DNA of 42,302 nt, taken from the IMG/VR virus record IMGVR_UViG_3300020215_000034, positions 1 through 42,302 of that record; one strand, written 5' to 3'. The stretch comes from a virus. The notes beneath the pieces were generated by a model. That model had not been told where the DNA came from. It was given only the letters and a program-made list of their open reading frames with translations, and did not search any database. The translations under genes were made by a program, and so were the position numbers. This document shows, in pieces, positions 1-42,302 of the stretch (position 1 is its first letter; every line of letters begins with the position of its first letter).

Positions 1-127
1 GCGACCAGCGGCGTGAAGAACGTCCTGATTCCCGACCACGACATCACCATCGTTCATTTGAACGTTCAAAGCGACGGCTCTACAGCGAGCGCGGCGACGG
101 ACAAGGTTTGGATTATGCGAAACCAGA
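1..127. repeat. Terminal direct repeat, left copy (circular contig overlap)
   Basis: The first 127 bases are identical to the last 127 (42176..42302). The reading frame of the gene that starts at 42065 continues without a break through this copy to the stop at 327. An exact 127-base overlap is what a de Bruijn assembler leaves on a circular contig when k is 127, so this is best read as an assembly overlap and not a packaged terminal repeat. Confidence 0.9.
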
Positions 128-327
128 CCGCCGCCGGCGTGGCTGTCACCATGGCTGAAAACTACACCGATGGCGTTAAGGCGCCCGTGACCGCGGGCGG
201 AAGCATCACGTTTCGTGGTCTGGATGTGCCAGTTGGCGCCGATGGCGGGCGCGAGATTCAACTCAAAGCGACAGGCAACGGCGCAAAAGTATTGCTGATT
301 AAAGGTAGCTTCACGGGGAACAACTGA
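1..327 (+). CDS. Small exported protein, C-terminal part (gene begins at 42065)
   Basis: This is the 3' part of a 145-residue protein whose start codon is at 42065; codon 38 of the gene is base 1 here. A GTG at position 13 could be mistaken for a start, but it lies inside a continuous frame. The visible part is rich in small polar and beta-prone residues and has no recognised domain. It sits between the major capsid gene and a fibre-like gene, and its TGA overlaps the ATG of the next gene (ATGA), so the two are probably translated together. Function unknown; a small secreted or virion-surface protein is an inference. Confidence 0.85.
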   Translation, partial: ATSGVKNVLIPDHDITIVHLNVQSDGSTASAATDKVWIMRNQTAAGVAVTMAENYTDGVKAPVTAGGSITFRGLDVPVGADGGREIQLKATGNGAKVLLIKGSFTGNN

Positions 328-1346
328 TGAAGTTCCATCCTATCCTTCTCACCCTTCTCCTCTCGCTCGCCGTCCATGCCGGGCAGGCGCCTGGGTACAC
401 GTTTCCGTCGAGCGGCGGCGGTTCCTCGACGTGGGCAGAGCTGGATAAAACGGGCAGCTCGCTCGGCGACATTGAGACGCGCGACGCCTCGCATTTGAGC
501 AGCGGCACGCTGCCGGATGCGCGGCTGAGCGCGAATGTGCCCGTGATGACCGCTGGCGTGCTGCCTGCCGCGAGTGCGGCAAATCTGACGAACATTCCCG
601 CCGCGAACCTGACGGGTGCGCTTCCGGCTATTTCGGGCGCGAACCTCACGAACCTGCCAGCGTCTTCGCAATCCCTATCTACTCAAGTGGAGCTGTGGGA
701 GGAGTTCTTACGCGGAACCATGTCAACGACGGTCCCTACTGGGCCGTTGCGACTTATCGACGCTTCGAGTGGCGGTGCGGTTTCCGATGGCACGACGCCC
801 GACGCAACCGCGGTGGGGGTGCTCAACGCATCAACTGGCAGCGGAGCGACGAATGCGGCGTGCTTCATCACTGGAGCTGCGTCATTTCGGTTTGGCGGTG
901 GAGAGGTCACTTCCGAGCATCGGCTTTACATCAACGCATCGGCATTAAGCGACGGCACAGACACGTATCGTGTCTATGCGGGGTTCAATGACAACTCCGG
1001 CACCGATGGAACAGACGGTGTTTACTTTCGATATACACACGGCGAAAACAGCGGCAACTGGACCGCCGTCTGTCGCAGTAATTCCGTAGAGACAACCCTG
1101 GACACCGGAACGGCTGTCGCGCTGAATACGTGGTATCGCCTGCGCTGCGTCATCAATGCAAATGCGTCTTCGGTGGAGTTCTTCATTAACGGCGTTTCTA
1201 AGGGAACAATTACCACCAATATCCCAAGCGGCTCGGGGCGTGAGACAGCCTTATACGGCAACATTCGAAAGACGGCCGGTACAAGCAGCCGCACGATGCA
1301 GTGGGATTACGTTTACTTCAAATTCGTTCCAACCGCGCCCCGCTAA
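327..1346 (+). CDS. Tail-fibre-like protein with signal peptide and lectin-like C-terminal domain
   Basis: The 339-residue protein starts with a short basic/hydrophobic segment ending in a VHAGQ-type cleavage site, so it looks Sec-exported. Residues ~50-115 contain spaced GTLPDARLSANV and ANLTNIPAANLTGALP-like repeats that are common in phage fibres. Residues ~120-339 form a beta-rich domain with the spacing of a laminin-G/concanavalin-like fold (WYRLRCVIN, VEFFINGV). Such domains bind glycans in tail fibres. A signal peptide on a fibre is unusual, so an alternative is a secreted, surface-displayed or superinfection-related protein. The start overlaps the previous stop. Confidence 0.7.
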   Translation: MKFHPILLTLLLSLAVHAGQAPGYTFPSSGGGSSTWAELDKTGSSLGDIETRDASHLSSGTLPDARLSANVPVMTAGVLPAASAANLTNIPAANLTGALPAISGANLTNLPASSQSLSTQVELWEEFLRGTMSTTVPTGPLRLIDASSGGAVSDGTTPDATAVGVLNASTGSGATNAACFITGAASFRFGGGEVTSEHRLYINASALSDGTDTYRVYAGFNDNSGTDGTDGVYFRYTHGENSGNWTAVCRSNSVETTLDTGTAVALNTWYRLRCVINANASSVEFFINGVSKGTITTNIPSGSGRETALYGNIRKTAGTSSRTMQWDYVYFKFVPTAPR

Positions 1347-1358
1347 ACGAGGTGAGAG

Positions 1359-1760
1359 ATGCGTTTTGCCCTGCTTTTCCTTCTCTGTGCTCAGCTCGCC
1401 AACGCGGCGGACTTCCGCATTCTGCGCGCGAAGAACGACGCAGGCGCTGAGGCTGGCTTAGCCGCAGCGGTGCCCGAATGGCCGACGCGCCAGCAGCCGC
1501 TTGCCGACGGCGAGAACGTTAACGCGCCGTGGGAGCGCATGACGCAGGCGCAGGTGGACGCGCTGAAGGCGGCGCACGCGAGCGCCAAACAGACGTACGA
1601 GCAGAGCAAGCCGGAACCTGCGGAGGTGACGCAGCGAAAGCAGGACATTCAGACGCTCAAGACGTTTATGGGCACGACGAACGGCACGATTACGAACACG
1701 CAGCGGGATGCGGTGATAAAGGCGCTGATTCGCGTGGTGGCGGCGGAAGCGAGGGACTGA
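1359..1760 (+). CDS. Small protein with Sec signal peptide, function unknown
   Basis: This 133-residue protein has a clear signal peptide (basic residue, hydrophobic core, ANAAD-like cleavage site at about residue 17). The mature part is helical and charged. Residues ~90-133 resemble the C-terminal segments of small phage proteins encoded near holins. GAGGTGAG lies just before the ATG. It is the third consecutive gene with an N-terminal export signal, followed at once by the holin-like genes, so a role in the cell envelope or lysis cassette is possible. No family recognised. Confidence 0.7.
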   Translation: MRFALLFLLCAQLANAADFRILRAKNDAGAEAGLAAAVPEWPTRQQPLADGENVNAPWERMTQAQVDALKAAHASAKQTYEQSKPEPAEVTQRKQDIQTLKTFMGTTNGTITNTQRDAVIKALIRVVAAEARD

Positions 1761-1763
1761 AGC

Positions 1764-2075
1764 GTGAGCGAAACTGAGACGCTGAACCGCCTGCTTCTGT
1801 TGAACGAGCAAGTCGTAAAGACGCTCGAAGAGCTGAAGGTGGAAGCGAAGGAAACGAACCAGACTGTTGCGCGTCTCAGCGAAAAGGTGTTGGAGCACAC
1901 AATGATGCTCGCGCAAGGAAACGACCGCTTCCGGCACCAGGACGACAAAATTGAGAAGCTCAAAGGGCAGATGGAAACGGACTATGTCCGCAAGGAAACG
2001 GTGAAGGCGTACTTAATCGGAACGGCGGTAGCCAGCGGCGGCGGTGTCGCTCTGCTCGTGAAGCTGTTCTCGTAG
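1764..2075 (+). CDS. Holin- or haemolysin-XhlA-like protein with coiled coil and C-terminal TM
   Basis: The 103-residue product starts at GTG 1764, three bases after the previous stop. Residues ~1-75 are a charged, heptad-rich coiled coil. Residues ~82-102 form a single hydrophobic segment containing GTAVASGGGVALLVKL, near the C terminus. This layout matches XhlA-type lysis accessory proteins, which are membrane-anchored through their C terminus. It is followed by a second small membrane protein and a spanin-like pair, which supports a lysis cassette. A virion-anchoring role cannot be excluded. Confidence 0.55.
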   Translation: MSETETLNRLLLLNEQVVKTLEELKVEAKETNQTVARLSEKVLEHTMMLAQGNDRFRHQDDKIEKLKGQMETDYVRKETVKAYLIGTAVASGGGVALLVKLFS

Positions 2076-2085
2076 GAGAGACAAA

Positions 2086-2310
2086 ATGAACACCATCATT
2101 GGCAAGCTCGGCGGGAAGAAGTTCATCGTGGCGCTGCTCGGCTTGATTGCCGTGGTTGTCGCGGCGCTGACGGGCTACGAAATCGCGCCCGAAACACTGC
2201 AGACCGTCGCGGCCATCGTTTCGAGCTACCTCATCGGTCAAGGCGTCGCGGACGGCTTCAGCGGCGGCAAGACTTCCAGCGTTGCGAAGGCCAACGAGGA
2301 CGTCGGCTAA
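2086..2310 (+). CDS. Small holin-like membrane protein
   Basis: A 74-residue protein with two hydrophobic segments: residues ~12-30 (FIVALLGLIAVVVAALTG) and a weaker one at ~40-55 (VAAIVSSYLIGQGVADG), followed by a polar tail. This matches small phage holins that form inner-membrane holes at lysis, and related proteins often follow an XhlA-like gene. GTAGGAGAG precedes the ATG. Its TAA shares one base with the ATG of the next short ORF (TAATG), suggesting coupled translation. Holin assignment is by size, hydrophobicity and position only. Confidence 0.55.
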   Translation: MNTIIGKLGGKKFIVALLGLIAVVVAALTGYEIAPETLQTVAAIVSSYLIGQGVADGFSGGKTSSVAKANEDVG

Positions 2311-2483
2311 TGCTCGCCATTGTGCTGGCAAACCTGCCAGCCATCGCGGGCGCAATCGTGGTGCTTTTGGGGATTTTCAGTCATGGCAAACCGCGCACGA
2401 CCTCCGTGGTGGACGTTGACGGCGCTCCTCTCGGTCCCGCTGTGGCTGAGCGGCTGCGGACCCTCCATCGGGCCACGAACTGA
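2310..2483 (+). CDS. Possible inner-membrane spanin-like short ORF (57 aa)
   Basis: An ATG that overlaps the preceding TAA opens a 57-residue frame. It has one N-terminal transmembrane segment (residues ~2-23, very hydrophobic) and a short polar tail containing VAERLRTLHR. The lipoprotein gene at 2383 is embedded in a different frame in its 3' half, which is the layout of Rz/Rz1 spanin pairs. The periplasmic part (about 33 residues) is shorter than a normal i-spanin and has no long coiled coil, so it may instead be a coupling ORF or an extra holin. Below usual ORF size cut-offs. Confidence 0.4.
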   Translation: MLAIVLANLPAIAGAIVVLLGIFSHGKPRTTSVVDVDGAPLGPAVAERLRTLHRATN

Positions 2484-2649
2484 GGACCACGTTGTCTTCA
2501 TCCGGCACGCGGGCGTTGCGGCGCGCGTGGCTGAAAGCAAGCGGGTGAAGGTGGTGGTCGAGAAGGACGGCAAGACCTACACGGACACGCTCGACCTGGC
2601 TGGCTTCTACGTGATTTCGCCGGACCTGAAGAAAAACGTGCAAGAATGA
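2383..2649 (+). CDS. Small lipoprotein, o-spanin-like (Rz1 position)
   Basis: The longest frame begins further upstream, but the ATG at 2383 gives a classic lipoprotein signal: MANRARPP, a hydrophobic core, then a lipobox LSGC with the acylated cysteine at about residue 25. The mature part is about 63 residues with a small beta-rich domain (KRVKVVVEKDGKTYTDT, then FYVISPDLKK). It begins inside the 2310 ORF in another frame, as Rz1 does inside Rz. Phage o-spanins are outer-membrane lipoproteins that join the i-spanin to fuse the membranes at the last step of lysis. This one is longer than lambda Rz1 and lacks its proline-rich region, so the role is inferred. Confidence 0.6.
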   Translation: MANRARPPWWTLTALLSVPLWLSGCGPSIGPRTEDHVVFIRHAGVAARVAESKRVKVVVEKDGKTYTDTLDLAGFYVISPDLKKNVQE

Positions 2650-2792
2650 AAGGGCGCGTCCGCGAGTACCACTACTGCGGCGAATGCAAGGAAACGACCG
2701 ACCACATCCGGCAGGCGTTCGAAGATTGGAAATGCACGCGCTGCGGAAAGACCAAGCGGCGGACGGTGAAGAAGGCTGAGCCTGAGACATGA
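2646..2792 (+). CDS. Tiny zinc-ribbon protein (48 aa)
   Basis: A 48-residue ORF with two cysteine pairs, CGEC and CTRC, 16 residues apart, and a basic C-terminal tail (GKTKRRTVKK). Four cysteines in this spacing form a zinc ribbon. The ATG overlaps the previous TGA (ATGA), and the ORF's own stop overlaps the next ATG, so it lies firmly in the operon. A nucleic-acid or protein-binding role is likely but unproven. Placement inside the structural/lysis region is unusual for a regulator. Confidence 0.65.
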   Translation: MKGRVREYHYCGECKETTDHIRQAFEDWKCTRCGKTKRRTVKKAEPET

Positions 2793-3160
2793 GCACCTTT
2801 GACGACATGATGGCGCAATTCGTGCCGATGTTCATGGATGTATTCGGCACTACCGGCATGAGCTACACGCCGCAGGGTGGCATCGCCAAGACCATTAAAG
2901 CCATCAAGGTTGATGAGTTCCCGCGCAAGATTCCCGGGCCGAACGCAACGGACGAGTTTCAAGAGTGTGAAGTGCTGATTCGGTCAGACGACAACGCTCT
3001 TGGACATGTGGCGCCAAAGATTTGCGCCTACGGCGGCGACGCAGGCGACCGGGTCGCGGACTGGCTCGGGTTGACCTGGTATGTGTGCGGTGTCGATTCG
3101 CAGGACCCGCAGTTTCACAAGCTGACTCTGCGGACCAAGCCGTTTCCTTTGGAGGGCTAA
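2789..3160 (+). CDS. Head-tail joining protein candidate (gpFII-like)
   Basis: A 123-residue protein. The order of elements resembles small head-tail stopper proteins: a helical start (DDMMAQFVPMFMDVFG), a threonine/glycine-rich strand, then a beta-rich body with an EVLIRSDD strand and a terminal strand pair containing HKLTLR. Lambda gpFII has a similar pattern of an RTDE strand, a turn, and a final strand after a histidine. Not close enough to be certain. It lies downstream of the head genes and before the main fibre gene, a plausible location for a connector. Confidence 0.45.
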   Translation: MSTFDDMMAQFVPMFMDVFGTTGMSYTPQGGIAKTIKAIKVDEFPRKIPGPNATDEFQECEVLIRSDDNALGHVAPKICAYGGDAGDRVADWLGLTWYVCGVDSQDPQFHKLTLRTKPFPLEG

Positions 3161-3163
3161 ATT

Positions 3164-3565
3164 GTGGCCTACATTGACGAAGAGAATATACCATATCGCC
3201 TTTCTGAGCTGAGCTTTGGCGCAAGTGCGAAGGGTGGACCCAAGGGCGTTACCGTTGAGAAGGCTGTTGACGATGAAAAGCTCATGGTCGGCACCTCGAA
3301 CACCCCTATTGCGCGCCCATTCACTGTAGATGCGACCGCCAGACTGCGCTTTGCAGATGCCTCAGCCGTTGACGACGAAACCGAAGAGCCGGCAGACGTG
3401 ACCGCTGAGTTCGAAGAGGCTGGCGGCGGCGCAGGCTCGCACGCCACGGGCCCGTACGTTCCGCGCGGCTTTGTTTTCCAAGGCGAGACCGGAAGTGGCG
3501 GCATCTTCACCGAAGGCGAATACCGCATGAAGGGCGACGCGTTCACGAAGACCATTACCGTCTGA
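3164..3565 (+). CDS. Virion-associated protein candidate, function unknown
   Basis: The 133-residue frame starts at GTG 3164, three bases after the previous stop, with GGAGGG upstream. It is acidic, rich in Ala/Glu/Gly, and has a short glycine run (EEAGGGAGS) between two beta-rich parts. The last 20 residues (YRMKGDAFTKT) look like an edge strand. No family recognised. It is placed between a connector candidate and the long fibre gene, so a small tail or connector component is the most likely class. Confidence 0.6.
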   Translation: MAYIDEENIPYRLSELSFGASAKGGPKGVTVEKAVDDEKLMVGTSNTPIARPFTVDATARLRFADASAVDDETEEPADVTAEFEEAGGGAGSHATGPYVPRGFVFQGETGSGGIFTEGEYRMKGDAFTKTITV

Positions 3566-3572
3566 GGTCAAC

Positions 3573-5468
3573 ATGTCCGATTACGTGGTGAACGGCAGCA
3601 GTCCGCGCGGAGCGGCGCTGATTCGTCCTACTTTGGAAGACCCGCGAGCCTTCACCCGCCCTCAACACAACCGGGCGGATGCAAAGTATGTCTCGCAGAT
3701 TTTCAACGAAGTGGCGGCCATGGTTCTACAGCGCGCGAATATGGAGCACGTGCGCGTAAAGAACACGACCGGAAGCACGTGGGCGGCGGGCACGCTGTTG
3801 GGACTTGAGACAGCAAAGCTCACTGCACAGACCACAGCGACGGCAACGAACAACCCGACAGCTGGTGAGACGAAGCAGATCCTGGTCGCCGCCACGTTCG
3901 AAGTTGGACAGCTTATTAAGGTCGAGAGCGGCGGTAATGTCGATGTCGGGATTGCGACCGCCGTATCCGCTGGCGTCAGCGTCACGGTTGATGCTCTGTA
4001 CTACGACCACGAAACGCCGACCCTTACGGCGCTGCCGGCTTACGAGGCGACACTAGCAGACCGCTCGACGCCGGTACTGGCGCTCTGGGTGGTCAAGACT
4101 CAGATTGCGGCGGGTGCGTACGGTGACGCCTTTGGCTGCATTGAAGTAACCGGGCTCGACACGAGCGCGGCAAGTGCGGCTGAGGCGCTGGCGTATCTTT
4201 CAACCGCTGGCGGGTGGACAACGACCGAGCCAGGCGCACCGAAGCAGATTGTCGGTGTTGTTACCGTTAAGCATGTCAGCACCGGCGCAATTCGATTCTT
4301 CCCGGGTGCATCGTGGCTCAAGCCGGCGGTCATCTTCAACGATGCGGAGGGCGACCCGTCCGCCGTCGCGACTGCCGCAAGCGATGGAACGTCCGACCAT
4401 CCAGCGCGCCGAGACCATACTCACGCTATCGGCGTGGACAATAGCAGTATCGAGATGGTCGGCGGTAATCTGCAGGTAAAGGCTGGAGGCGTTGGCGCTT
4501 CGCATCTGGCAGACGGCGCAGCACTAGCGGAAATTCTGGACGATGACGGCCCCGGCTCCGGCTTGGACGCAGACACGCTAGACGGCGAACACGCCAGCGC
4601 ATTCACCACAACGGCGCACCTAGCCAGCATCTGCGAAGGGCGCCTTTCGCTCGTAAGCGGCAATCCAGTGCCGACTACGGATGTTTCCGGCACCAACATC
4701 TACTTCGTTCCATACAAAGGGAACAAGATTGCGTTTTACGAGAGCGGTCAATGGGTAGTGCGGAGTTTCACCAACTTCGCATGGGCTATCGACACTTCCA
4801 CGTCGGATCGCCCGCACGACCTGTTCTTCTATTATGACGGCGGCTCTGCCCTGTTCGGAATGGAGGCTGTACCGTGGTCCAGCAAGACCGCGCGCGCTAC
4901 CGCTTTGGCAACACAGGATGGCGTTTACGTAAAGAGTGGTGAGACGCATAAGCGGTATCTCGGAACATTCCACACCGTTGCTTCAAATTCCACGGAAGAC
5001 AGCGCGACGAAGCGGCTGCTCTGGAACATGTACAACCGCGTGCCGCGCCACGTAGGCCGCGAAGAGACCAGCGCAAGCTGGAGCTGGACGGGAACCGGAT
5101 ACCGCGCGCTGAACAACAGCACCAGCAACCGCATCGAGTACGTGTGCGGCTTCGCGGAAGGCGCGATTAGTGCGCACGTTAATGTGATGGGACGCTCAAA
5201 CGATGCATCCGCGCGCCAAGCGGCAACGGGCGTTGGCGTGGATTCTACGACGGTCAACAGCGCGCAACTCCAAATGGGCGATGTGAACGCCAGTACCGGC
5301 ATGACGCGCGCGTTGTTCTCGCACTACACGGGCGCAACACAGCTGGGCTATCACTATCTCCAGGCGCTTGAATACGTAAGCACTGGCGGCGCTGTAGCTG
5401 TGAACTTCTACACACAGAACGCGCAAGAGAATTACGGCGCGGGAATTGTCGGAGTGCTGCATGAATAA
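3573..5468 (+). CDS. Large tail fibre / receptor-binding protein
   Basis: A 631-residue protein. Residues ~1-60 would attach it to the tail. Residues ~50-250 form beta-rich repeats. At ~268-290 there is the fibre motif SDHPARRDHTHAIG (DHTH), and at ~325-335 DADTLDGEHAS, both widespread in phage collar and fibre proteins. Residues ~450-490 contain the KRYLGTFHT segment followed by a helix (KRLLWNMYNRVPR) typical of fibre tips. The C-terminal beta-rich region probably carries host-binding specificity. It is followed by a small gene of the type that often accompanies fibres. Likely function: reversible or irreversible host adsorption. Confidence 0.8.
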   Translation: MSDYVVNGSSPRGAALIRPTLEDPRAFTRPQHNRADAKYVSQIFNEVAAMVLQRANMEHVRVKNTTGSTWAAGTLLGLETAKLTAQTTATATNNPTAGETKQILVAATFEVGQLIKVESGGNVDVGIATAVSAGVSVTVDALYYDHETPTLTALPAYEATLADRSTPVLALWVVKTQIAAGAYGDAFGCIEVTGLDTSAASAAEALAYLSTAGGWTTTEPGAPKQIVGVVTVKHVSTGAIRFFPGASWLKPAVIFNDAEGDPSAVATAASDGTSDHPARRDHTHAIGVDNSSIEMVGGNLQVKAGGVGASHLADGAALAEILDDDGPGSGLDADTLDGEHASAFTTTAHLASICEGRLSLVSGNPVPTTDVSGTNIYFVPYKGNKIAFYESGQWVVRSFTNFAWAIDTSTSDRPHDLFFYYDGGSALFGMEAVPWSSKTARATALATQDGVYVKSGETHKRYLGTFHTVASNSTEDSATKRLLWNMYNRVPRHVGREETSASWSWTGTGYRALNNSTSNRIEYVCGFAEGAISAHVNVMGRSNDASARQAATGVGVDSTTVNSAQLQMGDVNASTGMTRALFSHYTGATQLGYHYLQALEYVSTGGAVAVNFYTQNAQENYGAGIVGVLHE

Positions 5469-5757
5469 CCGTGAGCCAGGCAAGCTCCTGGATGCGCTGC
5501 TGGCGGCTGGTATCCCAGTTGACGGCTGCAACGCCGAGGGGCGCATCGATTTCAAGTCAGAGGCAACGTCCGCACAGCGGACGCAGGCGCAGCAGATTGC
5601 CGCCAACTTCGACTGGAACGCGCCGAGCGCCGACGAACAGGAAGGGGCGTCACTGGATGCGATTCTCAGCAAAGCGGACAGCGACGTGACCGCGGCGGAA
5701 CTCAAAACCGTGGTGCTGAGGGCGCTACGCCGCGCGCGCCGGCGAAAGGTGATTTAA
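5461..5757 (+). CDS. Small fibre-associated protein (XkdW-like)
   Basis: ATG 5461 is preferred: GGAG lies six bases upstream and ATG overlaps the fibre gene stop. An in-frame TTG at 5446 is less likely. The 98-residue product has the pattern LLDALLAAGIPVDG...GRIDFKSEATSAQRTQAQQIAANFDW, which matches small phage proteins encoded next to tail fibres (XkdW-type: a short helix, an IPVDG strand, a RIDF strand, then a helix ending in W). The C terminus is helical and strongly basic (RALRRARRRK). Role unknown, possibly in fibre assembly. Confidence 0.6.
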   Translation: MNNREPGKLLDALLAAGIPVDGCNAEGRIDFKSEATSAQRTQAQQIAANFDWNAPSADEQEGASLDAILSKADSDVTAAELKTVVLRALRRARRRKVI

Positions 5758-5768
5758 GAGGAGACGAC

Positions 5769-6314
5769 ATGGACTTCAAAGCATTGATGGTTCCCGGCGA
5801 AGGAAACAAGCCCGACGACCCGAGTTCGTGGCGTCCGCGCGGGCAGTGCCATGGCGTCATCTACTACGACGCTGCAAAGGGACGGCGGCCGCAGAATAAC
5901 GAGCCGTACACAACGCATCCGAGCCTTGAGTGCCGGGCGCTGGCATACCTGAAGCCGCCGTCGGACTGGTGGCGCGTGAAGCATCCGGCAGGCAAGGGTG
6001 TGATGTATCCGCTCTGGCAGTTCCTGCAGAAGCGGTTTCCGAAGATGGCGCAAGAGGCGCGCGAGGCAGAGCCGCCGCGAAAGCTGGTCGGCGCCTTCTG
6101 TGTGTCGGAATCAAGCGCCCATTGCAATACAGCGAAGTATCGCGACCGCTGGCACATTGAAAAGGCAGAGGAAGGCATTTGGTGTGTGTTCCTGCTGCCG
6201 GAGGCGAAGAAAAATGAAGCTACTACTGAAAGTGCTGCTCCTGCCGCTGGTGCTGCTGACGGGCTTCCTGTTCGCGATGCTGGGAGCCCTGTGCTGGCTG
6301 ACGCGCCGGCCTGA
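5769..6314 (+). CDS. Hypothetical protein, 181 aa
   Basis: Begins at ATG 5769 after AAGAGGAGACG, a good Shine-Dalgarno. Residues 1-145 look like a normal globular protein, rich in Trp, Pro and Cys (YLKPPSDWWRVKHP, then CVSESSAHCNTAKYRDRWHIE). The last 34 residues are a low-complexity Ala/Pro tail lying over the signal-like start of the next gene. No family recognised. The conserved-looking aromatic and cysteine residues could form an enzyme or binding domain, but nothing specific can be claimed. Confidence 0.7.
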   Translation: MDFKALMVPGEGNKPDDPSSWRPRGQCHGVIYYDAAKGRRPQNNEPYTTHPSLECRALAYLKPPSDWWRVKHPAGKGVMYPLWQFLQKRFPKMAQEAREAEPPRKLVGAFCVSESSAHCNTAKYRDRWHIEKAEEGIWCVFLLPEAKKNEATTESAAPAAGAADGLPVRDAGSPVLADAPA

Positions 6315-6546
6315 CGAAGAGCAGGAGTACCGCGAGGCAACGCGCGAGGTCTACGTTTCGCAGGACGATGGCTACAGCGAGAACGAGCGCCCGGGCCGCG
6401 AGCCGCATAAGACGCTTCGAGACATGAGTCCGCAGCACGCCAGCGAGGTTATTAGCCGCTGGTATGCCGACCAGGAGCGTCGAATGCGGCGCGAGCCGTT
6501 GCAGAACGTCGCCGTCATGCGGCGCCCACGCACGCGGGAGGCGTAA
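6214..6546 (+). CDS. Single-pass membrane protein overlapping the preceding gene
   Basis: The open frame extends upstream to 6100, but the natural start is ATG 6214, preceded by GGCGAAGAAAA. The 110-residue product begins with a strong hydrophobic segment (residues ~2-29, rich in Leu/Val) and continues with a charged cytoplasmic or periplasmic part (EEQEYREATREVYVSQDD, then helical RWYADQERRMRREP). It overlaps the 3' end of the preceding gene by 101 bases in the +1 frame. Function unknown; a membrane-anchored phage protein within a tail gene cluster. Confidence 0.65.
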   Translation: MKLLLKVLLLPLVLLTGFLFAMLGALCWLTRRPDEEQEYREATREVYVSQDDGYSENERPGREPHKTLRDMSPQHASEVISRWYADQERRMRREPLQNVAVMRRPRTREA

Positions 6547-6549
6547 GCC

Positions 6550-6966
6550 ATGGCCTTTTCAATCGGCGACGCAACCTACGACGACCCAGCGGTAGGCTTT
6601 GAAGCCACGCCGGGTCAAGTCTGGTTTGATATCCAGAGCGATACCGGTGACGAAATGGCGATGGAGGTCATCAAGTCATCTGGTGTAAGCGGCTCAACGA
6701 TACGGTGGCATAACTTTTCAGGGCGTGAAGCGTCCGTTGAAGTCGCATACATCGCGGGTTCCGCTGGCGATTGCCTGGAGGCAATCGAGGATGACCGCGG
6801 TTCGGTGCTCGGTGCGATTGTGTCGGTGACGCTGCCGGGCGGAAGTACGCTGCAAGGATGGGTCTGTAAGCGCATTCGCCAGACGAGTACGCCGAAAGAT
6901 ACCGGCTACGGAACGTTCATGATGCGCGCCGTCGTTGAGATTGAGCGAGTGCAGAAGGACGAATAA
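6550..6966 (+). CDS. Probable tail protein, function unknown
   Basis: A 138-residue acidic, beta-rich protein with no cysteine cluster except two isolated residues. Strands such as QVWFDIQSD, TIRWHNFSG and GSTLQGWVCKRIRQ suggest a beta sandwich like those of small tail or baseplate components. Its stop is directly followed by the ATG of the tape-measure candidate (TAAATG), so the pair is translationally coupled. No family recognised. Confidence 0.65.
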   Translation: MAFSIGDATYDDPAVGFEATPGQVWFDIQSDTGDEMAMEVIKSSGVSGSTIRWHNFSGREASVEVAYIAGSAGDCLEAIEDDRGSVLGAIVSVTLPGGSTLQGWVCKRIRQTSTPKDTGYGTFMMRAVVEIERVQKDE

Positions 6967-8238
6967 ATGGCGAGTCGTCTTGAGAAGAATCTTGCGGCAG
7001 CCATCTTCCGGCTTCAGAAGAATGGCAACGACGTGCCTCCAGACGTGCGAGGGGCAGCGCGGCGCATTTTGCAGGACAAGAACTCTGCGGCTGATGTGGA
7101 GATGGTTCGGCGATGGCAGGGCATCGGTAAGGGTGGTGCTGGCGCACTGCGGCGCGGCTACAACCAGGCGCGCGGTGTTGTTGGCTCAGCCGAGCGCATT
7201 ACTGACCAAATCGGAATGTATCAGTCAGCCGTTGCACGCGGCGGCGGTGGCATCCAAGCGGTTCGGCTGGCTCAGACCATTACGCGCGAGTTTGAAGGCG
7301 TTCTCAAGAACAAGTACGTAAAGGCGACGGCGGAAAAAGCCGCGCAAATCATCAGCAAAACCTCGCTCGGAAGGAGGCTCGGAGTAACCGGTAGTGTCTC
7401 CGGGCTGCGCTTTCTTCGGTCGGTAGGACGAATGGCGCGGCTGGGCGGGGTGGTCGGCACTGCTGTGGCAGGCGCTATGTCTGCATTTGACCAAGGCAGT
7501 CAAGAGCTGCGAGGTGCGTCCGAAGAACGATTGAAGCGCGACACCTTGAAACAGCAGTTCAACGGCAATCCGGTCCTCGCGCGGGAAATCGAGCGCAGCG
7601 CAGCGTTGCGCGCTACAGGTGGCGTTCGCACTTGGGGCGAAGCGGCTGGCAACCTTGCGCATTCACTGACGGGCGGGCTTCTCGGATTCGAAGGGCGTAG
7701 TGCCAGTACCGAAAAAGCCATCACACAGGAGATGCAAAAGGAACTCAAAACGCGCGAGGCGATGCGCAAGCACTTGTCCAACCCTGAGCAGATTTTACAG
7801 CAGGGCGCACGCGCACGCGGAATGACCGCCAACCTACTCACTGAGCGCGAGCGCAATGAAATTCTAGACAGCGCCGCGAACGAGCGCGTCAACCCGCAAG
7901 AGTTCATGAATGACCCAATTGTGTTGAAACGGCTGGATGCTGAGTTCGATTCGCAAACGAACTTCTTCGAGAAACGCTTCCGCGAAACGATGTCTTATGT
8001 GAGCACCGGCAGCCTGAGCGGCGAACGTGCGAAGCGTCAGTTGCAACTTGCGCAAGAGCGGGCGGGGGATGTTGTTCGGCAGAAAGAGGCGCGCGAAAAG
8101 GAGAGGGCAGCGCTGGCTGAGCAAGCCGAACAACGCCTTTCGCCAGAGAAGCGCCTACGCATTCGCCAGCAGACAGAAGACTCGATTCGCGGAGTAACCG
8201 CCGAACTGTCACGTCGTAAGGCAGTTCATTTTGATTGA
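6967..8238 (+). CDS. Tape-measure or internal ejection protein candidate
   Basis: A 423-residue, mostly helical, Ala/Arg/Glu/Gln-rich protein. Residues ~145-185 contain a small hydrophobic glycine/alanine segment (LGGVVGTAVAGAMSAF), and residues ~260-420 are coiled-coil with dense charge (LAQERAGDVVRQKEAREKER). This composition fits tape-measure or ejected internal virion proteins, which enter or span the host envelope. At 423 residues it would specify only a short tail, and no other long helical protein is present. It precedes the hub-like gene, as tape measures usually do. Assignment is by composition and position. Confidence 0.45.
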   Translation: MASRLEKNLAAAIFRLQKNGNDVPPDVRGAARRILQDKNSAADVEMVRRWQGIGKGGAGALRRGYNQARGVVGSAERITDQIGMYQSAVARGGGGIQAVRLAQTITREFEGVLKNKYVKATAEKAAQIISKTSLGRRLGVTGSVSGLRFLRSVGRMARLGGVVGTAVAGAMSAFDQGSQELRGASEERLKRDTLKQQFNGNPVLAREIERSAALRATGGVRTWGEAAGNLAHSLTGGLLGFEGRSASTEKAITQEMQKELKTREAMRKHLSNPEQILQQGARARGMTANLLTERERNEILDSAANERVNPQEFMNDPIVLKRLDAEFDSQTNFFEKRFRETMSYVSTGSLSGERAKRQLQLAQERAGDVVRQKEAREKERAALAEQAEQRLSPEKRLRIRQQTEDSIRGVTAELSRRKAVHFD

Positions 8239-8246
8239 GGTGAGCC

Positions 8247-10568
8247 GTGCCGTCAGCGATTGGCAGCGATAGCGCAGGAACTCAGGGCGAGCGCCTTGCC
8301 GTTGAGTTCATCGGTGGCAAGGAGGCAACGCCAGCCATTTACGCCAGCGATGTTCAGCTCGGCATGGGTGGGCATGGCGAGGCGTCTATCATTATCTCGA
8401 TTGGGGATGGGCAGACATCGCAGAACGCCACGGCCTTGTTTCTCAGCAAAACCACTGTCGAAGAGCTGAAAGCTAAGTACGGCTCACTTGTGAAGGTCTC
8501 GCGCTGCTACGCGGATACTAACGACGCCGCACAAAAGGAGACCGTTTTTCTCGGTCAGATTCTCGACCTGGAATTTGGCAAAGATGAGGAAAGCGACAGC
8601 ATCATCATCATCGCCAACGGCGGCAGTAATGAACTGTCAAACGTGCGCATTGTTGGCGCGTGGGTGTTCGAAGGCGCGCAGTCTGAGTACGTGACAGACC
8701 CACAGGTGAAATACTGTTCAGGCGTTCCGGCATGGTTCAATCCAGGCGGGCGCCCGAATATGATTTGGTACGAAGATAAGCCATGGTTTGCGCCGCATCC
8801 GGACTACAATCTGAAGTCGAACGCGCCATCAGTTTCCGACCCATCCCAGCCACCGCAAGGTGGTGCGGGAGAGCGTGTTGCAACATATTGGACGCTGAAA
8901 ACAATTCTGGCATATCTTCGAAACACTGTAGGGCCCGGCGGCACGAACAACGAAGACCTGCTTGAGAAGTTCCCCGCGCTAGGGGCGTGGCCGGCTTGGA
9001 TTGAATGGCCTGAGTCCTTCGGAAGTGGCTTGGATTCGGATAGCCAGGCGAACTTCAACAGCGCAACCGGGCAGAACAATTCCGCGACAGGTGAAGCCCG
9101 CAAAGGTCGGGACATCAACCTTAACGGTCTCTATCTAGCGGGTGACGGCGGCGAGCCGGGCGCGTTCGATGCGCTCTTCGAGGCTGCCGGCGGATGGTCC
9201 TGGTATCTCGCGCCGGGTGAGCAGACGGTCGAGTTGACCGCGGTTCCCTCGCGTTACCTGAGCGAAGGTGTAGAGATGCCCTACGCTGCCGGCGGGTCGG
9301 CAAGCTCAACGCTGGCGAATGCCGTCATCACCGCGGGGCGGTTTCGGGAATCGGCGCGTAACTACAAGACGAAGGGTATGATTTCCGGCGGCATCGTTAA
9401 GGGTGAAACGCGCCTGAGTTCTCGGGCGGCGGACCACGGCGGCGGCACTCGCACACTGCAAGAGTCGAACGGAACCGGCACGCCAGGCTGGGTAGCAGGC
9501 TGGTCAGCGGAGCGGTTCGCACTCTGGAAGAAGCTCGCTGGCGGGCTCGATATCACGCTAAATGGCGAGACAATTGTCGGCAAGGGCCACTGTGGTCCCG
9601 CGACGGTCGCGCAGGCTAACGCGATTTTTCCTGAAGTAATTTCAATGTTGCAGCTCTGTCCGGCGTTCGACTTTACGCTGCTGACAGACTTCTCTCAGCA
9701 TCCCCGCGCCCGCATTACGCGCCCGCTCTGGCCAACGCTTCTGTCCTTCGTTGGCGGCGCTGGCAGCCTAGGACCGACCGATGGCAAAACCGTTCCATAC
9801 CCCATCTCCTTCGAGATTCGTGGCGCGAGTGGCGAGTGGGTGAAGGGTCCGACGTTTGAAGGGCTGGAGATTCTCGACAACGGCTGCATTCACGTGCCGC
9901 TACTGCGCGACCCGAACCTTCCAGAAAGCTTCCGACTGTGGCGGCACGAGGACCCCAACGCGCCATATGACACCGATGCGAACGGAATCAAAATCACGCT
10001 GAATGACATTCGCGCTACCGTGGTTATTCCGTTCGACCACCGCTTTGCCTTCACCATGCGAACGGCTGCGGATAAGTTCGCGAAGAAGGCAGACTCAACG
10101 TTCTTTGATGTGGCAGACGGCTCGCCGGACGAAGACAAGCTCGACCCGGACTTCACGCGGATGCATTACATCGACGCCGGAGCACTTTATCAGCTCTGGT
10201 ATCGGTCCAGCAGTTACCCGCGACCCGAGAGCGACGGAGGCACAACCGGCGGACAAGAGTTCTTTAATGTGGTGTCTGCCACCTCGGGAACGCAACTGCG
10301 CAACGACCGGCAACTGATGCGCTCACACATTAAGCGCGCCATGGCTGAGCACGCCCGGCTGCGCGGCGGCGGCTACGTCGAATGGAGCGGCTACTTTGTC
10401 ACGAACTACCCGCCAGGAACTCAGGTTGAGAAGTTTGTGGGCGTGGGCGGCGGCAGTGATTACATGGCGCGGCGCGTGGTGAGCATGGTTCAATACTTTT
10501 CTGAGCGCGCGGTGGATAAGAACGGCGTGCGAACGCGGCGCAACGGCACGCGGCACCATTTCGCTTAG
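8247..10568 (+). CDS. Large tail hub / tip protein candidate
   Basis: A 773-residue protein starting at GTG 8247, preceded by TTGAGGTGAGCC. Residues ~30-125 have the strand pattern of phage hub domains: a short ASDVQLGMGG strand, an ASIIISIGDG strand, a glycine/serine-rich loop, then VFLGQILDLEF, where hub proteins usually have an FxGxI strand. The centre and C-terminal half are aromatic and glycine-rich. It sits between the tape-measure candidate and an Fn3-type tail protein, the usual order for baseplate or tail-tip genes. The hub call is by pattern and position. Confidence 0.5.
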   Translation: MPSAIGSDSAGTQGERLAVEFIGGKEATPAIYASDVQLGMGGHGEASIIISIGDGQTSQNATALFLSKTTVEELKAKYGSLVKVSRCYADTNDAAQKETVFLGQILDLEFGKDEESDSIIIIANGGSNELSNVRIVGAWVFEGAQSEYVTDPQVKYCSGVPAWFNPGGRPNMIWYEDKPWFAPHPDYNLKSNAPSVSDPSQPPQGGAGERVATYWTLKTILAYLRNTVGPGGTNNEDLLEKFPALGAWPAWIEWPESFGSGLDSDSQANFNSATGQNNSATGEARKGRDINLNGLYLAGDGGEPGAFDALFEAAGGWSWYLAPGEQTVELTAVPSRYLSEGVEMPYAAGGSASSTLANAVITAGRFRESARNYKTKGMISGGIVKGETRLSSRAADHGGGTRTLQESNGTGTPGWVAGWSAERFALWKKLAGGLDITLNGETIVGKGHCGPATVAQANAIFPEVISMLQLCPAFDFTLLTDFSQHPRARITRPLWPTLLSFVGGAGSLGPTDGKTVPYPISFEIRGASGEWVKGPTFEGLEILDNGCIHVPLLRDPNLPESFRLWRHEDPNAPYDTDANGIKITLNDIRATVVIPFDHRFAFTMRTAADKFAKKADSTFFDVADGSPDEDKLDPDFTRMHYIDAGALYQLWYRSSSYPRPESDGGTTGGQEFFNVVSATSGTQLRNDRQLMRSHIKRAMAEHARLRGGGYVEWSGYFVTNYPPGTQVEKFVGVGGGSDYMARRVVSMVQYFSERAVDKNGVRTRRNGTRHHFA

Positions 10569-10577
10569 GAGGGCGGT

Positions 10578-12113
10578 ATGCGCTGGGGCTTTCCATGGTC
10601 AACATATTGGGGCGACCACGAGAGTGTGTATCGCGTGTTTCGCTGGAAGGGTAACGGCACCGGGCGCGGCGCGGTTGTGGAGCTGCAAGCTGCCGACGGC
10701 TACGGCGATGACTGGCACGCCATCATTTCAGACGAGCGGCGCGTTCGCATCGTCTACCTCAAGGCAGGCGACCCGGTCAAGACGTTCAACGTTCCCTTTG
10801 GCGAAGTGAACCGGACAAAGCACACCATCAGCGTCGAACCGCTGGGACAGTGGGACTATGACGCCGGCATTGACGTAACCTTTCCACAGGTGGAGTTCCT
10901 TGCCGATAAGGGCAAGTCGGTTCGCATCGAATGGAACACGGTGATAGTCGGTTTCGCTTCGACCACGAGCCAGCTTGATAACTGGTCACTGACCGGCTTG
11001 CGTCGCTTCTATACGTGCCGCCCCTTCGGGCGCGCGGCGGACCAGCAGGTGGACATCACGTTAACCAACTCCGGCACGACCCGCACGCTAACGCTTTCGC
11101 TCAATGGCGTGGTGCTCGCAACGGGCTCGCGCTCCGGCGATGGCGCCATCACACTAGAGGCGCAGAACAACAGCGGCGTGTCAGGGTCTGTTGATGTGAC
11201 ATATACGGCGGACATCGAGGAAGGCGACGCCTACGTGCTGGCTGCATGGGCGACGCACTACGAAGTAACGCTAGACGCGCCAACGCCGCGAACGGTGACT
11301 GTGCCAGACAGCGGCACCGAACGCATGAGCGTGGTTCTCGATAATGTCACCGCAGGAACGTACGACTACACCATCACAGCCATTCGCGACGGCGCGGACT
11401 GTGGCACTACCGCTGCCGATAGCGTGACTGTGTTCGGGCGACCTGAGCCGCCAACAAACCTTGCCTATGTCAGCGGCAACTACGCAAATACGGTTCTCGC
11501 GTGGAATCCAAGCGCGACGCCGGGCGCAACGTATCGGGTCTACCGCAGCGACTTCGATGGCTCGATTGATTTCACGACGCCCGTTGCGACCGTCGGCGCA
11601 AGCGCGTCCGCTATCTTTTCGACGATGCCAACGATGGGAACGGCCGGCACGGGTGTGGTGCAGTACTGCATTGAGGCGGTCAGCGGTGGCATTGAATCCG
11701 GCACGAAGGTGCAAATCTCAGTCGAGTACGTCGCCGGCAGTTATGCCGCACACCCAAACAACCCGGCCTTTGCTGTGAAGGAGATGGATGCCGTCGATGG
11801 CCCGATTGTGAGCTATTCCTACAACACGATTGGGGAGGGCGATTTCCCTGTTGAGCTTGAGCTTTACCTGTCCACCGACCCCAACAGCCCGGGCGCGCCG
11901 GTCGCAACGGCAATTCTATCGAGTGCGCAGCGGCAGGGCTCGGTTTACACCGGTCAGATCCAAGCGACCGGCGTGTCTGGACTGCTCTACTACCTCGTGC
12001 GCGCCAGAGGCAGTTTCGCACGTTCGCCAAATACCACGATGAAAGGACCGGTTTACTGTGTTGCCGACAACACGAAGGCACCAACGGGCGCGTCCGCCGT
12101 GGTGGTAGCGTAA
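10578..12113 (+). CDS. Tail protein with Fn3-like domain(s)
   Basis: A 511-residue protein. Residues ~285-380 match a fibronectin type III layout: PEPPTNLAYVSG, then TVLAWNPS, ATYRVYRS and YCIEAVS. Fn3 and similar Ig-like modules decorate tail-tip and fibre proteins and help bind carbohydrate. Two other beta-sandwich segments appear at ~140-205 and ~205-280 (DAYVLAAWATHYEVTL and SVVLDNVTAGTYDYTITA). AGGAGGGCGGT precedes the start. The stop overlaps the next ATG. Most likely a structural tail-tip protein. Confidence 0.65.
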   Translation: MRWGFPWSTYWGDHESVYRVFRWKGNGTGRGAVVELQAADGYGDDWHAIISDERRVRIVYLKAGDPVKTFNVPFGEVNRTKHTISVEPLGQWDYDAGIDVTFPQVEFLADKGKSVRIEWNTVIVGFASTTSQLDNWSLTGLRRFYTCRPFGRAADQQVDITLTNSGTTRTLTLSLNGVVLATGSRSGDGAITLEAQNNSGVSGSVDVTYTADIEEGDAYVLAAWATHYEVTLDAPTPRTVTVPDSGTERMSVVLDNVTAGTYDYTITAIRDGADCGTTAADSVTVFGRPEPPTNLAYVSGNYANTVLAWNPSATPGATYRVYRSDFDGSIDFTTPVATVGASASAIFSTMPTMGTAGTGVVQYCIEAVSGGIESGTKVQISVEYVAGSYAAHPNNPAFAVKEMDAVDGPIVSYSYNTIGEGDFPVELELYLSTDPNSPGAPVATAILSSAQRQGSVYTGQIQATGVSGLLYYLVRARGSFARSPNTTMKGPVYCVADNTKAPTGASAVVVA

Positions 12114-12817
12114 TGCACCCGCTGCCGCCGTTCTTTCGCCAGCCATCGCCGCATGACTTCCGCCGGCAGCCGGGAGGCGATGCAGCGCGCACGAACACGC
12201 AGCGCCATGCCTTTGATGAGTACCAGGGGGCCCGCGGCGGGCGCGAGGTCGTAAAGCCGATAGTGCTGGGTGGATGCTACCGACTTCTGCGGTTCAATGA
12301 TGTGGAGATTGACGCCTCAGCCGACCCGGGCATCGACAACCCCAATACCGTCACCGACGTTGAGTCCCCAATTCAGTGGGCCGACCCTGACGACCACACG
12401 AAGAAACTTCCCTGGCCGATTGGCGGCGACGGCAACGACTTCCTGGATTACGGTCACCGGTTCTTTTGGGGAATGCACAATATCTCTGCCACGCTGGAGG
12501 ATGTTCGCTCGACGGGTGTGTTTGCGCTGGGGAACTCCATCACCCTGCATGTGTCGCTCAAGGATGAGAACGGCGACGAGATTCCAACGAACGCCCCCGC
12601 GCCATTCCTGACGCTCGACCAAAGCTGGACTCTCGGCGCAAACAGAGCAGAGGCGGTCATCAATCACGAATCACGTTCGTATCGCCCGCAGAACTTTGTG
12701 CCCGGGGTTTATCCCTGCGGCTTCGCTATCCGTACACGCTTTCTGGGTAAAGGCAGCCTGAGCATGACCATCGCAGCGCCGACGATTCTGATTTACCGGA
12801 AGGCGAACGATGCATAG
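12113..12817 (+). CDS. Tail-associated beta-rich protein, function unknown
   Basis: A 234-residue protein beginning at ATG 12113, overlapping the previous stop. The first ~45 residues are Pro/Arg/Gln-rich and disordered-looking; the rest is beta-rich (RLLRFNDVEID, ITLHVSLKDENG, TMTIAAP-like end strands). No family recognised. With the next gene it forms a pair of similar-sized beta-rich proteins at the end of the tail operon, where receptor-binding or decoration proteins are common. Confidence 0.65.
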   Translation: MHPLPPFFRQPSPHDFRRQPGGDAARTNTQRHAFDEYQGARGGREVVKPIVLGGCYRLLRFNDVEIDASADPGIDNPNTVTDVESPIQWADPDDHTKKLPWPIGGDGNDFLDYGHRFFWGMHNISATLEDVRSTGVFALGNSITLHVSLKDENGDEIPTNAPAPFLTLDQSWTLGANRAEAVINHESRSYRPQNFVPGVYPCGFAIRTRFLGKGSLSMTIAAPTILIYRKANDA

Positions 12818-13325
12818 CAAACTGATTCATTACACCGAGCTGCAGACAAAGCTCGTGTTCGGCACGTTGCACATAGACAATGGCGCGACGGTGCTGGGAC
12901 CGAGCAGCCTGTTGTATCGCTACTGGCGCGACGTGAACGACCACAACAAGACTCTGCCGCCGGCAAGCTGGGCGGTGCTGACAACGCTGCGCTTCAGTGA
13001 TTATCTGGTGCGGTGCGCGAGCGTGGAGAGCGACAGCTTCGCGGTGGAGATTGAATGGAGCTTTCTAGACACAGATGGCTCGGTGCTGCATTCGTTCACC
13101 GAGAACATAGCGATGGCGATTTCGATACCGTCGAACCAGTCTCTCTCGACAGTCTTCGAGCGGCAGGTGAACGGGAATGCGTACTACCAGGGCAGCTTCG
13201 CGGGCTTGCAGATTGATATGTCTTGGACGCCCGGGAACGACAGTGACCCGCTGAATCTCAGAAGCACAACCCTCAGCCGGCCAGACATCACGTGGCCGCA
13301 TTACTGCGAGGTGATGGGGGTGTGA
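12810..13325 (+). CDS. Terminal tail-operon protein, beta-rich, function unknown
   Basis: A 171-residue protein overlapping the previous gene by eight bases. It is rich in Ser/Thr/aromatic residues with alternating strands (RFSDYLVRCASVESDSFAVE) and lacks cysteine pairs or helices. It ends in HYCEVMGV. The 26 bases around its stop codon recur at 14470..14495, where the same frame would read YCEVMGT then stop, showing that its original 3' end was duplicated when the P63C gene was inserted. Possibly a receptor-binding or decoration protein. Confidence 0.65.
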   Translation: MHSKLIHYTELQTKLVFGTLHIDNGATVLGPSSLLYRYWRDVNDHNKTLPPASWAVLTTLRFSDYLVRCASVESDSFAVEIEWSFLDTDGSVLHSFTENIAMAISIPSNQSLSTVFERQVNGNAYYQGSFAGLQIDMSWTPGNDSDPLNLRSTTLSRPDITWPHYCEVMGV

Positions 13326-13326
13326 G
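13301..13326. repeat. 26-bp direct repeat, left copy flanking the P63C moron
   Basis: TTACTGCGAGGTGATGGGG followed by GTGTGAG, matched at 14470..14495 by the same 19 bases followed by ACGTGAG (24 of 26 identical). This copy forms the 3' end of the tail gene. The bases outside the copies do not match, so the repeat ends sharply. Confidence 0.85.
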
Positions 13327-13347
13327 AAATACTTGCCCGGATAAGCA

Positions 13348-13376
13348 TTGACGATACGTGCTCGCTCAGGTATTGT
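13348..13376 (+). promoter_or_regulatory. Candidate sigma70-type promoter of the P63C gene
   Basis: TTGACG (13348-13353), a 17-base spacer and TATTGT (13371-13376) give a good -35/-10 pair in the 81-bp gap before the P63C gene. This gap is unique in the tail operon, where genes normally overlap. A strong Shine-Dalgarno, AAAGGAGG (13392-13399), follows. Independent transcription is typical of morons expressed from a prophage. Confidence 0.6.
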
Positions 13377-13406
13377 TCAGCCTGCCTATTGAAAGGAGGC
13401 TGAAGT

Positions 13407-14459
13407 ATGATGGATTCTAGCGAACACGCCAAAGCTCTGTCAGCCCTTGGTGCCAAGAAGGGGGGAGTGGCGCGAGCCAAAGCCTTAAGCGCGGAGGAGC
13501 GCAGTGCTATCGCGCGCGCGGCGGTATCGGCGCGATGGGAGAAGGCGGGCAAGCCTTCGGTAAAGGTGCGGCGTGCAACACATCACGGCGAACTGGCGAC
13601 CGGAGGAATTGAGTGTGCCGTGTTAGAGGATGGCACTCGCGTACTGAGTCGTACCGGGTTCCTGAAGGCAATCGGGCGTCAGGGAAAGGCGAAGGGTGGC
13701 CGGCGGTTTGATGATGAATCCAAGACCCCTGTATTTTTGACCGCAAACAACCTTAAACCGTTTATTACCAACGAGTTGTTAAGTAATTCAGCCCCCATTC
13801 CGTTTGTTGCGAAAAACGGGCTTCCTGCGATGGGGTATCGGGCAGAGCTGCTGCCGCAAGTTTGCAGAGTCTTTCTCGATGCTCGGCGCGCCAGCGCACT
13901 TCAGTCGAATCAAGAACACATCGCCGCTCAATGTGAAATCCTCGTTCAGGGCCTTGCCCAAGTCGGCATCATTGCGCTAGTGGACGAAGCTACTGGCTTC
14001 CAGTACGACCGTCCACGCAAAGACCTCGAAGAATTACTGAAGCGGTATTTGTCAGACAGCTTGCGCCGCTGGGTTCGCACATTCCCTTCGGATTACTTCA
14101 AGCATCTATGTCGGCTGCGCAACGTTGAAGTTCGTCCCGACATGCGGTTGCCGCGATACTTTGGAAAGCTGACCAACAACATTATCTACAAGCGGCTTGC
14201 GCCAGGCCTCTTGAGGCGTCTGAAGGAGCATCGGCAGGCCAAAGGGAAGGCAAGCGACAAGCTGCATTCGTGGTTAAGCGAGGACCGTGGATTTCCTGAG
14301 GTGCTGGTACATCTAGGCACCGTGGTAGGGCTCATGAAAATCCACACTGACTATGAGGCCTTCGAGAAGCAGTTGGACCAAGTCGCTCCAATGTATCCTG
14401 ACGAGCCGGGGCTGTTTGACGATCCAAGAGATTGGGATAGTAAGGACGCGGGAGAGTAG
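13407..14459 (+). CDS. P63C-domain protein (moron)
   Basis: A 350-residue protein. Residues ~18-46 hold the ARAKALSAEERSAIARAAVSARW motif-type helix pair often found in front of P63C and antirepressor-like proteins. Residues ~190-310 match the P63C domain: LVDEATGFQYDR, W..TFPSDYFKHLCRL, KLTNNIIYKRLAPGLL, then a C-terminal LVHLGTVVGLM segment. The domain's biochemical role is not established; it is found with phage and antirepressor modules. The gene has its own promoter, strong ribosome site and flanking duplicated repeats, all signs of a separately acquired cassette. Two adjacent ATGs (13407 and 13410) are possible starts. Confidence 0.85.
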   Translation: MMDSSEHAKALSALGAKKGGVARAKALSAEERSAIARAAVSARWEKAGKPSVKVRRATHHGELATGGIECAVLEDGTRVLSRTGFLKAIGRQGKAKGGRRFDDESKTPVFLTANNLKPFITNELLSNSAPIPFVAKNGLPAMGYRAELLPQVCRVFLDARRASALQSNQEHIAAQCEILVQGLAQVGIIALVDEATGFQYDRPRKDLEELLKRYLSDSLRRWVRTFPSDYFKHLCRLRNVEVRPDMRLPRYFGKLTNNIIYKRLAPGLLRRLKEHRQAKGKASDKLHSWLSEDRGFPEVLVHLGTVVGLMKIHTDYEAFEKQLDQVAPMYPDEPGLFDDPRDWDSKDAGE

Positions 14460-14469
14460 CCCGAGTAAG

Positions 14470-14495
14470 TTACTGCGAGGTGATGGGGACGTGAG
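14470..14495. repeat. 26-bp direct repeat, right copy flanking the P63C moron
   Basis: Right copy of the duplicated segment. On the minus strand it encodes the last residues (HVPITSQ) and stop of the 14470..14781 gene. On the plus strand it would encode the last residues and stop of the 12810..13325 tail gene. The ancestral convergent genes therefore overlapped here. Confidence 0.85.
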
Positions 14496-14781
14496 TTTTC
14501 GCCTTACAGAAGCGGCAGACCTTGGCGGCGACTGGAATCATCTCGCCGCACTCGCCGCAAGGCACACGCTTCACGTCGCCGCCGCTACGCTCTGACATTA
14601 GCGTGTCTACCCGCAGGTCCCGAAGCAGCAGCAGAATCAGCAATGCAATCGGACCCAGCAGAGCGCCAGACAGAAACCAAGTGCTGCGTTCATAACCTTT
14701 TCGTACAGCGACGCGAGAAGTGAAAACGCCGAATGCGCAGGCGACAATGACGGGAACCACAACCAGCCAGAATACGACCAT
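14470..14781 (-). CDS. Membrane protein with C-terminal zinc ribbon
   Basis: ATG 14781 is preferred because GAAGGGG lies just upstream; longer starts at 14796 and GTG 14832 are open. The 103-residue protein has two transmembrane segments (residues ~2-22 and ~38-58), then a cytoplasmic tail ending in a zinc ribbon (CGECGEMIPVAAKVCRFC). Such proteins bind membranes and often act in envelope stress or superinfection exclusion, but the function here is unknown. It is on the lysogenic strand, separated from the integrase by the attP region, and converges on the tail operon. Its last codons are part of the moron-flanking repeat. Confidence 0.7.
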   Translation of the reverse strand: MVVFWLVVVPVIVACAFGVFTSRVAVRKGYERSTWFLSGALLGPIALLILLLLRDLRVDTLMSERSGGDVKRVPCGECGEMIPVAAKVCRFCKAKTHVPITSQ

Positions 14782-14814
14782 GATAACCCCTTCCATTCGA
14801 TTCGACCGCGACCG

Positions 14815-14843
14815 TTGTAACCCTGTAAACACCCGTAACTCAA
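14815..14843 (-). promoter_or_regulatory. Weak candidate promoter for the minus-strand membrane gene
   Basis: Read on the minus strand, TTGAGT (14838-14843), 17 bases, then TTACAA (14815-14820) lie about 35 bases before the start at 14781. Both hexamers are weak matches. It would let the membrane gene be expressed in a prophage independently of the integrase. Confidence 0.3.
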
Positions 14844-14855
14844 CGGCAAAATGGC

Positions 14856-15042
14856 TGTGACGGAAACTGTGACGGTTTTTTGCCCTGCTGTGCTATCGTC
14901 GCGCGCGTCGAAGCCGAAAGCCTCCTATGAAGCACGCACATCTGTATTTCATCGACTGCCTAGGTAAAAGGTTTAGCGGACCGGTGCTAAGCCTTTTTCT
15001 TCTTAGGTAAGCGTCGCTGATTTGTGACGGTTCTTGTGACGG
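14856..15042. other. Candidate attP region with paired arm-type repeats
   Basis: TGTGACGG occurs four times in two tandem pairs with the same 12-base period: 14856 and 14868, then 15023 and 15035. The pairs bracket a ~150-bp non-coding stretch plus the 3' end of the integrase gene. Direct repeats of this kind beside an integrase gene are how arm-type integrase sites look in lambda-like attP regions. The core (crossover) sequence was not identified, and no tRNA fragment is visible in it. Confidence 0.5.
14966..14997. terminator. Bidirectional terminator-like hairpin at the integrase stop
   Basis: AAAAGGTTTAGC (14966-14977), loop GGACCGGT, then GCTAAGCCTTTT (14986-14997) form a 12-bp stem with one G-T mismatch. 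A T-rich tract (CTTTTTCTTCTT) follows on the plus strand; the A-run on the 5' side gives T's when read from the minus strand. The integrase stop codon lies in the 3' arm. It separates transcription of the two regions and also lies within the candidate attP core interval. Confidence 0.6.
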
Positions 15043-16099
15043 AACGCCCGAAATCGAGAGCCTTCAGCGCCTTGGAATCGCCTGTGATTCCGTACCCGAG
15101 GTAGTGCGCATGGGCGACCGCAAGGCTGTGACCGAAGTGATTTGCGTATTGAATCGTGCTCATGTGTGGAGCAGCTCGCATCGCTGCGGCTTGGCGCATC
15201 CGCTGGAACGTCACGATAGACGGCAAACGGTGCTCCTCGCGGAAGATCTGTAAATGCTGCGCCATTCCAGAAACGGTGAAGCCAACCACCGTCTCGCCTT
15301 CTTTCGGCATCTTCGGACGCATCTTCTTCAGCTCTTGCTCAGCCCATGGCGGCAGCTCAACAACGCGCTCGCGACGCTTCGCATACGCGCGCAGCCGGCG
15401 CTTATCAAAGTCGATGTCACTCCATTTCACGCGCTCGGCTTCAATCGGACGCAGCCCGACGCCAAGGCACAATACGATTGCACCCCACACTGCCGACTCA
15501 GGACCATGCGTTACCAGCGTCTTGATGTGCCCCTCCGCAATGCCGACCGGCTTGCGGCGTGGTATGTCGGGCGTGCGAATCAGGTGCTTGTTGATGGGGT
15601 TGGATTCCCACGGGACAAGATGACGCTGTATCAGCCACGAGCACAGCCGGGAGATTCGAGTCCGGTCGTTGCGGATCGTCTGCGGGTGCATCTCAGCTCG
15701 TAGCCTCGAATCTAAGAACTTCTGAACGATTGCAGCGAACTCGCGAACGGTCATCTGAGTTGGCATTATGCCGCCGTTCTCGGCGCAGAATTGCTTAAAC
15801 GTGCGGCGGTGGTCCTGAAAGCCTTTATGTCGGCTGCGCAGATGTTCGGGCCAGAGCGAGTCAAGGCACTGGTCGCAAAGGTCGCGCAAGGTCAGCGGCG
15901 CGAATCCTTCAGCGCGCATTGCCTTCTCAACGGCTTCGCTCGCCTTTCCCTTCGCCTCCGTCTCAATCGTGGTCTCAGTGGTATCGCGGAACCGCTTGCC
16001 CTTGAGATGGAAGTCGTACCACCACGGGCCCGTCTTCGAGCGTTTGCGCAGCGCGACCCACACCTGGCCGCGCTCTGTGCGGACGGGGAAGGAAGTCAT
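14987..16099 (-). CDS. int: Tyrosine recombinase / integrase
   Basis: A 370-residue site-specific recombinase that would integrate and excise the phage. Residues ~65-175 are the core-binding domain; ~185-340 are catalytic: R217 in GLRPIEAERV, a likely Lys at about 241, box II with R302, H324 (HFGHS) and the nucleophile Y333 (HYLGY). Spacings R-H (22) and H-Y (9) are canonical. The usual box II histidine (HxxR) is replaced by Gln299. Residues ~1-45 form an arm-binding-like N-terminal segment. The gene starts two bases after the repressor stop, so the two share a transcript. The gene's end is inside the repeat-bearing attP region. Confidence 0.93.
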   Translation of the reverse strand: MTSFPVRTERGQVWVALRKRSKTGPWWYDFHLKGKRFRDTTETTIETEAKGKASEAVEKAMRAEGFAPLTLRDLCDQCLDSLWPEHLRSRHKGFQDHRRTFKQFCAENGGIMPTQMTVREFAAIVQKFLDSRLRAEMHPQTIRNDRTRISRLCSWLIQRHLVPWESNPINKHLIRTPDIPRRKPVGIAEGHIKTLVTHGPESAVWGAIVLCLGVGLRPIEAERVKWSDIDFDKRRLRAYAKRRERVVELPPWAEQELKKMRPKMPKEGETVVGFTVSGMAQHLQIFREEHRLPSIVTFQRMRQAAAMRAAPHMSTIQYANHFGHSLAVAHAHYLGYGITGDSKALKALDFGRSVTRTVTNQRRLPKKKKA

Positions 16100-16101
16100 G
16101 G

Positions 16102-17043
16102 TTAGCCGATGTTCTTCGGGCTGCGCATGATCTCGCGTACGATGCCAATGATGCGTAGGCGGTGCTCGGCAAGAATCTCAATACTCTTTACTTGCGGGTT
16201 ATCGCTGCGCAGTGCGATGCGGAAGCCGGTGGATTTCTTATGCTGGACCTCAATGCGCTTCACCACGGCATCAAGCGCGTCGTCGTCCAGGAGTGCGATA
16301 ACCACCTCGCCATCTAATGCGAGCCATGGCTTCGGGTCAGCAGCGCCGCGGTCTTCATCGAGTGGCGGCAGATACAAGTTGTAGTGCTGCACAACAAGCC
16401 GGTCGCCTTCCTGCATCGTGGGGTACATCGAGCGCCCGACGAACTTCAGGATGAAGTGATTGGCGCGCGAATACTTCACATCTGCCGCCTCGGTTTCCGC
16501 GACCATCGGCACGCCAGAGCCAACCGCGAGCGCATTCGCGGCAGCTCGCAACTCAGGCTGTGGCAGCGCCTGAGTCTTCGGCGGCGCGGCAATCGACCGC
16601 ACGTCAAAATCCTTCGACTTCAGTTTCATGCCCTTCATAGCTTGCCAAGCCTCCACAGGTTGCGACTGGACCTTAGACGCGGGTTTCGCGCTCTCCCCTT
16701 CGGTCTTAACTTTTCGTGGCATAGGTAACGCTCGAATCATCTGAAGAACGGCCGCGTCTTGGCGCGGCTCGAACTCACGAACTGCGGCTAGGACCTCTTG
16801 CTCTCCCTCGGACACTGCAGTTTCGCCGAACGCTAGCCATGCTGGCTGAACGCCCATAGCCTCGGCAATGCGCTGTAAATCCCACAGGTCCGGCAGCCCC
16901 TTTCCATCTTGGTTCCACGAATAAAGGGTGTCCTGACCGATACCCGTTTTTCGCGCGATTTCCGTTCTAGGGATGCCGGAACGCAGCCTTTTATAAAACG
17001 CCTCGCGGAGCTTTTTTTTCGATTCGTTGTCCGGCTGAGCCAT
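16102..17043 (-). CDS. CI-type repressor with HTH and S24 autoprotease
   Basis: The 313-residue protein has an N-terminal XRE-type helix-turn-helix (residues ~14-72, including SGIPRTEIARKTGIGQDTLYSW). A Pro/Lys-rich linker follows, then a LexA/UmuD-type S24 peptidase domain at ~170-313. The catalytic serine is S205 (FVGRSMYPT) and the lysine K262 (DAVVKRIE). A likely cleavage region (ALAVGSG) lies about 30 residues before S205. It should keep lysogeny by repressing the divergent early promoter and lose activity after RecA-dependent self-cleavage. Start ATG 17043 is preferred over GTG 17058. The integrase follows directly. Confidence 0.9.
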   Translation of the reverse strand: MAQPDNESKKKLREAFYKRLRSGIPRTEIARKTGIGQDTLYSWNQDGKGLPDLWDLQRIAEAMGVQPAWLAFGETAVSEGEQEVLAAVREFEPRQDAAVLQMIRALPMPRKVKTEGESAKPASKVQSQPVEAWQAMKGMKLKSKDFDVRSIAAPPKTQALPQPELRAAANALAVGSGVPMVAETEAADVKYSRANHFILKFVGRSMYPTMQEGDRLVVQHYNLYLPPLDEDRGAADPKPWLALDGEVVIALLDDDALDAVVKRIEVQHKKSTGFRIALRSDNPQVKSIEILAEHRLRIIGIVREIMRSPKNIG

Positions 17044-17064
17044 AACCTCAATGTGCACGCATAC

Positions 17065-17088
17065 TTAGAAATATCCAGATATTTCGAA
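17065..17088. promoter_or_regulatory. Candidate repressor operator
   Basis: GAAATATC-CA-GATATTTC is a perfect 8-bp inverted repeat (17068-17085) extended by TT and AA on each side with one mismatch. It is an AT-rich island in a GC-rich genome, centred between the divergent repressor and early genes. Size and symmetry fit a dimer site for a CI/Cro-type HTH protein. A second, shorter dyad (ATACCG...CGGTAT, 17103-17122) overlaps the early promoter. Confidence 0.6.
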
Positions 17089-17097
17089 CAATTCGCA

Positions 17098-17125
17098 TTG
17101 CGATACCGATGATTCGCGGTATATT
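17098..17125 (+). promoter_or_regulatory. Candidate early rightward promoter (PR-like)
   Basis: TTGCGA (17098-17103), 16-base spacer, TATATT (17120-17125) face the early genes. The -10 is overlapped by the ATACCG/CGGTAT dyad and the -35 lies just right of the GAAATATC operator, so repressor binding would block it. Confidence 0.5.
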
Positions 17126-17177
17126 CCTGAGGTCGGCAGCCAAAATCCTGATTATTCTCGGTAAGCGAGCAACCAAC

Positions 17178-17363
17178 ATGACTGAAGTCGCAATGACTGA
17201 CGCTCAGAAACGACTGAGCGAACTAGCGAACCGCGCCCGCTATGGGCGCGAAGAGTTCATCTTGACCAGCCACGGTGAACCGATGGCAAAGCTCGTTCCG
17301 TGTGGGGGAGGGGAGCATGGGAAGACCAAGGAAGGGCGTCGAAAACCTCGCGCAACAGCGTGA
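17178..17363 (+). CDS. Phd/YefM-type antitoxin-like protein in the cro position
   Basis: The frame is open from 17109, but the protein starts naturally at ATG 17178, giving 61 residues. It matches the Phd/YefM N-terminal fold: short strand, helix (DAQKRLSELANRAR), then FILTSHGEPMAKLVP. In these proteins this domain binds DNA and the C terminus binds a Doc, RelE or similar toxin. No toxin gene is nearby, and the C-terminal part is only a Gly/Lys tail overlapping the next gene by 47 bases. As first gene of the early operon it could act as a Cro-like regulator or be an anti-toxin against host systems. Confidence 0.65.
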   Translation: MTEVAMTDAQKRLSELANRARYGREEFILTSHGEPMAKLVPCGGGEHGKTKEGRRKPRATA

Positions 17364-17673
17364 GTCGTTGGGGCTGACACAGGGGCAGATGGCAGCCCTC
17401 ATCAAGTGTTCGCAGTCGCATGTGAGCAAAGTGGAAGGTGGAGAAGACCCCGGCGAATACCGCAACGCCTTTCTCAAACACTATCGGGTTAGCAGCAAGC
17501 GGTTCGACTACCTGCACTCCTGGCAACTGCCGTTGTGGCGGTGCGCAGCCAAAACCGAAGAGCCACAAGTCGAAGCCTCCGTTGTTGCGTACGCCAAAGA
17601 CTGCATTCGGCGCAAAGCATCACGAACGGAACTCGAAGTGGTTCTCACCAAGATCCTTTCGCGAGTCGGCTGA
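17317..17673 (+). CDS. HTH (XRE-like) regulator
   Basis: ATG 17317 is chosen since GGGGGAGGGGAG lies just upstream. The 118-residue product has a helix-turn-helix at residues ~8-45 (QQRESLGLTQGQMAALIKCSQSHVSKVEGG), and a C-terminal part (~75-118) rich in helices. It probably acts as a Cro or CII-like regulator. Its start lies inside the preceding antitoxin-like gene, and its stop overlaps the next start. Confidence 0.75.
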   Translation: MGRPRKGVENLAQQRESLGLTQGQMAALIKCSQSHVSKVEGGEDPGEYRNAFLKHYRVSSKRFDYLHSWQLPLWRCAAKTEEPQVEASVVAYAKDCIRRKASRTELEVVLTKILSRVG

Positions 17674-17954
17674 TGACACTCGAAGAACAAATTGCCTCGA
17701 TTGCTCGCAAGGTGTTTCGCGAGGAGTTCGAGCGCGAACAGCAGGACACGCCGGCAATTCTTCGCGGCGAACTGACCCTGACAGAGTTGGCGGGAAAGGC
17801 GGGCGTGAACAGAAACGCGCTCGCCCGACTGGAGAAGGGCAAGCTCCAGCGTGTCTCGGCGCGGATTGTGACGAGGGTTGCGAAGGCGTTGCAGTTGGAC
17901 GTGAAGACGTACTGGCAGGCTGTTCAGCGCGTGCGGAAGGCGGTGAGTAAGTGA
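17673..17954 (+). CDS. Second small HTH regulator
   Basis: The 93-residue protein starts at ATG 17673, overlapping the previous TGA. It contains an XRE-type HTH at residues ~33-72 (LTLTELAGKAGVNRNALARLEKGKLQRVSARIV). HTH genes in tandem after the early promoter resemble cro/cII arrangements. Its DNA target may be the same operator region. The stop overlaps the next gene's GTG. Confidence 0.7.
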   Translation: MTLEEQIASIARKVFREEFEREQQDTPAILRGELTLTELAGKAGVNRNALARLEKGKLQRVSARIVTRVAKALQLDVKTYWQAVQRVRKAVSK

Positions 17955-18253
17955 GCGACCAACTGACCCTCACCTTTCCCCGCGGCCTTCACCCGAACAG
18001 CCGCGATGCGAACCAGGACGGGCGCCGCGGTGCCTTTGGCAAGCGTGCGCAGCTCATCCTCCAGGTGCTGGAGCAGGCATCGGCGCCGCTGACGGATCGG
18101 CAGGTGGCTGGAATGCTCGGCTTCACGGACATGAACGCGGTTCGCCCAAGAATTTCAGAGTGCATCAAGGCGGGATACCTGCGCGAGTGCAAAGAGACAA
18201 CGATTGACGAGCTGACGGGCAAGCGGGTGCGGCTCGTGGAAGTGGTGGGGTGA
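17951..18253 (+). CDS. Small winged-helix-like early protein
   Basis: Starts at GTG 17951. The 100-residue product has a flexible N terminus, then a helix-helix-turn pattern (AQLILQVLEQASAPLTDRQVAGMLGFTDMNAVRPRISECIKAGYL) that resembles a winged helix with the recognition helix at ~57-70, followed by a beta wing. It may be a DNA-binding early regulator or replication accessory. No firm family. Confidence 0.6.
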   Translation: MSDQLTLTFPRGLHPNSRDANQDGRRGAFGKRAQLILQVLEQASAPLTDRQVAGMLGFTDMNAVRPRISECIKAGYLRECKETTIDELTGKRVRLVEVVG

Positions 18254-18256
18254 TTC

Positions 18257-18502
18257 GTGGCGCGCTTCGGCTCATGGATGGACCGGCGAACGGGCTGCGA
18301 AGACGAGATTGAGCTGCCCGCTTACGACCCGATTGACCACGGCGATGTCGAACCGATGTCAGAGACAACGCTGCTCGTGCTGGACGCCTGCTATCGAGCG
18401 CGACGTTCTGAAGAGCAGGACGAGCGAACCGAAGAGCAGCGGATTGCCGACCAGCGCGCCTACAACCTGAAGCATTTTGGAGAGGAGTGCCCGACGCTAT
18501 GA
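18257..18502 (+). CDS. Hypothetical early protein, 81 aa
   Basis: GTG start at 18257, three bases after the previous stop. The product is acidic and helical (LDACYRARRSEEQDERTEEQ) and has no recognisable domain. Its TGA overlaps the next ATG. Likely a small early accessory protein. Confidence 0.55.
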   Translation: MARFGSWMDRRTGCEDEIELPAYDPIDHGDVEPMSETTLLVLDACYRARRSEEQDERTEEQRIADQRAYNLKHFGEECPTL

Positions 18503-18906
18503 GTAACCAGAAACCAAAGCACACGCCGGGGCCGTGGAGATGGGAACTCAGTGAGTGCAGTCGTCGGGTTCATCTGGTGGGAGGAAAGAACCCGTTCGAC
18601 CTGACTGTAGTGGATTTCGTGCGCTGGGGAATGAACGGCGCAACCCTCCGCTTGCGTGATACGAGCCATCCTGATTTGCAGATTATGCGTTCCGCTGTTG
18701 AGTGGGGGCAGATTGTGGCCGGGCGAGAACATCATGCGGATTGGTTTAAGGAGTTGAACCATCCAGACGCCCGCCTTATCGCCGCCGCTCCGGAACTTCT
18801 GGATGCGCTCCACGACCTCTTAATCGCCGCAACCGAGACTGGCTACGCGGGACTTGCTGTTAAGCGCGCGGAAGCCGCCATCGCGAAAGCCGAAGGTGCC
18901 GAATGA
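18499..18906 (+). CDS. HTPGPW-type phage protein
   Basis: ATG 18499 overlaps the previous stop and gives 135 residues. It begins with HTPGPW and ends with the segment DARLIAAAPELLDALHDLL, a pair of motifs found together in many small phage and prophage early proteins of unknown function. The central part is variable. It sits in the early operon with overlapping neighbours. No biochemical role is known to me. Confidence 0.75.
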   Translation: MSNQKPKHTPGPWRWELSECSRRVHLVGGKNPFDLTVVDFVRWGMNGATLRLRDTSHPDLQIMRSAVEWGQIVAGREHHADWFKELNHPDARLIAAAPELLDALHDLLIAATETGYAGLAVKRAEAAIAKAEGAE

Positions 18907-19145
18907 GCGACCCCTTGATGTCCTGCCCTTCCATGCTGACGGTGCGCGAGTTCGACCATGCGGGTTTCGCGGAGTTCCTGGCGGACGCGAGCGCGACGGA
19001 GGCGGATTGCGCGCTCTGGGAAGCCGAGATTGCGCGCGTGCTGAATGAGGGCGATGGGACGGCTTCGTACAGCGCGGCGACGTACAGCGGGCTTTTCTCG
19101 CAGCTGAGTGCGAAGCGGCGGGCGATGGCGGAAAGCGGAGAATGA
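18903..19145 (+). CDS. Hypothetical early protein, 80 aa
   Basis: An acidic, Ala-rich, helical product of 80 residues with two cysteines in separate segments. ATGA overlap with the preceding gene and GGCGGAAAGCGGAGAATG near its own end show it is part of the early operon. No family recognised. Confidence 0.55.
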   Translation: MSDPLMSCPSMLTVREFDHAGFAEFLADASATEADCALWEAEIARVLNEGDGTASYSAATYSGLFSQLSAKRRAMAESGE

Positions 19146-19148
19146 ACG

Positions 19149-19352
19149 ATGAAAACGACCATTGGAACCTGCGGAGCGTGCGGCGGACCTGTAACGGTGC
19201 CGACTGTTTGGATGGGAGTCAACCCGCCCATTCCGCAATGCGAACACTGCCACCGAACTCCGAAGCATTCGCACGGCCCCGTCATTCCGATGGAGGAGCG
19301 GCCAGACAGCAGGGTGACGTTTGTTCGCGAGCAGGGACAGGTAGTGAGCTGA
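19149..19352 (+). CDS. Small zinc-ribbon early protein
   Basis: A 67-residue product with CGACGGP near residue 8 and CEHC near residue 31, giving a treble-clef or ribbon-like zinc site. The rest is short and basic/acidic mixed. A longer frame on the same strand (from 19142) is an accident of composition. It is one of many Cys-pair proteins in this genome. Function unknown. Confidence 0.65.
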   Translation: MKTTIGTCGACGGPVTVPTVWMGVNPPIPQCEHCHRTPKHSHGPVIPMEERPDSRVTFVREQGQVVS

Positions 19353-19354
19353 AC

Positions 19355-19501
19355 GGTTTCGCAACCGCTATGTGCGGTTTGCCAAATGCCTCGGCGCATC
19401 GAGGGGCGTGGCGGACGGGGCGTAACAAGGCGGCTACCACAGCGCCGAACCTAGGTGCCTCTGAACCCGCGCAGCGACCTGGACGCCGAGGTTCCGAAAT
19501 C
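19355..19501 (+). ncRNA. Structured intercistronic RNA element 1 (candidate)
   Basis: The 161-bp gap between 19352 and 19514 is bracketed by GGTTTC (19355-19360) and GAAATC (19496-19501), with one G-U pair. Inside lie a second long-range helix, CCTCGGCG (19389-19396) with CGCCGAGG (19484-19491), and a local hairpin GCAACCGC-TATGT-GCGGTT(T)GC (19361-19382). The bracket starts three bases after the stop and ends one base before AAAGGAG of the next gene. It may control translation or processing, or be a small RNA. Confidence 0.4.
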
Positions 19502-19513
19502 AAAGGAGCAACC

Positions 19514-20032
19514 ATGAAAACCAACGCAGCTTTTTACCGCTACGACAGCCTGGGGTGCGAAGCAGAGAGCGCGCAAAAGACGCTGCGCGAGCTACGCCCT
19601 GCGCTGCTCGACTACTGCGAGAAGAACGGCGCGGTGGTGGTCGGGCGAAAGGTTTACTACGCGGAACGCGGCAACCTTCAGGTAATGCCAGTGACGTTCG
19701 CGTGCGACATCAAGGACGAATTGGCGCAGACTGAATCACCGACGGCGCACGGGAAGATTGCCAAGCAGCTCCGGTTCAAGGTTGGCGACCGCGTGCGCTG
19801 CGTTAATGACGAAGACTGCGGCCCAGACCTGGTAAATGGGCGTGAGTACACAATTGCTGAAGCGGACCCGCTTCGCATTCTCGGCAGTTACCGCATTGAA
19901 GGCTGCAATTATTGGTTCGGTGACTTTCGCTTCGAATTGGCGGCGGGCGACGGTCTCGTACAAAGCACCACACCAACACATCCCGCACGGGATAACCAAG
20001 TGTCCGCAGCATCCTTGCCCGCCGCCAGTTAA
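19514..20032 (+). CDS. Hypothetical early protein with possible SH3-like domain
   Basis: ATG 19514 with AAAGGAG upstream gives 172 residues; the open frame extends further upstream, but through the structured gap. Residues ~1-80 are helical then beta (CEKNGAVVVGRKVYY). Residues ~88-140 (FKVGDRVRCVNDED...GREYTIAE...YRIEG..YWFGDFRFE) resemble a small SH3-like or KOW-type beta barrel. No clear family. An early accessory protein. Confidence 0.65.
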   Translation: MKTNAAFYRYDSLGCEAESAQKTLRELRPALLDYCEKNGAVVVGRKVYYAERGNLQVMPVTFACDIKDELAQTESPTAHGKIAKQLRFKVGDRVRCVNDEDCGPDLVNGREYTIAEADPLRILGSYRIEGCNYWFGDFRFELAAGDGLVQSTTPTHPARDNQVSAASLPAAS

Positions 20033-20062
20033 CCAGATTCACCCCAACCAAAAGGAGGAGTT

Positions 20063-20404
20063 ATGTGGGACATGCCAAAGCAGGTGACCGGAGCGGATGT
20101 TGTGTTCGGCGGACGGATGAACGAGTTGCTGCCGCAGTGGAAGGACATTCCTGAAGAGTTTCGGCGCGAGACTGCCACTGCAAAGAAGTGGACGGATGTG
20201 GTGGACACCTGGTTCTTTTGCGGACTTAAAAACGCGCAGTGGAAGCCGAAGGAAGGCATCAATCAAGCAGACGCACTACGGCACCTCAAGGCAATCATGG
20301 GTTCGTTTGAACCGAAGCACGAGCACAAGACGGCGGCTGTCGCGTTCCTGATGTCGAAGTGGTTTGACGATGTGACGTACGAAGCCGCGAAAGCGAACGC
20401 CTAA
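20063..20404 (+). CDS. Hypothetical early protein, 113 aa
   Basis: AAAGGAGG nine bases upstream of ATG 20063 is a strong ribosome site. The 113-residue protein is helical with several Trp residues and a C-terminal segment (HKTAAVAFLMSKWFDDVTYEAA) resembling an amphipathic helix pair. The next gene lies after a structured gap. Not recognised. Confidence 0.65.
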   Translation: MWDMPKQVTGADVVFGGRMNELLPQWKDIPEEFRRETATAKKWTDVVDTWFFCGLKNAQWKPKEGINQADALRHLKAIMGSFEPKHEHKTAAVAFLMSKWFDDVTYEAAKANA

Positions 20405-20409
20405 CAGAT

Positions 20410-20486
20410 TCGGGGAGAGCGGTTCCGTTGTCGGCACCCCTCCCCCTCGACGCGAACGGGCCTCCCACCCCGCGCGCTCTCCCCGA
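20410..20486 (+). ncRNA. Structured intercistronic RNA element 2 (candidate)
   Basis: The gap 20405-20508 contains a perfect 12-bp long-range inverted repeat, TCGGGGAGAGCG (20410-20421) and CGCTCTCCCCGA (20475-20486). Inside it, CCGTT-GTCG (20425-20433) pairs with CGAC-GCG-AACGG (20448-20459), leaving a 3-base bulge. The outer helix opens five bases after the stop codon and ends just before CTTTCAAAGGAG, the next gene's ribosome site. Confidence 0.45.
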
Positions 20487-20508
20487 GTAACTTTCAAAGG
20501 AGCAAGAC

Positions 20509-20769
20509 ATGGCTAGCAGCCTCAAAGATGTCAGTCGCGCCGAGTGGGAAACCACTGTCGTTGTCGGCTACGACCAAATCAGTGCGGGCTGCCTTCAGCG
20601 CATCGCTGACGCGACTGAGTTGATGGCGAAGAACCACGGCGCGCTTATTGACGAACGCGACCGCTACAAACGCTGGTACGAAGAAGAGCGCGCACGAAAC
20701 AGCGCCCTGCAACGCCGCATCAACTCCTATCGCGGCACCGTTACCCGACTCAAGCGCAAAGCCAAGTAA
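20509..20769 (+). CDS. Small coiled-coil early protein
   Basis: An 86-residue product, Arg/Glu-rich and helical from about residue 30 on (DERDRYKRWYEEERARNSALQRR), consistent with a coiled coil. AAAGGAG precedes ATG 20509. Many temperate phages encode such small early proteins. Function unknown. Confidence 0.6.
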   Translation: MASSLKDVSRAEWETTVVVGYDQISAGCLQRIADATELMAKNHGALIDERDRYKRWYEEERARNSALQRRINSYRGTVTRLKRKAK

Positions 20770-20791
20770 CCACCTTCAAAGGAACGCTCGC

Positions 20792-21367
20792 ATGATGGTT
20801 GAAAAGATTCTCTCGCAGGACGCGCCGCTCGTCGCCGGCGGGCAGGGACGCTCAGCCGAGGAAGTGACGGACACAGGCATGACGCTCATCGGCTTGGCGT
20901 GGGTGGTCTGCTGTGTCGCTGCTGGCGTTGCGGCTGTTCTCCTCACTGGCTGCAACCGTCCGCTTGCCACGGAAGAGCTTGCCATTGTCGCAACCGTTGC
21001 CGTGGGCAGCAAAGAGCGCGCGGCATCCTTCGACGCCATTCGCCAGCACCTTCGCGCGGCTGCCGATGAGGACAAGAACACCGTCGCTCTGTGCATCCTG
21101 CGGCACTCGAACGGGCTGAACACGCAGGCGCTTTTGATGAGCGACATTCAACTGGCGATCCAATCCGGCGAAGTGCTGACCGAGACGCTGAAGACGCAGA
21201 TTGGCACCGAAGCCGAGCTATCGCTGAAGCGCGCGGACAACTGGCGCGAGGCGTCGAAGCTCATGGCGCGGACGGAGGACAACGTCGCCTGGTTCGCGGC
21301 GCATCAAGAGGCTTTGGACCACCACGCGATGCTGCTGATGACGGCGGTGGAGCGGCTGAAGAAGTAA
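20792..21367 (+). CDS. Membrane-anchored protein, 191 aa
   Basis: The frame is open from 20648, but ATG 20792 with AAAGGAACG upstream is preferred. Residues ~30-52 form a single hydrophobic segment (LIGLAWVVCCVAAGVAAVLL) ending in TGC, so it could be a lipobox-like or plain transmembrane anchor. The C-terminal ~130 residues are helical and look soluble. It lies between early proteins without a named function. Not a recognised lysis or exclusion family. Confidence 0.6.
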   Translation: MMVEKILSQDAPLVAGGQGRSAEEVTDTGMTLIGLAWVVCCVAAGVAAVLLTGCNRPLATEELAIVATVAVGSKERAASFDAIRQHLRAAADEDKNTVALCILRHSNGLNTQALLMSDIQLAIQSGEVLTETLKTQIGTEAELSLKRADNWREASKLMARTEDNVAWFAAHQEALDHHAMLLMTAVERLKK

Positions 21368-21391
21368 ACCCGATTACATACCGAGGAGCCT

Positions 21392-21718
21392 ATGCCGGAC
21401 AAATACGACAAAGCGATTGCGTACCTAACGCAGCACCCAAAAGAGATTATGGACGCTTGGTATGACGGCGGGGTGTGCCAACTACCAAGTGCTCATCCGG
21501 CAGCGTGCCTGTTCCAGTACGCAGGCAATAGCCCCTTCAAATGCTGTGGCTGCCTCACGATGGTGAAGAACGGATGCAGAGCCGAAACTCCGGAGCTGAC
21601 GAAGGCGATTCGGGCAGATGAGCGAATCCCAAATGGATGTGAAGCGATAACACTCGAACACCTGCCTGTCTTCGCCGAATGGCAGCGCCGCCTCGACAAA
21701 GAGTTGAACCGCAAATGA
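21392..21718 (+). CDS. Cysteine-rich early protein
   Basis: A 108-residue protein with a cysteine cluster at residues ~28-62 (GVCQ, AACLFQ, KCCGCLTMVKNGC), probably a metal-binding site, and helical flanks. GAGGAG precedes ATG 21392. Its stop overlaps the next start. No family recognised. Confidence 0.65.
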   Translation: MPDKYDKAIAYLTQHPKEIMDAWYDGGVCQLPSAHPAACLFQYAGNSPFKCCGCLTMVKNGCRAETPELTKAIRADERIPNGCEAITLEHLPVFAEWQRRLDKELNRK

Positions 21719-21897
21719 CCGACACGCCCGAGGACCGCATCCGGCGGCACTTGGAAACGCATGGCCCGAACGTGCGCTATCCGATTCTCGCCGACCTCAT
21801 CTTCGTGCGCTGGCGTGCGGCGGAAGCGGTGCGGAAGGGACTGGCTGAAGGACTTTCTGACGACGTGATTTCACTGTTGAGACTGGAGAGAAGATGA
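21715..21897 (+). CDS. Small early protein, HTH-like (60 aa)
   Basis: ATG 21715 overlaps the previous TGA and gives 60 residues. The sequence (EDRIRRHLETHGPNVRYPILADLIFVRWRAAEAVRKGL) could fold as a short helical, winged-helix-like domain. Stop overlaps the next ATG. Too short for a firm call. Confidence 0.55.
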   Translation: MTDTPEDRIRRHLETHGPNVRYPILADLIFVRWRAAEAVRKGLAEGLSDDVISLLRLERR

Positions 21898-22367
21898 AGA
21901 CGCATCACGAAATGGTTCGCGAGTTCAACACGACTTTTGGCGCTCACATGGAGAAGAAGCCGGGGTTCCCGCCGCCTCTTATCGAAAACATGCGTGAGCG
22001 ACTGATTGAAGAGGAGCACCGCGAACTGCTTGAGTCACAGAATGGTCGCAACCTCGAAGGCGTTCTCGATGCAATCTGTGACTTGCTCTATGTCACATAC
22101 GGCGCCGCAGACGCCTATGGTTTCTCGCCTGAACTGCTCTCGAAAGCCTTCCGCGAAGTCCACCGCTCGAACATGTCGAAGCTCTGGAGCCAGAAGGAGC
22201 GCGACGAGCACATCGCCGCCCGCCCTGATACCGAGCTGAAGTTTAAAGAGGCGATGCCCGGACTCTACATCGCCACGCGCACAGACGGCAAAGTCATCAA
22301 GTCGCCGGGTTACAGCCCTGCGAATCTCAAAGCCATTATCGCGATTGACAGAGCAATCAAGGCATAG
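21894..22367 (+). CDS. MazG-like nucleotide pyrophosphohydrolase
   Basis: A 157-residue all-alpha NTP pyrophosphohydrolase. Residues ~35-45 hold the metal-binding IEEEHRE motif (ExxE) and ~59-63 DAICD (DxxD), separated by 12-15 residues, as in MazG and phosphoribosyl-ATP pyrophosphohydrolase folds. An FREVHRSNMSKLW-type helix follows, typical of the family. Phages use such enzymes to clear aberrant nucleotides or to alter ppGpp-related starvation signals. It closes the block of small early genes before a structured gap. Confidence 0.85.
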   Translation: MKTHHEMVREFNTTFGAHMEKKPGFPPPLIENMRERLIEEEHRELLESQNGRNLEGVLDAICDLLYVTYGAADAYGFSPELLSKAFREVHRSNMSKLWSQKERDEHIAARPDTELKFKEAMPGLYIATRTDGKVIKSPGYSPANLKAIIAIDRAIKA

Positions 22368-22475
22368 CCCGCGAGCGGAGAGCTTCGGCGAGACGGGGCG
22401 ACTGCTGGCGTGTGCCGGCGGCCCTGTCCCGCTGAGACCACCGGTGCGCGGCCTGGTGCGCTGGCCGCTCGCGGG
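22368..22475 (+). ncRNA. Structured intercistronic RNA element 3 (candidate)
   Basis: CCCGCGAGCGG (22368-22378), directly after the stop codon, is matched by CCGCTCGCGGG (22465-22475), an exact 11-bp helix. Inside it a hairpin is visible: GACGGGG, CGA bulge, CTGCTGGC-GTGT-GCCGGCGG, then CCCTGTC, with a few G-U pairs. A second weaker stem (CCACCGG...CCTGGTG) follows. The next gene's GAAGGAACGAACG begins soon after. The shape is a multi-branch junction. Confidence 0.45.
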
Positions 22476-22491
22476 TTTGAAGGAACGAACG

Positions 22492-22842
22492 ATGAAAGCC
22501 ACTGAAATCCAGAAATGTGCCTGTTGTCGGCAGCCTGTGCGAGCGCCCTTCTATGTCGTTCGCGTGAGCTTGGCGGTTCCCGACCACCACGCAGCTCGTC
22601 AGACAATGAGTCTTGCCATGATGTTTGGCGGCGCGCTCGGGCTTGCCGAAGTGATGAGCCCAAACGCCGATGTCATCAAAGTGGCTGGCGACGAAAAGCC
22701 CGAACTCCTGAAAGAGCGACACATCTGCATGGAGTGCGCGGGCATGAACTCGCTTTGTGTCGCCGAACTCATCGAGGGTGAGCCGGAATACATCGTGCCG
22801 CGTGCGGCGCTGCCGGTGGTGTGCGAAGGCGGTGAAGCCTAA
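22492..22842 (+). CDS. Cys-pair (zinc-binding) early protein
   Basis: ATG 22492 follows GAAGGAACGAACG; the frame is open upstream through the structured gap. The 116-residue product has CACC (residues ~9-12) and CMEC (residues ~79-82), two halves of a likely zinc site, around a hydrophobic central segment (LAMMFGGALGLAEVM). Role unknown. Confidence 0.6.
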   Translation: MKATEIQKCACCRQPVRAPFYVVRVSLAVPDHHAARQTMSLAMMFGGALGLAEVMSPNADVIKVAGDEKPELLKERHICMECAGMNSLCVAELIEGEPEYIVPRAALPVVCEGGEA

Positions 22843-23057
22843 TGACCTACATCGCCATCACTCTCAGCGTGCTCGGCTCCTTCTACGTGACGAGCGCCGA
22901 CCGCGTGACCCGCCTGCGTGCCTTCCAACTCTGGCTCGTGGCGAACTCGCTCTGGATTGTGCACGGCGTTGCAAGGGACGACTGGTTCGTTGTCGCGATG
23001 TTCGCGGCTTATCTCATCAGCACCATCAAAGGCATTTGGACGAATCGGAAGAACTGA
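22842..23057 (+). CDS. Small membrane protein with three hydrophobic segments
   Basis: ATG overlaps the previous stop (TAATG). The 71-residue product has hydrophobic stretches at ~4-16, ~28-44 and ~48-64 (FVVAMFAAYLISTI). It would be an inner-membrane protein. No family recognised; phage early membrane proteins of this size are often exclusion or lysis-control factors. Confidence 0.65.
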   Translation: MTYIAITLSVLGSFYVTSADRVTRLRAFQLWLVANSLWIVHGVARDDWFVVAMFAAYLISTIKGIWTNRKN

Positions 23058-23058
23058 A

Positions 23059-23847
23059 ATGTCTATCGAATCAATCCCTTTCGAGACCTACCGCCGGCGC
23101 CCTGGGCTGAACGCGCACTACCTGTTCGACCTGCTGCGCTCGCCGGCACATGCGAAGTTCAACCGCGCAAGCGACAAGGATTCGCCCGCGCTTGCGTTCG
23201 GCAGAGCGTTTCACGCCGCTGTGCTGGAACCAGCCGAGCTGCTGAACCGCTTCATTGTCGTGCCTGAAGACATCGACCGGCGCACGAAGGCGGGCAAAGA
23301 GGAATACGCCGAGCTGTGCGCGTCCGGCAAGACGCTCCTGAGCCATGACGACATGGGCCGGATTACGGACATGAACCGGGCGCTGCGGCAGCACAAGGTA
23401 GCGCGGGAAGCTCTGGCGAAAATCGAAGGCATTGAGCAGAGCTTCTTTTGGGAGCAAGGCGGGCTGCCGTTCAAGGCGCGACTCGACGGCTACGGCGGCA
23501 ACTGCATCGTGGATCTGAAAACCGCGACGGATGCGAGCGCCCGCGCTTTCCAGCGTTCCGTGTACACGTACGGCTACCACGTTCAGGCCGCGCACTATCT
23601 CGAAGCGGCGCTGGCTCACGAACTGAACATCAATCAAGTCTTGTTCGTGGTGGTGGAGATTGCGCCGCCCTATGGCGTGGCCGTCTATCGGCTCGATGAG
23701 GGCTACTTGGATTCGGCGCGTTCCGCAATCGAGAACGCCGTCGCTCTGCATCGCGAATGCGAGAAGACCGGGCGCTGGCCGTCCTACCCCGAGCGCGTCA
23801 TCGACCTGCTTTGTCCTGCCTGGATGGTTTCGGAAGAGAGTGCTTAA
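23059..23847 (+). CDS. RecE-like exonuclease VIII (PDDEXK nuclease)
   Basis: ATG 23059 gives 262 residues; the frame is open further upstream over other genes. Conserved features: GRAFHAAVLEP (histidine ~52), then D143 in RLDGYGG, D152 and K154 in IVDLKTA (the D...DxK metal centre), and the YGYHVQAAHY helix (~172-180). These match phage exonucleases that degrade dsDNA 5' to 3' to leave ssDNA for annealing. Recombination genes and an SSB follow, so the operon likely drives recombination-dependent replication and concatemer formation. Confidence 0.85.
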   Translation: MSIESIPFETYRRRPGLNAHYLFDLLRSPAHAKFNRASDKDSPALAFGRAFHAAVLEPAELLNRFIVVPEDIDRRTKAGKEEYAELCASGKTLLSHDDMGRITDMNRALRQHKVAREALAKIEGIEQSFFWEQGGLPFKARLDGYGGNCIVDLKTATDASARAFQRSVYTYGYHVQAAHYLEAALAHELNINQVLFVVVEIAPPYGVAVYRLDEGYLDSARSAIENAVALHRECEKTGRWPSYPERVIDLLCPAWMVSEESA

Positions 23848-23858
23848 ACGGAGGCGCC

Positions 23859-24299
23859 ATGCCACGAGTTGATGATTTGTTCCCGTCGAGGTTCGTGAGT
23901 GCTGCCGACCTCGCAAAGATGACAGACCCGAATGCGCCCTTCGTGATTAAGAGTCTCGCGCAGGAAGAGTGCATAAACCCTCGCACGAAGCAGAAGGAAA
24001 TGAAGTGGGTTGTCTACTTCCGCAACTGCCAGAAGGGGCACCGGCTGCGCAAGTCGGAAGTGAAAGACCTCGCGAAAACCCTGGGCGCGACAACTGAGGA
24101 ATGGGTGGGCAAGTGCGTGACCCTTCGCGCAGTGGCGACCTCAACCGGCGCCGGCGTGCGGATGATTGCCGGCGGAAAGACGCGAACGCCTGGCAGGCCA
24201 ACGCCGGCAGCCGAGAGCGCAGCGCCCGCACCCGCCGCCGAGCCTGCCGGCGAAGGCAACCTCGCTTTCAGCGGCGAGATACCGGAGGACGGCAAGTGA
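23859..24299 (+). CDS. Recombination-operon partner protein (OB-fold-like)
   Basis: ATG 23859 is preferred (GGAGGCGCC upstream). The 146-residue protein has a pattern seen in small phage proteins encoded beside exonuclease/annealing genes: FPSRFVSAADL, IKSLAQEE, KWVVYFRN, then LRKSEVKDLAKTLG...EWVGKCVTL. This resembles a small beta-barrel (possibly OB-fold). The last ~50 residues are Pro/Ala-rich and disordered. No annealing (Bet/Erf/Sak) protein is otherwise recognised, so it could act there, but that is a guess. Confidence 0.5.
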   Translation: MPRVDDLFPSRFVSAADLAKMTDPNAPFVIKSLAQEECINPRTKQKEMKWVVYFRNCQKGHRLRKSEVKDLAKTLGATTEEWVGKCVTLRAVATSTGAGVRMIAGGKTRTPGRPTPAAESAAPAPAAEPAGEGNLAFSGEIPEDGK

Positions 24300-24679
24300 G
24301 CATCGAAGAACCGCGCGAAATAGCTTTTGAAAAGGCGAAGGCGAACGGGCTGCGGATTGTCCCGACTGAACCGACGCTGCTCCTGCTCGACATTGATACA
24401 GACGAGGACTTCGAGCACTGCCGCAAGATGCTGAAGGTGGTGAACCGTAAGCATCGGATTGCGAGTGCCGAATATTCGCGCTCGAAGTCGAACCACTTTC
24501 ATGTGTTCGTGCGAATGGTCTCGCCTTTGTCCGTGGAGCAGCGCCTATTCCTTCAAGCCGTCTGCGGCAGTGACCGCATGAAGGAAATGCTCTCGTATCG
24601 CGACATGACCGGACCCGAAGACACAGACGCAATCGTGCTCTTTGCTACGGAACAACCGCGAACTCGGATGACCCTTTAA
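24296..24679 (+). CDS. Minimal PrimPol/AEP-like protein
   Basis: GTG 24296 overlaps the previous TGA and gives 127 residues; the ORF is open upstream. Motifs of archaeo-eukaryotic primases are visible: LLLDIDTDED (DxD metal site) and YSRSKSNHFHVFVRM (SxH motif), followed by LFLQAVCGSDRMKEML. The usual third acidic motif is unclear. Such truncated forms occur in phages near replication genes. It may prime replication or be inactive; the SSB is next. Confidence 0.55.
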   Translation: MSIEEPREIAFEKAKANGLRIVPTEPTLLLLDIDTDEDFEHCRKMLKVVNRKHRIASAEYSRSKSNHFHVFVRMVSPLSVEQRLFLQAVCGSDRMKEMLSYRDMTGPEDTDAIVLFATEQPRTRMTL

Positions 24680-24690
24680 CGGAGATTGAA

Positions 24691-25128
24691 ATGGCATCGC
24701 TCAACAAAGTGCTCTTGCTCGGAAACCTGACCCGCGACGTTGAAATCCGCTACACGCCCGGCGGCACCGCCCTCGCTCAGTTCGGCATGGCGATGAACCG
24801 CAAGTATCGCGACACCAAAACCAACGAGATGCGCGAGGAAGTCACCTTCGTGGACATCGAAGTCTGGGGCAAGCAAGCCGAGACGGCGAACCAGTACCTG
24901 AGCAAAGGGCGCGGCGTGTTCGTCGAGGGGCGGCTGCGGCTGGACCAGTGGGAAGACAAGCAGACCGGGCAGAAGCGTTCCAAGCTGAAGATTGTCGCCG
25001 ACCGGATTCAGTTCGTGGGCGGCGGGAGCGGTGAAGGCAAGGCGGCGCCGAAAGCGCCTGCGAAGGGCGGCGACGTGCAGGAGCAGCCGGACGACCTGGG
25101 GATTCAGGAAAGTGAAGTGCCCTTCTAA
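24691..25128 (+). CDS. ssb: Single-stranded DNA-binding protein
   Basis: A 145-residue SSB. Residues ~1-105 form the OB fold: MASLNKVLLLGNLTRDVEIR start, then FVDIEVWGKQAE and the VFVEGRLRLDQWED strand pair. The linker is Gly/Lys/Ala-rich, and the C terminus is the acidic SSB tip (ESEVPF), which binds partner proteins. It would protect ssDNA made by the exonuclease and replication. Starts after GGAGATTGAA. Confidence 0.95.
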   Translation: MASLNKVLLLGNLTRDVEIRYTPGGTALAQFGMAMNRKYRDTKTNEMREEVTFVDIEVWGKQAETANQYLSKGRGVFVEGRLRLDQWEDKQTGQKRSKLKIVADRIQFVGGGSGEGKAAPKAPAKGGDVQEQPDDLGIQESEVPF

Positions 25129-25145
25129 GGGCGGAAAGGAACACG

Positions 25146-25379
25146 ATGGAACGTTCGAAGCCGATTCGCCGAATAAAGGACCCGACACTCAGTAGAGCGC
25201 GACAGATGCTGACGCGGTTTCTACGCTCGTACGCAACGATGCCGCATATGCCCTCTCCTGGAATCGACAAGATGTCCGCGCTTAGCGGAGTGATGGGTTT
25301 CTGTGTGGAGCTTGGCGCAATCGACGAGCGCCAGTGCGAATGCCTAATTGACTGGCTCGGGGATATGGGAGCCATTTGA
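25146..25379 (+). CDS. Hypothetical small replication-region protein (77 aa)
   Basis: A 77-residue protein, with a basic start (SKPIRRIKDPTLSRARQMLTRFLRS) and an acidic/hydrophobic helical end. Shine-Dalgarno GGAAAGGAACACG. ATGA overlap with the next ORF. No family recognised; a replication or recombination accessory protein is possible. Confidence 0.6.
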   Translation: MERSKPIRRIKDPTLSRARQMLTRFLRSYATMPHMPSPGIDKMSALSGVMGFCVELGAIDERQCECLIDWLGDMGAI

Positions 25380-25555
25380 TGCCACGGCGACGACTGCGAA
25401 CCATCCCGATGGAATGCCGCAAGTGCACGCGGATGTTCAAAGCCAAGCACAGGTTCAACAAGATTTGCGGCTCCTGCACGAAGGCGAACGAAAAGATGGC
25501 TCTGCTGCCCTGCGGCGGCGGACACAAGCGGCGCGGCGTAAGGGAGCGGGAGTGA
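25379..25555 (+). CDS. Basic zinc-finger micro-protein (58 aa)
   Basis: A 58-residue ORF, with ATG overlapping the previous TGA. It contains CRKC and CGSC pairs (residues ~13-16 and ~30-33) in a basic context (RRRLRTIP, KRRGVRERE), a likely nucleic-acid-binding zinc ribbon. Stop overlaps the next ATG. Too short for default ORF lists. Confidence 0.65.
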   Translation: MPRRRLRTIPMECRKCTRMFKAKHRFNKICGSCTKANEKMALLPCGGGHKRRGVRERE

Positions 25556-25953
25556 TGAAATACACCTTCACCGTGCCGGGCAATCCCGTGGGCTACTACG
25601 CCGTCGGCAAGCGTCCGAACTGGAAGCGCATGAAGGCTTATCACGATTACTGCGAGCGTGTGCGCCTTTACGCCAAAGCGGCTGGTATCCCGCTGCCCAT
25701 GAAGGCTTCAAAGAATGAGCCCGTGATGATTGCGACGCTCGCCTATTTCGCGAACGGCATTCACCCAGACCCCGAGAACGTCAGAAAGGGAATCGCTGAC
25801 TCGCTGTTTTACGCGGGCAAGCGCGGCAACAAAGGCTCGGGCGACAAATACTGCGCGGGCAAGTTCCTCTATCCGCTCTATGACGCCGCGAACCCGCGCG
25901 TTGAGATTGAGATTTACTGCGGCGCTGCGTGCCGCACGCAGATGGCGGTGTGA
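25555..25953 (+). CDS. RusA-like Holliday junction resolvase
   Basis: ATG 25555 overlaps the previous stop. The 132-residue protein has the RusA layout: start strand FTVPGNPVG, then HPDPENVRKGIADSLF, where D72, E74/N75, K78 and D82 lie at the acidic and lysine positions of the active site, and a final DAANPRVEIEI strand with D110. RusA enzymes cut Holliday junctions at dinucleotides and are common in lambdoid phages. The second Asp of the usual PDxDN motif is Glu here. It follows exonuclease and SSB genes, as expected for a recombination operon. Confidence 0.8.
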   Translation: MKYTFTVPGNPVGYYAVGKRPNWKRMKAYHDYCERVRLYAKAAGIPLPMKASKNEPVMIATLAYFANGIHPDPENVRKGIADSLFYAGKRGNKGSGDKYCAGKFLYPLYDAANPRVEIEIYCGAACRTQMAV

Positions 25954-25955
25954 GC

Positions 25956-26201
25956 GTGAAAACCTACTGCCTGCAATGCGGCGCGCAGCACGAGTACCGG
26001 CTAATGCAGAAGCCAAAGATGTATTGCTCGGTGAGGTGCACGGTTTACGCGCATCGAGCGATGGCGCGCGAGCGGCGGCCAGAGAGCAAGAACAATCGCG
26101 TGAAGGGACAGCGGCGGCGATGGGCGCGGGAGCGTGCGGAGCAGGCCGCGCGGTTGAAAGCCTGGCGGGCTGAGCAGCGGAGATTGATGGACGGACTTTG
26201 A
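25956..26201 (+). CDS. Arginine-rich zinc-finger protein
   Basis: GTG 25956 gives an 81-residue protein, with YCLQC and YCSVRC (a C4 zinc finger, residues ~4-32) and a long Arg/Ala/Gln-rich helix (RRRWARERAEQAARLKAW) that may bind nucleic acid. It is read directly after the resolvase gene and just before another Cys-rich ORF. Function unknown. Confidence 0.65.
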   Translation: MKTYCLQCGAQHEYRLMQKPKMYCSVRCTVYAHRAMARERRPESKNNRVKGQRRRWARERAEQAARLKAWRAEQRRLMDGL

Positions 26202-26202
26202 T

Positions 26203-26499
26203 ATGGAAAGGGACGCGACATGCATTTCGTGCGGAGTGATTTACCTGAAGAAGTGCGGGAGAGCATTGCGCTGTCCATCATGCCGCCGGGCGGTTCGGAA
26301 CGAACGCAATCGTCTGCGAATGGAACGCACCAAGCCCGAGCGGATTCGGCGGCAGATGCTGAAAGCGGAGATGACTGCCCAGGCAATGTTGCTACGGGCG
26401 CGCTCGCGGTCGTCTGCTCTTGCGGGCACCGATTCACGCACGCGGGCGACTTCTATTCCGTCTGCTGTCCGAAGTGTCAACGGAAGCCGTACTGATTAA
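26203..26499 (+). CDS. Zinc-ribbon protein, apparently frame-shifted near its middle
   Basis: The 98-residue frame opens with ATCISCGVIYLKKCG...LRCPSCRRA, a convincing four-cysteine zinc site, followed by an Arg-rich helix. Its C-terminal part (from about residue 65) is low-complexity and looks out of frame. The -1 frame (open until 26495) carries VCSCGHRFTHAGDFYSVCC and PKC at its end, a second zinc site, but has no good start. A single two-finger protein with a -1 shift around 26340-26400, or two overlapping genes, would explain both. Confidence 0.5.
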   Translation: MERDATCISCGVIYLKKCGRALRCPSCRRAVRNERNRLRMERTKPERIRRQMLKAEMTAQAMLLRARSRSSALAGTDSRTRATSIPSAVRSVNGSRTD

Positions 26500-26691
26500 C
26501 TCAGTCGTGCGCTGTCGCGCCTGATTCTGGAAAGAAAAAGAAAAGGGGAAAAGAAAAAGAAAGCTTCCCCATAGTAGCGCAGAGGCGCTTTTCTTCAAGA
26601 CCTCCGACCCCGTAAAGCGGCGACGAAATTTGAGGGTTCAAAAACTGTCATGAAAACCGATGAGGCGATTCAAGTCAAAGGGGCGGCGTAA
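26500..26691. other. Purine-rich intergenic region before the replication initiator
   Basis: A 192-bp gap. It holds an A/G tract (26528-26564, interrupted once by CTT) flanked by GGGGAA and TTCCCC, an AGCGC-AGAG-GCGCT hairpin (26576-26589) followed by TTTTCTT, and a 13-codon ORF at 26650..26691 whose TAA abuts ATG 26692. The hairpin plus T-run could end the early transcript. The purine tract is strand-asymmetric and could be an unwinding or transcription-pausing element. Confidence 0.45.
26576..26595 (+). terminator. Weak Rho-independent terminator candidate
   Basis: AGCGC-AGAG-GCGCT (5-bp stem, four-base loop) followed directly by TTTTCTTC. Located between the early recombination operon and the replication initiator gene. 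The short stem makes it weak; it could be a leaky attenuator. Confidence 0.35.
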
Positions 26692-27870
26692 ATGGACATC
26701 CGCCTTCACATGGCATTCCGCATGAACCCGAAGATTGTCGAGCTGGAGGCGTTGCTTGGCGAGGGTGGCGTGCTCGCCATTATCACGTTGTGGGCGTGGG
26801 CGGCAGAGCATCGCCCGAAAGGGAAATTGACCGGCTTGTCCGACGGCGCCCTTGAGAAGTTCGCGATGTGGCGCGGAACCTCCGGCTTATTCATCGACAC
26901 ATGCTTAAAGCAGAGATTGCTGGAGCGCGACGCGGAAGGCGTCATTGAGATTCACGACTGGAAAGAACATCAGCCGTGGGCGTTCTTCTCAAAGGAACGG
27001 AAGAAGATTGCTGCACGCAACGGCGCGGCGAAATGGCGCACCGCCTCTGCTGTCGCGGGCAAGGCTAATCGCGCCGAGCGGATGAAGCGCGCGCGGGCAA
27101 AGGGAACGCACACTAAAGCGGAGTGGGAATCGCTCGTTAACGCGCTCAAAAGTCGGTGTGTACGTTGTAACGCAGAATGTCTTCCCGTTAAGGACCATAT
27201 TACGCCCGTTTATCAGGGTGGAAGCGACGGAATTGAGAACCTTCAGCCTTTATGCGCTCCGTGTAATGGCGCTAAAGGTCCTGAGAATAAGGACTTCCGT
27301 CCGGCAAATTGGCGGGAATTGATGTCTGCAATGATGCCTGCAAATGGCAGGCGTCAAAGCGGCAATGATGCCTGCAAAATGCCTGCAACGACGCCTACTC
27401 CTTCTCCTTCTCCTATTCCTTCTCCTTCTCCTACTCCAAACGTATTGATTGGCGCGGCGGCTTCGCCGACCCCGCCCGCCCGGAAGCCGAAGAAAGAATT
27501 AGGCTATAACGCGGTGGCGATATTCTGCGAAGAGTACAAGCGGCGGTATGCGGTTAATCCGAACATCATCGACAAGGATGCCGGCCAGCTCACAACCCTT
27601 GCGCGCTCGTACCCCGAAGACGCCTTCCGCAAACTGTGCCACGCCTACATTCAGGACACGACTGACGTGCGCGTGGTGAATGACGCGCATCCTATCGGTT
27701 TGTTCCTCACGAAACGTTCAAGATACCAAGTGCAAATCGCTGGCGGAAAAGTGTTAACCGCGCAGCCGCCGCGCAATGGATTCGCACAGCCGCCAAAAGT
27801 CACGTTGACGGAAGAAGAACGAAAACGGCGTGACCACGCCGCGTACCTGAAAAGCCTGGAGCAGTTATGA
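26692..27870 (+). CDS. Replication initiator-like protein with embedded HNH nuclease domain
   Basis: A 392-residue protein in three parts. Residues ~1-115: a DnaD/O-like N-terminal domain (FRMNPKIVELEALLGEGGVLA, LWAWAAEH, IHDWKEHQPWA, then a basic AAKWR helix). Residues ~125-200: an HNH nuclease of the GTHTKAEW type (C156, C159, D168-H169, N183, C188, C191). Residues ~235-250 are a Thr/Ser-Pro linker. The C-terminal ~120 residues are a helical domain that could contact the host helicase or primase. Iteron-like repeats lie inside the gene (27322-27388). The HNH part is AT-richer than the flanking code, suggesting insertion. Confidence 0.75.
   Translation: MDIRLHMAFRMNPKIVELEALLGEGGVLAIITLWAWAAEHRPKGKLTGLSDGALEKFAMWRGTSGLFIDTCLKQRLLERDAEGVIEIHDWKEHQPWAFFSKERKKIAARNGAAKWRTASAVAGKANRAERMKRARAKGTHTKAEWESLVNALKSRCVRCNAECLPVKDHITPVYQGGSDGIENLQPLCAPCNGAKGPENKDFRPANWRELMSAMMPANGRRQSGNDACKMPATTPTPSPSPIPSPSPTPNVLIGAAASPTPPARKPKKELGYNAVAIFCEEYKRRYAVNPNIIDKDAGQLTTLARSYPEDAFRKLCHAYIQDTTDVRVVNDAHPIGLFLTKRSRYQVQIAGGKVLTAQPPRNGFAQPPKVTLTEEERKRRDHAAYLKSLEQL
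27322..27388 (+). repeat. Iteron-like repeats inside the initiator gene (candidate origin)
   Basis: Four direct copies of ATGCCTGCAA (one ATGTCTGCAA) at 27322, 27334, 27368 and 27379, spaced 12, 34 and 11 bases. Two of them lie inside a longer repeat (GCAATGATGCCTGCAAA at 27328 and 27362). One copy is read in a different codon frame from the others, so the conservation is of DNA, not of protein. A pyrimidine-rich run with TCTCCT repeats follows to 27438. Iterons in an initiator gene are the lambda-O design. Confidence 0.55.
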
Positions 27871-28253
27871 GCCGCGAGTATGTGCCGCACAACAAGCCAG
27901 ACGAAGACCTCAACGGCTTCGCCTACGACGAGAACGGCAAGCCGCTGGGCACGTGGTATCGCTGCCGCTACTGCCACGAACGCGGCGGGGACGGCATCCA
28001 CGGCGAGTTCGCAGATCCGGTGAACGGCATCGTGCGGGCGCCACAAACCCGCTTCGCTCAGGTGTTCGACGCCGGCAAGCCAACGGAGATGTGTTACTGG
28101 GCGTGCCCGAAATGCGCGAAGAAGGCTCAGCAGGAGCTTCGCGAGCAGGCGCAGCAAGGGCGGATGCGTTCAGCCAACGACGCCGAGGCGGACCGAGAGT
28201 TTCAGCGCGGGATTCAAGCGGACGAACGGAAGGCGCGGCGGAAAACGGCGTGA
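27867..28253 (+). CDS. Cys-pair protein following the initiator
   Basis: ATGA overlap with the initiator gene; 128 residues. CRYCHERGG and ACPKCAKKAQQ give two Cys pairs 37 residues apart, a probable zinc site, and the C-terminal ~40 residues are a charged helix. Translational coupling to the initiator suggests a replication accessory role (for example DNA binding or helicase-loader partner), but it is not recognisable. Confidence 0.65.
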   Translation: MSREYVPHNKPDEDLNGFAYDENGKPLGTWYRCRYCHERGGDGIHGEFADPVNGIVRAPQTRFAQVFDAGKPTEMCYWACPKCAKKAQQELREQAQQGRMRSANDAEADREFQRGIQADERKARRKTA

Positions 28254-28400
28254 TTGCGATTTAACGAGCGCGGGCAGCGAAACGGCTAAACGGGCGGGCT
28301 GAGCCATAAAACGCGCCCAGGATGCGCAGGAATTGAAATGCGGGGCATTGGACAGCGAGGGCAAGACATGGGAACGCCGGGAGATGTGTGCTAATGAAAT
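28254..28400. other. Non-coding stretch before the tRNA-like gene
   Basis: About 147 bases between the preceding stop and the tRNA-like gene. Only very short reading frames are visible, and no clear promoter or hairpin stands out. It probably holds the 3' end of the replication transcript and the tRNA leader. Confidence 0.4.
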
Positions 28401-28476
28401 GCGCAGATGTTGCAAGGGTAGCATACCCGCTATTCCACGCGGGAGATGGCGGTTCGATTCCGACCTCTGCGCTCCA
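28401..28476 (+). tRNA. Degenerate tRNA-Gly (TCC)
   Basis: A 76-base cloverleaf: acceptor GCGCAGA pairing with TCTGCGC, discriminator T, encoded CCA, D-arm TTGC-AAGGGTA-GCAT (one mismatch), anticodon stem CCCGC/GCGGG, variable AGAT, T-arm GGCGG-TTCGATT-CCGAC (one mismatch). The anticodon loop is eight bases (TATTCCAC), with TCC most likely, and there is one extra C before the acceptor 3' strand. It is therefore a diverged or specialised tRNA-Gly. Confidence 0.7.
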
Positions 28477-28486
28477 GCTTCGTGTT

Positions 28487-28957
28487 GTGGAAATTGAGTT
28501 AGAGCGTGCGCGGGATTTGGTTCGGCTGTGGCATTCGCGACTGCCAGAAACGGATAAAGGAAACTTGGTGCGCAACACGTACTGTGTTTGTTACGGCGCA
28601 GAATACGACGGCCTTTTTTATGCAGCGGCCATCTGGACAAGCCCAGTTGCGCGTCTCTTGAGCAATCCGCACACGATAGAGCTACGCCGGTTAGCAATGG
28701 CATCGGATGCACCAAAGAATCTAGCTTCACGAATGCTGCGAATAATGGCGCTGCTGCTCGCCAAAAAGCATCCAAAAGTAGGCTTAATGATTTCCTACCA
28801 AGATACGGCAGTGCATCGGGGCACGATTTACAAGGCCGCTGGATGGCGGGCCGTGGCAACCAATAGAAGCGCGACAACATGGAATATGCCAAATCGTCAG
28901 AGAATCGAAACGCAATCGAGCGCATTAAAGATTCGATGGGAAAAGCAAATTAGCTGA
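28487..28957 (+). CDS. Mom-like GNAT-family DNA modification protein
   Basis: The open frame starts at 28388, but that part is the tRNA read as protein. GTG 28487 is the first sensible start, giving 156 residues. The sequence has the Mom pattern: a YGAEYDG-type strand, IELRRLAMASDAPKNLASRMLRIM (acyl-CoA-site region and helix), then VGLMISYQDTAVHRGTIYKAAGWRAV. Mu Mom makes the DNA modification methylcarbamoyl-adenine, giving protection from host restriction. It starts 11 bases after the tRNA-like gene. The role is inferred from family. Confidence 0.65.
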   Translation: MEIELERARDLVRLWHSRLPETDKGNLVRNTYCVCYGAEYDGLFYAAAIWTSPVARLLSNPHTIELRRLAMASDAPKNLASRMLRIMALLLAKKHPKVGLMISYQDTAVHRGTIYKAAGWRAVATNRSATTWNMPNRQRIETQSSALKIRWEKQIS

Positions 28958-28970
28958 AAGCGAGGACCTA

Positions 28971-29240
28971 ATGCTAGACCTAAAGCCGATTCAGGAGCGG
29001 TGTCGCAGGTCATATGTGGGCGAAGGTCGGTTCGACATGATTAAAGACGTTGACGCCCTCATCGCCGAAGTCGAGCGGCTGCGCGCGGAGAACGAGCGCA
29101 TGGCGGAGGCGCTGAGGGATGTTCAAAAGTGGATTGAAACTGACGCAGCCCATGTCGTGAGAGGAAGCGGCCTATGGGCGAAAATCTATAGGCTGCTCGA
29201 AAACCTGAAGCAGGCCGCCCTCTCGCAGAAAGGAACGTGA
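28971..29240 (+). CDS. Small coiled-coil protein (89 aa)
   Basis: An 89-residue protein with a clear coiled coil at residues ~25-55 (DVDALIAEVERLRAENERMAEALRDVQ), like those found in many phage accessory proteins. It follows the Mom-like gene. No function known. Confidence 0.65.
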   Translation: MLDLKPIQERCRRSYVGEGRFDMIKDVDALIAEVERLRAENERMAEALRDVQKWIETDAAHVVRGSGLWAKIYRLLENLKQAALSQKGT

Positions 29241-29244
29241 ACGC

Positions 29245-29544
29245 ATGAGCCATCCGCCAATTCCGCCCGACTCTGAGCATTTCGAGTTAGTAAACGGGCG
29301 GTGGACCTTCGGAGCTGGCGATTACGCCTCAAGCGAACCTGGCGCAGGTTTTTTTTGCTGCATGGATCTGGTGCCGGATTGGCAACGCCCGTTGATAGCA
29401 GCCATAGCCCATATCGGCTGGCTTAATGAAGCCACGCAGTGTTGGGAAAAGGACGGGATTCCTAAGAAGAACCTGAAGCGCTACATGGCGGCCAAGCAAA
29501 ACGCTGAGGAATGGCGAACTTGGGCTATGGAGGTGAAGGCGTGA
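29245..29544 (+). CDS. Paralogue A of an accessory family (HPPIP...WRxW)
   Basis: 99 residues, starting MSHPPIPP and ending AKQNAEEWRTWA. The 34175 product starts MSHPPIPPNS and ends AKENAEAWRVWG, and a third copy at 30553 keeps HPPVP near the start, CAWLDE in the middle, and AEDWRKWG at the end. In this copy the equivalent core is IAAIAHIGWLNEA. The family looks like local gene duplication; function unknown. Confidence 0.7.
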   Translation: MSHPPIPPDSEHFELVNGRWTFGAGDYASSEPGAGFFCCMDLVPDWQRPLIAAIAHIGWLNEATQCWEKDGIPKKNLKRYMAAKQNAEEWRTWAMEVKA

Positions 29545-29855
29545 ACCGCACAGCACTAACGGACGAAGAGCACGCCAAGCTCGCGGCGCGATTGATGCTT
29601 TACGACGTGATGGCGGAAGAACTGCATCGCCGCCTCTACCCGCCGCCAACGAATGCCGAGCGCCGCTTTCAAGTCGGCTGGCATCGGCTGAAGAAGTTCA
29701 TGCGGCTGACGTTCCAGTCTGGACGCTCGCCAGCACGGGCGCTGTATCGCTGGCTGTACTGTGGCGGGCACATGTATTTCGTGAGTGAGCTGACCGAAGC
29801 GCAGAAGGCGCGGATTGACTTTGAAATGGCAATGGACTGGGAGGCCAACGCATGA
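29541..29855 (+). CDS. Hypothetical accessory protein (104 aa)
   Basis: GTG 29541 overlaps the previous TGA, giving 104 residues. It is basic and helical with a C-terminal amphipathic segment (ELTEAQKARIDFEMAMDWE). No family recognised. The region that follows (to 30122) has no good plus-strand gene. Confidence 0.55.
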   Translation: MNRTALTDEEHAKLAARLMLYDVMAEELHRRLYPPPTNAERRFQVGWHRLKKFMRLTFQSGRSPARALYRWLYCGGHMYFVSELTEAQKARIDFEMAMDWEANA

Positions 29856-30027
29856 GCACAGAGATATCGTCGGGAATCAGCATCTCCCAAAGATTTGCTG
29901 CATACTGACGCTGCAAATCCATCTCGCGGAGCTTGGCTTCGACAAGGGCGCAAAAGTCGAGACCTGGCGGCTCTGAGAACCTGCCTCTCCAGCCAAGGAA
30001 CTCAGCCGCCCACTCCGCGTCCGTCAT
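29853..30027 (-). pseudogene. Antisense protein-like fragment, likely inverted remnant
   Basis: On the minus strand, from ATG 30027, the reading is protein-like for about 58 residues: MTDAEWAAEFLGWRGR, then DFCALVEAKLREMDLQRQYA and LWEML. After that the frame continues only as a shadow of the plus-strand gene (to 29698). Plus-strand frames over 29856-30122 look out of frame. This suggests a short gene or fragment that has been inverted into the plus-strand operon. Confidence 0.4.
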
Positions 30028-30122
30028 CGTCCAAGTCGGAAGCTGTTCTGCCTCATCACCGCCACCGCGCAACAGCGCCTCGCCGCCGCCAGGAAAACGG
30101 TGGAGCAGAAAGGGGATGGGAA

Positions 30123-30344
30123 GTGAAGAGTGAAGTCAACCTTGAAGAACACATTGAAATCTCGACGCGCTTTCGGCTTGGCGCATGTCCGGTCGTGTGC
30201 TTTCGCTTCGAGGGTGAATGCGCATCGCACACGATAACCATGGGACCAAACAGCGCGCAGAAGCTGGTGGATGCACTGCAGCACGCGGTGAACGCGGCGC
30301 GTTGCGGCATCGTGGTGGAACCGCAGAAGGAGGATGGGAAGTGA
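30123..30344 (+). CDS. Hypothetical accessory protein (73 aa)
   Basis: GTG 30123 with AAAGGGGATGG upstream gives 73 residues; the frame is open further up, but only through the inverted segment. Residues form a small alpha/beta protein with SHTITMGPNSAQKLVDALQHAVNAARCG, a strand then a helix. No family recognised. Confidence 0.6.
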   Translation: MKSEVNLEEHIEISTRFRLGACPVVCFRFEGECASHTITMGPNSAQKLVDALQHAVNAARCGIVVEPQKEDGK

Positions 30345-30556
30345 AGACGCCGGATAACTGGCTTCTGTGCTCACACTGCTTGCGGATTGTACGTGCAAAT
30401 AAGAACAACATCGCTCCGCGCCACGGCCACAGTATTCTAACGGCCTGTATTGGATTTGGGCGCAATGCTCACTTCAACGACTTTGACAGAAAAACTACTC
30501 CGTCTTGTCCGGGGAGTGGGCAACGATGCCTCGCGCAGAAAGGACCGCAGCCATGA
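30341..30556 (+). CDS. Small Cys-pair protein (71 aa)
   Basis: GTG 30341 overlaps the previous stop (GTGA). 71 residues with LCSHCLRIVRANKNN at the N terminus, a CxxC knuckle, and a second pair of isolated Cys residues. Possibly metal-binding. No family recognised. Confidence 0.6.
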   Translation: MKTPDNWLLCSHCLRIVRANKNNIAPRHGHSILTACIGFGRNAHFNDFDRKTTPSCPGSGQRCLAQKGPQP

Positions 30557-30876
30557 GCGAACTGGAACACCCGCCCGTGCCCGAAGGCGTCGAGGACATC
30601 ATCTGCAAAATTGGCAAGGAGTGGTGCCTGCGCGAAAGCAGTGGATGGAATCCGCTCAAGTTTGTACTGCGTGATGGCGTTCAGCCAGACTCACCGCTTG
30701 CCAATCGACAATTCCAAGAGGTGAAAGCCCGCTGCCGCTGCGCGTGGCTGGATGAATCTCAACGCCGAGAACGCGAGAATCCGCCCGAGGATTCGAACCC
30801 GAAGATGGCGCATCCGTCCGTCATTGAGGCTTGGCAGTACGCAGAGGATTGGCGCAAATGGGGAGAGCGCAAATGA
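30553..30876 (+). CDS. Paralogue B of the accessory family (HPPVP...WRKWG)
   Basis: ATG 30553 overlaps the previous stop and gives 107 residues. Near the start MSELEHPPVPEG, in the middle CRCAWLDESQRRERE and at the end AWQYAEDWRKWGERK, matching the other family members at 29245 and 34175. The first 17 bases of the coding region recur in the next gene (ATGAGCGAACTGGAAC). Confidence 0.7.
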   Translation: MSELEHPPVPEGVEDIICKIGKEWCLRESSGWNPLKFVLRDGVQPDSPLANRQFQEVKARCRCAWLDESQRRERENPPEDSNPKMAHPSVIEAWQYAEDWRKWGERK

Positions 30877-31103
30877 GCGAACTGGAACTGTGCGGCGTGA
30901 AGGGGCTGAAGCAGGCCGCTGACACGCCAGATCCGAAGCATCTTGGAATTGCAAGCAGGCGCATGTACTACGCCGCGCTTCAGTACACATGCTGGAACAT
31001 TCTGGCAACCGCGCCTGCGTACAACCCGCTGGTTCTGTGGGAGGCTCAGCATCAGCGCGACCTCTGGCTCTCCGTGTTCCGCAAGTGCAAGGAGGGAAAA
31101 TGA
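30873..31103 (+). CDS. Hypothetical accessory protein (76 aa)
   Basis: ATG 30873 overlaps the previous stop; 76 residues. Starts MSELEL, similar to the previous gene at DNA level only over the first 16 bases, after which they differ. Helical with aromatic residues (MYYAALQYTCWNILATAPAY). Function unknown. Confidence 0.6.
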   Translation: MSELELCGVKGLKQAADTPDPKHLGIASRRMYYAALQYTCWNILATAPAYNPLVLWEAQHQRDLWLSVFRKCKEGK

Positions 31104-31135
31104 GAACGGCCACTGAGCGAAAGGGAGAGGGGATT

Positions 31136-31525
31136 ATGACAATCACAACGAAGCACGACTTGGGCGACATGGTCTTCACTATCGACTACAGCAAGCCTAA
31201 GATCGAAACCGACTGCATCACCTGTAGCGGCACGGGCAGCGTGACACTCGGTAACGAAAGCTTCCTGTGTCCGAAATGCCGAGGGCGGCGGATTGAAGTT
31301 ATGTACGGCTTCGAAAAGTGGTCCATATCCGCGAGCGGTATTGTCGGCCAAATCGAAGCGAAACGCTGTGTCGAGGGGTGCGGCGAAAACAGCATCCGGT
31401 ACATGCTCGATACGACAGGGATTGGAACAGGTCGAGTTTGGGAAGAAAGCGACGTGTTTAAGTCTCGGCAGGAAGCTGAGGACGCCTGCACTCTACGGAA
31501 CGCATTGGCGGAGGTGGCGAAATGA
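31136..31525 (+). CDS. DnaJ-type Cys-repeat accessory protein
   Basis: ATG 31136 with AAGGGAGAGGGG upstream, or ATG 31100 overlapping the previous stop. From 31136 it has 129 residues. Residues ~28-55 hold CITCSGTGSVTLGNESFLCPKCRGRR, the CxxCxGxG repeat pattern of DnaJ zinc fingers. The rest (FEKWSISASGIVG and a DVFKSRQEAEDAC helix) is beta-rich then helical. It may bind unfolded proteins or nucleic acid. Stop overlaps the next ATG. Confidence 0.65.
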   Translation: MTITTKHDLGDMVFTIDYSKPKIETDCITCSGTGSVTLGNESFLCPKCRGRRIEVMYGFEKWSISASGIVGQIEAKRCVEGCGENSIRYMLDTTGIGTGRVWEESDVFKSRQEAEDACTLRNALAEVAK

Positions 31526-31707
31526 GAACACTACTCTTCAGCCGTGAGCATTGGATAGACATAGCCATATGTCTGTCGTGCAACACCTGTTCTTATCTTT
31601 TGGTAGGCCAAGCCGTTTGGCCTGCTCTCGCCCTTTGGACTTTAAGCGCCTGCTTTTTGGCGTCGGTCGCTATTCGAACTTGGGAGGTGATGCGTGGGTC
31701 AAAGTAA
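31522..31707 (+). CDS. Small membrane protein (61 aa)
   Basis: Two hydrophobic segments (residues ~11-30 and ~32-54; LALWTLSACFLASVA) in 61 residues. The start overlaps the previous stop. Inner-membrane location predicted. No family recognised. Confidence 0.6.
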   Translation: MRTLLFSREHWIDIAICLSCNTCSYLLVGQAVWPALALWTLSACFLASVAIRTWEVMRGSK

Positions 31708-32014
31708 AGATGGGTTCAGCTCGTGGAAGACTGGACGGCCATGGTTTGCAAACAAAGTCTACCCGCCAACATGGTTTGAATATCGGGTCTTGCACAAGGT
31801 TCTGATTGGCATCGACGGCGCGGACTACGGCACCTATGAACTCGCCGCCGTTCATTACGAGGGCGATAAGGACAATGCTCGCGTGATGTTCTACTCGCCA
31901 GCGGAGGGAGAGTACGAGGCAGAGTCTGTGGAAGAACTTCAGCGCCAGATGGAGCTGATTAGCGAGGCATTCAAGAAGCCGCCGCTGATCCTCAGAAACG
32001 GGGTGATTGTATGA
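31694..32014 (+). CDS. Hypothetical accessory protein (106 aa)
   Basis: GTG 31694 lies in the end of the preceding gene (14-base overlap). The 106-residue product is beta then helical: TYELAAVHYEG, NARVMFYSPAEG, then a coiled ESVEELQRQMELISEAF helix. No family recognised. Confidence 0.6.
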   Translation: MGQSKDGFSSWKTGRPWFANKVYPPTWFEYRVLHKVLIGIDGADYGTYELAAVHYEGDKDNARVMFYSPAEGEYEAESVEELQRQMELISEAFKKPPLILRNGVIV

Positions 32015-32514
32015 GTAGCGAACCAAGAGCCGAATATACGGCTTGGGCGATTCCCGTACAGGTTTCAGCCACGGGGGCGAACGAGGATGCAGACAAGCTT
32101 ATGTCACAGGCCCATCAGCGCATCGCCGACTTGGAACGCGAGCTGGGGGAGGCGAAGAGCGAAACGCCGTGCGCCTCATGCCGAGGCGAAGACGGACACG
32201 AAAGCGGCGGACCTCAAGGCTGGGTTCCGGGGCCATGTACATGCTCGCCAGCAGCATCGGCTAAATACTGGCAGGCTGAAGCAGAGAAGGGCTACGACGC
32301 TATAGAAGCCGCCGAACAGCGCGCACGCGACGCGGAACGGAATGCGGAACGGTTGAGGGTGGCGCTGACGGAGCACGTGATCGAAGGGTATGCGGAATGG
32401 CTGGCAGACAAGGGGCATACGCATCAGCAAATCATCGACAACGTTGCAGAACGAAGGCGAGAGCTGAATGAGATTGCACAGGCTGCTCTGGCGGGCGAGG
32501 GTGGGAAGGTATGA
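32011..32514 (+). CDS. Coiled-coil protein with Cys motif (167 aa)
   Basis: The 167-residue product has a coiled-coil (DADKLMSQAHQRIADLERELGEAK), a Cys cluster CASCRG...GPCTC (residues ~54-78), and a longer Ala/Glu/Arg-rich coiled coil in the C-terminal half. ATGA overlap with the previous stop. Similar modular small proteins are common in accessory regions. Function unknown. Confidence 0.6.
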   Translation: MSSEPRAEYTAWAIPVQVSATGANEDADKLMSQAHQRIADLERELGEAKSETPCASCRGEDGHESGGPQGWVPGPCTCSPAASAKYWQAEAEKGYDAIEAAEQRARDAERNAERLRVALTEHVIEGYAEWLADKGHTHQQIIDNVAERRRELNEIAQAALAGEGGKV

Positions 32515-32705
32515 ACGAACCGAAATGGATTCCAGATAGCAGGCTGCACTTCAAGTTGGTGTTCGAAGGTGGGTCGGAACTGTTTATGGAGAATGAGCAG
32601 GGGGCAAGAGCAACCGCACTTGAGTGGATTAAGAAGAATCCAGGCAAAGTCGTGAAGATGTACGAACTCAGATGGATGGAGCATAGTAGCTTTTGCAGAC
32701 CGTAG
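32511..32705 (+). CDS. Hypothetical accessory protein (64 aa)
   Basis: 64 residues, beta then helical (FKLVFEGGSELFMENEQGARATALEWIKK). ATGA overlap with the previous stop. Possibly a small beta-hairpin plus helix domain. Not recognised. Confidence 0.55.
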   Translation: MNEPKWIPDSRLHFKLVFEGGSELFMENEQGARATALEWIKKNPGKVVKMYELRWMEHSSFCRP

Positions 32706-32710
32706 CACGA

Positions 32711-32744
32711 TTGACAGAAAACGTCACACGTACAGAAAATGTAC
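32711..32744 (+). promoter_or_regulatory. Candidate promoter with overlapping TACA dyad upstream of winged-helix gene
   Basis: TTGACA (32711-32716), 18 bases, then GAAAAT (32735-32740), a weak -10. It overlaps the dyad GTACA-GAAAA-TGTAC (32730-32744), which resembles the GTACAGAACTGTAC elements downstream. The gap to 32864 (about 160 bases) also contains GGCG-AAAC-CGCC hairpin-like sequence at about 32792. This is the largest promoter-like gap before the packaging genes. Confidence 0.45.
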
Positions 32745-32864
32745 AGCGTAAAAATTTTCTTGGGTCCTTCCCGGCGATAGACACATCGGAGGCGAAACCG
32801 CCGCAGTGTCAGGATACTTAAGGTCCGAAATAGATGTAAAAAGCATTTACTGGGAGTCAAAAGC

Positions 32865-33122
32865 ATGAATAACGGCTTGATGCCATTGGGTTTAAAGAAT
32901 AAGCCCCGCGTGTCATCGGAGTATCACCGGACGTTCATTCGCAACTTTCTAGTTAAGAGTCCTGGAATCGAGTTCTGCGAGTTGCGGGCGATGACGAAGA
33001 TGACAGACGGGAACCTTTATCATCACCTACGGGTAATGCTTAACGAGGGTGAAATCGAGTTCGTTAAGACCGGAGCGGGACGAGGCAGCAAGACAACGAT
33101 TTGGCTAAAGAAGAACGGTTAA
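32865..33122 (+). CDS. Winged-helix transcription regulator
   Basis: An 85-residue protein. Residues ~25-80 match a small winged helix of the ArsR/PF13601 type: FIRNFLVKSPGIEFCELRAMTKMTDGNLYHHLRVMLNEGEIEFVK, then the GRGSKTTIWL wing. It lies at the start of the packaging and head block after a promoter-like gap that carries a TACAG dyad. A role in late transcription control is likely, but no target is proven. Confidence 0.75.
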   Translation: MNNGLMPLGLKNKPRVSSEYHRTFIRNFLVKSPGIEFCELRAMTKMTDGNLYHHLRVMLNEGEIEFVKTGAGRGSKTTIWLKKNG

Positions 33123-33126
33123 GCCA

Positions 33127-33480
33127 ATGACTAAAAAGCGCGGGCGCCCCGCAAAGGCGGCAGACGGGCAAACCAAGTACACGTGGGACACACGCCACGC
33201 GCGCGCCAAAGCATTGAAAGCCGAAACCGATTTAAAGGTCCGTCAGGGCGAGCTAATCGAGAAGCGCCAGTTCCAGGATTGGGCGGCTAAAGCCTGCTTT
33301 GACCTCAAAGAGCACATTCAGGATTTGAAAGCGCGTCTTCCCGACATGCTGGCGCACAAAGAGGTCCGCGCGATTGACGCCATTCTCACGCGCGAGCTGG
33401 ACCGAGGGCTTCGCAATTTCGCGGAGCACGTGAAGGCGGGCATCTACGACCAACCGTTTGAGCAGGGAGCGGGAATATGA
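33127..33480 (+). CDS. Terminase small subunit candidate
   Basis: A 117-residue basic protein, starting KKRGRPAKA and continuing as long helices (RHARAKALKAETDLKVRQGELIEKRQFQD, then KEHIQDLKARLPDM). The KAETDLKVRQGELI segment is similar in style to lambda Nu1's helical oligomerisation part. It is four genes upstream of the large terminase subunit and after a regulator, the place where small subunits usually sit. It would recognise the packaging site and start DNA cleavage. Nu1-like homology is faint. Confidence 0.55.
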   Translation: MTKKRGRPAKAADGQTKYTWDTRHARAKALKAETDLKVRQGELIEKRQFQDWAAKACFDLKEHIQDLKARLPDMLAHKEVRAIDAILTRELDRGLRNFAEHVKAGIYDQPFEQGAGI

Positions 33481-33752
33481 CCTTCGCAGAAGCGCACAAG
33501 GTTCTGAAAGCGGCGTGGCCTGATTGGCGAATACACATCGGCTGTGACATGTACGACCCCGAGCCTGGCGAGAAAGCAGGCATCAACATTCGGTATAGCG
33601 TTTACCTCAATCGCAAGCTGGATGGGCACGACCTCTTTAAAAGCGGCAGTGGGTACACGCTGGCAGAAGCCGTCGAAGAGGTAATGCGGCACATATCGCA
33701 GCCGCCAGAAGAGGCGTTGAAAGAGGTTCCGCCGCAACAGGTGGCTGTATGA
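33477..33752 (+). CDS. Hypothetical protein, paralogue of the 33889 gene
   Basis: ATGA overlap with the previous gene; 91 residues. It starts MTFAEAHKVLKAAWPDW and has a central strand and GYTLAEAVEEVM. The gene at 33889 has the same layout (MTLQEAIAHIEETLG, then FNTLDEAVMFL). A short alpha-beta-alpha domain is likely. Function unknown. Confidence 0.6.
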   Translation: MTFAEAHKVLKAAWPDWRIHIGCDMYDPEPGEKAGINIRYSVYLNRKLDGHDLFKSGSGYTLAEAVEEVMRHISQPPEEALKEVPPQQVAV

Positions 33753-33892
33753 GCGATTGGCACCACTGGATTCCGTTCGTGGCAATGCTGGTTTACCTCG
33801 GCTGCGGCTTTCTGGCCGGCTACGTGGTTGGCGTTGAGAGCACGCGAGCGCGCCTTTACGCGATTCTCGGCATATCGGAGGATGACGAATGA
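33749..33892 (+). CDS. Single-pass membrane micro-protein (47 aa)
   Basis: ATG 33749 overlaps the previous stop; 47 residues with one transmembrane segment (residues ~8-28, PFVAMLVYLGCGFLAGYVVG) and a short charged tail. Its TGA overlaps the next ATG. Too short for default ORF lists, but the frame and overlaps support it. Confidence 0.6.
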   Translation: MSDWHHWIPFVAMLVYLGCGFLAGYVVGVESTRARLYAILGISEDDE

Positions 33893-34203
33893 CCCTTCAG
33901 GAAGCCATTGCCCACATCGAAGAAACGCTCGGACCGAACGAGAGCTGGAACCTTTCCCTCGATGTTTCACGCTGCGATGGGGAGCCAGAAAGACCAGGGC
34001 TTACCGCGCGCTGGCGAGTAAGCCATGACTGCATTCCGTACCTCTCTCAGCCGAAGTTCGGCTTTAATACACTCGATGAAGCCGTGATGTTCCTCACAGA
34101 CCGATTCAAGCGCGAGAAGGCGAATTTGAAGCAGACGCTGGCGGCGATGGAGAATCCGCCGAAAGAGGTGATGTGTGAGCCATCCACCAATACCACCGAA
34201 TAG
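33889..34203 (+). CDS. Hypothetical protein, paralogue of the 33477 gene
   Basis: 104 residues, same architecture as the 33477 product: an N-terminal helix with EAI, a central beta segment ending SHDCIPYLS, a GFNTLDEAVMFL helix, and here an extra C-terminal helix. Neither copy has a recognised function. ATGA overlap with the preceding micro-protein; the next gene starts within its end. Confidence 0.6.
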   Translation: MTLQEAIAHIEETLGPNESWNLSLDVSRCDGEPERPGLTARWRVSHDCIPYLSQPKFGFNTLDEAVMFLTDRFKREKANLKQTLAAMENPPKEVMCEPSTNTTE

Positions 34204-34534
34204 CCCATGCTGGTTCGAAGTCACTGGCGACCCGCACGACCGGAATGGGCTTTGGTTCTCGCCGTTCGCGTACCACCGCGACCCGAAGAACTGGAGTCAC
34301 GACCAAACGTTTCCGTGGGACTTCAAGCAAAGCGAACTCTTCAACGAGGAAGAGCGTTGCATCATCGCCGCAGTCGCCCGCTGTGCGTGGTTGGACGAAG
34401 CCGAACGGCTGTCGCGGGCTTATAGCAAAGAGCATGAGCAGATTGTCTTTTCGCGTGTGGGCGACCCCAAGCCCGATTTTGTAGTGGCAAAAGAGAACGC
34501 CGAAGCATGGCGAGTTTGGGGCAAAACAGCTTGA
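34175..34534 (+). CDS. Paralogue C of the accessory family (HPPIPP...WRVWG)
   Basis: GTG 34175 gives 119 residues starting MSHPPIPPNS, with CAWLDEAERLSRAYSKE in the middle and AKENAEAWRVWG at the end. It shares the family features of 29245 and 30553. Its 3' end overlaps the terminase start by 28 bases. Located next to the packaging genes, unlike the other two. Confidence 0.7.
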   Translation: MSHPPIPPNSPCWFEVTGDPHDRNGLWFSPFAYHRDPKNWSHDQTFPWDFKQSELFNEEERCIIAAVARCAWLDEAERLSRAYSKEHEQIVFSRVGDPKPDFVVAKENAEAWRVWGKTA

Positions 34535-36351
34535 GTACCGCCACCCTCGAACTCGACCCGCGCGTCTTTGCGCGCCCTGCGTTGATGCCGCCCGTGTCCG
34601 AATGGGCGGAAGAGACGATGCGCTTTGACCCCGCGGTGGACGTGTCGCCGCGCTATGTCATCGCGAAGGCGCCCTACGCGCGTGCGGTGTTCGAGTGGTG
34701 GGCAGACAAGAACATCGAGGAAATCTTCCTGCTGATGCCAACGCAGGCTGGCAAAACCGCGATGATTAACACGCTCATCGGCTACTGCATCGCTAATGAC
34801 CCCGGCCCGTGCATGTTCGTGCAGGCGGACGAAACGAACGTGAAGGCGTTCGTGCAGAAGCGGCTCAAGCCGGCGCTGCGGAAGACCTTCCCCAAGCTCG
34901 TCAGCGAAAACCCGCGCGACGACAAATGGACCGAGGACAAAGGCGCGGTGATTGGCGGACTGGACCTGTGGATAGCGTGGGCGACATCCGAAAGCCGTCT
35001 GCGCTCGTGGCCGCGCCGGTACATCTTCGGGGACGAAACAAGCCTGTGGAAGCATCCGCGCTCGCTCGCATGGGAGCGCACCAAGCAATTCCAGCGCAAT
35101 CGTAAGGGACTGTGGGCAACGACACCCACGGTTGAAGACGAAGAGAGCTGGCAGGCAGCCACGGGCTTGTATCAACTTCACCGCTGGTGGGTGCCCTGTC
35201 CGCATTGCGGCGCCTTCCAGATCCTTGACTTCGAGCGCATCCAGTTCAAAGACTGCAAGGGCGCGAACGGCTGGGACCTTGACCGCGTGGAGGCGGAAGC
35301 CTGGTATCAATGCCTGCACTGCGACGGGCGTATCGAGAATCACCACCGGCAGGAAATGCTTGAAGCCGGCGAGGCGCGCACCGAGCACCCCGAGCGCAGC
35401 CGCAAGCGCGTAAGCCTGCGAATCACAGCCCATGACGTGCCGAACATGACGTGGGGCGGCATCGCGCGGAAGTTCCTCGAATCGAAAGACGCGCCGGACG
35501 ACCTGCGAACATTCGTCAATGGCTGGCTCGTGAAGCCGTGGAAGCCCGACATCAAGGTTGTCGCCGCGGAAGAGATTCTAAAGCGCAGCGTGGGTACGCC
35601 AGAAGGCACAGCGCCCGCGGATACCGCGTTCCTTATCGGCACCATTGACGTTCAGCAGCACCACGTTTGGGCAGCCGTGTACGCCTTCCAGAAAGACCGC
35701 CGGGTAACGCTGGTGCGCGCGCGCCGCGTAGACGGCGAAGGCAGCACGCCACGGGCGCTCGAACGGGCGTGGGATGAAGTGATGGCGGTGGAGTATCCCG
35801 TCGCCGGCGAAAGCGAGCCGCGGCGCGTGTCGGTGGTTGGCGTGGACTCCGGCTATGCTACCGATGACGTTTACCTGTTCTGCATGAAGCACGCCGGCTG
35901 CATTCCGCTCAAAGGTCGCGACAGTGACAGCCTGACGAACTCATGGACCAGCTCGCACATCGACCGTTACGCCAATGGAAAGCCGATACCGGGAGGACTG
36001 CGGCTTTACATCGTCTCTACCGCAAGGTGGCGCGAGCACGTGCTGCTATCCCACACGCGACCGCTTGACGAACCGGGCGCCTGGTTAGTTCACGAGAATT
36101 GCAGCCCTGAGTATGCGCAACACCTTACGAGTTGGACGAAACGTGTAGTGAAGCTGAAAGACGGGCGCACGCGCGAAGAGTGGTTTCAGGCAAAGCCAGA
36201 CGACCACTTACTCGACGACGCAATCTACGCCGCGTGCATCTTCGAAATCATGGGCGGTCGGAAACTGGAATTAAGTGGCGAGCAGGACCGGCATAAGCCA
36301 AGGCGCCCCGCCAGCGTGACGGGCATTGGCTCTATTCGCCGGAATTATTAG
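34507..36351 (+). CDS. Terminase large subunit (lambda gpA-like)
   Basis: A 614-residue packaging motor. Residues ~77-84 hold Walker A (MPTQAGKT), ~170-177 Walker B (RRYIFGDE), and a zinc site CPHC/CLHC at ~231 and ~269. The nuclease domain carries acidic residues D381 (GTIDVQQ), D447 (VVGVDSGY) and D570/571 (DDHLLDDA). This is the gpA form used to cut and pump concatemeric DNA. It overlaps the end of the preceding gene by 28 bases. A gpA-type terminase often makes cohesive ends, so a cos site is possible, but none was found. Confidence 0.95.
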   Translation: MASLGQNSLSTATLELDPRVFARPALMPPVSEWAEETMRFDPAVDVSPRYVIAKAPYARAVFEWWADKNIEEIFLLMPTQAGKTAMINTLIGYCIANDPGPCMFVQADETNVKAFVQKRLKPALRKTFPKLVSENPRDDKWTEDKGAVIGGLDLWIAWATSESRLRSWPRRYIFGDETSLWKHPRSLAWERTKQFQRNRKGLWATTPTVEDEESWQAATGLYQLHRWWVPCPHCGAFQILDFERIQFKDCKGANGWDLDRVEAEAWYQCLHCDGRIENHHRQEMLEAGEARTEHPERSRKRVSLRITAHDVPNMTWGGIARKFLESKDAPDDLRTFVNGWLVKPWKPDIKVVAAEEILKRSVGTPEGTAPADTAFLIGTIDVQQHHVWAAVYAFQKDRRVTLVRARRVDGEGSTPRALERAWDEVMAVEYPVAGESEPRRVSVVGVDSGYATDDVYLFCMKHAGCIPLKGRDSDSLTNSWTSSHIDRYANGKPIPGGLRLYIVSTARWREHVLLSHTRPLDEPGAWLVHENCSPEYAQHLTSWTKRVVKLKDGRTREEWFQAKPDDHLLDDAIYAACIFEIMGGRKLELSGEQDRHKPRRPASVTGIGSIRRNY

Positions 36352-36363
36352 GGGGCGGGGCTG

Positions 36364-36801
36364 ATGAACTTACGGCTAGAGCTTAACATGGACGCGGAGG
36401 CAGAAAAGCATGGCGATATTGTACGCGTGCTCTATGCGAAAGAGGTTGGGTGGCATGGCGAACTCGCCAACGAATGGGATATGTACGTTCTCGCAGCGAT
36501 GGCAGACGGCCCCCTTAGCTACAAGGAATTGCAGTCATTGAATGAGAGTGTCAGTCCTAGCCTAATCGATTGGACACTCCAATACCTCGACATTCTGGCG
36601 GAAATTGATTGTCGTGGCGCTATTAATTGGCCGAAGGTAAAGCTGTCCTACTTTGAGACTTCAGAGCGCGGCATCAGGCGCTTGCAGGCTAACGGGATTC
36701 ACTTCTCGGAAATGACCGAAACGAAGGCGCAAATAAGACTGCGAAGGGCGATTGTGGAAAATCGGGCGTTTGGCCAGTGGTTATACAATTGGGGGCATTA
36801 A
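36364..36801 (+). CDS. Hypothetical winged-helix-like protein inserted between terminase and connector
   Basis: A 145-residue protein, AT-richer than the terminase, with an ADGPLSYKELQSLNESVSPSLI segment and a beta ISER-like wing region (YFETSERGIRRLQANGI). Weakly resembles a winged helix. It breaks the usual terminase-connector order. It may be a recently acquired accessory gene. Confidence 0.6.
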   Translation: MNLRLELNMDAEAEKHGDIVRVLYAKEVGWHGELANEWDMYVLAAMADGPLSYKELQSLNESVSPSLIDWTLQYLDILAEIDCRGAINWPKVKLSYFETSERGIRRLQANGIHFSEMTETKAQIRLRRAIVENRAFGQWLYNWGH

Positions 36802-36851
36802 ACAAGTAGCGCGGGCAAAAAACAAAACGGGGGTGGGGAAAGGCATGGATT

Positions 36852-37097
36852 GTGGCTAAGGGCAACAAGCAGCAGACGGCAGTGGTTTCCATGGTGAAGC
36901 CTGTCATTGTTCAGGCAATCGTTGAGGCTGCGATTATTAAGCACGAGACGCGCAAGCAGGGAGTCGGGCATAAATGCTCGTACTGCGGGAGCCTGAATAC
37001 CTACGTTTGCAGCACACGGGCTCATCCCTATGTCATCACGCAGCGCATTCGCCGGTGCCGCTGCAACGACTGCCAGAAGCCATTTAAAGCGGTATAG
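36852..37097 (+). CDS. Zinc-ribbon protein (NrdR/ogr-like style)
   Basis: GTG 36852, with GGGGAAAGG upstream, gives 81 residues: a short hydrophobic helix, then CSYCGSLNTYVCSTRAHPYV and RRCRCNDCQ, a CxxC...CxxC ribbon with an Arg-rich turn, resembling NrdR or ogr-type zinc ribbons that bind DNA. Its stop is the first base group of the conserved dyad at 37095. It may regulate late genes. Confidence 0.65.
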   Translation: MAKGNKQQTAVVSMVKPVIVQAIVEAAIIKHETRKQGVGHKCSYCGSLNTYVCSTRAHPYVITQRIRRCRCNDCQKPFKAV

Positions 37098-37130
37098 GGT
37101 ACAGAACTGTACACCGGCTTATTGCTTCAG
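37095..37130 (+). promoter_or_regulatory. Conserved TAG-TACAG-AA-CTGTA element, copy 1
   Basis: Starting at the stop codon TAG of the zinc-ribbon gene, GGGTACAGAACTGTACACC contains a perfect inverted repeat GTACAG-AA-CTGTAC (37099-37112). Twenty-eight of 36 bases match the element after the portal gene (38958-38993). A regulator-binding site, phage-specific promoter or RNA element are all possible. Confidence 0.6.
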
Positions 37131-37135
37131 ATGAA

Positions 37136-37171
37136 TTGCGCCGCACTCTACTGTTACGGAGTGGCGCGCAA
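37136..37171 (+). promoter_or_regulatory. Hairpin covering the ribosome site of the gpW-position gene
   Basis: TTGCGC (37136-37141) pairs with GCGCAA (37166-37171) and CACTC (37144-37148) with GAGTG (37159-37163), with a small internal loop. The Shine-Dalgarno GGAG (37158-37161) and the A of the ATG are inside the stem. This would slow translation unless opened by a ribosome or regulator. Confidence 0.4.
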
Positions 37172-37446
37172 TGGCTCTCACATCAAGCAGCACAGAAACC
37201 GAAGCGTGGAATCAGTACTACGACAACGTAGACGGCTGGCGCGATAGCACGACAAAAATGAGCGCCATGATTGCCGCGATGGAATGGCTTATCGCGCGCA
37301 ACCGCCCAGATTCCATGTCCGTGTCGGGTCGCAACGTCGTCAACTCGGCGATGTTCAAGGACCTGTACATCGACGTTAAGAAACACGTCGAGTTTGTGGC
37401 TGGCGCGTCACGAAGAACAAACTTCGTGAGGATGCGCCCCCTGTGA
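37171..37446 (+). CDS. gpW-like head-tail connector candidate
   Basis: A 91-residue helical protein directly before the portal, the place lambda gpW has. It has helix patterns (SSTETEAWNQYYDNVDGWRDST, then AAMEWLIARNR) and a basic C terminus. gpW binds the portal and closes the packaged head for tail attachment. Assignment rests on size, helicity and position. The portal's GTG overlaps its stop. Confidence 0.55.
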   Translation: MALTSSSTETEAWNQYYDNVDGWRDSTTKMSAMIAAMEWLIARNRPDSMSVSGRNVVNSAMFKDLYIDVKKHVEFVAGASRRTNFVRMRPL

Positions 37447-38960
37447 CCCCACCCATCAAACGCGGCGCATATACCGCCCTCGGCTATCGTGCGGCTCAAA
37501 TCGAACGTTCCAGCGGACGCCCACAGGCAACCGGCGGAAGTGCTGACTACCATCTGCGCTATGACCGAGAAGACCTCGTTCAGCAGTCGCAGGCATTCGA
37601 CCGCGACAATGCAATTTTTGAAGGTCTCGCCAACCGTGCTGCCGACAACATTCTCGGACACGGCTTCAAGCTCCAGGCGCAGACCTCCAGCGAGGAAGTA
37701 AACAAGCAGCTTGAGCAGCTTTGGGCGGAATGGTCCGAAGCACCGGAAGTTCGCGAGCTGGATACATTCTGGCAAATTGAGCGGCTGGTGCTGCGCGCGC
37801 TGATGGTGGACGGCGACATCGGCGCCATCAAAACCAGCGACGGAAAGATTCAGCTCATCGAGTCGGAGCGTGTCGCGTACCGCTCGCAGGTATCTGACAA
37901 CAAAGAGAACCGCGTTGAGCAGGGTGTCGAGCTGGACAAGCTCGGGCGCCCCGTTCGCTTTTGGATTGCCGACTACAACCGTTTCGGAAACCTGTCGCGC
38001 TCGAAGTATACGCCGATAAACGCGTCAGATTTTATTTTCATTGCGAACCGCAAGCGCGCCTCTCAGACGCGCGGCGTTCCCGTTCACGTGTCGTCCTTTC
38101 CAATGATTCATCGCATCAACGACGTGTGCGACTCGGAAGCCGTCGCGTGGCAGATTCTCGCGCGCTACGCCATCATCGTTACCCGCAACAAAGGCGCGGA
38201 GCAGGCATATCTCGAAACCACTGCGGACAGCGATGCGCCGGCGAATAGCGGCAGTGAGCAGCGCCCCGACCGCGTTCAAGACCAGGGACCGGACCGCTTC
38301 AGCGAGGGGGCTATTGCCTTCCACGGCGAAGAAGGCGAAGACCTGAAAGCGGTGGAGCACAACCTGCCCGGCGCAAACTTCCCTGAATCCATCCGTATGT
38401 TCCTGCGCCTTATCGGGCTGCCGTTCGGCCTGCCGCTAGAGCTTATCCTGCTCGATTTCTCACAGACGAATTACAGCAGCGCGCGCGCCTCGCTGGAGCA
38501 GGCATACCGCAATTTCCAGTGCTGGCAGCGGTTGCTTAAGCAGAAATGGCACGCGCCGCTTTACCGCTGGAAGGTTCAACAGTGGATTGCGGAAGGCAAG
38601 ATTAAGAGCGCGCCCGCGGACGTTCTCAAACACGACTGGATTGCACCGAAATTCCCGTGGGTGGACCCGTTCAAAGAAGCGCAGGCGTGGAAGCACATCA
38701 TCGGCACCGGCCTGTCAACGCACGCCGAAGCCCTTGCAAGCCGCGGGCAGGATTACGACGACTGGCGCGCCCAGCGACAGAAAGAAATCGTTGGCGCCGT
38801 CAGAGCTGCGCAAGAAGTGGAAAAGACGACAGGCGTCAAAGTGCCGTGGGAACTTCTCGCTGGATTGGAAGTGGCAAAAGCGGAAATGCCAGCGGACCCG
38901 GCGGAGAGTACCGAGAAAGACGAAGACGCGGAGTCCGAGAAACGGCAAAAGCCGAAATAG
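37443..38960 (+). CDS. Portal protein (lambda gpB-like)
   Basis: GTG 37443, 505 residues. Features of lambda-type portals: an early AFDRDNAIFEGLANRAADNILG segment, a WAEWS motif (residues ~98-102), the RALMVDGDIGAI helix, and a helical stem with FSQTNYSSARASLEQAYRNFQ (~345-365). It forms the dodecameric vertex ring through which DNA enters. It follows gpW-position gene and precedes the protease. A 3' tail is Glu/Lys-rich. Confidence 0.92.
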   Translation: MTPPIKRGAYTALGYRAAQIERSSGRPQATGGSADYHLRYDREDLVQQSQAFDRDNAIFEGLANRAADNILGHGFKLQAQTSSEEVNKQLEQLWAEWSEAPEVRELDTFWQIERLVLRALMVDGDIGAIKTSDGKIQLIESERVAYRSQVSDNKENRVEQGVELDKLGRPVRFWIADYNRFGNLSRSKYTPINASDFIFIANRKRASQTRGVPVHVSSFPMIHRINDVCDSEAVAWQILARYAIIVTRNKGAEQAYLETTADSDAPANSGSEQRPDRVQDQGPDRFSEGAIAFHGEEGEDLKAVEHNLPGANFPESIRMFLRLIGLPFGLPLELILLDFSQTNYSSARASLEQAYRNFQCWQRLLKQKWHAPLYRWKVQQWIAEGKIKSAPADVLKHDWIAPKFPWVDPFKEAQAWKHIIGTGLSTHAEALASRGQDYDDWRAQRQKEIVGAVRAAQEVEKTTGVKVPWELLAGLEVAKAEMPADPAESTEKDEDAESEKRQKPK

Positions 38961-38993
38961 GTTACAGAACTGTACCCCGACCCATTGTCACAG
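38958..38993 (+). promoter_or_regulatory. Conserved TAG-TACAG-AA-CTGTA element, copy 2
   Basis: Begins at the portal's TAG stop: GGTTACAGAACTGTACCCC (38961-38978 region), with the TACAG-AA-CTGTA core at 38963-38974 and then ACCCATTG. It aligns with copy 1 from the stop codon on. It lies in the 39-60 bases before the protease start. Confidence 0.6.
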
Positions 38994-39020
38994 GATTAGT
39001 TGAAGGCGATTAATACCAGC

Positions 39021-40271
39021 ATGACGAATGTCGCTTTACAACCCGCTGCCAAACTGCGCATCACTGCGCTCCGCAGCGCCCCGTTGCGAGTGGACCGCGA
39101 AGCGCGTGTTATCAACGGCTATGCCGTCATCACTCGTGGCGAGGCGTTGGGTCACGGGATGTGGATTGACAAGGAAATGCTTTCCGCCGTGGTCGCCGCC
39201 GGCAACGCGAAGGCGAACGGCATTAAGTCGCGCTTTACGCATCCGGGGCTGTGCGCCGATGGTATGGGCAAGTACCTCGGGCGCTCCAAGAATTTCCGCC
39301 TTGATGGCGACACGGTTCGCGCCGACCTGCATATCGCGCCCGTTTCCGACGCCTCCCCCGATGGCCGGCTTGGCTCGTACGTGCTGGACCTCGCGGAAGA
39401 AGACCCCGAGAGCTTCGGCGCATCTATCGTGTTCGCGCGGGACGCAGATGCAGAGGACAAGTTCATCGAATCCGCTGGCGGAAAAGTCGTTTACGACGAG
39501 TGGTGTGGTCGAATAATTCAGGACTTCAAGAGTCCTGACCCGCTAAACACGGAAAACCTTCCGCACGCCCGACTCAGCGTGATGACTGCCTCGGATGTCG
39601 TCGATGAGCCGGCGGCGAACCCCAACGGCTTCTTTTCCAGCGGCGATGAGTTTGCCTCGCGTGCTGAGTCCGCCCTGCGCTTCATTTTCGGAATCGACCA
39701 GAACGCCACGCCGGAACTGTTCGGCGCTATCGCGCCAGAGCGCGCCAAAACCTTCGTGAATGGATTTTTAGCCCGACATGGCTTGTCGGTCGGAAAGGAA
39801 TCAGCGATGCCCGCGAAACTCGAAGACGGCAAGTGTGAACCCGAAGACAAGAAGCCGGAAGTGACCGAGGGCGAGAAGAAGCCCGACGAGAAAAAGGAAG
39901 ATGAGGCGATGAGCACGCTGAAAGTCGCGACGCTCGCCGAACTCGAAGCCAAGTTCAGTGACCCCGCTTTCGTTCTCGCCCAGCTCAAAGCCGGCGCGAC
40001 GATGGAGCAGGCGGAACTCGCGTGGAAGGACAAGCAGATTGCCGACCTCCAGGCTGAGAACGCCAAGCTGAAGGCGAACCAGAAAGCGCCCGGTGCCGAG
40101 CCGGTTACGTTCGCGAACACCGCCGCGGGCGAAGGCACGAGCAAGAAAGACTTCCTCGAAGTCTCCAAGGAATACGCGGCTGAGCATAAGGTGCCGCTGA
40201 GCAAGGCGATGAGCGCGTGCGCGTCGCTGCACCCCGAACTGTTCAAAGCCTACAAGGCGAAGAAGAACTAA
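39021..40271 (+). CDS. Prohead protease fused to a scaffold domain
   Basis: ATG 39021 gives 416 residues; a TTG at 39000 with AGGA upstream is an alternative. Residues ~1-210 resemble a phage maturation protease: VINGYAVITRGEALG start, FTHPG with H74, and EDPESFGASIVF with the likely Ser at 131. Residues ~260-340 are Lys/Glu/Asp-rich and ~330-370 are coiled-coil (WKDKQIADLQAENAKLKANQ), as scaffold regions are. Proteases of this form cut the scaffold and coat proteins while the head matures. Class (U35 or lambda gpC-like) is not certain. Confidence 0.75.
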   Translation: MTNVALQPAAKLRITALRSAPLRVDREARVINGYAVITRGEALGHGMWIDKEMLSAVVAAGNAKANGIKSRFTHPGLCADGMGKYLGRSKNFRLDGDTVRADLHIAPVSDASPDGRLGSYVLDLAEEDPESFGASIVFARDADAEDKFIESAGGKVVYDEWCGRIIQDFKSPDPLNTENLPHARLSVMTASDVVDEPAANPNGFFSSGDEFASRAESALRFIFGIDQNATPELFGAIAPERAKTFVNGFLARHGLSVGKESAMPAKLEDGKCEPEDKKPEVTEGEKKPDEKKEDEAMSTLKVATLAELEAKFSDPAFVLAQLKAGATMEQAELAWKDKQIADLQAENAKLKANQKAPGAEPVTFANTAAGEGTSKKDFLEVSKEYAAEHKVPLSKAMSACASLHPELFKAYKAKKN

Positions 40272-40300
40272 CGCGCGGCTCATGCCGCAAGGAGAAAGAC

Positions 40301-40945
40301 ATGAGTCAGCAGACGGAGCACGGTGTTAAGACCTTCACTGCCGGCGAGGCGCTGGCGCAGTACCGCCGGGTCAAGCTGAGCAGCAACGGGACCACGGTCG
40401 CCTACGCCGGCGCGGACGAGCCTGCTATCGGCATCACGCAGGCGGCGGCGGCAAGCGGCGCGATGGTTGCGGTTCGCCTGCTCAACGACCGGGGCACCTT
40501 CAAGATGACGGCTGGCGGCGCGATTACCGCCTTGCTGCCGGTCTACGGTCTTGCCAGCGGCAAGATTGACGATGCTGTTTCGGGCAGTCCGGGCGTGGCG
40601 GTAGGTATCGCCCTCGAAGCCGCGACGGCGGACGGCGACGTTATCGAAGTCCTGCCGATTCCGGCGGCGCACGGTATCCGCTCGGTTTCCGGTCAGCACA
40701 CGACCGTGGCGGACGCAGACACGATTGTAACCGGTCTGAGCAAGGTGGTCTGCGTGGTTGCCCAGCTCGACAGCGACCCGGTTGACGGTGCGATGCACGT
40801 CACGGCCACCATTGGCGACCAGGCGGGCACGCCGGCTGCCGGCTCCGTCATCATCAAGTCATGGAAGAGCACGGACGGCGACGCCACGCTCGTGGCGGGC
40901 ACGACCTTCAGCAAGCTCGTGAACTGGGTGGCGTACGGCTACTAA
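40301..40945 (+). CDS. Capsid decoration protein (DUF2190-like start)
   Basis: AAGGAGAAAGAC precedes ATG 40301; 214 residues. Residues ~10-115 resemble the DUF2190/gpD-like beta-tulip decoration fold (FTAGEALAQYRRVKL, EPAIGITQAAA, AVGIALEAATADGDVIEVL). Residues ~130-214 are a separate beta-rich module common in phage decorators. It sits between protease and major coat protein, as gpD does. It likely stabilises the expanded capsid. Confidence 0.75.
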   Translation: MSQQTEHGVKTFTAGEALAQYRRVKLSSNGTTVAYAGADEPAIGITQAAAASGAMVAVRLLNDRGTFKMTAGGAITALLPVYGLASGKIDDAVSGSPGVAVGIALEAATADGDVIEVLPIPAAHGIRSVSGQHTTVADADTIVTGLSKVVCVVAQLDSDPVDGAMHVTATIGDQAGTPAAGSVIIKSWKSTDGDATLVAGTTFSKLVNWVAYGY

Positions 40946-40954
40946 GCCAAGGAA

Positions 40955-40993
40955 TTGAGCGAGCGGGGGCGGTCCCCGTCCTCGTTCGCTCGA
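40955..40993 (+). promoter_or_regulatory. Hairpin between decorator and coat protein genes
   Basis: GAGCGA (40957-40962) pairs with TCGCTC (40986-40991), and CGGGG (40964-40968) with CCCCG (40974-40978) around GCGGT. It is not followed by a T-run, so it is not a standard terminator. It may be an RNA stability or processing hairpin that helps raise coat protein expression, as found before other coat genes. Confidence 0.45.
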
Positions 40994-41027
40994 TAAAAGA
41001 TTCGGGGACAGTTTAGGAGCTGACACA

Positions 41028-41984
41028 ATGCCTACACAGAGTGGTTCGTACGCAACCCCGCGTCTCGACCTCGGTGCTGCGTTCCAGGAGTTCGACCTTA
41101 CCGCAAACAACTTCATTGCGGCGCTGGCCCTGCCTCAGATTCGCGTTCCGCGCAAGGAAGCGAAGTTCGTCAAGCTGCGCCGTGAAGGCGTTCTCGCCCG
41201 CGCGGATCTGAAGCGCGCCGCTCGCTCCGCGTACAATCGCGACGAGTACAGCGTCGAAGATGATTCGTACGCCTGCGAGGAGTACGGTCACGAGCAGCCG
41301 CTTGACGACAGTGAACGCGCGTTCTACGCAAACGACTTCGACGCCGAGTTCTACGCGTCCCAAGTCGCCGCGCGCCGGCTGCTGACGGACTACGAAGTCC
41401 GCGCTGCGACTGCCATCTTCAACACCTCAACGTGGACCGGTTCGAGCCTGACCACGGCGGTCGGCACCGAATGGAGCACCGCGAGCGCCGATGCGAAGTC
41501 GGACATTCTCGCCGCTAAGGAAAAGGTTCGCCGCCTGACCGGCGTGGACCCGGACACGATGATTATCAGCAAGGTGGTTTACAATAACCTGCTGAAGAAC
41601 GACGACCTGAACGAAGCCGTGAAGTACATCCAGCTCGGCACGGTCTCGAACGTCGCGAAGGCGATGGCGGACTTCTTCGGGCTGCGGCAGGTGCTCATCG
41701 GCGCCGGCGTCTACAACAGCGCGAAGGAAGGGCAGGACGCAACCATCACGGACATCTGGGATGACGAGTATGCGATGATTTGCAAGCTGCCGGAAGGCGA
41801 CGCCATCACGGCGCCTGGCATCGGTCGCACGTTCCTCTGGCGCGATGACTCCCCGAACGACCTGAACGTTGAAGAGTACCGCGAAGAGCAGACCCGCAGC
41901 ACGATTTACCGCGTGCGGCACACGGTGGACGAAAAGATTATCGACGCCGCGTTCGGTCACCTGCTCTCCAACATCACCGCCTAA
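41028..41984 (+). CDS. Major capsid protein
   Basis: The 318-residue protein is placed directly after the decorator and before a strong terminator. It has an early FNLTANNFIAALALP-like segment, ending in a C-terminal beta strand set with VRHTVDEKIIDAAFGHLL. Lambda gpE-like coat proteins have this length and overall composition. It would form the HK97-fold capsid shell. GGAGCTGACACA precedes the start. Confidence 0.85.
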   Translation: MPTQSGSYATPRLDLGAAFQEFDLTANNFIAALALPQIRVPRKEAKFVKLRREGVLARADLKRAARSAYNRDEYSVEDDSYACEEYGHEQPLDDSERAFYANDFDAEFYASQVAARRLLTDYEVRAATAIFNTSTWTGSSLTTAVGTEWSTASADAKSDILAAKEKVRRLTGVDPDTMIISKVVYNNLLKNDDLNEAVKYIQLGTVSNVAKAMADFFGLRQVLIGAGVYNSAKEGQDATITDIWDDEYAMICKLPEGDAITAPGIGRTFLWRDDSPNDLNVEEYREEQTRSTIYRVRHTVDEKIIDAAFGHLLSNITA

Positions 41985-41998
41985 TCACAGTCTGCCCC

Positions 41999-42032
41999 AA
42001 GGGACGCCGTGAAGGTCTAGCGGCGTCCCTTT
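41999..42032 (+). terminator. Rho-independent terminator after the coat protein
   Basis: AAGGGACGCCG (41999-42009), 11-base loop, CGGCGTCCCTT (42021-42031), an exact 11-bp stem, then TTCCCT. Strong terminator or processing site at the end of the head module; genes downstream would need read-through or a new promoter. Confidence 0.75.
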
Positions 42033-42064
42033 CCCTACAACTCAAGACGAGAGGCTTGCGCGCA

Positions 42065-42302
42065 ATGAAACGGTTTTTCATGTGTTTCGCGGCGGTGATT
42101 CTGAGTGCGCAGGCATTCGCAGCCGCCGACTACGACTTCAAGGCGGAAAAGACGCCCTGGATGGTTATCACGGTCGCGACCAGCGGCGTGAAGAACGTCC
42201 TGATTCCCGACCACGACATCACCATCGTTCATTTGAACGTTCAAAGCGACGGCTCTACAGCGAGCGCGGCGACGGACAAGGTTTGGATTATGCGAAACCA
42301 GA
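42065..42302 (+). CDS. Small exported protein, N-terminal part (continues at 1..327)
   Basis: ATG 42065 with GAGAGG upstream opens a frame that runs off the window end and continues in frame at base 1 to 327. The whole protein is 145 residues, starting MKRFFMCFAAVILSAQAFAA, a good Sec signal peptide, then a small beta-rich mature part. It directly follows the coat protein terminator. It may be an exported or virion-surface protein. First of three genes with signal peptides in this region. Confidence 0.85.
   Translation, partial: MKRFFMCFAAVILSAQAFAAADYDFKAEKTPWMVITVATSGVKNVLIPDHDITIVHLNVQSDGSTASAATDKVWIMRNQ
42176..42302. repeat. Terminal direct repeat, right copy (circular contig overlap)
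   Basis: Identical to 1..127. See the left copy. It lies inside the exported-protein gene, with no interruption of its frame when the ends are merged, which supports circular joining at this point. Confidence 0.9.

Follow-up and report, generated by a model that had tools for sequence, protein, structure and literature searches.

Palindromic repeats behind the stop codons of two head-region genes in a temperate phage as possible operator-like sites

Two copies of a 36-base element were observed in the head-gene region of a temperate phage genome. Each is opened by the in-frame TAG stop codon of the upstream ORF (37095-37097 and 38958-38960) and holds the same palindromic core. We tentatively read the two elements as operator-like sites for a dimer of a phage regulator, in a stoperator-like arrangement with one related site at a promoter and these two at downstream gene boundaries, and we give this reading somewhat less than even confidence. 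In more general terms, the element is a genuine feature of limited weight, most likely either a small control site or a gene boundary that was copied.

The window (the whole stretch of DNA analyzed, 42,302 nucleotides of IMG/VR record IMGVR_UViG_3300020215_000034) is the genome of a temperate phage, called temperate because an integrase (14987-16099, minus strand) and an S24-type repressor (16102-17058, minus strand) are encoded in it. The genome was considered closed due to a 127-bp terminal direct repeat (bases 1-127 are the same as 42176-42302) and a second record, IMGVR_UViG_3300021061_000093, which spans the join of both ends. This second record is 100 % identical over 13.5 kb and starts at 32791, inside the long non-coding gap upstream of the packaging genes. 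The head module is lambda-like, and the head and packaging genes encode the small and large terminase subunits, a lambda-family portal, a head scaffolding-type protein and the major capsid protein. Several small helix-turn-helix proteins are also encoded by the phage, and non-coding DNA represents 7 % of the genome. A promoter-like sequence (TTGACG-17-TATTGT) was observed at 13326-13406, upstream of a P63C-domain protein gene (13407-14459) that adjoins the integrase gene and is possibly expressed from the prophage. At 20405-20508, a long inverted repeat (TCGGGGAGAGC ... GCTCTCCCCGA) fills most of a 104-base gap. A Mom-like DNA modification protein (phrog_1384) is encoded at 28388-28957, where a borderline Rfam tRNA match (29.3 against 29) was also obtained without confirmation by ARAGORN.

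Copy 1 of the element (37095..37130, plus strand) begins with the stop codon of an ORF for an 81-aa zinc-ribbon protein (36852..37097, plus strand), followed by the dyad GTACAGAACTGTAC, ACCG, ATTG and CAG. Copy 2 (38958..38993, plus strand) begins with the stop codon of the portal protein gene of the lambda family (37443..38960, plus strand), followed by the dyad TTACAGAACTGTAC, CCCG, ATTG and CAG. The portal gene is preceded by a 91-aa gene (37171..37446, plus strand), which corresponds by position only to a gpW-like head joining gene. The gene after copy 2 (39000..40271, plus strand) occupies the prohead protease/scaffold position and is common to relatives. The distance from the end of the dyad to the next start codon is about 58 bases in copy 1 and about 24-25 bases in copy 2, where the start is TTG.

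When the two copies were compared directly, 28 of 36 bases agreed, confirming the two TAG-led elements that the first-pass annotation had reported at 37095 and 38958. Both copies have the same orientation and lie in short intergenic gaps. The inverted repeat, described earlier as perfect or near-perfect, indeed has 6-bp arms in copy 1 (GTACAG-AA-CTGTAC, 37099..37112, no strand assigned) and 5-bp arms in copy 2 (TTACAG-AA-CTGTAC, 38962..38975, likewise without strand); the arms of copy 2 are one bp shorter through a single G/T change. The copies share an identical 13-bp core holding TACAG-AA-CTGTA. As all 8 differences fall outside this core, with no more than 15 matches over the 23 flank positions, the palindrome is the most constrained part. 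Beyond it the likeness is asymmetric, with TAGG on one side and CCG..ATTG..CAG on the other. Exact matches to TACAGAACTGTA, with no mismatch, are found in the whole genome only at 37100-37111 and 38963-38974.

Among stop-anchored sequences the pair is a clear outlier. When 36-mers starting at the stop codons of 68 gene ends were compared with each other (2278 pairs), the observed pair scored 28, the next best pair 21 and the mean was 10.8 (sd 2.7). The chance of 28 of 36 is about 8e-9 per pair and 1.7e-5 when corrected over the 2278 pairs, the list of 68 genes having been compiled manually from the ORF table and the comparison devised once the pair had been noticed. If the 127-bp terminal repeat is set aside, no other dyad of at least 12 bp is repeated in the 42.3 kb. 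The bare 12-mer with mismatches allowed is not enriched (8 sites, 6.1 expected). A chance resemblance of the two elements would find support in dyads of this size being common (40 in the genome with 5-bp arms and a 2-base spacer). In addition, 36-mers agreeing at 28 or more bases were found at two places in the genome, this pair being one, and the other pair likewise reaches 28 of 36. However, both copies are intergenic and have an equal offset from the stop codon and an equal orientation, and given the corrected probability of the stop-anchored test we consider chance very unlikely. A graded scan of the genome gave no weaker members of the family, the next best site matching 16 of 28 fixed positions.

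A related dyad, GTACA-GAAAA-TGTAC (32730..32744, no strand assigned), lies over the -10 of a promoter-like sequence (TTGACA-18-GAAAAT, 32711..32740, plus strand, 10 of 12 consensus bases) upstream of the gene for an 85-aa winged-helix protein (32865..33122, plus strand; HTH_34, 4.3e-7). It ranks first among the promoter-like matches of the late region and precedes both the winged-helix gene and the packaging genes. The earlier claim of a variant overlapping a promoter before 32865 thus stands as far as presence and overlap with the -10 are concerned, GTACAGAAAATGTAC having been confirmed at 32730-32744. However, its GTACA/TGTAC arms are 5 bases apart instead of the 4 in the pair, which keeps it from being just another copy of the element, and its dyad class is at expectation (3 GTAC-N4-9-GTAC dyads found against about 4 by a simple arithmetic expectation). 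The pair was linked to this site by the motif TACAGAA[A/C], which occurs three times only (0.83 expected), always in intergenic DNA, with the third and last copy on the -10 at 32730. A direct repeat (ACAGAAAACGT / ACAGAAAATGT, 18 bp apart) extends over the -35 to the -10 (32714..32742, plus strand), the second ACAGAAAACGT being placed over the -35, 18 bp upstream of the 32730 copy. As judged from sequence, the layout at 32730 is the usual one for a promoter operator.

In the mechanism that we propose, a dimeric phage-encoded DNA-binding protein would recognize the palindrome GTACAG-AA-CTGTAC on double-stranded DNA in the head-gene operon, and a related site with the same half-site GTACAGAA lies on the -10 of the promoter-like sequence at 32711. 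Occupancy of the promoter site at 32711 would block initiation, and occupancy of the two sites right behind the stop codons would block passing RNA polymerase. This roadblock model is taken after the mycobacteriophage stoperators, which silence a prophage; for the present phage we infer that a protein binds, which protein this is and how transcription responds. Since no promoter was found behind the copies, the sites are more likely to act on passing polymerase, or to be inert.

The operator reading is supported by an intergenic core that has two-fold symmetry and is perfectly conserved, by a pair far beyond chance and by the third half-site copy on the -10 of a promoter-like site. The temperate lifestyle and the several small helix-turn-helix proteins also speak in its favour. 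It is opposed by the number of exact copies, which is two with no weaker relatives in a graded scan, by an asymmetric flank likeness beyond what a pure protein site requires, and by the absence of the element from all relatives compared, none of which is close. The spacing of the promoter-proximal dyad also differs from that of the pair, and differing arm spacing is not tolerated by many dimeric regulators. The winged-helix protein at 32865 is the first candidate for the binder, followed by the XRE-type proteins at 17275 and 17535. An unassigned 145-aa protein encoded at 36364..36801 (plus strand), with GC below that of its neighbours, gave a very weak HxlR-like winged-helix match. In the case of the S24 repressor, a perfect palindrome with 8-bp arms (GAAATATC-CA-GATATTTC, 17068-17085) is located directly upstream of its gene, is unique in the genome and is likely a CI-type operator. 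Because this presumed operator is different and unique, another protein would bind the element pair, and the CI-type repressor was rejected as the binder since its gene-proximal dyad GAAATATCCAGATATTTC is unrelated and unique.

The first-pass annotation had suggested operators bound by the winged-helix regulator or by an NrdR-like zinc ribbon. The operator-like symmetry and the link of the core to the promoter-like site of 32865 were retained; the zinc ribbon at 36852 was not retained as binder. It resembles NrdR in being a zinc ribbon with paired cysteines but differs in scoring 15.7 bits against the NrdR zinc-ribbon model, below the Pfam cut-off of 27.2, and in its length, as 81 aa are too short to hold the NrdR ATP-cone, for which no match was obtained. 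No Ogr/Delta match was found up to a limit of E = 10. The structure model made from the single sequence shows a beta hairpin and had no match with E < 1 in the PDB, with TFIIS-type ribbons among the best. We therefore rejected the protein as NrdR or Ogr, and on this evidence it is a poor candidate binder. A more specific form of the operator reading is that palindromic roadblock sites behind stop codons silence or tune the head genes and are bound by a small winged-helix protein, which would in addition regulate the promoter of its own gene. Such a stoperator-like system with a symmetric site would be independent of the immunity repressor and lie outside the mycobacteriophages; we regard this form as improbable.

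Two further functions were weighed for the dyads. As the first-pass annotation also proposed, they could be phage-specific promoters in which the dyad is an activator site, like the P2-like late promoters under Ogr; P2 Ogr/Delta is a small zinc-binding protein with a dyad near the late genes. A TTG is found equally distant behind the dyad in both copies (TTGCTT and TTGTCA) and a zinc-ribbon protein is encoded directly upstream of copy 1. However, neither a sigma-70-like hexamer pair of at least 9 of 12 nor a sigma-54 site was found behind either copy, no phage RNA polymerase or sigma gene was recognized among the proteins scanned, and the dyad of copy 2 leaves only about 24-25 bases to the next TTG start. 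The phage also departs from P2 in that the 36852 product has no Ogr/Delta match and the dyads no promoter-like site behind them, and a literature search combining Ogr and dyad symmetry returned nothing. The promoter reading was rejected on the sigma-70 and sigma-54 scans; a promoter of another type may be present, but phage-specific promoters seem quite unlikely overall. Slightly less remote, and still unlikely, is a small RNA hairpin right behind the stop codon (GGUACA-GAAC-UGUAC-CC), with a role in antitermination, mRNA processing or the coupling of translation. The region around copy 1 gave a more stable fold than any of 200 shuffles (z -3.2), other strong intergenic hairpins are present in the late operon (40950-40995 and 41999-42034), and the 32730 variant would take a boxB-like shape (GUACA-GAAAA-UGUAC, 5-bp stem and GAAAA loop). 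Yet most of the fold strength at copy 1 comes from a second hairpin at 37135-37172, copy 2 is weak (-3.4 kcal/mol alone, region z -1.6), and the sole stem difference (G/T) breaks a pair without compensation. Moreover, boxA-like words are at chance level with none adjoining the sites, and Rfam gave no match at the elements. A lambda-type nut site (boxA and boxB) was not recognized either, as there is no adjacent boxA and the hairpins are weak. A conserved RNA hairpin was rejected on the weakness of copy 2 and the uncompensated stem change. A DNA site is favoured over RNA since the hairpins are weak as RNA (-7.2 and -3.4 kcal/mol) and the stem change is uncompensated, and a symmetric conserved core with differing flanks is more in keeping with a protein dimer on DNA than with RNA. 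Translation continuing through the TAG codons was also rejected: the 8 differences fall at codon positions 2,1,2,1,2,1,2,3, which gives no sign of a conserved translated extension. The hairpin at 37135..37172 (plus strand) in the leader of the 37171 gene is imperfect, with 14-bp arms (86 % paired), and translation of that gene may be restrained because the hairpin includes some of the ATG and what is likely the Shine-Dalgarno site. The hairpin at 40950-40995 (19 bp, -33.7 kcal/mol) lies in the 82-base gap preceding the major capsid gene and may set capsid expression via processing or partial termination. The one at 41999-42034 (12 bp, -22.8 kcal/mol), directly behind the capsid gene and followed by TTTCCC, is terminator-like.

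The main rival to the operator reading has no regulatory role: the elements would be an imperfect direct repeat of 36-40 bp that flanks a two-gene cassette (37171 and the portal gene). Such a repeat would originate from a duplication, or from linker recombination during exchange of the cassette or of the neighbouring extra genes (36364 and 36852). We hold this rival as possible, though on balance unlikely. It would explain a likeness that starts at the same stop codon and passes the dyad on both sides (15 of 23 flank positions matching, P about 9e-5). The two genes preceding copy 1, for which no relatives were found, have a GC of 0.51-0.55, compared with 0.59-0.62 in the terminase, portal and capsid genes, as would be expected if they were extra genes that had been inserted. 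Module exchange has been proposed to proceed through short boundary sequences (PMC3029335), and gene 60 of YungJamal is flanked by imperfect 24-bp repeats (PMC4351075). However, at the flank rate (65 % identity) an intact 13-bp core would be left by neutral decay in about 0.4 % of cases (0.65 to the 13th power, the core being chosen post hoc), and this intact core is the strongest argument against a purely passive duplicate. The rival also leaves unexplained the third TACAGAA copy on a promoter-like site, and no comparable flanking pair was found in 138 other terminase-portal loci, the best being a GC-rich 26 of 36.

Absence from relatives with conserved gene order had been named in the first-pass annotation as evidence against the element, and the element is indeed absent. 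Neither the dyad nor a comparable repeated stop-associated dyad was found in 48 capsid relatives, many of which share the gene order. The 138 terminase-portal loci likewise have no comparable pair on the two sides of the portal gene, and the element is missing from an Acidobacteriota locus of identical gene order (capsid 39-41 %). This comparison is not decisive because only distant relatives are present in the collections: protein identities of the nearest range over 25-47 %, with at best 33 % (terminase), 42.5 % (portal, of L327) and 47 % (capsid). The portal gene of L327 overlaps its downstream neighbour, without any gap between the two. At the DNA level, 36340-39340 had no match in annotated phages and plasmids, and a 21-base pattern of the element was found in the identical record only. 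The dyad GTACAGAACTGTAC occurs in at least 120 IMG/VR stretches, with one match per contig among the matches listed; among those checked, one stretch shares a protein with the window (single-strand binding protein). TACAGAACTGTACNCC was found in 22 contigs. When the identical record is set aside, 19 of its 21 matches are inside open frames, none of the 21 lies behind a stop codon and none shares head proteins. By these sequence comparisons, the element is not part of the ancient head module.

In general kind the element is already known: it is a small repeat specific to the phage, with a putative function. The Cluster A stoperators (L5, Bxb1) are asymmetric 13-mers present in about 24-34 copies and bound by the immunity repressor, and in the stoperator model an operator at the promoter is joined by further sites at downstream gene boundaries in one orientation (PMC3029335, PMC5712189). 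The pair resembles them in that the sites are short and intergenic, face one way with respect to transcription, belong to a temperate phage and have a related dyad over a promoter-like sequence. It differs in being palindromic and in having two copies and one variant instead of about 24 or more, and its binder would presumably differ as well, since the palindrome upstream of the S24 repressor gene is another one. We therefore suggest that the pair may work like stoperators and do not identify it as stoperators. Cluster O mycobacteriophages (Corndog) carry 17-bp dyad repeats, built of 7-bp arms around a 3-bp spacer, in more than 30 copies per genome, and these are conserved in five phages (PMC4351075). 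They are likewise phage-specific, perfectly dyad-symmetric and intergenic in many copies (PMC4351075), whereas here there are two copies and no relative carrying the element was found. The start-associated sequences (SAS/ESAS) of Cluster K mycobacteriophages lie 3-7 bp upstream of the start codons of non-structural genes and have a Shine-Dalgarno core, with inverted repeats in ESAS (PMC3203893). They too are repeats tied to gene boundaries, but the present elements begin at stop codons among the head genes, their dyads ending some 24 and 58 bases ahead of the next start codon.

Repeated phage-specific boundary sites are known from a few well-sampled phage groups, and among the systems compared a role is demonstrated for the Cluster A stoperators only. 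The feature described here is a small one, plausibly regulatory or recombination-derived. A symmetric, stop-associated pair around the portal gene of a phage whose head module is lambda-like would be a compact test case for elongation control inside a late operon.
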